A stretch of DNA of 34,312 nucleotides, from contig CADCBS010000008.1 of the NCBI GenBank assembly GCA_902799715.1, positions 1 through 34,312 of the forward strand, read 5' to 3'. The translations under genes were made by a program, and so were the position numbers. Below, one piece after another: positions 1-34,312 of the stretch. Below the pieces are notes generated by a model, which was not told the DNA's origin, made no database searches, and saw only the letters and a program-made list of their open reading frames with translations. The DNA is from an uncultured bacterium. GTDB taxonomy: Bacteria; Verrucomicrobiota; Kiritimatiellia; RFP12; UBA1067. Position 1 is the first letter of the stretch; every line of letters starts with the position of its first letter.

Positions 1-1
1 T

Positions 2-1387
2 GAGAATGGCGACGAGACGCAGAAGAAGATTCTTCGCATAGCCGAGAGGCTTGAGGGATGCGTCAGGCAGCCCGGTCTCCACGCCTCCGGGATCGTCATA
101 TCGCGCCGTCCGCTTTCTGAGACATTGCCTGTAATGTCGCGTGAGGAGAATGCTCGGAGGGCTGGCGAGCCTGAGCTCATCACGCAATATGACGGACATT
201 ATGTCGAGCCGATAGGACTCGTAAGGTTTGATATTCTTGGATTGAAGACATTGGCCGTCCAGAAGTACTGCGTGAACCTGATCAAGGAGCGGAAAGGATG
301 GGTGGTCGATCTCGACAAGATCCCGTATGACGAACCTGAAACGATGGAGGTCTTTGCAAGGGGCGATACTGAGCATATTTTCCAGTTCGAGTCCGACGGA
401 ATGAAACGCTGGCTCAAGGCGCTCAAGCCGAAATGCGTTGATGACCTCGTGGCCATGAACGCTCTGTACCGTCCGGGGCCAATAGCATGCATCCCTACGT
501 TCGTGCGGCGCAAGAACGGCGAGGAGCTAGTCACATACGACCATCCTCTCATGGAGGATGATCTGCGCGAGACATACGGCGTTACCATCTATCAGGAGCA
601 GATCATGATACTCTCACGGAAGCTGGCCGGTTTCACGCGTAGCGAGTCGGACAAGCTGCGCAAGGCGATGGGCAAGAAGCGACTCGACATCATGGAAGAG
701 ATGAAGGTCAAGTTCGTAGAAGGCTGTCTCGCCAACCAGGCCTATCTCAAGGCGCATTATCCAGAGGAGTTCATGGTCGCCTTGATGGAGAGTGAATATG
801 CGAATGGAATAAAAATCCGCGACTACATAAGCGAGGCACGAGCCAAAGGTATCAGATTATACTCTACGGTTGATTGTGATAAGATTGATTGGAGCCGCCT
901 TGATAAAACGGGTGGGTTAACTGTTTTGGAAATGCCGTGTGATGACGACGATAATTCTTGGCGAGGTGTTTTGCGCGGAGCTTATGAATGGGCGAAAAAG
1001 CGAAACGGCACAAAAATCGTCTCGTACTACTCAATGCGCAAATGCCGAGATGAGATCGTGAAAGATGCTGTCGCAGATGGACAATATCTCAACTTCAATG
1101 ATACACCTGCAATAGAAGTCAACAGGTTGTGCGATGTGGTCGATGATCAAAACTCCATTCTTGGAAAATGTTGGCATAAGCATAGTAAGGATCGAAAGCG
1201 CTTTGTGCGTGTTGGTCTGGTGATAGTAGATTGTCTTCAATTGGCAACGATTGAAGGTGAGCGATCTGCGAATAAGGCTGACAAGGATGCGTCCATCCTG
1301 TACCGCCTTGCTCAGATGGCATACGAACGGTATCTCCAAGTCGTTGTCTTATCGCGGAAACCTCGCGGAGACCGGGTTATGGTATAA
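2..1387 (+). pseudogene. Chimeric DnaE fragment joined to a DnaB-like RecA domain (5' truncated by window)
   Basis: The frame is open from base 2, so the gene starts outside the window. Up to about base 850 it reads as the polymerase III alpha subunit: HASGIVIS, VRFDILGLKTL, HIFQFESDGM, ALYRPGP, GVTIYQEQIM and AYLKAHYPEEFM are recognisable DnaE blocks. Around bases 734-742 the protein jumps from KFVEGCLANQ straight to AYLKAHYP, omitting the roughly 40 residues (including the FNKSHAAAY block) that DnaE normally has there. From about base 885 the protein instead follows the DnaB RecA-like core: DKTGGL, then VSYYSMRK, FNDTPAIEV, the Walker B-like VGLVIVDCLQLA (1211-1246) and VVVLSRKPRGD. The Walker A position (about 938-961) reads CDDDDNSW, so the P-loop lysine is missing. 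The DnaB-like half is visibly more AT-rich. Neither half could perform its usual enzymatic role as seen; a decayed recombinant is most likely, though a structural role cannot be excluded. Confidence 0.7.
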
Positions 1388-1388
1388 T
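1380..1388 (+). promoter_or_regulatory. Extended -10 promoter for the gene at 1396
   Basis: TGGTATAAT is a perfect extended -10 (TGn plus TATAAT at 1383-1388). Only 7 bases separate it from the ATG at 1396, so transcription should start at or next to the start codon, giving a leaderless mRNA. No convincing -35 is visible at the right distance, which is usual for extended -10 promoters. The TAA stop of the preceding chimeric frame lies inside the hexamer. Confidence 0.65.
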
Positions 1389-1395
1389 ATCAACC

Positions 1396-2064
1396 ATGCG
1401 CGGCAGACCAAGAAAGAACATGACGGAGGCGGAACGACACGATTTCAGGCTGGAATTGTCGAAGATGTCTCATGCCAGGGCTCGGCGGATCGCGTGGGGC
1501 AAACAGCACAAATCGCCCCCACGCACATCCGCCATGCCGCCGCCGTCGCTGGACGTATTGCGCGATACCTACCAGCGGCGCAACGAATCGTGCGAGGCGA
1601 TGATCCGGCTTGGTTCGATGATTGAAGACATCGAAGCAGCGCACGGAGTCGGCTACAAGTTTGACAAGTACGACGATAGCGGAACCGAGGACAGTTACTT
1701 CATAGATGAAATTGATGCACAGTGGCAAACGGGAATTCGCGGCTTTCTCAAGGATGCGCCCGATTTGCTCGCCGTGTACAAGACGCTCATGCGCTACAAG
1801 AAACTGTCGGCAGACTTCCGCGATGCAATCGAACTTTACGATCCCAACCCTGCCTCGCTCGTGTTCGATGGCCCGGATGAGCCGTGGCTCGTCCCCATCC
1901 GCGAACGTGTACACAAGTTGCTGGATGGCTGCGGGCGGTCGTTTCGCGAGCTGGCGGCGAGGATTGCGGAGTTTGGACAACAACCGGGGCTTCGCCCCGA
2001 ACCCCGCCTTGTAGGCGCAGGAAGCCGTTCCACCGTCGATGCCGGCAGGAGGCGCGGCGCATGA
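1396..2064 (+). CDS. Unknown protein co-transcribed with the RAYT transposase
   Basis: 222 residues, no family recognised. The N-terminus starts with RGRPRKN, an AT-hook-like basic stretch that may bind DNA, followed by a basic segment to about residue 45. The middle (about 55-190) is acidic and looks largely helical. The last ~30 residues (QQPGLRPEPRL onward) are encoded by a GC-rich hairpin-containing stretch and look like translated repeat sequence rather than a folded domain. ATG 1396 is chosen because the extended -10 ends 7 bases upstream; no Shine-Dalgarno is present, consistent with leaderless initiation. Its stop overlaps the next start as ATGA (2061-2064), so the two genes are very probably translated together. 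A DNA-binding partner or regulator of the transposase is a guess from position only. Confidence 0.6.
   Translation: MRGRPRKNMTEAERHDFRLELSKMSHARARRIAWGKQHKSPPRTSAMPPPSLDVLRDTYQRRNESCEAMIRLGSMIEDIEAAHGVGYKFDKYDDSGTEDSYFIDEIDAQWQTGIRGFLKDAPDLLAVYKTLMRYKKLSADFRDAIELYDPNPASLVFDGPDEPWLVPIRERVHKLLDGCGRSFRELAARIAEFGQQPGLRPEPRLVGAGSRSTVDAGRRRGA
1985..1999. repeat. Short GC-rich hairpin, possibly REP-like
   Basis: CGGGGC / GCCCCG arms (1985-1990 and 1994-1999) around a TTC loop, followed by GAACCCCGCC and a GTAG tetranucleotide at 2011-2014. It lies inside the 3' end of the gene preceding a RAYT transposase. RAYTs act on REP hairpins preceded by a GTAG-type tetranucleotide, so a REP origin is plausible, but only one copy is visible and the GTAG is not placed as in a standard REP. 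Confidence 0.4.
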
Positions 2065-3005
2065 GATTGCAATTCGACAAAGGCGGACGGCGTTTCTTCT
2101 TTCTCACCTTCTGCGTGAGGGGCAGAAAGGCGGTGCTCTCGCGCATCGTGAAGAAGATCGAGCGCGACGGCGAGCCAGGCTACGCCGTTGAACTGACGCC
2201 GGCTGGCGAGGCCATGGCCGCCCTGTGGCGCGGCATCCATGCCAGATGGCCGTTTCTGACTGCGGGCAATTTCATCATCATGCCCGACCATCTGCATTTG
2301 CTGTTGATAGTCGATTACAGCAAGACGCGTGAATTTGACATCCTCGACTGGTTTCAGCATTTCAGGCGAGAAGGGGAAGATTTGCTTGCCCCCTTGATCG
2401 GCGAAAGGGCACCTCTCGTTTGGGAGGATCATTTTTGGCTGTTGCTCGTCAACGCCGGGCGGCCGCTGGCGGCTGTCCGCAAGTATATCAAGATGAATCC
2501 GGCGCGGAAGATGTGGAAGACTCTCAATCCGGATCGCTTTGTCCGCAGAAGCGGGTTGAGACATGCGGTGCTCGATCCGTCGATTTCGTGGACCGCCATT
2601 GGCAACTTGACATTGCTGGCGAATCCGTTTATGTTCCCCGTCCGGCTGACGCGCAAGATGACGGTCGAGCAGCATCTGCCGGAGATAGAGCGGATGATCG
2701 AAAAGGCCCGCCGCGGAATGCTGCCCGTATGCGGATTCCTTTCGCCAGGCGAGAAAGAGCTAGAGCGACGCCTGCGGCAAGAGCCGTTCGCCCGATGGAT
2801 CAAGACTGTCGCGCACGGTCTTCCGCAACGGTTTGATCCGACGGTCGAGGATTCGCGGTTCCTTGCAGACGGCCGCCAGTTGATTCTCAGCTCGTTCCCA
2901 AGCGATGTACCGGTATTCCCCGTAAACTACGACAACTGCCATCTGATGAACGCAAGGAACGAGGCGTTGTGCAGAATGGCGACTGGGGAGGAAGAGGAAT
3001 GGTGA
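2061..3005 (+). CDS. REP-associated tyrosine transposase-like protein (Y1/HUH family) with C-terminal extension
   Basis: 314 residues. The HUH metal-binding motif is visible as MPDHLHLLL (His77, His79). The likely nucleophile is Tyr142 in YIKMNP, the position of the Y1 tyrosine in TnpA_REP proteins. The intervening WEDHFW segment also fits the family. Such enzymes cut and rejoin single-stranded DNA at REP hairpins, typically as single-copy domesticated genes. Residues from about 170 on form an extension not needed for the Y1 fold; it contains SPGEKELERRL and ADGRQLILSSFP, a pattern I associate with accessory C-terminal regions of RAYT-like proteins, but I cannot name a domain. The start is ATG 2061, overlapping the previous stop; the frame is open further upstream (to 1884) but that part lies under the preceding gene. 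No inverted terminal repeats of an insertion sequence are evident. Confidence 0.8.
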   Translation: MRLQFDKGGRRFFFLTFCVRGRKAVLSRIVKKIERDGEPGYAVELTPAGEAMAALWRGIHARWPFLTAGNFIIMPDHLHLLLIVDYSKTREFDILDWFQHFRREGEDLLAPLIGERAPLVWEDHFWLLLVNAGRPLAAVRKYIKMNPARKMWKTLNPDRFVRRSGLRHAVLDPSISWTAIGNLTLLANPFMFPVRLTRKMTVEQHLPEIERMIEKARRGMLPVCGFLSPGEKELERRLRQEPFARWIKTVAHGLPQRFDPTVEDSRFLADGRQLILSSFPSDVPVFPVNYDNCHLMNARNEALCRMATGEEEEW

Positions 3006-3016
3006 TTTTGTGTCTC

Positions 3017-3032
3017 ACGCAGAGACGCAGAG
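3017..3032. repeat. Tandem 8-mer ACGCAGAG x2
   Basis: Two perfect head-to-tail copies of ACGCAGAG (3017-3024, 3025-3032), preceded by TCTC and followed by purine-rich AAAGAAAG, in the 66-base gap between the RAYT gene and the AT-rich gene at 3072. I recall ACGCAGAG-type runs as dispersed intergenic repeats in PVC and some other genomes, but dispersal cannot be shown from this window. It may mark the boundary of an inserted segment. Confidence 0.5.
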
Positions 3033-3071
3033 AAAGAAAGTAATGATAACAACAAAAGAGAGGATGAGAAA

Positions 3072-3935
3072 GTGAATTCATACCATTATGGAAATCCCAA
3101 CAATTCTGCTTCATGGGAACATGCGACAAGCATTTTCGCGGCCCATGCGTCGGTTAATAGCAAGAAGACATCGTCATTGCCATTAGTACAATTTTGGAAG
3201 CCAAATCGTAGCACGAGAGGCTTGTCAAAAATGGCAGAGGTTTTTCTTGAAAAGTGCGGGCTACCATTAAATTTAGGCGAACCAAAGTTTTGCTTTGAAT
3301 ATCCTGTGCCCGTAAATGGTGGTAAGGGAAAGGCTTCAATGACGGATTTGATGATACTTGCCGATAACTATGCAATAGCGATAGAGGCAAAGTGGACGGA
3401 ATGTAAACATAAGTACGAGTTTATCGGGGATTGGGAAAACTCTGGCGACGCAGTAAATCACAAAAAGGTTTTGAATGGGTGGATTGCATACATTGATGAA
3501 TATCTTAAAGATCGGGGGTGTAAGCTGAAAATGAAAAATGCCGAAGCGATAAAAGAGATACCGTATCAGTTATTGCACAGGGTCGCATCCGCGTGTCATG
3601 CCGCAAACGAAGGGAACAAGGCAACTGCGGTTGTTGTGTATCACCTGTTTTATGATTCTGGTAAAGGTGGAACAGAATCCGCTATGAGTAATAATTATAA
3701 GAATAAACTCGGGGAATGGTTTTCAATGATGTTTGAGCCGGCCGATGAAAGGGAACTTCCAATCGCTTTCCATGTCATATTGACTGAAGTTAAGTTGCCG
3801 TCGAATGACTCTGATGTTGGAAAACGTTTTGCCGACCTAAAAAGGAGAGATTATAACGACATTTTTCTGTTGATGCAGGATAAAGATGTATATTCTTTTG
3901 AGTCGTGTGTCCGCGTGGGGAATGGCAATCCCTGA
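3072..3935 (+). CDS. Probable PD-(D/E)XK nuclease-like protein
   Basis: 287 residues. The segment TDLMILADNYAIAIEAKW carries Asp92 followed after 12 residues by Glu105-Ala-Lys107, the D...ExK signature of PD-(D/E)XK nucleases on two hydrophobic strands; acidic residues in the helix MAEVFLEKC (about 54-62) fit the extra glutamate often found in the first helix. Restriction-like and DNA-repair nucleases share this fold, so a defence or mobile-element function is possible, but the specific family is not recognised and no methyltransferase is nearby. The start is GTG 3072 with AGAGGA 7 bases upstream. The gene is strikingly AT-rich, with many ATT, AAA and GAT codons, in contrast with the core genes after 5000, which points to recent transfer. 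No partner gene overlaps it; a hairpin follows at 3962. Confidence 0.55.
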   Translation: MNSYHYGNPNNSASWEHATSIFAAHASVNSKKTSSLPLVQFWKPNRSTRGLSKMAEVFLEKCGLPLNLGEPKFCFEYPVPVNGGKGKASMTDLMILADNYAIAIEAKWTECKHKYEFIGDWENSGDAVNHKKVLNGWIAYIDEYLKDRGCKLKMKNAEAIKEIPYQLLHRVASACHAANEGNKATAVVVYHLFYDSGKGGTESAMSNNYKNKLGEWFSMMFEPADERELPIAFHVILTEVKLPSNDSDVGKRFADLKRRDYNDIFLLMQDKDVYSFESCVRVGNGNP

Positions 3936-3961
3936 CCATCCATTCAAACTTTGACCACTGC

Positions 3962-3993
3962 CAAGCCCCTAAATCGCAAGGTTTCGGGGCTTG
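3962..3993 (+). terminator. Hairpin after the nuclease-like gene, probable terminator
   Basis: Arms CAAGCCCC (3962-3969) and GGGGCTTG (3986-3993) pair perfectly over 8 bases with a 16-base loop that can pair further as AAA/TTT. A weak T-rich tail (GTGTTTT) follows to 4002. It separates the AT-rich gene from the sigma-54 promoter that begins at 4002. Confidence 0.6.
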
Positions 3994-4001
3994 AGGTGTT
4001 T

Positions 4002-4017
4002 TGGCACGGAGATTGCT
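4002..4017 (+). promoter_or_regulatory. Sigma-54 (RpoN) -24/-12 promoter
   Basis: TGGCACG-GAGA-TTGCT (4002-4017) matches the sigma-54 consensus TGGCACG-N4-TTGCW without mismatch; the GG (4003-4004) and GC (4015-4016) are exactly 10 bases apart. Transcription would start near 4028, directly before the ATG at 4031. Sigma-54 promoters need an AAA+ enhancer-binding activator; no such gene lies in the window and no activator site was identified. Confidence 0.75.
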
Positions 4018-4030
4018 ATTGTAATTGTGT

Positions 4031-4780
4031 ATGAAAACAGAGAATGAGATTACGGTGCGGATGGAATCATGCGGCGGGTGCCGGGTTGAGAAGATGCCGC
4101 TGGTTGAAATGAAGGACACGCTCGACAACGGGGGGCGCGTCACGTTGCTGATACGCCACGCGGAGCGTCCGCCGCTCGATCCGGGCGACAGGACTTTCGG
4201 AGCGAGCCTGTCGCTCACGGGAAACGGCTGGCGCTGGGCGCGCTGCTTCGGCTTGATGCTGGCGAACAACCTCCTGCCAAAGTCTGTCGCTTTCTATGCA
4301 AGCGAGACGTTCCGCACACTGCAGACGGCATGTGCGATGGCAATGGGACTTGACCTCGTCGGAACAGGCCAGTCAATCGAGCGCAAGGTGCGGCTTGATC
4401 CGATTCTCGGAGGCGAGTCGCCGTTCTTCGGCGCAGTTGAAGAGCGGATGGCACTCGCGGCGGAAGGATGCTACCGCGAGCGCCTGAACGATTACTTCCG
4501 CACCGGGACACAGCAGGGATTCAAGCCTTTGAAGCCCGCAGCCGATCTCATGGAGCGGCATCTGGACGGCCTGCACGACAAGGACTGGCCGCTCGTCGTG
4601 GCAGTCACGCACGACATCAACGTCGCGGCGTTCCTCGCGGCACGCGGCGTCGTGGAATCCTTCACGGACGAGACATGGCCGGACTATCTCGAAGCCGCCG
4701 CCATCATCAAGAAAGCGGATGGAGAAGCAAAGTACATCTACTTCCGCTGGAACCAAGATATGGGCGCAATCAGTTTCTGA
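4031..4780 (+). CDS. Histidine phosphatase (phosphoglycerate-mutase-like) family protein
   Basis: 249 residues. The RHG-type motif appears as [10 protein letters not shown] with the probable phospho-accepting His43; Arg95 in [10 protein letters not shown] and His194 in AVTHDIN fit the other active-site residues of the branch 1 histidine phosphatase superfamily. A SLTGNGW segment fits the family's usual 'LT..G..qA' region. The substrate cannot be told; SixA-like, sugar-phosphate or broad phosphatase activity are all possible. An N-terminal CGGC (residues 14-17) precedes the domain and is not part of the usual fold. ATG 4031 is preferred over the TTG six bases earlier because the latter would lie upstream of the predicted start of the sigma-54 transcript. 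No Shine-Dalgarno is close to the ATG. The gene appears monocistronic between the hairpin at 3962 and the promoter at 4980. Confidence 0.8.
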
Positions 4781-4948
4781 AAAGGATGGAAGGGGGACGG
4801 CGGGAACGAACGACACCATCGACGCCGGCATGGCCGGCCGCATTCGACCGCAAAGGACCCGGCGACACCGGCGGAGCCGCCCGGACGGCACGGGCGGGTG
4901 GCGCCAGCCGGGATGCGGAAGGAATCGCCCGATGGGAGAAAGGCGCGG

Positions 4949-4997
4949 CGGACGCCCCGTCTGGGCATGGTTTAAAATGTTGGGACGGGGGCGTCCG
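4949..4997. repeat. Long imperfect inverted repeat overlapping a promoter
   Basis: CGGACGCCCCGTC (4949-4961) pairs with GACGGGGGCGTCCG (4984-4997), 13 base pairs with one bulged G and a 22-base AT-containing loop. The right arm covers the -35/spacer of the promoter for the SEC-C gene at 5017. It could be an operator, or the RNA hairpin ending transcripts from the phosphatase gene, though no T-run follows. The rest of the 236-base gap (4781-4948) holds nothing else I recognise. Confidence 0.55.
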
Positions 4998-5009
4998 ATA
5001 TGGTAGACT
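4980..5009 (+). promoter_or_regulatory. Promoter for the SEC-C/HAD/nth operon, likely leaderless
   Basis: Extended -10 TGG-TAGACT (5001-5009) with a weaker -35 TTGGGA (4980-4985), spacer 18. The hexamer ends exactly 7 bases before ATG 5017, the same geometry as at 1380-1396, so the transcript should begin at or beside the start codon. Confidence 0.55.
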
Positions 5010-5016
5010 CTTTGAC

Positions 5017-5523
5017 ATGAATGCTACGGAACTTTGCCCGTGCGCCTCGGGCAGGAATTATGGCGCATGCTGCGGGCCGGTGCTGTCCGGCGCCGTGAAA
5101 GCCGAAACGGCGGAAGCGCTGATGCGGGCCAGATACTCCGCATACGCCACGCACAACGTGGATTTCCTGTATGAATCCGCCGGCCCGGAGACGCGGGCGG
5201 AGTTCGACCGCAAGACGTGCATGGAGTGGTCGGAGTCCGCAGAATGGCACGGGCTCGAAGTGACGCGGACCGAAGCCGGCGGCAAGGACGACGAGGAAGG
5301 AGTCGTCGAGTTCACGGCCAAGTACGCTGTGAACGGCAAGGAGTGCGTGCACAGGGAGCGCGCCAAGTTCGCCCGCATCGACGGCGAGTGGCGGTTCATC
5401 GACGGCGACATCGAGGGCCAGACCCCGATCAGGCGCGAAACCCCGAAGATCGGCCGCAACGATCCCTGCCCGTGCGGCTCCGGCCGCAAGTACAAGAAGT
5501 GCTGCGGACGGAACGACGCATGA
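5017..5523 (+). CDS. YchJ-like protein with two SEC-C zinc motifs
   Basis: 168 residues. A SEC-C motif lies at each end: [13 protein letters not shown] (Cys7, Cys9, Cys18, Cys19) and [13 protein letters not shown] near the C-terminus. Between them is an NTF2-like/YchJ middle domain with typical [11 protein letters not shown] and GEWRFIDG blocks. This two-motif layout is that of the UPF0225/YchJ family; SEC-C motifs bind zinc and in SecA contact SecB and ribosomes, but the role of YchJ-like proteins is not established. The first gene of a close-packed operon; its stop overlaps the next start as ATGA. Confidence 0.85.
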
Positions 5524-6173
5524 AGCCGGCCGCATTCTTCTTCGATCTGGACGGCACGCTCGTCGACACCGAGGGTCTGTGGGCGCAGGCCATAGCCGAC
5601 GCGCTCGCCGACCGCGGCGTGTCCGTGACGCGCGAGGCGATGCTTTCGCTCGTGCTGGGCAGGTCGTGGATAGACATACACGCAACGCTGCAGGACGAGT
5701 TTCCCTCGATAGAGCGCGTTCCCGCGACGAAAGCGGCCGAAATCCTGCGTCCGTACTATCTGCGCCTGACCTCCGATCCCCAAAGCGTGGTGATACGCTC
5801 GAGCGTGGAGTTCCTGAAGCGCGCGGCGAAGATCGCGCCCTGCGCGATCGTCTCCGGCTCGCCGCACGCCGACGTGCAGGCCGCGGCGGAGACGTGCGGA
5901 ATCGCCCATCTGCTTTCTTTCGTGCTGGGCGCGGAAGACTACGGGCGCGGCAAGCCGGCGCCAGACGGCTACCTGAAGGCGGCGTCGATGATGGACGTGG
6001 ACGCGTCGGAATGCGTCGTGGTGGAGGATTCCTCCGCGGGCGTGCGCGCCGGGCGCGCGGCCGGAATGCGTGTGGTGGGCCTGCGCAGGCAGGATGCCGC
6101 GCCCCAGGACCTTTCCGGGTGCGAATGGCTGGTGGACGACCTTTCGGAACTCGATTTGAATGTTGTATTCTGA
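5520..6173 (+). CDS. HAD-superfamily hydrolase (beta-phosphoglucomutase-like)
   Basis: 217 residues, full length for the family. Motif I is [13 protein letters not shown] (Asp9 nucleophile, Asp11 acid/base), followed by an alpha-helical cap; motif II is IVSGS, motif III the lysine of RGKPAPDGY, and motif [15 protein letters not shown]. These fit the phosphatase/phosphoglucomutase subgroup acting on small phosphorylated metabolites; the substrate cannot be predicted. ATG 5520 overlaps the previous stop by 4 bases, and the 3' end overlaps nth by 14 bases, so it is translationally embedded in the operon. Confidence 0.85.
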
Positions 6174-6894
6174 CATCCCCGCGGCGGTGCGCATCCTGAA
6201 AAGGGAATTCGACGCGCGGACGTCGCCGATAATAGAACTGATAGAGGCGCAGACGCACGATCCGTTCTGCGTGCTCGTAGGCACCATACTTTCCGCGCGC
6301 ACGAAAGACGCCTGCACCGCAGGCGCGGTGCGCCGGCTATTCGCGCGCGCGGCGGAGGCGGCGGGCGGAGCGTCCGGCCCGCCCCTCACCCCGGAGCGGC
6401 TTGCGGCGATCCCGCAGGACGAAATCGAGCGGCTCGTCTATCCCGTGGGCTTCTACCGCGAAAAGGCGCGCCACCTGCACAAGCTGCCGGCGGTCCTGCA
6501 GGAGAAGTTCGGCGGCGTGCTGCCGGACACGGTGGAGGCGCTGTGCGAACTCCCCGGAGTGGGGCGCAAGACGGCGAACCTCACCGTGGCCGTGGGCTTC
6601 GGCAAGCCTGCGATATGCGTGGACGTGCACGTGCACCGCATATCGAACAGGTGGAAGCTGGTCGATACCGGAACGCCATACGAGACGGAGATGGCGCTCC
6701 GCGGGCGCCTCCCCCGCAAATACTGGAAAACATGGAACTCCAACATAGTGTCCTTCGGACAGTCCCGGTGCCTGCCGCGCCGTCCGCGCTGCGCAGGCTG
6801 CCCGCTGTCGGACTACTGCGACGCGCCGGACCGCACGGTTCCGCGCGGCGCGGCGTCCGCGGCGCCGCGGAAGGCTGTCCGCAAGGCGAAGTGA
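6160..6894 (+). CDS. nth: Endonuclease III (DNA glycosylase/AP lyase)
   Basis: 244 residues. Removes oxidised pyrimidines and cleaves the resulting abasic site in base excision repair. The helix-hairpin-helix LPGVGRKTAN carries catalytic Lys137, and Asp155 lies in VDVHVHR. The C-terminal 4Fe-4S cluster ligands are Cys204, Cys211, Cys214 and Cys220 in the canonical C-x6-C-x2-C-x5-C spacing. A short insertion around residues 66-78 (Ala/Gly/Pro-rich) lengthens it compared with typical ~215-residue enzymes. ATG 6160 gives a 14-base overlap with the HAD gene; initiation by coupling is likely. Confidence 0.95.
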   Translation: MLYSDIPAAVRILKREFDARTSPIIELIEAQTHDPFCVLVGTILSARTKDACTAGAVRRLFARAAEAAGGASGPPLTPERLAAIPQDEIERLVYPVGFYREKARHLHKLPAVLQEKFGGVLPDTVEALCELPGVGRKTANLTVAVGFGKPAICVDVHVHRISNRWKLVDTGTPYETEMALRGRLPRKYWKTWNSNIVSFGQSRCLPRRPRCAGCPLSDYCDAPDRTVPRGAASAAPRKAVRKAK

Positions 6895-6901
6895 GACCGC
6901 G

Positions 6902-7546
6902 ATGAACGTTTTTTTCGATCTCGACGGAACCCTGGCCGACACGAGGGCCGACCTGGCCAAGGCCGTGAACATGACCCGCCGCGACTGCGGGCTGGCTGAA
7001 ATCCCGCAGGAACGCGTGGTGGAATGCGTGGGCGACGGCGTGCGCAACCTCCTCGCCCGCGCGATCCCCGAACGCGCCGGCGACGTGGAAGCGCTCGTCC
7101 CGGTGCAGGCGCGCAACTATTCCACGTGCCGTCTCGACGCGACGACGCTCTATCCCGGGGTGCGCGAAACGCTGCAGGAGCTGTCCCGCCGCGGCTGGAA
7201 CCTTGCGGTGGTGACCAACAAGCCGGAGGCGGACTCGGCGGCGATACTGGAAGGACTGGGGATCGCGCGGTACTTCAAGGCGCTTGTGGCGGGCGGCACC
7301 ACGCCGCATCTAAAGCCCTCCCCCGAAACGATCCGCGCGGCGGCGGCCGCGATGCGTTCGCCGCCAAAGCGCACGGACTGGATGGCCGGCGACAACTGGA
7401 CCGACCTGGCCGCGGCGGCGGGCGCCGGCATACGTGCGGCGTACTGCACCTGGGGTTTCGGCTCCGCGCGGGACGAGCGCTACAACATATCCATTTCTTC
7501 CATGCGCGAACTTCTGCGCTATTGCCCGGACAGAGAGGAGTACTGA
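6902..7546 (+). CDS. HAD hydrolase, phosphoglycolate-phosphatase-like
   Basis: 214 residues. Motif [16 protein letters not shown], a Gph-like cap with VGDGVRNLL, motif II VVTNKPE, a lysine in HLKPSPETI, and motif IV AGDNWTDLAAAAGAG. The VGDGVRNL block and overall layout resemble phosphoglycolate phosphatase (Gph), which clears 2-phosphoglycolate released during DNA end repair; its position right after nth is compatible with that, but paralogues with other substrates look alike, so no symbol is given. Starts 7 bases after nth ends. Confidence 0.8.
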   Translation: MNVFFDLDGTLADTRADLAKAVNMTRRDCGLAEIPQERVVECVGDGVRNLLARAIPERAGDVEALVPVQARNYSTCRLDATTLYPGVRETLQELSRRGWNLAVVTNKPEADSAAILEGLGIARYFKALVAGGTTPHLKPSPETIRAAAAAMRSPPKRTDWMAGDNWTDLAAAAGAGIRAAYCTWGFGSARDERYNISISSMRELLRYCPDREEY

Positions 7547-7548
7547 AA

Positions 7549-8181
7549 ATGGAAACACGGACAATCCCGGCCGGCTCGCTCGAAGCCAATTGCATCATCG
7601 CCTGGGAAGACCCGGCGCGCGCGTGGATAATCGACCCCGGCGCCGAACCGGAAAAGATATCCGCGGAGCTGGAACGGCTGGGCTTGAAGCCTGCGCTCGT
7701 GGCGCTGACGCACGCGCACTTCGACCACATAGGCGCGATTCCCGGACTGCTCGCCGCGCATCCCGGCCTGCCGGTGCACATTTCGCCGGCGGACGTACAG
7801 GTGGCGTTCGATCCCCGGAACCGCTGGGAGCCGTACTACGGAGCGATAGGGCGCCCCGGGACGCTCGTCGAAGACCTCGCGCCCGGAGCGGTCCTGGAAT
7901 GCGGCGGACTTTCGGCGGAAACCGTCTCCACGCCCGGGCACACGCCCGGATCCGTATGCTTCCATTTCCGGGCCGCGGCCGTGCTGGCGACGGGCGACAC
8001 GCTCTTCGCCGGATCGTGCGGGCGCACCGACTTCCCCGGCGGCGACATGGCCGCCATGCGCGAATCGCTGCGCCGGCTCGCCTCCCTCCCCCCGGAGACG
8101 CGGGTGATCCCCGGGCACGGGGAAGAGACGACGATCGGCCGCGAACGCGCGACGAATCCATACATGATGCAGGTCCTCTGA
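7549..8181 (+). CDS. MBL-fold metallo-hydrolase (glyoxalase II-like)
   Basis: 210 residues. The binuclear metal site is complete: THAHFDHIGA (His55, His57, Asp59, His60), His131 in STPGHTPGS, Asp150 in ATGDTLF, and His190 in VIPGHGEET. This set with GRTDFPGG fits the YcbL-type branch of hydroxyacylglutathione hydrolase-like proteins, short because they lack the C-terminal glutathione-binding domain of GloB. A thioester-hydrolase activity is likely; the natural substrate is open. Separated by 2 bases from the HAD gene and overlapping the radical SAM start by 1 base (TGATG). Confidence 0.85.
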   Translation: METRTIPAGSLEANCIIAWEDPARAWIIDPGAEPEKISAELERLGLKPALVALTHAHFDHIGAIPGLLAAHPGLPVHISPADVQVAFDPRNRWEPYYGAIGRPGTLVEDLAPGAVLECGGLSAETVSTPGHTPGSVCFHFRAAAVLATGDTLFAGSCGRTDFPGGDMAAMRESLRRLASLPPETRVIPGHGEETTIGRERATNPYMMQVL

Positions 8182-9134
8182 TGCCGCAGCCCCGCGGATA
8201 CGTTTTCGGTCCGGTCGCCTCGCGCCGCTACGGCAAGTCGCTCGGCGTGGACCTTGTGCGCATGAAGACATGCACGTTTTCGTGCGTTTTCTGCCAGCTC
8301 GGGCCGACGCCGCCGGAAGGGCACGTGGCGGAGCGGACGGGCGATCCGCCCATGCCGGAAATCCTCGCGTCGCTCCGCTCGTGGATGGCGGCGCACGACG
8401 CGCCGGATTTCATAACCGCCGGCGGAAGCGGCGAACCTACGCTCCACCGCGATTTCGGCGACGTTTTCCGGTACGTCCGCGGCGAGACGGGATGTTCGTC
8501 GCTGCTGCTTTCAAACGGCTCGCTGTTCGACAGGCCGGAAGTGCGCGCCGAAGCGGCGCTGGCCGACGTGGTGAAAGTGTCTTTAGGCGCATGGGACGGC
8601 GAATCGTTCGGGCGGCTCGTGCGTCCGGCGCCAGGCGTGGCGCCGTTCGAGAAGATACTCGAAGGCTACCGCGCGTTCCGCGAATCGTTCGCCGGGCGGC
8701 TCGACTGCGAAGTGTTCCTCGTGCCGGGGATCAACGACAGCGAAGACGCCTGCCGGCGCATCGCCGGGAAGATCGAGACGTTCTCGCCCGACACCGTTTC
8801 GCTGAACACCGCGGTGCGTCCTGGCGCGGAAGACTGGCTGCGGCCGGTCCCGAAGGATCGGCTCGACGCCCTGCGGGGGATATTCGGCCCGCGCGCGGCG
8901 GAAGCGGGGGCGGAGCCGCAGGGCGGCAGCGTTCCAGGCGCAGTGGAGCCGACGCCGCAGGCCGTGGCGGAACTCGTGTCGCGCCATCCGGTTTCGGTGC
9001 GGGCGCTCGCCGCCGCTACAGGCCTGTCCGAACGGGACGTCCTGGCGCTTGCCGGCGAGGCGGGCGCCGTGATAACGGCGACGGGCGGCGAACGGTTCGT
9101 GGCCATGCGCGGACGCGACGGAATCCGCGGCTGA
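8181..9134 (+). CDS. Radical SAM protein, COG0731-like
   Basis: 317 residues. The 4Fe-4S motif C-x3-C-x2-C is CTFSCVFC (Cys31, Cys35, Cys38), preceded by the characteristic GPVASRRYGKSLGVDL that marks the COG0731 group related to wyosine-type synthases. The TIM-barrel core shows GGSGEPTLH (SAM-binding GGE-like strand) and LLSNGSL. The last ~80 residues form a separate helical region (about 240-315) with ALAAATGLSERDV, resembling a small winged-helix. Bacteria do not make wyosine, so the substrate of this bacterial branch is unknown. Last gene of the operon that begins at 5017. Confidence 0.75.
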   Translation: MPQPRGYVFGPVASRRYGKSLGVDLVRMKTCTFSCVFCQLGPTPPEGHVAERTGDPPMPEILASLRSWMAAHDAPDFITAGGSGEPTLHRDFGDVFRYVRGETGCSSLLLSNGSLFDRPEVRAEAALADVVKVSLGAWDGESFGRLVRPAPGVAPFEKILEGYRAFRESFAGRLDCEVFLVPGINDSEDACRRIAGKIETFSPDTVSLNTAVRPGAEDWLRPVPKDRLDALRGIFGPRAAEAGAEPQGGSVPGAVEPTPQAVAELVSRHPVSVRALAAATGLSERDVLALAGEAGAVITATGGERFVAMRGRDGIRG

Positions 9135-9145
9135 ACGCTGGCGGG

Positions 9146-9172
9146 GAAAACGGGGCGTGCGGGCGCAGCCCC
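9146..9172 (-). terminator. Rho-independent terminator of the DUF2062 gene
   Basis: On the minus strand GGGGC (9172-9168) pairs with GCCCC (9156-9152), followed by G and TTTT (9150-9147). It sits 3 bases after the DUF2062 stop, in the 40-base convergent gap. Confidence 0.6.
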
Positions 9173-9174
9173 AA

Positions 9175-9681
9175 TCAAGCCTTGAGGCGCCGGGCGCGCT
9201 TTTCCGCGCGCTTGGCGCGGAAGCGCACGACGCTGCGCAGGACGAGGAAGTATGTCGGCGGCGTGAGCGCCAGCGCCAGCAGGAATCCGCCGGCGAAGAA
9301 TGCTGCGGCCATTTCCCCGCCGAGCGCGAAAAGCGAATCGAACGTCTGGTTCTCGATCACGGCCTGCATCGATTCCTTGATCTGCGCGTAGCCGAGCCGT
9401 CCGCCGAGGATGCGGCTTCCGGCCCACACCTGGACGGGGTAGATCAGGAAAATCGTGAAGTGGTTCGTCACGAACGTGCCGACGACCGAGCCGACCTTGC
9501 TCGACTTCGTGGCAATCGCAAGCGGAACGGACACTATGAGCTGCAGGCCGAACGGAACGATGCAGCCTATGGCCATGCCGATGGCCCAGCCGCGCGCGAC
9601 CGACTGCGGCGTGCCGCGGTCGCGCACGATCCTGGAATACAGCCAGATCCGTTTTTTCCTGAGCCAGCGTCTGAATGTCAT
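9175..9681 (-). CDS. DUF2062 membrane protein
   Basis: 168 residues. It matches the DUF2062 pattern: basic N-terminus (RRWLRKKRIW), the GTPQSVARGWAIGMAIGCIVP segment, and several hydrophobic stretches at roughly 45-65, 72-90, 122-145 and 140-155, ending in a very basic tail (RFRAKRAEKRARR). It should be an inner-membrane protein with cytoplasmic ends. The family has no settled function; in other genomes it is often near glycosyltransferase or envelope genes. Start at 9681 (ATG). It is preceded by the terminator of the upstream minus-strand gene, and a possible -10 (TATGCT) lies in that terminator loop, so it may have its own weak promoter. Confidence 0.8.
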   Translation of the reverse strand: MTFRRWLRKKRIWLYSRIVRDRGTPQSVARGWAIGMAIGCIVPFGLQLIVSVPLAIATKSSKVGSVVGTFVTNHFTIFLIYPVQVWAGSRILGGRLGYAQIKESMQAVIENQTFDSLFALGGEMAAAFFAGGFLLALALTPPTYFLVLRSVVRFRAKRAEKRARRLKA

Positions 9682-9719
9682 GGCGGCGGTGCCGGGCGGA
9701 GATGGAACGGGAAAAGAAA

Positions 9720-9758
9720 CGCTCCGCCTACAGCATAGACGGGGGCGGAGCGGTTTTT
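9720..9758 (-). terminator. Bidirectional-looking terminator after the surface repeat gene
   Basis: CGCTCCGCC (9720-9728) and GGCGGAGCG (9744-9752) form a perfect 9-bp stem with a 15-base loop. On the minus strand the stem is followed by TTTCTTTT, on the plus strand by GTTTTT. The minus-strand gene ending at 9781 is the likely user; no plus-strand gene ends nearby. Confidence 0.75.
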
Positions 9759-9780
9759 CGCCTGATGCGCGGCGGCGCCG

Positions 9781-10341
9781 TCAGAAGCCGACGTTCACGA
9801 TCGGCATGAACTGCACGGCGGCGGAGCGGATGATGTTTATCGCGCCTATCTGGTAGCCGTGGAGCGTCTCCGCGCGGTTGATCAGGCCCACCTGGAAGCC
9901 CTCGACCCCGCCGGCCACGTTTATGCCGCCTATCTGCGCGCCGGTGATGTTGCCGGCTTCGTTCCAGAGTCCGGCCTGCACGGAAACCATGTCCGCGCGC
10001 CCGGCGCTGTTCCAGATGCCGGCCTGCACGCCGGCGAGCGTGTCGGACGCGTCGCTGCGCAGTATGTTGACCTGCACGCCGTACATGTTCCGCGTGTGGC
10101 TGAAGAAGCCGAGGTCGAGACCGGTCACTTCGTCGCATTTGCCGTAGGGGATGGTAAAGCGCAGGCCGACGACGTCCATGTTGTCGGTGGAGTTCAGCTG
10201 CACCCACACCGGCCAGGGGGCCTTGACCTCGCGCACCGGGGCCGCAGGCTGCTGCTGCGCGGGCGGGGCCGGGGCCGCGGTTTCCTGTCCGTGGCAGAAT
10301 GCGGCTGTCGCGACGGCAATTGCGAAAAGCGTCTTTCTCAT
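9781..10341 (-). CDS. Secreted LA_2272-type surface repeat protein
   Basis: 186 residues. Residues 1-19 are a signal peptide (MRKTLFAIAVATAAFCHGQ) and residues 20-35 a Pro/Ala/Gln linker. The rest is a series of ~20-residue strand-turn units: GVQVNILRS, GVQAGIWNSAG, SVQAGLWNEAG, GAQIGGINVAG, GFQVGLINRAE, GYQIGAINII. This repeated G-x-Q-x-G-[ILG]-x-N pattern is that of the LA_2272 surface repeat, predicted to fold as a beta-solenoid or outer-surface strand array. The role is unknown. It has its own strong promoter (10380-10408) and a Shine-Dalgarno GAAAGGA (complement of 10352-10358), unlike the leaderless genes around it, and is followed by a strong terminator, so it is a monocistronic, probably well-expressed envelope gene. 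Confidence 0.75.
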   Translation of the reverse strand: MRKTLFAIAVATAAFCHGQETAAPAPPAQQQPAAPVREVKAPWPVWVQLNSTDNMDVVGLRFTIPYGKCDEVTGLDLGFFSHTRNMYGVQVNILRSDASDTLAGVQAGIWNSAGRADMVSVQAGLWNEAGNITGAQIGGINVAGGVEGFQVGLINRAETLHGYQIGAINIIRSAAVQFMPIVNVGF

Positions 10342-10379
10342 TTTTGTAGCGTCCTTTCAAGCAGGTTGAACATGGGGGA

Positions 10380-10408
10380 ATTATAGGTTTTGGCCCGCGA
10401 TTAGTCAA
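10380..10408 (-). promoter_or_regulatory. Sigma-70 promoter of the surface repeat gene
   Basis: Minus strand TTGACT (10408-10403), 17-base spacer, TATAAT (10385-10380). Near-consensus, giving a 5' leader of about 30 bases with a Shine-Dalgarno. Confidence 0.85.
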
Positions 10409-10515
10409 GGCGAATCGGCCGCCGGGCGAAAATTTGTGGTTTGCCGGGGGGATGCCGGCGGTGGCGGGCGTGCGTACCTGCGGGCCGGGGGCCCCGGGGC
10501 GGGGCGCCTTTTCGC

Positions 10516-10544
10516 TTGTCATGCGGGGGGCTTTTCCCTATACT
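10516..10544 (+). promoter_or_regulatory. Sigma-70 promoter of the rpe-lepA-lepB operon
   Basis: TTGTCA (10516-10521), 17-base spacer, TATACT (10539-10544). The ATG of rpe follows 9 bases after the -10, so the leader would be 0-3 bases. It is the only good promoter I find ahead of the ten-gene run to 23904. Confidence 0.8.
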
Positions 10545-10553
10545 CTTCCCTGT

Positions 10554-11208
10554 ATGCAAATACAGATTCTGCCATCGCTGCTTGCGGCCGACCTCGGCCG
10601 GCTGGGCGACGAACTGCGACGCACGGAGGCGAGCGGCGCCGATGCCGTGCACCTTGACGTGATGGACGCGCACTTCGTGCCCAACCTGTCGTACGGGCCG
10701 GACGTCGTGGCGCTTTCGCGCGCCACGGTCCCGGGGCTGTACCGCCACGTCCATCTGATGATGACGCGGCCGGACCGCTATGTGGACGCGTTCGCGGCGG
10801 CCGGTGCGCAGACCATCCAGGTGCACGTGGAGGCCGACGCGGACGTGCACGCGACGATCGCGCAGATCGCGGCGGCCGGGGCGAAGCCGGCCATAGTCCT
10901 GAACCCGGAGACGCCGGCGCACGCCGCCGCGCCGTACATCGGCGAGACGGACGAGATACTTGTGATGACCGTCCATCCCGGCCGCGGCGGGCAGAAGTTC
11001 ATCGAAGAGTGCCTGCCGAAGATCGCGGCCGTGCGCAGGATGGCGGGCGACGGGGCCACGGTGATGGTAGACGGCGGCGTGAACGCCTCCACGGCGGCGC
11101 TCGCGGCGGCGGCCGGCGCGAACGCGTTCGTGGCGGGGTCGTACCTTTTCGGGCGTGGCGACATGAAGGCGGCGGTCGCGGAGCTGCGCGAGACATGCAG
11201 GAAAAGCC

Positions 11209-11225
<17 letters not shown>
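10554..11225 (+). CDS. rpe: Ribulose-phosphate 3-epimerase
   Basis: 223 residues, normal length. Interconverts ribulose 5-phosphate and xylulose 5-phosphate in the pentose phosphate pathway. Visible signatures: ILPSLLAADLG at the N-terminus, HLDVMDAHFVPN (metal ligand His33, catalytic Asp35), His67 in RHVHLMM, VMTVHPGRGGQKF, and MVDGGVN with the second catalytic Asp; the phosphate-binding AGSYLF follows. ATG 10554 lies just behind the promoter and has no Shine-Dalgarno, consistent with leaderless start. Its 3' end overlaps lepA by 17 bases. Confidence 0.95.
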
Positions 11226-13026
<1,801 letters not shown>

Positions 13027-13033
13027 AGGGACC

Positions 13034-14206
13034 ATGCGTGCATTCGAGACCATACGCGGATTCATGGCGCGCCGCGCGGAGAGGAAGCGCGCGAAGGCCT
13101 GCATCGCGTCGGCGCGCGTGTTCCTGTACACGAACGCGGACGTGCTGGCCGCGGACGACGCGGCCGCGCTGCGCGGGGCGATAGACGGGCGCGACGCGGC
13201 GGCGGCCGGGGAGCTGATGTCGCGGCTGAACCCGCCGAAGCCGTTCCCGGCCGTGCGCGAGATGCTGGACGTCTTCGTGGTGGCGATTTCCGTGGCGATG
13301 GCGTTCCGCGCCTACTGGTTCGAGCCGTTCAACATCCCCACGGGCTCGATGCAGCCCACGCTCTACGGGATACACTCCACGCCGGCGCGCCCCGAGGACG
13401 CCACGGTGTTCGACATGCAGCCGTTCAGGTTCTTCAAGTGGGCAGTCACCGGGCGCAGGTTCGTCACGGTGAAGGCGCCGTGCTCCGGGCAGATGCGGCT
13501 GGAGCCGCTGAACACGGGGATGTGCGCCGTGAGCGTTTCCGGCAGGCTCGCCGGGGAAGTGCCGATGGACGCCGTGGCGACGGCCGGCCGCAAGGAGACG
13601 GTCTTCGGATCGGACGGCGCGCCGGTGGAATACGTGCGCCGCGTGCCCGGGGCGCTGCGCGGCCCGGACGGCGGATTCAGCGCGGCGGCCGGCGACCGCG
13701 TGAAAGAGGGCCAGGTGCTTTGGTGCGGCGTGGTGGAGCCGGGCGACTTCCTGTTCGTGAACCGCTTCGCCTGGAACTTCGCGCGTCCCCGCCGCGGCGA
13801 GGTGATGGTGTTCAACACGACCGGCGTGGCGGGGCTGATGCCGAAGACGCACTACATAAAGCGCATGACAGGCCTGCCGGGCGAGAACATCGCGATCGAC
13901 CAGCCGGATCTCATCGTGGACGGCCTGCCGGTGCGCGAGCCGGAGCGCATAGGGCAGATTTCCCGCCGCGAGAAGTTCGCGGACTGGGCCCCGCCGTACG
14001 CGGGGTACCTGAACGAAGGCGAAGTCCTCGGCGCGCCAGGTTCGAGCCTGACGCTGGGGGCGGACGAATATTTCGCGTGCGGCGACAACCAGGCGAACAG
14101 CTACGACTCGCGGTTCTGGGGCCCGGTGCCGGGCGCCAACCTGGTCGGCAGGGCGTCGTTCGTGTTCTGGCCGTTCACGTCGCCGCGTTGGGGTTTCATA
14201 AAGTAG
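13034..14206 (+). CDS. lepB: Signal peptidase I, enlarged
   Basis: 390 residues. Membrane serine protease that removes signal peptides of exported proteins. Catalytic Ser105 lies in IPTGSMQPTL and the general base Lys276 in YIKRMTGLPGE; the C-terminal box is CGDNQANSYDSRFWG. One membrane segment (about 78-94, DVFVVAISVAMAFRAYW) precedes the serine. Two oddities: an N-terminal basic cytoplasmic stretch of about 75 residues, and about 170 residues between Ser and Lys, whereas E. coli LepB has 55. The insertion (about 115-235) contains FVTVKAPCSGQMRLEPL and reads like an inserted beta domain. Starts 7 bases after lepA; the kinase gene follows after 12 bases with AGGAGG overlapping the lepB stop. 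Confidence 0.92.
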   Translation: MRAFETIRGFMARRAERKRAKACIASARVFLYTNADVLAADDAAALRGAIDGRDAAAAGELMSRLNPPKPFPAVREMLDVFVVAISVAMAFRAYWFEPFNIPTGSMQPTLYGIHSTPARPEDATVFDMQPFRFFKWAVTGRRFVTVKAPCSGQMRLEPLNTGMCAVSVSGRLAGEVPMDAVATAGRKETVFGSDGAPVEYVRRVPGALRGPDGGFSAAAGDRVKEGQVLWCGVVEPGDFLFVNRFAWNFARPRRGEVMVFNTTGVAGLMPKTHYIKRMTGLPGENIAIDQPDLIVDGLPVREPERIGQISRREKFADWAPPYAGYLNEGEVLGAPGSSLTLGADEYFACGDNQANSYDSRFWGPVPGANLVGRASFVFWPFTSPRWGFIK

Positions 14207-14218
14207 GAGGCGCAAGAA

Positions 14219-17086
14219 ATGTCCGAGACCGCAGAAGAAGTTCCGATCGCCACAGGGTCCGTGGCCGTGGCCAAGTGCCCGGCCTGCGGAGCCGAGATGG
14301 ACGTGGAGGGCATACCGCCCTTCACGCCCGTGCAGTGCCCCGCCTGCGGGGCCGATTTCGAGATACCGGCGCAGTTCGGGCAGTTCCGGCTGCTGAAGAT
14401 GCTGGGGCACGGCGGCATGGGCGGCGTGTTCCTGGGGCGCGACGAGATGCTGGACAGGCAGGTCGCGATTAAGGTGATGCTGAAGTCGCTCGGCGACGAC
14501 CCCGAATTCACCGCGCGCTTCCAGCGCGAGGCGCAGGCGGCGGCGAAGCTGAACCACCCCAACATCGCGCAGATATACTCGTTCGGCACGGAAAAGGGCC
14601 AGCCGTACATCGCCATGGAGCTGGTGCCAAACGGGTCGCTCGACAAGAAGATGGAGAAAGAGCCGGGCGGGCTCGATCCGGCGTGGACCATGCGCGTGGG
14701 CCTGCAGATCGCGCAAGGCCTTTCGAACGCCGCGGCGTCGTCGCTCGTCCACGGCGACGTGAAGCCCGAAAACATACTGTTCGACGCCGACGGCAACGCC
14801 AAGCTCGTCGATTTCGGCCTTGCCGCCATGCAGGGCGACTCCAGCGAGATATGGGGCACGCCCTATTACATCTCCCCCGAAAAGGTGAAGCGGCAGAAGA
14901 TCGACTTCAAGGCCGACATCTACTCGCTGGGCGGAACGCTGTACCACGCGCTCACGGGCCAGCCGCCGTTCGACGGCGAGGACGCCACCGCCGTGGTGAA
15001 GGCCCGCATAGGCGGCGTTCCGCGGCCGCCGTCAGAGGTGCGGCCCGGCCTGCCCGAGGAGATCGACAAGATAATCATGCGCATGCTCGAGGAGGATCCC
15101 GCGCGCCGCTATCCTACCTACGATTCCCTGATCGGCGACATAAACCGCTACCTGCCGTCCGCCGCCAAGACTGCGCATCCCGGCCTCGCCGGGGGCAAGA
15201 AACTTGTCCTGAAAGGCGCGTCGCGCCGCGCGCCGGTCGGGCTGGCGCCGCGCATGGGGGCCGCCGCGCAGCCGGGCGACGACGCGTTCGCGCCGGAAGG
15301 GCTGGCGCCGCTCGCGGAGCCGCCGAAGCCGGGGATGAGCCTCGGAAAGAAGGCGGCGATCGTCGCGGCCTCCATATTAGGCGGGCTCGTCCTGTTCGGC
15401 GGAATCATGACGTGGGCGCTCTGGCCGAAGGACAACACCCAGGAGACGCTCGAAAACGCGCGCATCAGCGTGGACAAGAACAGGACGGTCGTGGCGGCCG
15501 AGCGCGAAAGGGCCGCCGACGAACTCGGCAAGGCCGAGGAGAAAGTCGCGGAGACGGAGAAGCTCTACAAGGAATGCATCGCCGCCGCCGTGAAGTTCTC
15601 GCCGGCGGACGCGAAATTCCTGACGTTCCCGGAAACCAAAGAGCTTCTGCGCCTGCGCAGCGAGTCCGGCTCCGCCGCTGGCGGAGAGCGGGCCGCCGCC
15701 GCGTCCGCGCAGGCCAAGCCGGCGGCGAAGCCGGCAAAGCCCGCCAGGCCGCCGGTCGAAATAGACCTCAAGGACCCGGACGTCCAGGACCGCCTGGCGA
15801 AAGAGGCGAAAGAGAAGGCCGCGAAGGAAGGCAAGGAAGGCGCCGGGCAGGCTGAAGCGCCGGCGCAGGATGCGGCCGCCCCCGCGCAGGAAGCCGCCGA
15901 GCCGAGCACCGAAATGCGCGACATCGTCGACCGCGTCCGCCAGGCGTGGACGGCGAGGTGCGCCATGCACGTCGCGATGATCGAACTGCGGAACAAGCAT
16001 GCGAAACTGAAGGAGGCGCTCGACGCGTTCGAGGAGGTTTCCGCCGGCGGCGTGAGCGAAGCCATGGCCACGCGCACCGGCGAAGCCGCCGTGAAGGTGC
16101 AGGAGATGGCCGCCGCCGTCGTTGCCAAGGACGTCTTTACCGCCGCCGCGAAGGTGTCGGGCGCGGCCAAGACCATCAACGTCTCCATCGAGGACAAGGC
16201 GGAGCGCCGCCGGTACATGAAGAAGATCGACGACGACAAGCGCAAGTACGACGAAGAGACGGCGAAGCGCAGGGAGAGGGAAGCCAAGGAGAAGGAAGAG
16301 TTGCGCCAGCGCGAAATCGCGGCGGCCGCCGCCAAGTACGACGAGATCAAGGGGCTGCTCGAGTCCCTGAGCTGGAAGCAGGCGGCGGACCAGCTGGAGC
16401 GCGCGAAGCGCGACTTCAAGACGCCGGAAGGCGCTGCGGCGCTCGACATCGAGATAAGGCGCGTGGCCTACATGCGCGGCCTGCACGAATGGCTCGTGAA
16501 GTCGTCGCGCGGCACGGCGCTCCGCCCGCCCAACCAGACGACGGAATCGCGCCTGAAGAGCTTGATGCGCAAATGGAGGCAGGGGCAGGCCGGTGAATAT
16601 TTCGTCCATGCGTCCGACCCTGAAAACATCGTCGTGAGGTTCAGGTTCCGCAACGCCCGCGGCGAGACGGTGGTGGAAGACATGCCCGGCAAGATAAGCT
16701 GGCTCAGGGTGTACAAGCCGCAGTCGCCCGACAGGGACTACAAGGGATGGCTGAACCAGCTTCTGCACTACCGCGTGGTGCAGGTCCGGGCGGAGGAGAT
16801 CGACGGCAAGGAAAACCCGTACCGCTTCGCGCTTTCGCCCAAGGAGCAGGCGTCCAACCTGATAGGCGCCGCGCTGACGTACCGCATGTTCTTCGCCGAC
16901 AACCAGTCGGCGCAGAAGCTGGCGGGCGAATTCCTGAAGAGCGCGGTGAAAGAGTTCCCGGAATGCGAGCCGGACGTGAAGGCGCTGTTCCCCGGCGAAG
17001 CGCCCGGCGGCGACGCAGAGGCGCCGGCGCAGCCCGCCGCGGCCCCGGCGGCACCGGCGGCCGCTTCGGACGACGACGGCTTCTGA
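14219..17086 (+). CDS. Membrane Ser/Thr protein kinase with N-terminal zinc ribbon and long extracytoplasmic region
   Basis: 955 residues. Order: zinc-ribbon CPAC...CPAC (Cys20, Cys23, Cys40, Cys43); Hanks-type kinase domain about 55-315 with glycine loop GHGGMGGV (63-70), Lys85 in VAIKVM, catalytic HGDVKPEN (Asp180), DFG (198-200) and GTPYYISPE; one membrane helix at 378-402; then about 550 residues outside, rich in Ala/Lys/Glu with long predicted coiled coils (420-470, 540-760), and a Pro/Ala tail. The catalytic loop is HGD rather than HRD, i.e. a non-RD kinase, so control by activation-loop phosphorylation is less likely. A compact globular part near 780-930 (VRFRFRNARGETVVEDMPG, SWLRVYKP) is not recognised. 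Start ATG 14219 has AGGAGG 8 bases upstream. Sits between signal peptidase and exosortase genes, suggesting an envelope-linked signal. Confidence 0.9.
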   Translation: MSETAEEVPIATGSVAVAKCPACGAEMDVEGIPPFTPVQCPACGADFEIPAQFGQFRLLKMLGHGGMGGVFLGRDEMLDRQVAIKVMLKSLGDDPEFTARFQREAQAAAKLNHPNIAQIYSFGTEKGQPYIAMELVPNGSLDKKMEKEPGGLDPAWTMRVGLQIAQGLSNAAASSLVHGDVKPENILFDADGNAKLVDFGLAAMQGDSSEIWGTPYYISPEKVKRQKIDFKADIYSLGGTLYHALTGQPPFDGEDATAVVKARIGGVPRPPSEVRPGLPEEIDKIIMRMLEEDPARRYPTYDSLIGDINRYLPSAAKTAHPGLAGGKKLVLKGASRRAPVGLAPRMGAAAQPGDDAFAPEGLAPLAEPPKPGMSLGKKAAIVAASILGGLVLFGGIMTWALWPKDNTQETLENARISVDKNRTVVAAERERAADELGKAEEKVAETEKLYKECIAAAVKFSPADAKFLTFPETKELLRLRSESGSAAGGERAAAASAQAKPAAKPAKPARPPVEIDLKDPDVQDRLAKEAKEKAAKEGKEGAGQAEAPAQDAAAPAQEAAEPSTEMRDIVDRVRQAWTARCAMHVAMIELRNKHAKLKEALDAFEEVSAGGVSEAMATRTGEAAVKVQEMAAAVVAKDVFTAAAKVSGAAKTINVSIEDKAERRRYMKKIDDDKRKYDEETAKRREREAKEKEELRQREIAAAAAKYDEIKGLLESLSWKQAADQLERAKRDFKTPEGAAALDIEIRRVAYMRGLHEWLVKSSRGTALRPPNQTTESRLKSLMRKWRQGQAGEYFVHASDPENIVVRFRFRNARGETVVEDMPGKISWLRVYKPQSPDRDYKGWLNQLLHYRVVQVRAEEIDGKENPYRFALSPKEQASNLIGAALTYRMFFADNQSAQKLAGEFLKSAVKEFPECEPDVKALFPGEAPGGDAEAPAQPAAAPAAPAAASDDDGF

Positions 17087-17123
17087 CGCGGCATAAGGTT
17101 CCACCGGCCGGGGAGCGGCGCAA

Positions 17124-18809
17124 ATGGACAGGAAAAAATATGCGGCGTATTCGTGCGTATGCACGATTCTGTGCTTCGCGGCGATGCTGTGCTCGTTCCG
17201 CGGGATGTTCGCGTATCTCGCCGACATGTTCGACGCGGACGGAGTGGAGGAGATGGGCTACGCCTGGTTCGTTCCGCCGTTCTCGCTGTGGCTGCTCTGG
17301 ACCAAGCGGGCGTCCATCCGCTCCGTGGCTGCCGATCCGCAGCCTTCCGCCGCCGGGCTGGCCCTGGCCGTCCCCTGCCTGTTTCTGGCGTGGCTCGGAC
17401 GGTGCGGCCTGCAGGTGCGCTTCGAGCAGCTCGGCTTCATCGGACTCTGCGTGGCGGTGCCGTGGGCGGTGTACGGGCGGCGGATGGCGCGGCTGGCCGC
17501 GCCGTCGGCGCTCTTCCTGCTCTTCACGGTGCCCCTCGGGAACTACTTGAGCGTGGCGACCGTGCCGCTCAGGCTGCTTGCCGTGAAGTCCGCCGCCGCG
17601 CTTCTTTCCGGCGTGGGGATGGAAGTCGCGCGCACCGGCACGGTGCTTTCGGTCCCCGGCGTGGTGTCGGTGGACATCGTGGAAGGATGTTCTGGGCTGA
17701 GGTCCCTCTTCGCGCTCGCCACGCTCACGGCGGCGTATGCATGGACGACGCAGCCGACGCTCCTGCGGCGCGCCGCGCTGTTCGCCTTCGCGGTGCCTAT
17801 CGCCGTCGCGGGGAACATAGCCAGGATCGTGTCGATCTGCGCCGTAGGCAGGTTCGCCGGCGGCGAGTTCGCCACAGGGTTCTACCACGACTATTCCGGG
17901 TACGTGATTTTCATAGTGGCGATTCTGCTGATGGTCGCCGCCGGCGACGCGATCACGCGCATCGCGGGTGCCGCGGCCCGGCGGCGCAGGGAAAAGCCCG
18001 CGCCGCAGGCGCCCTCCCCCGCGCCGGTTGCGGCGGATTCCGGCGATGTCGTGCCGACGGCCGCGCGGCGGTGTCTGCCGCTGTGCGTGCTGGCGCTCTG
18101 CGCCATCGTGCTTGGCGTGCTGGAGTCGCGGCCGAAGCCGGAATACATGCCCGTGCCCGATTTCTCGCTGCCCGCGGACATCGCCGGGTACGAATCCGGC
18201 GTGCCCGTCTACTGCCAGAACGAGCAGTGCGGCTTCAGCGAAGTGCGCGGCGCGATGCAGGCCGGTGCGCTGCCGCCGCGGTGCGTGGAATGCGGCGCCA
18301 GGATGCTGCCGGCGAGCCCGGCGGAAATACGGAAGCTGCCGAAAGACACGAAGCAGGAGAAAAGGGTGTATTCGTCCCGGCGCGCCGTCTTTTCCGTCTC
18401 CACCGTCCGCGGGGGCGAGTCCAAAGGTTCGATACACCGTCCCGAAATGTGCCTGCCCACGCAAGGGTTCCTGCTTTCCGGCCCGGCGGACATCGTCGTG
18501 GACGGCGTTCCGTTCCGCGTGCTGACCCTTTCGCACGGGTCGAACCCGCCTGGGACATTCGCGTACACGTTCTTCAACCAGGACGGCTACCGCACGTCGT
18601 CGCACGCGGCGCGCATCTGGCGCGACGTGTGCGACAGGACTTTCCGCGGCAGGCTCGACGGGTGGGCCATGGTTACGGTGGCCGGGTACGGTCCCGGCCC
18701 CGGCGGGCTGGATGCGAATTCCGGCCCTTCGGACATGGAGGTCCTGAAAGAGTTCCTGCGCAAGCTGATTCCCTCGATAGGAGGCAAGGAGGCGCCAAGT
18801 GGACAGTAG
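17124..18809 (+). CDS. Exosortase fused to an EpsI-type C-terminal domain
   Basis: 561 residues. Residues 1-285 are a multi-helix exosortase/archaeosortase: catalytic Cys189 in VEGCSGLRSL, Arg234 in NIARI and His255 in FYHDYSGY. Exosortases process C-terminal PEP-CTERM-type sorting tails and are tied to exopolysaccharide production. A Pro/Ala linker (290-310) and another helix (317-333) lead to an EpsI-like domain with the diagnostic HRPEMCLPTQGF (438-449). A cysteine quartet, C364-x4-C369-x17-C387-x2-C390, sits inside this domain and looks like a zinc ribbon; I do not know this in standard EpsI. No PEP-CTERM substrate is encoded in the window. Start ATG 17124 with GGGGAG upstream; the 3' end overlaps the next gene by 11 bases. 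Confidence 0.85.
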   Translation: MDRKKYAAYSCVCTILCFAAMLCSFRGMFAYLADMFDADGVEEMGYAWFVPPFSLWLLWTKRASIRSVAADPQPSAAGLALAVPCLFLAWLGRCGLQVRFEQLGFIGLCVAVPWAVYGRRMARLAAPSALFLLFTVPLGNYLSVATVPLRLLAVKSAAALLSGVGMEVARTGTVLSVPGVVSVDIVEGCSGLRSLFALATLTAAYAWTTQPTLLRRAALFAFAVPIAVAGNIARIVSICAVGRFAGGEFATGFYHDYSGYVIFIVAILLMVAAGDAITRIAGAAARRRREKPAPQAPSPAPVAADSGDVVPTAARRCLPLCVLALCAIVLGVLESRPKPEYMPVPDFSLPADIAGYESGVPVYCQNEQCGFSEVRGAMQAGALPPRCVECGARMLPASPAEIRKLPKDTKQEKRVYSSRRAVFSVSTVRGGESKGSIHRPEMCLPTQGFLLSGPADIVVDGVPFRVLTLSHGSNPPGTFAYTFFNQDGYRTSSHAARIWRDVCDRTFRGRLDGWAMVTVAGYGPGPGGLDANSGPSDMEVLKEFLRKLIPSIGGKEAPSGQ

Positions 18810-20802
18810 CTATGCAGACGCGATTTCCAGCGTGTGCGCTTCCGCGTTCAACGCGGTGGCGGCGGCGTGGCCGTACTGGGGGATATTCCTTTGCTCGCTG
18901 GGGCTGTCGCTCGCGCTCACGCCGCTGTGCAGGGCGCTTTCGCGCCGGCTGGGCATGGTGGACATGCCGGGGCCGCGCCGCATAAACAAGTGCCCGATAC
19001 CCCGCGGCGGCGGGCTGGCGGTGTTTTTCGCCGTGGCGCTTTCCGCGGCCGCGCTGATGGCGTTATCCGTGCCGGCCGGCCTTTCCTCCGAACCTTACGC
19101 GGAGCGCGCGGCGGCGATCTTCGCGCTTGCGGCGGCGCTGGTGGCGATAGGCTACGCCGACGACAAATGGAGCCTGCCGCCGTGGCTGAAGTTCCTCGGG
19201 CAGACGGCCGTGGCGTTCCTGTCCTGGCGCTTTGCGGGATTATCCCTGCTGGGCGGGTTCTTCCACGTCCCGGCGGCGGAAATCTCGTCGTCGCTGTGGA
19301 TCACGGCGGCCGACGCCTTCCTGACCGTGTTCTGGATAGACGGGGCGGTGAACGCGTTCAACCTGATCGACGGGCTGGACGGGCTCGCGAGCGGGCTTGG
19401 CGCGATAGCGTCGCTCGGCATGGCGGGCGCAATCCTGTTTTCCGCCGGCAATCCCGCCACGATGCTCCCGTATCTGGCGCTCGCCGGCGCGTGCATCGGC
19501 TTCCTGCGGTACAATTTCAACCCGGCGTCGGTGTTCCTGGGCGATTCGGGGTCGATGTTCATAGGCTACATGCTGGGCGGGCTGCCGCTCGCCACGGCGT
19601 CTGGCGAATCGCTTTTCGTGTCGCTCGGCGTGCCGGTGCTTCTTATGGGGGTTCCGTTCTTCGACACGTTCCTCGCCGTGGTGCGCCGTTCGCTCCGCGC
19701 GCTGATACACAGGGAAGAGTGCGGCGCCGCCGGGGACGGCATAATGAAGGCCGACTCCGACCATCTGCACCACCGCATCCTGCGCCGGTTCCACGGCTCG
19801 CAGAAGGCGGCGGCGCGCGTGCTGTACGGCTTCGCGATATTCCTGGTGGCCGTGGCGATGGGCGGGATATGGCTGAAAGACCGCGCGTCGGCGCTGTTCA
19901 TCGTGGCGTTCTTAGTGGCGGTGGTGGTGGTGGTGCGCGACCTCATGCGCGTGGAGCTGTTCGACACCGGGCGGCTCGTCACGGACATAGTGTTTTCGCG
20001 CAACTCACGGCGCAGCCGCATGCGGATGATCCTCGAAACGCCGCTTTCCGTGGCGTTCGACCTCGCGGCGATGTGCGGCGCGTGGATGCTGGCCAACAAA
20101 CTCGTGCACCTGCCGATGGACGTGGCGATGATGCGCAAGATGCCGCTCTTCGTGATGCCGACGTTCCTGGCGATGGCGGCCGCCGGCGTGTACAGGATAG
20201 TGTGGCCGCGCGCGCAGTCCACCGACTTCGCGCGGCTCCTTTTCTCGGTCCTGGGCGGCACGGGCGTTTCGGCGTCGGTGTCGATAATATGCAACCATTT
20301 CGTGCCGCATCTCGCCACGCTGTCGTTCCTGTACGCGGGGCTGGCGTTCTTCCCGATGGCCGGGATGCGCGTGTTCCGCGCGATAGCGCGCGACTCGTTC
20401 TTCGCGCTCGAGCGCATGCGGCTTTCGGGCGACAAGTCGGCCGAGCGCATACTCGTCTACGGCGCCGGCCTGCGCTTCCGGGCGTTCCGCCGCGAGCTGG
20501 TGCGCAGCTTCGGGCGCAACAGGCGCATCATCGTAGGGCTGATCGACGACGCCCCGGCGCTGCGCCGCAGGATGGTGTCGGGCATCCCTGTGCTGGGGTC
20601 CATCGCCTCGGCAGCGTCCATAATACGCGATTTCCGCGTGCAGTCCGTGGTGATAGCCGCGGAAATGCCGGAGCACCGCCTTGCCGCGGCGGTGCGCCGT
20701 CTGTCGCGGCTTGGAGTGAACGTTTCCCTGTGGTCGTGCAGGGAGACGCCTCTGGATCCGCCGGCGCCGGCCGGCGGAAGGAAGGATTCCGCAAATGGAT
20801 GA
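18799..20802 (+). CDS. WecA/TagO-like polyprenyl-phosphate GlcNAc-1-P transferase fused to a CapD-N-like domain
   Basis: 667 residues. The first ~380 are a polytopic MraY/WecA-family transferase that puts a sugar-1-phosphate on undecaprenyl phosphate, the first step of many surface glycans: ADDK (120-123), NAFNLIDGLDGLA (185-197), FLGDSGS (246-252) and HLHHR (322-326) are the family motifs. Residues about 400-540 add four membrane segments and 545-650 a Rossmann-like part with ILVYGAG (551-557), VVIAAEMPE and GIPVLGS, matching the N-terminal half of CapD/FlaA1-type dehydratases; the short-chain dehydrogenase catalytic half is absent. So this is a transferase plus a nucleotide-binding or regulatory module. 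GTG 18799 is preceded by AAGGAGG (18786-18792) and overlaps the exosortase stop. Confidence 0.85.
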   Translation: MDSSYADAISSVCASAFNAVAAAWPYWGIFLCSLGLSLALTPLCRALSRRLGMVDMPGPRRINKCPIPRGGGLAVFFAVALSAAALMALSVPAGLSSEPYAERAAAIFALAAALVAIGYADDKWSLPPWLKFLGQTAVAFLSWRFAGLSLLGGFFHVPAAEISSSLWITAADAFLTVFWIDGAVNAFNLIDGLDGLASGLGAIASLGMAGAILFSAGNPATMLPYLALAGACIGFLRYNFNPASVFLGDSGSMFIGYMLGGLPLATASGESLFVSLGVPVLLMGVPFFDTFLAVVRRSLRALIHREECGAAGDGIMKADSDHLHHRILRRFHGSQKAAARVLYGFAIFLVAVAMGGIWLKDRASALFIVAFLVAVVVVVRDLMRVELFDTGRLVTDIVFSRNSRRSRMRMILETPLSVAFDLAAMCGAWMLANKLVHLPMDVAMMRKMPLFVMPTFLAMAAAGVYRIVWPRAQSTDFARLLFSVLGGTGVSASVSIICNHFVPHLATLSFLYAGLAFFPMAGMRVFRAIARDSFFALERMRLSGDKSAERILVYGAGLRFRAFRRELVRSFGRNRRIIVGLIDDAPALRRRMVSGIPVLGSIASAASIIRDFRVQSVVIAAEMPEHRLAAAVRRLSRLGVNVSLWSCRETPLDPPAPAGGRKDSANG

Positions 20803-21706
20803 ACGCGAAACCGCAGCGCGCATCGCCGCATTGGCGAAAGAGCGCGGCACGGTGATACTCGCCCACAACTACCAGCCGCCCGAGATCCAGGACCTGGCGG
20901 ACTTCACGGGGGACTCGCTCGAGCTGGCCCGCAAGGCCGCGGGCGTCGACGCGCGCGAAATCCTTTTCTGCGGCGTGCGGTTCATGGCCGAGACCGCCGC
21001 GATACTCAACCCCGGCCGCACGGTGCTGATGCCGGACGAGTCGGCCGGATGCCCGATGGCGGACATGATAGACGCCGCGGCCCTGCGCGCCCTGAAGGCG
21101 GAGCATCCCGGCGCGCTGTGCGTATGCTACGTGAACTCCACGGCGGAAGTGAAGGCCGAGTGCGACATCTGCGTGACTTCCGGCAACGCCGAGCGCGTGA
21201 TGGCCAGGTTCCCCGCGGACCGCGAGACGATATTCGTGCCCGACAGGCATCTCGGCTCGCACGTAGCCGGGCTGCTCGGCCGGCGCTACGTGCTGTGGCC
21301 GGGGTACTGCCCCACGCACGCGCGCCTGACGGCGGACGCCATCGCCCGCGCGCGCGCCGCGCATCCGGGCGCCGTCGTCATGGTCCATCCCGAATGCCCG
21401 GCGGACGTGCGCGCCGCGGCGGACCAGGTTCTCGCCACTGGCGCCATGTGCGCATACGCGCGCACCTCCCCCGCCGCGGAGTTCATCGTAGGCACCGAGA
21501 CCGGCATCCTGCACAGGCTGCGGCGCGAAAACCCCGGCAAGACGTTCCATCCGGCGGACGGCTGCCTGGTCTGCCCCAACATGAAGAAGACCACGCCGCA
21601 GAAGATGCTCGAGTCGCTGGAGACCGGCACCGTGCGCGTGGAAGTTCCGGAAGAGACGGCGCGGAAGGCGCGGCGCGCGATCGACGCCATGCTCGCGGCG
21701 TCCTGA
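20795..21706 (+). CDS. nadA: Quinolinate synthase
   Basis: 303 residues, usual length. Condenses iminoaspartate with dihydroxyacetone phosphate to quinolinate in NAD biosynthesis, using a 4Fe-4S cluster. Cluster ligands fit Cys86 (ESAGCPMAD), Cys172 (WPGYCPTH) and Cys257/Cys260 (DGCLVCPNMKKTT); other signatures are ILAHNYQPPEIQ, CYVNSTAEVKA and FVPDRHLG. The start overlaps the glycosyl transferase gene by 8 bases. No nadB or nadC is present in the window, and the reason for its place in an envelope gene run is not evident. Confidence 0.95.
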   Translation: MDERETAARIAALAKERGTVILAHNYQPPEIQDLADFTGDSLELARKAAGVDAREILFCGVRFMAETAAILNPGRTVLMPDESAGCPMADMIDAAALRALKAEHPGALCVCYVNSTAEVKAECDICVTSGNAERVMARFPADRETIFVPDRHLGSHVAGLLGRRYVLWPGYCPTHARLTADAIARARAAHPGAVVMVHPECPADVRAAADQVLATGAMCAYARTSPAAEFIVGTETGILHRLRRENPGKTFHPADGCLVCPNMKKTTPQKMLESLETGTVRVEVPEETARKARRAIDAMLAAS

Positions 21707-21719
21707 AAGAAGGCTTGCG

Positions 21720-22691
21720 GTGGAATACGGTCCGATACCATGGTGGCTTGCCGTCCTTTTCGTGGCCGGCGGCCTTGTGGCGCTCAAGCTTTCCGCGGAG
21801 AAGTTCATCGACGGCGCGGCGGGCGTGTCGCGCCGCATCGGGCTTTCGCCGTTCGTGGTGGGCATGGTGGTGGTCGGCTTCGGCACCTCCGCGCCGGAGC
21901 TTTGCGTTTCGGTGTTTTCCGGCCTGGGCGGAAGGTCGAGCCTGTCGCTGGGCAACGCATACGGCTCGTGCATCTGCAACATCGCGCTCATCCTCGGCGT
22001 GGCGACATTGATAAAGCCGCTCAAGGTGTCGCGGTCCGTATCGCTGTTCGGCGTGCCGGCGCTCGTCGCTATATCGGTCATGTCCTGCCTGCTCGTGGCG
22101 TCGGGGTCCGGTTTTTCGAGGGCGGACGCCTTCGTGTCGCTCGGCGTCTTCGCCGTGGTGCTGCCGCTGTACTGCAGGTTCTCCGGCGGCGGGCAGGCGC
22201 AGGAGGCGCCTGCCGGGCGCCCGGACTCCCCGGTGTGGCGCGACTGGGCGCTGCTGCTCGGCGGGCTGGCGTTCCTTCTCGGCTCGTCGCACATCCTGGT
22301 GTGGGGGGCGGTGGAGACCGCCCGCCTGCTCGGAGTGCCGGAACTCGTGATAGGCCTCACGGTGCTCGCCGTGGGCACGTCCCTGCCTGAGCTCGCGAGC
22401 GCCGTCATCTCCGCGCGCCGCGGCGAGCACGACATGGTGCTGGGCAACATAATAGGCTCCAACCTCTTCAACACCCTTGCGGTCGTAGGCCTCGCCGGGG
22501 CTATTTCGCCGTTCAAGGGCGTATCGCGCCACATACTCGCGCGCGACATGCCGGCCATGGTCGCGCTGTCGGTCTCGATAGCGCTTTTCGCCCTGCCGGG
22601 GCGCGGACGCGTGGCGCGGCCGCTGGGCGCGGTCTGGCTGGCGCTCTACGCCGGCTACATCGCTTTGATGGCATTCCAGGAGATGCAATGA
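21720..22691 (+). CDS. Calcium/sodium antiporter, CaCA family (YrbG-like)
   Basis: 323 residues, about ten membrane helices. The two inverted alpha repeats are clear: GFGTSAPELCVSV followed by GNAYGSCICNIALILG in the first half, and AVGTSLPELASAV followed by GNIIGSNLFNTLAVVG in the second; the glutamates of these motifs bind the cation. A short variable loop (about 155-175) separates the halves. Family members exchange Ca2+ or another cation for Na+ or K+. GTG 21720 gives the annotated start, 13 bases after nadA; the 3' end overlaps cmk by 4 bases. Confidence 0.9.
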   Translation: MEYGPIPWWLAVLFVAGGLVALKLSAEKFIDGAAGVSRRIGLSPFVVGMVVVGFGTSAPELCVSVFSGLGGRSSLSLGNAYGSCICNIALILGVATLIKPLKVSRSVSLFGVPALVAISVMSCLLVASGSGFSRADAFVSLGVFAVVLPLYCRFSGGGQAQEAPAGRPDSPVWRDWALLLGGLAFLLGSSHILVWGAVETARLLGVPELVIGLTVLAVGTSLPELASAVISARRGEHDMVLGNIIGSNLFNTLAVVGLAGAISPFKGVSRHILARDMPAMVALSVSIALFALPGRGRVARPLGAVWLALYAGYIALMAFQEMQ

Positions 22692-23392
22692 TGGAAAGAC
22701 AGGTCAGGGTCATAGCGGTCGACGGCCCGTCGGGCGCAGGCAAAAGCTCCACGTCCCGCCGCGTGGGCGAAGCCACGGGGTTCCTCCACGTGGATTCGGG
22801 CGCGCTGTACCGCATAATGACGCTCAAGTGCGTGGAAGGCGGCGTGGACGTGTCCGATCCGGCGGCCGTGGCCGCGGCCGCCGCGCGCACGGAGATCGAA
22901 AGCCGCCGCGAAGGCGGGCGCATCGCGTTCCTCGTGGACGGCGAGGAGCCGGGCGACCGCATCCGCACGCCCGCGATCAACGCAAGCGCCTCCCGCGTGT
23001 CCGCCGTGCGCGAGGTGCGCGAGAAGATCACCTCGATCCTCCGCTCCCTCGCGGAATACGGCGACATCATCGTGGAAGGCCGCGACATAACGACCGCCGT
23101 GTTCCCCGACACCCCGGCGCGCTTTTTCCTCACGGCCTCGCCCGAGGCCCGCGCCGCGCGCCGCCAGAAGGAAGAGGCCGACAAAGGCATTTCCACGCAG
23201 TCGCGCGAGGAGGTGAAGGCGTCGCTGCTCGAACGCGACAGGATCGACTCCACGCGCAAGTGCGCCCCGCTGCGCAAGGCCGACGGCGTGGTCGAAATCG
23301 ATTCCACCGGAATGACGCTCGACGAAGTGGTCGCCGCCGTTCTCGCCGCCCTCCCCCCGGAGTGGCGCGCCGGCGCAAGGGGGGCGAAGTGA
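22688..23392 (+). CDS. cmk: Cytidylate kinase
   Basis: 234 residues. Phosphorylates CMP and dCMP with ATP in pyrimidine nucleotide supply. P-loop DGPSGAGKSS (12-21), the substrate segment HVDSGALYR, the conserved VEGRDITTAVFPD and RRQKEEAD/DRIDSTRK lid region are all present. Either ATG 22688 or the adjacent ATG 22691 could be used. The antiporter stop overlaps the start (ATGATG) and the pgpA start overlaps the cmk stop (GTGA). Confidence 0.95.
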   Translation: MMERQVRVIAVDGPSGAGKSSTSRRVGEATGFLHVDSGALYRIMTLKCVEGGVDVSDPAAVAAAAARTEIESRREGGRIAFLVDGEEPGDRIRTPAINASASRVSAVREVREKITSILRSLAEYGDIIVEGRDITTAVFPDTPARFFLTASPEARAARRQKEEADKGISTQSREEVKASLLERDRIDSTRKCAPLRKADGVVEIDSTGMTLDEVVAAVLAALPPEWRAGARGAK

Positions 23393-23904
23393 ACCTCCTC
23401 CCCGGCAAGGGCTTCGCACAGAAGGCCGCGACGTTCGCCGCGACCGGATTCTCGCTCGGCATCCTCGCGCCGTTCGCCCCCGGAACCTTCGGTTCCCTGC
23501 CCGGCGTCGCGCTGGCGATATGGATGTCGCACGCGGGATGGAGCGCGTCGTTGTCCGTGCAGGCGGCGGTCGCGCTCGCGCTCGCCGTCGCGGCAGTCCC
23601 CGTGTGCGGCGTGGCGGAGCGGGTGTTCAAGGTGAAGGACGACGGGCGGATCGTCGCCGACGAATGGATGCTGTTCCCCCTGGCCGTCATCGGCCTGCCG
23701 CTGTGGGACATGCCGTGGCTCGCCGTGGCGGCGTTCGCAGTCGTCCGCGCCGTCGACATCGCCAAGCCGCCGCCCGCCGACAGGCTGCAGGCGCTTCCGG
23801 GCGGGCTGGGGGTCGTGGCCGACGATTTCGCCGCGAACCTGTATTCGCTCGCGGTGAACTGGATCCTCGCGATATTCGTCTTCGGCGTGGAGCCGCCGTT
23901 CTGA
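23389..23904 (+). CDS. pgpA: Phosphatidylglycerophosphatase A
   Basis: 171 residues. Dephosphorylates phosphatidylglycerol phosphate in phospholipid synthesis at the inner membrane. The family blocks GILAPFAPGTFGSLPG, KDDGRIVADEW and DIAKPPPADRLQ are present in the usual order, with hydrophobic helices between them. GTG 23389 overlaps the cmk stop as GTGA, which decides the start. It is the last gene of the run beginning with rpe; 89 bases containing a promoter follow. Confidence 0.9.
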   Translation: MNLLPGKGFAQKAATFAATGFSLGILAPFAPGTFGSLPGVALAIWMSHAGWSASLSVQAAVALALAVAAVPVCGVAERVFKVKDDGRIVADEWMLFPLAVIGLPLWDMPWLAVAAFAVVRAVDIAKPPPADRLQALPGGLGVVADDFAANLYSLAVNWILAIFVFGVEPPF

Positions 23905-23930
23905 GCGCCGCGGCCGCATCCCGTTTCCGC

Positions 23931-23959
23931 TTCCTGGCGCGGGCCAAAGATGGTATACT
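23931..23959 (+). promoter_or_regulatory. Promoter of the ABC transporter operon
   Basis: Extended -10 TGG-TATACT (23951-23959) with a weak -35 TTCCTG (23931-23936), spacer 17. Unlike the leaderless cases the ATG is 34 bases downstream (23994). Confidence 0.6.
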
Positions 23960-23993
23960 GCCAGAAAAATCGCGCAACCGCCTGCATACCGAA

Positions 23994-24737
23994 ATGGCAC
24001 ATCTGATACAGATACAGGACCTTCGAAAGACGTACGTCATCGGCGACGAGCCGGTGCACGCCCTCGACGGCGTGTCGCTTTCGATAGACTACGGCGAGTT
24101 CGTGGCCATCATGGGATCGTCGGGATCGGGCAAATCCACGATGCTGAACATCCTCGGCTGCCTCGACGCGCCGACGTCCGGCTCGTACCTGCTCGACGGC
24201 ACGGAGGTGGCGGAGCGCTCGGCGGCGCAGCTGGCGAAGATCCGGAACGCCAAGCTCGGCTTCGTGTTCCAGAACTTCAACCTGCTTCCGCGCACGTCCG
24301 CGCTGGAGAACGTGGAGCTGCCCGACCTGTACATGGGCCGGCTCTCGCGCAGGGAGCGTCGCGCGCGCGCGATGGAGCTGCTCGCGAAAGTCGGCCTGCG
24401 CGGCCGCGAGATGCACACCCCGGCGCAGCTTTCCGGCGGGCAGCAGCAGCGCGTGGCCATAGCCCGCGCGCTGATGAACGACCCGCCCGTGGTGTTCGCC
24501 GACGAGCCTACCGGGAACCTCGACACGAAAAGCTCGATAGAGATAATGGGGCTTTTCACGGATCTTTCCAAGAGCGGCATAACGGTGGTGATGGTGACGC
24601 ACGAAGACGACATCGCCGCCTACGCGAAACGCCACATAGTGATGCGCGACGGCAAGGTCATGCGCGACGACGCCGGCAAGGGCGGCGCGATGTCCGCCGA
24701 GGACGTGTCGCGCCTCGTGAAGGAGGCGCTGGCGTGA
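23994..24737 (+). CDS. ABC transporter ATP-binding protein, MacB/LolD type
   Basis: 247 residues. Complete ATPase: Walker [10 protein letters not shown] (41-49), Q-loop [10 protein letters not shown], signature LSGGQQQR (146-153), Walker [13 protein letters not shown] and His203 in VTHEDD. The sequence pattern (TALENVELP-like segment, DEPTGNLD) is of the LolD/MacB/FtsE class, which drive mechanotransmission rather than classic membrane translocation. It pairs with the permease gene immediately downstream (4-base overlap, GTGA). The substrate, such as a lipoprotein, peptide or toxic compound, cannot be inferred. Confidence 0.92.
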
Positions 24738-25960
24738 ACTTCGGCATGATATTCCGCGTGGCCGTGCGCGCGATAATGCGCAACAAGACGCGCTCGCTGC
24801 TGACGTGCCTCGGCATAATCGTGGGCATCGCCGCCGTGATAGCGGTGATGGCCATCGGCCAGGGCGCGCAGACGATGATGGTGCAGCAGATTTCGTCGAT
24901 GGGCGACAACCTGCTGATGGTCTTCCCGGAGCGCCGCAACCAAGGTCCGGTGTCGATGGGCATGGGCCAGGGCCAGACGATGACGGCGGGCGACGCCGAG
25001 GCGGTGAAGAGGGAGCTGCCGCACCTCGTGAAGGGCGTCAGCCCGCAGGTGCGCGCGTCGGTCCAGATGATGTACTCCGCCAAGAACTGGGCGGGCAACG
25101 TGCAGGGCGTGTCCACCGACATCCTTTCGATAAGCAACTGGACGGTCGCCGGCGGACGGTTCTTCACGGAGGACGAACAGCGCCGTTGCTCGCGCGTCTG
25201 CGCTGTGGGGGCCACGGTGAAGGCGAACCTTTTCGGCGACGAAGACCCCGTGGGCAAGACCATCCGCCTGAAGAACGTCACGTTCAAGGTGATAGGCGTG
25301 CTGGCGCCGAAGGGCGCGAACAACTGGGGACAGGACCAGGACGACGTGATCATGGCCCCGTACACCAGCGTGCAGCGGTATCTGCAGCGGTCCAAGTTCA
25401 ACACGATCAACATGATGAACGTGTCGCTGATTTCGATGGACGACCTGGACGAGGCGAAGCGCGAGATAACGTCGCTCCTGCGCCAGCGCCACCACCTGGC
25501 CGACTACCAGGACAACGATTTCGAGACTCGCGACACCACAGAGATCATGAACACCATAGGATCGGTGACCGGGCTGATGACCGTGCTGCTGACCGCGGTG
25601 GCGGCGATATCGCTTCTCGTGGGCGGCATCGGCATAATGAACATCATGCTCGTGTCGGTCACGGAGCGCATAAAGGAGATCGGCCTGCGAATGGCGATCG
25701 GCGCCACGCCCGGCGACATCCTGATACAGTTCCTGCTGGAGTCCATAGTGCTGTCCACGGTCGGCGGCGCGGTTGGCGTGGCTCTGGGCATCGGTTTCGC
25801 GCACACGATAGGCGCCGTCAACCACTGGCCGATCCTGATACAGGTTCCTTCCACGGTGCTCGCCTTCCTGTTCTCGGCCGTGGTCGGGATGTTTTTCGGC
25901 TTCTACCCCGCATGGAGGGCTTCGCGCCTGAACCCGATAGACTGCCTGCGCTATGAATGA
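24734..25960 (+). CDS. MacB-type ABC transporter permease (FtsX/MacB_PCD)
   Basis: 408 residues. Topology: one helix near 20-45 (RNKTRSLLTCLGIIVGIAAV), a large periplasmic domain about 50-275, then three helices at about 280-305, 335-360 and 370-392. Typical family blocks include ALMAIGQGAQ-like VMAIGQGAQTMM, GGRFFTEDE, VGKTIRLKN, VGGIGIMNIMLVSVTER, KEIGLRMAIGA and the C-terminal FFGFYPAWRASRLNPIDCLRYE. No MacA-like membrane fusion protein or TolC is in the window, so the partner genes lie elsewhere or it works without them. GTG 24734 overlaps the ATPase stop; its own end overlaps the next gene by 8 bases. Confidence 0.92.
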   Translation: MNFGMIFRVAVRAIMRNKTRSLLTCLGIIVGIAAVIAVMAIGQGAQTMMVQQISSMGDNLLMVFPERRNQGPVSMGMGQGQTMTAGDAEAVKRELPHLVKGVSPQVRASVQMMYSAKNWAGNVQGVSTDILSISNWTVAGGRFFTEDEQRRCSRVCAVGATVKANLFGDEDPVGKTIRLKNVTFKVIGVLAPKGANNWGQDQDDVIMAPYTSVQRYLQRSKFNTINMMNVSLISMDDLDEAKREITSLLRQRHHLADYQDNDFETRDTTEIMNTIGSVTGLMTVLLTAVAAISLLVGGIGIMNIMLVSVTERIKEIGLRMAIGATPGDILIQFLLESIVLSTVGGAVGVALGIGFAHTIGAVNHWPILIQVPSTVLAFLFSAVVGMFFGFYPAWRASRLNPIDCLRYE

Positions 25961-26336
25961 TCATGCAGACAACGGCCCCGCCGCGGCAGCGGCGGACATG
26001 GAGGCGAACGCCGCCGCGCGGCGCATCGCCGCGAAGAACCGCATGGTTTCGCGGATAGCGTTCGCCGTGTCGTGCGCGTTCGCGGCCGCGGCGGGCGTGT
26101 GGACGCACGGCCTGGCCCTCGCCGCGATAGACTGCGGCCGCGACGAGCCGCCCGCGGCGATGGCCGGGCGCGAGAATTCGCTTGACGCGTACCGCCGCTC
26201 GGCGTACAGGCTGTGGTGCCGCCTGGCACTGTCGCCGGACGCGCTTGCGGAAATGGAATGCTTCAGGACGCCGCCCGCCGGAGACGCCGGCGGGAAAGAC
26301 GTGGAAGAAGGAAAACAAGAGGAGATGGACAGATGA
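25953..26336 (+). CDS. Small single-helix membrane protein, unknown
   Basis: 127 residues, no family recognised. An Ala-rich N-terminus is followed by one membrane segment at about 33-58 (MVSRIAFAVSCAFAAAAGVW), a middle stretch with DAYRRSAYRLWCRLALSP, and a charged tail rich in Glu and Lys. ATG 25953 overlaps the permease stop by 8 bases, and its stop overlaps the next start (ATGA), which together with third-position G/C bias supports real translation. Possible accessory subunit or sensor of the transporter, from position only. Confidence 0.6.
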   Translation: MNDHADNGPAAAAADMEANAAARRIAAKNRMVSRIAFAVSCAFAAAAGVWTHGLALAAIDCGRDEPPAAMAGRENSLDAYRRSAYRLWCRLALSPDALAEMECFRTPPAGDAGGKDVEEGKQEEMDR

Positions 26337-27745
26337 TGTACGGAACGAGAAGGGATTTCCTGCGCGGCGCGGCGTCCGCCGGCGCGGCGTTCGCGTTTCC
26401 GGCGATAGTGCCGGCTCGCGTGTTCGGGGCGGCTGCGCCGAGCAATACGATAAACGTGGCGCAGATAGGATGCGGGCGCATCGGGCTGACGATGGACGTG
26501 CCGGGCTTCCTGCGCGCCTCCTGCGCGCGCGTCGCCGCGGTCTGCGACCTCGATTCGCGCCGCCTGGCGTTCATGCGCTCCTTCGTCGCGAAAAGGCAGG
26601 GCGGAAAATCCGCAGGCTCCGTCCCCGCCGCGCGCGACTACCGCGAAATCCTCGCGCGCAAGGATATCGACGCCGTCTCGATATCGACGCCCGACCACTG
26701 GCACGCCCAGATCGCGGTCGAGGCCGCGTTCGCCGGCAAGGACGTCTACATGCAGAAGCCCGCCTCGCTGACGATCCGCGAGGGGCGCTGTTTCGCCGAC
26801 GCGATAGCCGAGACCGGCCGCACTTTCCTCCTCGGCTCGCAGCAGCGCTCGTGGGGCCATTTCCAGGACGCCTGCGCCTTCGTGCGCGAAGGGCGCATCG
26901 GCAAGGTCCTCCGCATCGAAGTGGGCCTGCCGGGCGATCCCGCCGGCGGGTCGACGAAGAAAATGCCCGTCCCCGCGAATCTCGACTACGGCTTCTGGCT
27001 CGGCTCCACGCCCGAGGTCTACTACACCGAAGACCGCGTGCACAGCCAGAACGCCAACATCTCGAAGGCCGTCAACTCGCGCCCCGGATGGCTCCGCTGC
27101 GAGCAGTTCGGCGCGGGCATGATCACCGGCTGGGGGTCGCACCATCTCGACATCGTGCACTGGGCGATGGGCTGGGAGAAGATCGGCCCGAAATACATCG
27201 AAGGCAAGGGCCGCTTCCACACGGGCGGTCTTTGGGACGTGCACGGCGAATACGACATCACGCTCGTCTATCCGGACGGGACGCCCGTGAGGGTGTGGGA
27301 CAAGTTCCCGAACGGCGTGCGCTTCATCGGCGAGAAGGGATGGATATTCGCCAGCCGTGGCTCCGCGAAGGTGTCGAAGAGCGACCCCGTCGCCGCCGGC
27401 AAGCCGCTGAAGGCGCTCGACGCGAGCGACCCGAAGCTCGTCGCCGGAACGCCGTCGATCGTCCTGTACAGGAACGCGATCCGCGACCAGAACCGCCACC
27501 ACCAGAATTTCATCGACTCCATCAAGGCCGGCGTCCCGAGCATCGTCCCGGCGGAGACCGCGCACCGCTCCTGCTCGGCCTGCCTGCTGTCGTGGATCGG
27601 CATGAAGCTCGGCCGCAGGCTGGAGTGGGACTGGAAGGCGGAACGCTTCGTGGCCGACCCCGAGGCGGACGCGATGCTCGAGCGCACGGAACGCGCCCCC
27701 TACGGCGCGAAGCGCGCGTACGAACGTCTAAGCAGGAAAGCATGA
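26333..27745 (+). CDS. Tat-exported Gfo/Idh/MocA-family oxidoreductase
   Basis: 470 residues. A twin-arginine signal RRDFLRG (6-12) precedes a hydrophobic stretch ending near VPARVFGAA, so the folded, NAD(P)-loaded enzyme should be exported. The Rossmann fold follows with IGCGRIG (45-51), CDLD, and STPDHWHA; the EKP position reads QKP (141-143), as in many exported members, and HHLDIVHWAMG carries the likely active-site His/Asp. The family oxidises sugars or glycosides, often at C3. ATG 26333 has GGAG at 26321-26324 and overlaps the previous stop by 4 bases; a second in-frame ATG lies at 26336. Directly followed, 1 base apart, by the ThuA-PmoA gene, suggesting consecutive steps on a carbohydrate. 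Confidence 0.88.
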   Translation: MMYGTRRDFLRGAASAGAAFAFPAIVPARVFGAAAPSNTINVAQIGCGRIGLTMDVPGFLRASCARVAAVCDLDSRRLAFMRSFVAKRQGGKSAGSVPAARDYREILARKDIDAVSISTPDHWHAQIAVEAAFAGKDVYMQKPASLTIREGRCFADAIAETGRTFLLGSQQRSWGHFQDACAFVREGRIGKVLRIEVGLPGDPAGGSTKKMPVPANLDYGFWLGSTPEVYYTEDRVHSQNANISKAVNSRPGWLRCEQFGAGMITGWGSHHLDIVHWAMGWEKIGPKYIEGKGRFHTGGLWDVHGEYDITLVYPDGTPVRVWDKFPNGVRFIGEKGWIFASRGSAKVSKSDPVAAGKPLKALDASDPKLVAGTPSIVLYRNAIRDQNRHHQNFIDSIKAGVPSIVPAETAHRSCSACLLSWIGMKLGRRLEWDWKAERFVADPEADAMLERTERAPYGAKRAYERLSRKA

Positions 27746-27746
27746 C

Positions 27747-29372
27747 ATGAAAGCAAGATACATCGTTTTCGCGGCTGCGGCCGCCGCTTCCCTAGGAATG
27801 TGCGCCGCGGACTTCAAGCCGGCGGACGTCCTTGTGTACACGCGCTGGGACCATGTGAAAAACCAGAAGACCGGCGAAGTGAAGAAAGGCGGCTTCGACG
27901 CCAAGACGCGGCCCTACCACCACGAGTCCACCGAACAGGGCGCCGAGGAGGTCCGCCGCTACTTCACGGCGAACGGATACTCGTGCCTCGTCACGGACGA
28001 TCCCGCGGTGTTCGTCTCGGACGCGATGAAGACTTTCAAGCTCGTGATGCTGTGCAACACGAACCACGAGCTTTTCGACACCGCCGCCCAGCGCGAGGCT
28101 TTCTACCGGTTCGTGGAAAACGGCGGCGGGCTTCTCGCCACGCACTGCGCAAGCGCGAACGAGCGCGGCTCAAAGCGCTTCCGCGATTTCCTCGGCGGCG
28201 CATTCGAGCGCCACTACGCCGCGCATCAAAAGATTCCCTTCTCCAATGTTGACCGCTCGCATCCCGCGATGGCCTGCATGGACAAAGACTACGTGTGGGC
28301 CGACGACGAAGTGTACCTCAACCATCCCGACGGAAACGTCCGCCCCGTCCTTACTCTCATGTGGAAGGACGTCCTGCGCAATTCGAAAAAGACGGACAAG
28401 TACGGCTGCCCGGCCTGCGGCGGACACGTCCTTGAATGGTGCAAGACTTTCGGCAAGGGCCGCATCTACTACACCGCGCTCGGCCACAACGCCGCGGACT
28501 GGGGCAAGATGGAATGGCAGCTGCACCTTCTCGAAGCGGCCCGCTGGGCGATGAAAGAGCGTCCCGACAAGGTCGGCGCCAAGACGGCGAAGGCGACGGC
28601 CCGCGCCACGATCGACGGTGTCGAATGCGTGAAGGACGGAAAGACCGTCTGGAAGTTCAATATCGCAAACCGCGAATCCAAGCCTTTCGTCCACCCCCTC
28701 TGCCTCCCCGACGGAAGATGCTTCACCGACGCCCGCCCGAAAGACCACCCGTGGCACCTCGGGCTCTGGTTCGCGTGGAAGTATATGAACGGGCTAAACT
28801 ACTGGGAGCCGCGCACTCCGGCGCAGGAAAACCTCTTCCCCGAAGGGATGACTATCGTGAAGGATTTCAACATCCAGACCGTTGGCGGCGCGGCAAAGGT
28901 CGATCTCTCGCTCTGGTACGGCCCGCGCGCGGAGCCGGGCAATGTCCTTCTCGAAGAAGAGCGCACGGTGCAGTTCTCGGAGCCTGACGAAAAGGGATGC
29001 TACAAGATCCGCTCCACGCACAAGTTCACCGCGAAGGGCGAAGTGCATCTCGACTGCCGCCGCCCCGTCGGCTACGGCGGCTTCTCGTGCCGCATGGCCG
29101 GCTTCATGGGCAAGTTCAAGATGACCGGCGTCGGCGGCAATCCGGACCACAAGAAAAACGTCGGCGGCCCGAAGGGAATGAACGCCATCAGGTACGTCGA
29201 TCCCAAGACCGGCCACGGCGTGGAATTCAAGATCCTCGCGCCTCTCGAAACGGAGCGCATCTACACATGGAGCGACCACCGCTACGTGAACCCGATGCCG
29301 ATTTACGAAAAGCCGCTCGACCTGAAGCCCGGGGACTCCTTCGCGCTGGACTACGAAGTGTCGGTGTTCTGA
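27747..29372 (+). CDS. Secreted ThuA domain fused to PmoA (DUF6807)-like domain
   Basis: 541 residues. Signal peptide 1-20 (MKARYIVFAAAAAASLGMCA). A ThuA-like, class I glutamine-amidotransferase-like domain spans about 25-275: VLVYTR, YFTANGYSCLVTDD, VENGGGLLATHCAS, GKGRIYYTALGHN. It contains a Cys insertion GCPACGGHVLEWC absent from most ThuA domains I know. The second domain (about 290-541) has the PmoA/DUF6807 signature: FVHPLCLPDGR, DHPWHLGLWFAW, MNGLNYWEP, GYGGFSCRMAG. ThuA acts with a Gfo/Idh dehydrogenase (ThuB) on disaccharides in rhizobia; by analogy this pair could process an oxidised glycoside outside the cytoplasm. Spacing of 1 base from the oxidoreductase stop supports one transcript. 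Confidence 0.8.
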   Translation: MKARYIVFAAAAAASLGMCAADFKPADVLVYTRWDHVKNQKTGEVKKGGFDAKTRPYHHESTEQGAEEVRRYFTANGYSCLVTDDPAVFVSDAMKTFKLVMLCNTNHELFDTAAQREAFYRFVENGGGLLATHCASANERGSKRFRDFLGGAFERHYAAHQKIPFSNVDRSHPAMACMDKDYVWADDEVYLNHPDGNVRPVLTLMWKDVLRNSKKTDKYGCPACGGHVLEWCKTFGKGRIYYTALGHNAADWGKMEWQLHLLEAARWAMKERPDKVGAKTAKATARATIDGVECVKDGKTVWKFNIANRESKPFVHPLCLPDGRCFTDARPKDHPWHLGLWFAWKYMNGLNYWEPRTPAQENLFPEGMTIVKDFNIQTVGGAAKVDLSLWYGPRAEPGNVLLEEERTVQFSEPDEKGCYKIRSTHKFTAKGEVHLDCRRPVGYGGFSCRMAGFMGKFKMTGVGGNPDHKKNVGGPKGMNAIRYVDPKTGHGVEFKILAPLETERIYTWSDHRYVNPMPIYEKPLDLKPGDSFALDYEVSVF

Positions 29373-29418
29373 CCGGCCATTCCCCGCGCAGTCGCGCTGT
29401 TTTCCGAGGAGCGTCCAC

Positions 29419-30936
29419 ATGGAACAATTGATGCAGACTTTGGGCACGGCAGGCGCCATCGTGGCGGTGGTGCTTCTGTTCTCCCTCGCCATTTTCATAC
29501 ACGAGTTCGGCCACTACCTCGCCGCCCGGATGCTGGGGATGAAGGTGACCGCGTTTTCCATCGGCTTCGGCCCGGCCATCTGGAAAAAGAAGATCGGCGG
29601 CATCGAATACAAGGTGTCGTGGTTCCTTTTCGGCGGCTACGTGGCCCTTCCGCAGCTCGATCCGGCCGGCATGGAGAACATTCAGGGCGGCAACGGGGAT
29701 GGGAAGAAGGACGGCGGGAAAGGCAAAGACGGCGAAGACAGGGAAGAAGAAGCCGCGGAGCCCGTGCCGGACGCTCCGGCCTGGAAGCGCATCATAGTGG
29801 CGGCCGCCGGCCCGTTCGGGAACATCGTGCTGGCCGTGGCGATAGCCTGCATCCTCCCCTTCACCGGGGCGGAGTTCGGCGCGAACGACGCCACGGTGCA
29901 CGGCGTGGTGCTCGGTTCGCCCGCCGACAAGGCGGGCATCTGGCCCGGCGACAGGATCGTTTCCATCGGCGGGCGCGAAATCAAGTATTTCTCCGACATA
30001 GTGACCGAAACGGCGATAGCAGGCGCCGCGCCGATGCGCTTCGAAGTCGAGCGCGGCGCGGTCCCGCGCGTCGGAATCGGCACGAACAGCTTCGCGGTGG
30101 TGTCCGAGGCCGCAGGCGGCGCGTCGTCGACGCAGGAAGTGGCAGTCGCCTCGGTTGCGATGCTGCCCGCGCCGGGCGACGCCGGAAACGGCGATGCGCT
30201 CCCCCCGCGCACGGCAGACAATTCCATAAAGGCCGACTTCGGAGCGTCTGGCGGCGTCTCGAAGGCTCTTTACGGAAGCGGCGGCTGCGACATGGTGGAG
30301 TTCGAGGACAACCCGTTCCCGATGCCCGTCTGGGACGGCAGGACGTTCTATCTCGACAACTCCAGCCCGGGCGCCGGCGTGCAAAGGCTTTCGTTCGAAG
30401 TCGTGCCGGCGGAGAATCCCCTCGGCGGCTACGTGGTCGGCGTTTTGTCCGCCGAAAAGAAAAGCCCCGTTTGGATGGCGGTGGACGGCCCGCTCGACCA
30501 GCTCGCGCTGGACTGCCAGAGCATGGGGCGCGTGCTCGGGGCGCTCGTCACGCCCAAGACCGCAGGCAACACCGCCAAGGCGGTGTCTGGGCCTGTCGGC
30601 ATAGGCCGCGTCCTCTACAAGACCGTGCGCTCCGACTTCTGGGGCGCGATCGGGTTCCTCCGCTTCCTCTGCATGAACCTCGCGCTGATAAACCTGCTTC
30701 CGATACCTGTCCTCGACGGCGGGCACATCGTGTTCGCGCTTTTCGAGATGGCCACGCGCCGCAAGCCGAACCGCAAGCTCGTGGAATGGACCACGACGGC
30801 GTTCGCGTTCCTCGTGATAGGCCTGATGCTTCTGCTCGTGTTCACGGACTCGAAGCGCTGGATCGACTCCGGCGCGGCGGAAAGCGCGGAAGCGCCAGTC
30901 GGCAGGATCGTGCCTGCGGACGCCGTTGCGAAATGA
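29419..30936 (+). CDS. rseP: RseP-type site-2 protease with insertions
   Basis: 505 residues. Intramembrane zinc metalloprotease that cleaves membrane-bound anti-sigma factors and signal-peptide remnants. The zinc site is HEFGH (28-32, catalytic Glu29) with the third ligand in NLLPIPVLDGGH near the C-terminus. One PDZ domain (about 160-200, SPADKAGIWPGDRIVSIGGR) is visible. Two departures: a Gly/Lys/Asp-rich low-complexity linker at about 91-115 (GNGDGKKDGGKGKDGED), and a long region after the PDZ (about 215-360) that does not look like a second PDZ. ATG 29419 has GAGGAG (29406-29411). The stop overlaps ispG as ATGA; in many bacteria rseP neighbours other isoprenoid or envelope genes. Confidence 0.88.
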   Translation: MEQLMQTLGTAGAIVAVVLLFSLAIFIHEFGHYLAARMLGMKVTAFSIGFGPAIWKKKIGGIEYKVSWFLFGGYVALPQLDPAGMENIQGGNGDGKKDGGKGKDGEDREEEAAEPVPDAPAWKRIIVAAAGPFGNIVLAVAIACILPFTGAEFGANDATVHGVVLGSPADKAGIWPGDRIVSIGGREIKYFSDIVTETAIAGAAPMRFEVERGAVPRVGIGTNSFAVVSEAAGGASSTQEVAVASVAMLPAPGDAGNGDALPPRTADNSIKADFGASGGVSKALYGSGGCDMVEFEDNPFPMPVWDGRTFYLDNSSPGAGVQRLSFEVVPAENPLGGYVVGVLSAEKKSPVWMAVDGPLDQLALDCQSMGRVLGALVTPKTAGNTAKAVSGPVGIGRVLYKTVRSDFWGAIGFLRFLCMNLALINLLPIPVLDGGHIVFALFEMATRRKPNRKLVEWTTTAFAFLVIGLMLLLVFTDSKRWIDSGAAESAEAPVGRIVPADAVAK

Positions 30937-32060
30937 ACCGGGAGCTTTCCGAGATGGAAGAATCATCCTTCCACGGCGCGAAACGCCGTGAAACGCGCCG
31001 CGTGGACGTAGGCGGCGTGGCGGTGGGCGGAGGCGCGCCCGTTTCGGTGCAGACGATGGCGAACGCCGATCCGCACGACCGCGAGGCCCTTCTCGCGCAG
31101 GTGCGGCAGTCCGCCGCCGCAGGCGCGGACATCGTGCGGCTAACGGTCCCCGACGAAGAGGCCGCGCGCGTTTTCGGGCTTGTGCGGAAGGATTCGCCCG
31201 TGCCGCTCGTGGCCGACATACATTTCGACTGGCGGCTGGCGGTCGCGGCGCTCGAAAACGGCGCCGACGCGCTGCGGCTGAACCCCGGCAACATCGGCGG
31301 CGCGGAGAACGTGCGCGCGGTGGCGCGCGCGGCTTCGGCGCGGGGCGTTCCGATCCGCATCGGCGTGAACGGCGGCTCGCTCGAAAAAGACCTGATGGAG
31401 AAATACGGCGGGGCGTCCGCACCCGCGCTGGTGGAATCCGCCCTGCGGCACGCCGCGCTCCTGGAGGCGGAGGATTTCAGGGACATCGTGATATCGGTCA
31501 AGGCGTCGGACGTCCCGCGCACGCTGGCCGCATACAGGCTACTTTCATCGAAAACCGCCTATCCGCTCCACGTCGGCGTGACCGAGGCCGGAACGCTGAT
31601 ACCCGGGCTCGTGCGTTCGGCGTACGCCATAGGCACGCTGCTTGCGGAGGGGATCGGCGACACGATACGCGTTTCGCTGACCGATCTCCCCTCCCGCGAA
31701 GTGAAGGCCGGGCTGGAGATACTGCGCGCGACGGGCCTGCGCGGCCCCGGGCCGTCCGTGACGTCCTGCCCCACGTGCGGGCGCACGAAGGTCGATCTCG
31801 TAAAGGCCGCTACGGAGACGGAGGAGGCGCTCGAGGCTTTCGCGCGCGAAAACCCAGGCGTCAGCCTGCCGCGCGTCGCGGTGATGGGATGCGTGGTGAA
31901 CGGCCCCGGCGAGGCGAAGCACGCCGACATAGCGCTTTGCGGAGGCGCGGGGTTCTTCAGGGCGTTCGTGCGCGGGGAGATGATACCGGGCGACCCCGTG
32001 CCGCCGGAGCGCGCCGCGGAGGAAGTCGTGCGGCTGGTGCGGGAGTTCGCCGGGGTTTGA
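30933..32060 (+). CDS. ispG: 4-hydroxy-3-methylbut-2-enyl-diphosphate synthase
   Basis: 375 residues, short two-domain bacterial form. Reductively converts MEcPP to HMBPP in the MEP isoprenoid pathway with a 4Fe-4S cluster. Cluster ligands fit Cys279, Cys282 (SCPTCGR) and Cys320 (MGCVVNGPGEA), with Glu327 seven residues later exactly as in E. coli. The TIM-barrel half shows VQTMANADPHD, DIHFDWRLA, LNPGNIGG and IRIGVNGGSL. The first ~20 residues (MEESSFHGAKRRETR) are a little longer than usual. ATG 30933 overlaps the rseP stop. Confidence 0.95.
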   Translation: MNRELSEMEESSFHGAKRRETRRVDVGGVAVGGGAPVSVQTMANADPHDREALLAQVRQSAAAGADIVRLTVPDEEAARVFGLVRKDSPVPLVADIHFDWRLAVAALENGADALRLNPGNIGGAENVRAVARAASARGVPIRIGVNGGSLEKDLMEKYGGASAPALVESALRHAALLEAEDFRDIVISVKASDVPRTLAAYRLLSSKTAYPLHVGVTEAGTLIPGLVRSAYAIGTLLAEGIGDTIRVSLTDLPSREVKAGLEILRATGLRGPGPSVTSCPTCGRTKVDLVKAATETEEALEAFARENPGVSLPRVAVMGCVVNGPGEAKHADIALCGGAGFFRAFVRGEMIPGDPVPPERAAEEVVRLVREFAGV

Positions 32061-32062
32061 CG

Positions 32063-32078
32063 GCCGGCACGCGCCGGC
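32063..32078. terminator. GC-rich hairpin after ispG
   Basis: GCCGGC arms (32063-32068, 32073-32078) around ACGC, followed by a second possible stem (CCGGC-GCG-GCCGG) and, 20 bases later, a T6 run at 32102-32107. The distance to the T-run is too long for a standard terminator, so this is tentative. The rest of the 76-base gap before tex holds no clear promoter. Confidence 0.35.
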
Positions 32079-32136
32079 GCGGCCGGGGAGTCCAGCGTAT
32101 TTTTTCCATACAACACGGAACCACACAAGGCAAGAC

Positions 32137-34312
32137 ATGGCAGAGAAGAACGTTTTCGCGGCCGCCGAGGCCGCGCTACCGAGGCTCGTGAAGGAGATAG
32201 GCGTTTCCGGCCCGCAGATACTCGCGGTCGCGAAACTCCTTTCCGAAGGCAACACGATCCCGTTCATAGCGCGCTACCGCAAGGAGGCGCACGGCAACCT
32301 GGACGAAGTGCAGATATCGCAGATCGGCGAGAGGGCGGAGTACTACGCCGAACTGGAAGACCGCCGCGCCACGATACTGAAATCGATCGATTCGCAAGGC
32401 AAGCTCACGGACGAGCTGCGCGGAAAGATAGAGAACTGCTTCGTGAAGTCCGAGCTGGAGGACCTGTACCTCCCCTACAAGCCCAAGCGCAGGACGCGCG
32501 CGATGATAGCGCGCGAGCGCGGCCTGGAGCCGCTGGCGGACCTGATCGCCGCGCAGGGCGCCGGCGACCCGGCGGCGGACGCCGCCGCCTTCGCGGACGC
32601 GGAGAAGGGCGTGCCGGACGCCGCGGCGGCGCTCGCCGGGGCGCGCGACATCGTGGCCGAGCGCATATCCGAGCGCGCCGACGTGCGCGGCCTCGTGCGC
32701 GAGGCGTACATGACGAAGTCCAAGGTCGTCTCCACCGTGGTGCAGCCTCCGCCGGCGCAGCCCACGAAGTTCGAGCAGTACTACGATTTCTCCGAAAGCA
32801 TCGCCGACATCCCGTCGCACCGGTTCCTCGCGATCAGGCGCGGGCAGCAGGAGAACGTCCTTTGGGTGCATCTGTCCCTGGAGGCGGAGCCGTACGTGCG
32901 CGAAATCGAAGGCATGGCAGGGGTCCGCGACGGCTCCCCGTGGGCGGGCGAGCTGCGCTCCGCCGTGCGCGACGCATACGAAAGGCTCGTGGCGCCTTCC
33001 TGCGAGCTGGACGCGATGGTGGAGAAGAAACTCGCGGCCGACCGCGCCGCCGTGGAGATATTCGCGGAGAACCTGCGCCACCTGCTGCTCGCCGCGCCGC
33101 TCGGGGAAAAGACGGTGCTCGCTATCGACCCCGGCATAAGGACCGGATGCAAGTGCGCGCTTCTCGACGCCACCGGCAAATACGTCGGCAGCACGGTCAT
33201 CTACCCGCAGCAGCGCACGGCCGAGGCGCAGAGCGCTCTCGCGAAGATCGTGGAGAAGTACAAGCCCGAGGCGATAGCGGTGGGCAACGGAACCGCAGGC
33301 CGCGAGACGGAGGCGTTCGTGCGCACCACCCTCAAGCTGATGGGCAGGGAGAACGACGTCATCGTGGTCTCCGTCTCCGAGTCCGGCGCGTCGGTGTATT
33401 CGGCCTCGGAGGTGGCGCGCGCGGAATTCCCGAAGCTGGACCTCACCGTGCGCGGCGCGATATCCATCGGCCGCCGCCTGCAGGACCCGCTCGCGGAGCT
33501 TGTGAAGATAGACCCCAAGGCGATAGGCGTGGGCCAGTACCAGCACGACGTGCACCAGCCCCTGCTCGGCGCGAAGCTCGACGAAGTGGTGGTGTCGTGC
33601 GTGAACCGTGTCGGCGTGGAGCTGAACACGGCGTCGGCGTCGCTCCTCACCCGCGTCTCCGGCCTCGGCGCGTCCACCGCGCGCAAGATAGTCGAATGGC
33701 GCGACGGACACGGCGCGTTCAAGTCGCGCAAGGAGCTTCTCGACGTCCCCGGGCTCGGCCCCAAGGCTTTCGAGCAGTGCGCGGGCTTCCTGCGCATACG
33801 CGGGGCGGAGAATCCGCTCGACGCGTCCGCGGTGCACCCTGAAAGATACGCGCTCGTGGAGCGGATGGCGGCCGACATGGGCGTGCCGGCGTCGCGCCTC
33901 GCGGGCGACGCTTCGCTCGCCGCGAAGATCGACATACGCAAGTACATCTCCAACGACATCGGCGAACCCACGCTGCGCGACATCGTGGAGGAGCTGAAGA
34001 AGCCCGGCCGCGACCCGCGCGCGGTTTTCGAGAAGCCGGCGTTCCGCGACGACATAATGTCGATCGAGGACGTGCGCGAGGGCATGGAGCTCGAGGGCGT
34101 GGTCACGAACGTCACGGCGTTCGGCGCGTTCGTGGACATCGGCGTGCACCAGGACGGGCTCGTGCACGTCTCGGAGATCGCCGACAGGTTCGTGCGCGAT
34201 CCCTCCGAAGTCGTGAAGGCGGGCGACCGCATCAAGGTGAGGGTGCTTTCCGTCGATCTCGCGCGCAAGCGCATAAGCCTGACCGCGCGGAAGAATCCCC
34301 GCCCGCCCGCGG
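32137..34312 (+). CDS. tex: Tex family RNA-binding/transcription accessory protein (3' truncated by window)
   Basis: 725 codons are present and the frame is still open at the window end, so only the last few dozen residues are missing. Tex is a conserved nucleic-acid-binding protein implicated in transcription and stress tolerance. Order of domains: N-terminal helical region with NTIPFIARYRKEAHGNLDE; YqgF/RNase H-like fold with VLAIDPGIRTGCKCALL; two helix-hairpin-helix stretches (GLGASTARKIVEWR, LLDVPGLGPKAFEQC); and an S1 domain near the end (GMELEGVVTNVTAFGAFVDI, DGLVHVSEIADRF). ATG 32137 has a weak AAGGCAAG upstream. Confidence 0.93.
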   Translation, partial: MAEKNVFAAAEAALPRLVKEIGVSGPQILAVAKLLSEGNTIPFIARYRKEAHGNLDEVQISQIGERAEYYAELEDRRATILKSIDSQGKLTDELRGKIENCFVKSELEDLYLPYKPKRRTRAMIARERGLEPLADLIAAQGAGDPAADAAAFADAEKGVPDAAAALAGARDIVAERISERADVRGLVREAYMTKSKVVSTVVQPPPAQPTKFEQYYDFSESIADIPSHRFLAIRRGQQENVLWVHLSLEAEPYVREIEGMAGVRDGSPWAGELRSAVRDAYERLVAPSCELDAMVEKKLAADRAAVEIFAENLRHLLLAAPLGEKTVLAIDPGIRTGCKCALLDATGKYVGSTVIYPQQRTAEAQSALAKIVEKYKPEAIAVGNGTAGRETEAFVRTTLKLMGRENDVIVVSVSESGASVYSASEVARAEFPKLDLTVRGAISIGRRLQDPLAELVKIDPKAIGVGQYQHDVHQPLLGAKLDEVVVSCVNRVGVELNTASASLLTRVSGLGASTARKIVEWRDGHGAFKSRKELLDVPGLGPKAFEQCAGFLRIRGAENPLDASAVHPERYALVERMAADMGVPASRLAGDASLAAKIDIRKYISNDIGEPTLRDIVEELKKPGRDPRAVFEKPAFRDDIMSIEDVREGMELEGVVTNVTAFGAFVDIGVHQDGLVHVSEIADRFVRDPSEVVKAGDRIKVRVLSVDLARKRISLTARKNPRPPA

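Follow-up and report, generated by a model that had tools for sequence, protein, structure and literature searches.

The activator RtcR combines CARF, AAA+ and HTH domains, and in the rtcBA RNA-repair operon, as far as the available parts of two reports go (Hughes 2020, PMC7790460; Kotta-Loizou 2022, PMC9650030), it has an upstream activation sequence ahead of a sigma-54 promoter. RtcR-like CARF-AAA+-HTH proteins have been found near restriction systems, with sigma-54 activation of the downstream genes predicted (Makarova 2014, PMC4012209), and RtcR homologues accompany CoCoNuT defence superoperons, for which an upstream activating sequence was suggested (Bell 2024, PMC11090510); in the sections accessible, both of these papers expect RtcR-like proteins to turn on the defence genes beside them via sigma-54. 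Defence and accessory genes are costly if left on, and little is understood of how scattered, horizontally acquired genes come to obey a single signal of infection or damage.

This study focused on a sigma-54 promoter in a window of 34,312 nt, the whole stretch of DNA analysed, from an uncultured member of the Kiritimatiellia. We propose, with a probability of roughly 0.6, that it is one member of a dispersed sigma-54 regulon of accessory genes under an RtcR-like activator. No such element was described in the literature covered (titles and the starts of abstracts, with most subscription papers outside reach), and searches for Kiritimatiell together with sigma-54 or RpoN returned none. That RtcR-like proteins control adjacent defence operons had already been predicted, and the scattered cassettes seem new; as far as these searches go, so are the specific dyad, the fixed geometry in which it stands to a hairpin and a sigma-54 box, and its occurrence in front of many dispersed gene groups.

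The promoter and the phosphatase gene

The first-pass annotation had recognised a full RpoN consensus with correct GG-N10-GC spacing just 5' of the ATG of a histidine phosphatase gene, and this holds (Table 1): GG lies at 4003-4004 and GC at 4015-4016, and the ATG (4031-4033) follows the box by 13 nt. The bare motif proves little, because its looser versions are not enriched in the window (3 sites with two mismatches, against a shuffle mean of 3.47) or in the genome's own assembly, G000 (172 contigs totalling 2.55 Mb, completeness about 90%), where one mismatch gave 17 sites against 20 for the reversed control, and TGGCN7TTGCW gave 22 against 38; motif counting alone was rejected as evidence there. 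The window holds the sole exact copy of TGGCACGN4TTGCW in the assembly (reversed pattern, 0) and the only exact copy of the hairpin arm plus box, a combination that with up to three mismatches gave 13 sites against 23 for its control. Sigma-54-dependent transcription starts about 10-14 nt after the -12 element, and since this geometry places the expected start some 3 nt before the ATG, the phosphatase mRNA, beginning near 4028, would be nearly leaderless.

Table 1. Features at the left end of the window (PF, Pfam; NF, NCBIfam)
Feature	Position	Strand	Basis or remark
DnaE finger-domain fragment with a DnaB-like tail, near contig end	125-1387	+	PF17657 184.5 bits
222-aa ORF of the same module	1396-2064	+	similar ORF in G034 and G038
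REP-associated tyrosine transposase-like ORF, start uncertain	2064-3005	+	NF047646 30.2 bits, E 3.5e-7, below cut-off 80
DUF6946 protein, PD-(D/E)XK-like by eye	3072-3935	+	PF22187 40 bits, cut-off 27
Candidate activator-binding dyad	3924-3959	+	left half-site 3924-3938, right half-site 3945-3959
Inverted repeat CAAGCCCC...GGGGCTTG, 8-bp outer arms, GCAA loop	3962-3993	+	direct reading
Sigma-54 -24/-12 promoter TGGCACG-N4-TTGCT, 16-mer TGGCACGGAGATTGCT	4002-4017	+	full consensus match
Expected transcription start	4028-4030	+	sigma-54 geometry, 12 nt 3' of the -12 C and 3 nt before ATG
Histidine phosphatase superfamily protein, 249 aa	4031-4780	+	PF00328 27.6 bits, cut-off 23.6

Of the 113 further genomes of the family, 9 encode a close relative of the phosphatase (59-88% identity); with G000 they span five genera, and genomes with an orthologue include Kiritimatiellae from goat rumen, goat ileum and sheep rectum; 81 further family genomes have only a looser paralogue (identity up to 43%). 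This patchy distribution of close orthologues suggests horizontal transfer. A paralogous phosphatase with 36% identity also lies in a 464-aa open frame of the own genome (C26:15301-15939, L011). Promoter conservation was scored on 10 close orthologues, the own gene included, and not on 14, as L033-L036 were taken to be contigs of G033, G022, G058 and G067. Although the upstream genes differ, GG-N10-GC is present upstream of all 10, at 13-16 nt from GC to ATG in nine and 8 nt in G067, and the -24 part reads TGGCAYG in eight, TGGAATG in G022 and TGGCATT in G058. Across the ten orthologue-bearing genomes TGGCAYGN4TTGCT occurs 87 times, against 10 for the reversed pattern.

RpoN is encoded in the own genome (PF04552, 175 bits) and in eight of the nine others with an orthologue, no match being found in G033 (91% complete), and enhancer-binding proteins are represented in the own genome by seven PF00158 matches, three of them strong (E 6e-39 or better). 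Neither a missing rpoN nor an unconserved motif, the two findings that the first-pass annotation had set against its own reading, was seen for this genome. Sigma-54 control is supported by the RpoN and by the promoters retained in the close orthologues, and we are highly confident that the promoter is genuine. The description of the phosphatase as a lone, stand-alone gene does not stand: co-directional accessory genes lie upstream, and its promoter is one of a set of like elements before other genes.

The gene 5' of the phosphatase is of the DUF6946 type in G000 and, by sequence similarity, in G067; it encodes nuclease-like proteins of other kinds, in which an ExK-type motif is discernible by eye, in G033, G022, G058, G095, G108 and G111, so that the DUF6946 slot is occupied by different nuclease-like genes in other genomes, and it is unrelated in G034 and G038. 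Among the cargo proteins compared with Pfam (those of G058, G095, G108 and the second G034 locus, with G022, G033 and G111 left out), only that of G108 scored over cut-off (REase-ARP, 40.7 bits, cut-off 27). By eye, nuclease-like families are swapped in the 3072-3935 slot (L092-L097, L100) while the hairpin and promoter are kept. That second G034 locus (C189; L098:13870-14100) is a truncated copy that retains the hairpin, a box reading TTGTC instead of TTGCT and some 31 codons from the start of the phosphatase, and shows a decayed case.

In several genomes the module comprises a DnaE-like protein, a REP-transposase-like ORF and one or two nuclease-like genes, with the phosphatase ending or bordering it. 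In the window, the transposase-like ORF has no Pfam match, the 222-aa ORF belongs to no Pfam family (RecX model 20.5 bits, far under its cut-off of 253), and the DnaB-like tail of the first ORF scores 17.9 bits with PF03796, below the cut-off of 27. The first ORF looks like the fused remnant of a short DnaE-like gene, of which relatives have a longer version, with the DnaB-like tail in frame.

The 249-aa product is, judged by its sequence, a member of the histidine phosphatase superfamily: PF00328 scores over cut-off (Table 1), PF00300 remains below it (17 bits against 21.7), and R42, H43, R95 and H194 (the RH motif, the second Arg and the second His) are invariant in the five sequences aligned. 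A sequence search of solved structures gave no credible match, the AlphaFold model was too poor for use (pLDDT 40.5), and the PADLOC defence library matched neither the phosphatase nor the DUF6946 protein. A downstream start at aligned codon 22 (ATG, GTG, TTG or CTG in the 10 orthologues) was considered as a possible alternative and is argued against by two length differences before it that are in frame (3 and 6 nt) and by an excess of third-position changes between close orthologue pairs (23, 12 and 36 differences at codon positions 1, 2 and 3 in 100 codons). Over all pairs the bias is weak (414, 436 and 514 in 876), so the N-terminus may be loosely constrained. Behind one of the related phosphatases lies a double-AAA protein (L096:10100-12355) that scores 136 bits with the NCBIfam model for the anti-phage ATPase IteA, below the cut-off of 510.

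The composite element and the genes behind it

On sequence comparison, the window motif is the end of a composite of about 110 bp, consisting of an imperfect dyad, a hairpin of variable sequence and the sigma-54 box. It is the dyad and hairpin, beyond the motif first recognised, that tie the promoter to a regulator. In the window the left half-site is degenerate and overlaps the TGA stop (3933-3935) of the upstream gene; TGACC occurs at 3933 and 3952, 19 bp apart, and the composite pattern matches at 3933-4017. With the half-site model at fixed positions the left half has six mismatches and the right two (p=0.005, 200 shuffles), and a free dyad scan of the window with up to six mismatches gave no match.

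Two TGANC repeats about 19 bp apart are found upstream of many TGGCAYGN4TTGCT sites, and in 18 of an initial set of 20 elements the second repeat lies 46-49 nt ahead of TTGG. The composite pattern has 37 copies in 18 of 161 genomes of the order, spread over seven genera and two families, against one for the reversed control. The half-site model fits 43 of 77 sites at p<=0.02 when sites fetched by the composite pattern are included and 28 of 61 without those loci, these sites having been made unique by identical 76-mers only, so that related copies are counted repeatedly. Elements other than that of the phosphatase have longer leaders, and by a loose pattern 25 of 43 show a ribosome-binding-like site. 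That a shared element and a regulon exist seems to us well supported. A viral origin of the element was considered and rejected, as IMG/VR yielded no match to a slightly stricter composite pattern and no confirmed relative of the phosphatase.

The hairpins differ in sequence between elements while occupying the same place. In 30 non-redundant dyad-positive spacers the mean minimum free energy (MFE) is -18.0 and the mean z -2.83, with an MFE of -8 or lower in 26 and z of -2 or lower in 18, and 4 of the 30 fold weakly; in 34 sites without the dyad the corresponding values are -8.3, -0.52, 15 and 4. No Rfam family scored over the gathering threshold in the window, L129 or L096. The hairpin at 3962-3993, lying between dyad and promoter, is probably a terminator or insulator.

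Similar elements precede DUF6946, PIF1-like, FtsK-like, AAA+ and phosphatase genes, and dyad-positive sites are followed by FtsK-like, PIF1-like, AAA+ and DUF6946-like genes, phosphatases and several families without a Pfam name. In G095, on the same contig as the phosphatase, like boxes precede a PIF1-like helicase gene (104.5 bits) and a DUF6946-like gene that stays under the family cut-off (23 bits against 27), and in G108 one stands ahead of the module's opening gene. By eye, the same islands also contain a GmrSD-like gene and further defence-like genes. In two genera the same island element and gene start (L135, G034:C277; L136, G111:C175) are identical over the stretch compared, reflecting either recent transfer or cross-binning. 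Nearly the same start sequence, GTATGAAAAATGA, follows the boxes of two unrelated genes in G108 (L097:177 and L097:5627, contig C460), and because it follows a different gene's box there, the near-leaderless start may have been copied along with the promoter.

Sigma-54 boxes also precede GlnN-, GltB- and GdhA-like genes (L140, L141, L044; by eye), one of them beside a GAF-type activator, and these probably represent a nitrogen regulon of the same family. They share the -24/-12 box with the window element but differ in having other upstream sites and no dyad.

Candidate activators and alternative readings

The three strong PF00158 proteins of the own genome are a GAF/NifA-like protein on contig C41, an NtrC-like protein on C9 that adjoins a kinase-like ORF (both names by eye), and an RtcR-like protein on C45. 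The last scores over cut-off for both the CARF-like RtcR domain (PF06956, 65.9 bits) and the AAA+ domain (PF00158, 130.3 bits), and its 319.4 bits against the RtcR equivalog NF038308 lie below the cut-off of 650; it is classed only as RtcR-like because it has GAASGIA at the position of the GAFTGA loop. This loop normally contacts sigma-54, and its replacement makes activation by the C45 protein doubtful; the protein may not activate at all. The RtcR-like proteins of G022, G035, G038 and G041, near relatives of one another, carry GDFTGA, and no recognisable GAFTGA was found in those of G020 and G033 and in one of the two of G004; G031 gave no motif for this comparison, and G013 and L198 lacked a usable frame.

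The C45 gene is not beside rtcBA; on its sigma-54 side it is flanked by a 100-aa ORF, ClpP and an AAA+ protein. A 36-bp dyad, TGTTCACAATTTGAC-ATGGTG-GTCAGATTATGAACA, is situated 0.5 kb upstream of the start of the RtcR-like gene and at -77 of TGGCACGCTAAATGCT, its halves 21 bp apart with 0 mismatches each, in the same frame as L129:4513, the island element with the best score. Oriented away from the RtcR-like gene, the operon that follows this dyad comprises the 100-aa ORF, ClpP (268 bits) and the AAA+ protein, which has 43% identity (429 bits) to an AAA+ protein of G095 and whose family, by eye, comes directly behind island elements in L129, L148, L156 and L167. A like small ORF and AAA+ protein (by eye) lie behind dyad and box in G022, G029, G035 and G038, at 0.4-1.3 kb from the RtcR-like gene and with an extra 250-aa ORF between in G022, G035 and G038. 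An RtcR-like gene that adjoins a sigma-54 operon encoding a small ORF and an AAA+ protein is seen at L207 (the own C45), L206, L210, L211 and L216.

The dyad is present near 6 of 16 divergent RtcR-like loci (G000, G022, G029, G035, G038 and G041) and missing from the other 10; it was found near 1 of 320 shuffled loci and near none of the 30 canonical rtcR loci compared, which were shorter (2.1-3.6 kb against 4.3-6.1 kb). These tests are not blind, because the half-site model, based on three RtcR-like loci (G000, G022 and G035), postdates sight of the island elements, and those three of the six dyad loci had already been seen when it was written.

Elements and RtcR genes also co-occur. Counting as element-bearing the 18 genomes with the composite pattern plus G022, G058 and G067, which qualify by their phosphatase promoters (the others were judged by the composite pattern only), any RtcR is present in 15 of 21 element-bearing genomes against 32 of 140 others (Fisher 2e-5), and a divergent RtcR-like gene in 8 of 21 against 7 of 140 (8e-5), both values being raw and uncorrected for genome size and relatedness. 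For the strict 18 genomes the latter comparison becomes 6 of 18 against 9 of 143 (p 0.002). On this evidence we lean, by a narrow margin over even odds, towards the RtcR-like protein as the regulator.

The promoter and element could be real sigma-54 controls but with the dyad read by another enhancer-binding protein, such as the NifA-like protein of C41, the NtrC-like protein of C9 or one absent from the assembly, the operon beside the RtcR-like gene being then a mere target or the RtcR-like protein a decoy. The translations of the C41 and C9 proteins do contain the canonical GAFTGA that the RtcR-like protein lacks, and many element-bearing genomes have no divergent RtcR-like gene (13 of 21, six of them without any RtcR); the assemblies are incomplete, yet one of the genomes cited in this connection, G034, is 95% complete. 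Against this, the dyad recurs near RtcR-like genes and is absent from the canonical rtcR loci compared, and the four sites that a nitrogen activator would serve (by eye, those of the GlnN-, GltB- and GdhA-like genes and of the GAF-type activator) misfit the dyad (p 0.06 to 0.30). We regard a different activator as rather unlikely, if deserving of attention.

It is improbable, in our view, that the block mainly marks where a mobile cassette ends or recombines, perhaps through the REP-transposase-like protein, with the sigma-54 match secondary. The hairpin, the accessory genes, the transposase-like ORF, the exchanged neighbours and the truncated second copy in G034, with its hairpin, box and first codons, are all what such a cassette might leave; but the hairpin varies in sequence while the dyad-to-box distance and the box are constant, which is the pattern of a regulatory site. 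Moreover, start codons follow the box, the ribosome-binding-like site of the loose pattern being present in 25 of 43, and at the own RtcR-like locus, where dyad and box are both present, the spacer folds only weakly (MFE -6.7). A chance match to the consensus, which the lack of enrichment of the bare motif in the own genome would allow, can practically be discounted, because all 10 close orthologues keep GG-N10-GC, TGGCAYGN4TTGCT stands at 87 against 10, and the composite pattern at 37 against 1.

Proposed control and comparison with known systems

Genome comparison brought out the conservation of the promoter, the composite element with its enrichment, the hairpin, and the recurrence of the same dyad near RtcR-like genes. 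From these we infer, for the regulon under an RtcR-like activator, how binding, activation, the signal, the terminator and the phosphatase's substrate might fit together. RNA polymerase with RpoN would wait at the promoter, and the divergent RtcR-like activator, with its CARF sensor, AAA+ ATPase and helix-turn-helix, would bind the dyad, whose half-sites lie about 78 and 57 nt before TGG. By analogy, the CARF domain could sense RNA fragments from damage or infection, upon which the activator would open the promoter and a nearly leaderless mRNA for the histidine phosphatase would be made. The hairpin most likely halts read-through from the co-directional upstream genes and so keeps the switch tight, a role in line with the weak fold at the own RtcR-like locus, which has no close co-directional upstream gene.

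A more specific form of this proposal is offered tentatively, as we put it at somewhat short of even odds: the unit of about 110 bp would be a plug-in alarm cassette, spread before unrelated genes of accessory islands in Kiritimatiellae and answering in trans to one RtcR-like sensor of RNA damage. Its parts, on the same tentative footing, would be the dyad for the CARF activator, a terminator hairpin, the sigma-54 box and often a near-leaderless start; its targets, with similar reserve, would be dispersed defence or DNA-handling genes (DUF6946, helicase, AAA+, FtsK-like and phosphatase).

If the regulon exists as proposed, RtcR-like CARF activators run a dispersed set of genes with a readable address, the dyad, beyond the adjoining operon. 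The promoter would then be a sequence handle for finding new accessory and defence genes, the signal sensed by divergent CARF domains would become testable, and the histidine phosphatase, so far without a role, would be placed in that response.

Compared with the rtcBA/RtcR system, as far as the accessible parts of its descriptions allow, the likeness lies in a sigma-54 promoter with a candidate upstream site for a CARF-AAA+-HTH activator; the RtcR-like protein of the own genome matches RtcR models (PF06956, 65.9 bits; NF038308, 319 bits, below the cut-off of 650). The differences are the many scattered targets other than rtcBA, the hairpin between dyad and promoter, and a dyad found at 0 of 30 canonical rtcR loci. 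With the RtcR-like systems linked to restriction and CoCoNuT, likewise known here from parts of the two papers, the present one shares nuclease-like and AAA+ genes. In those systems one activator heads an adjoining operon, whereas here small gene groups carry their own element, and in the six genomes where the strict pattern and a divergent RtcR-like gene occur together the elements lie on other contigs than the activator.
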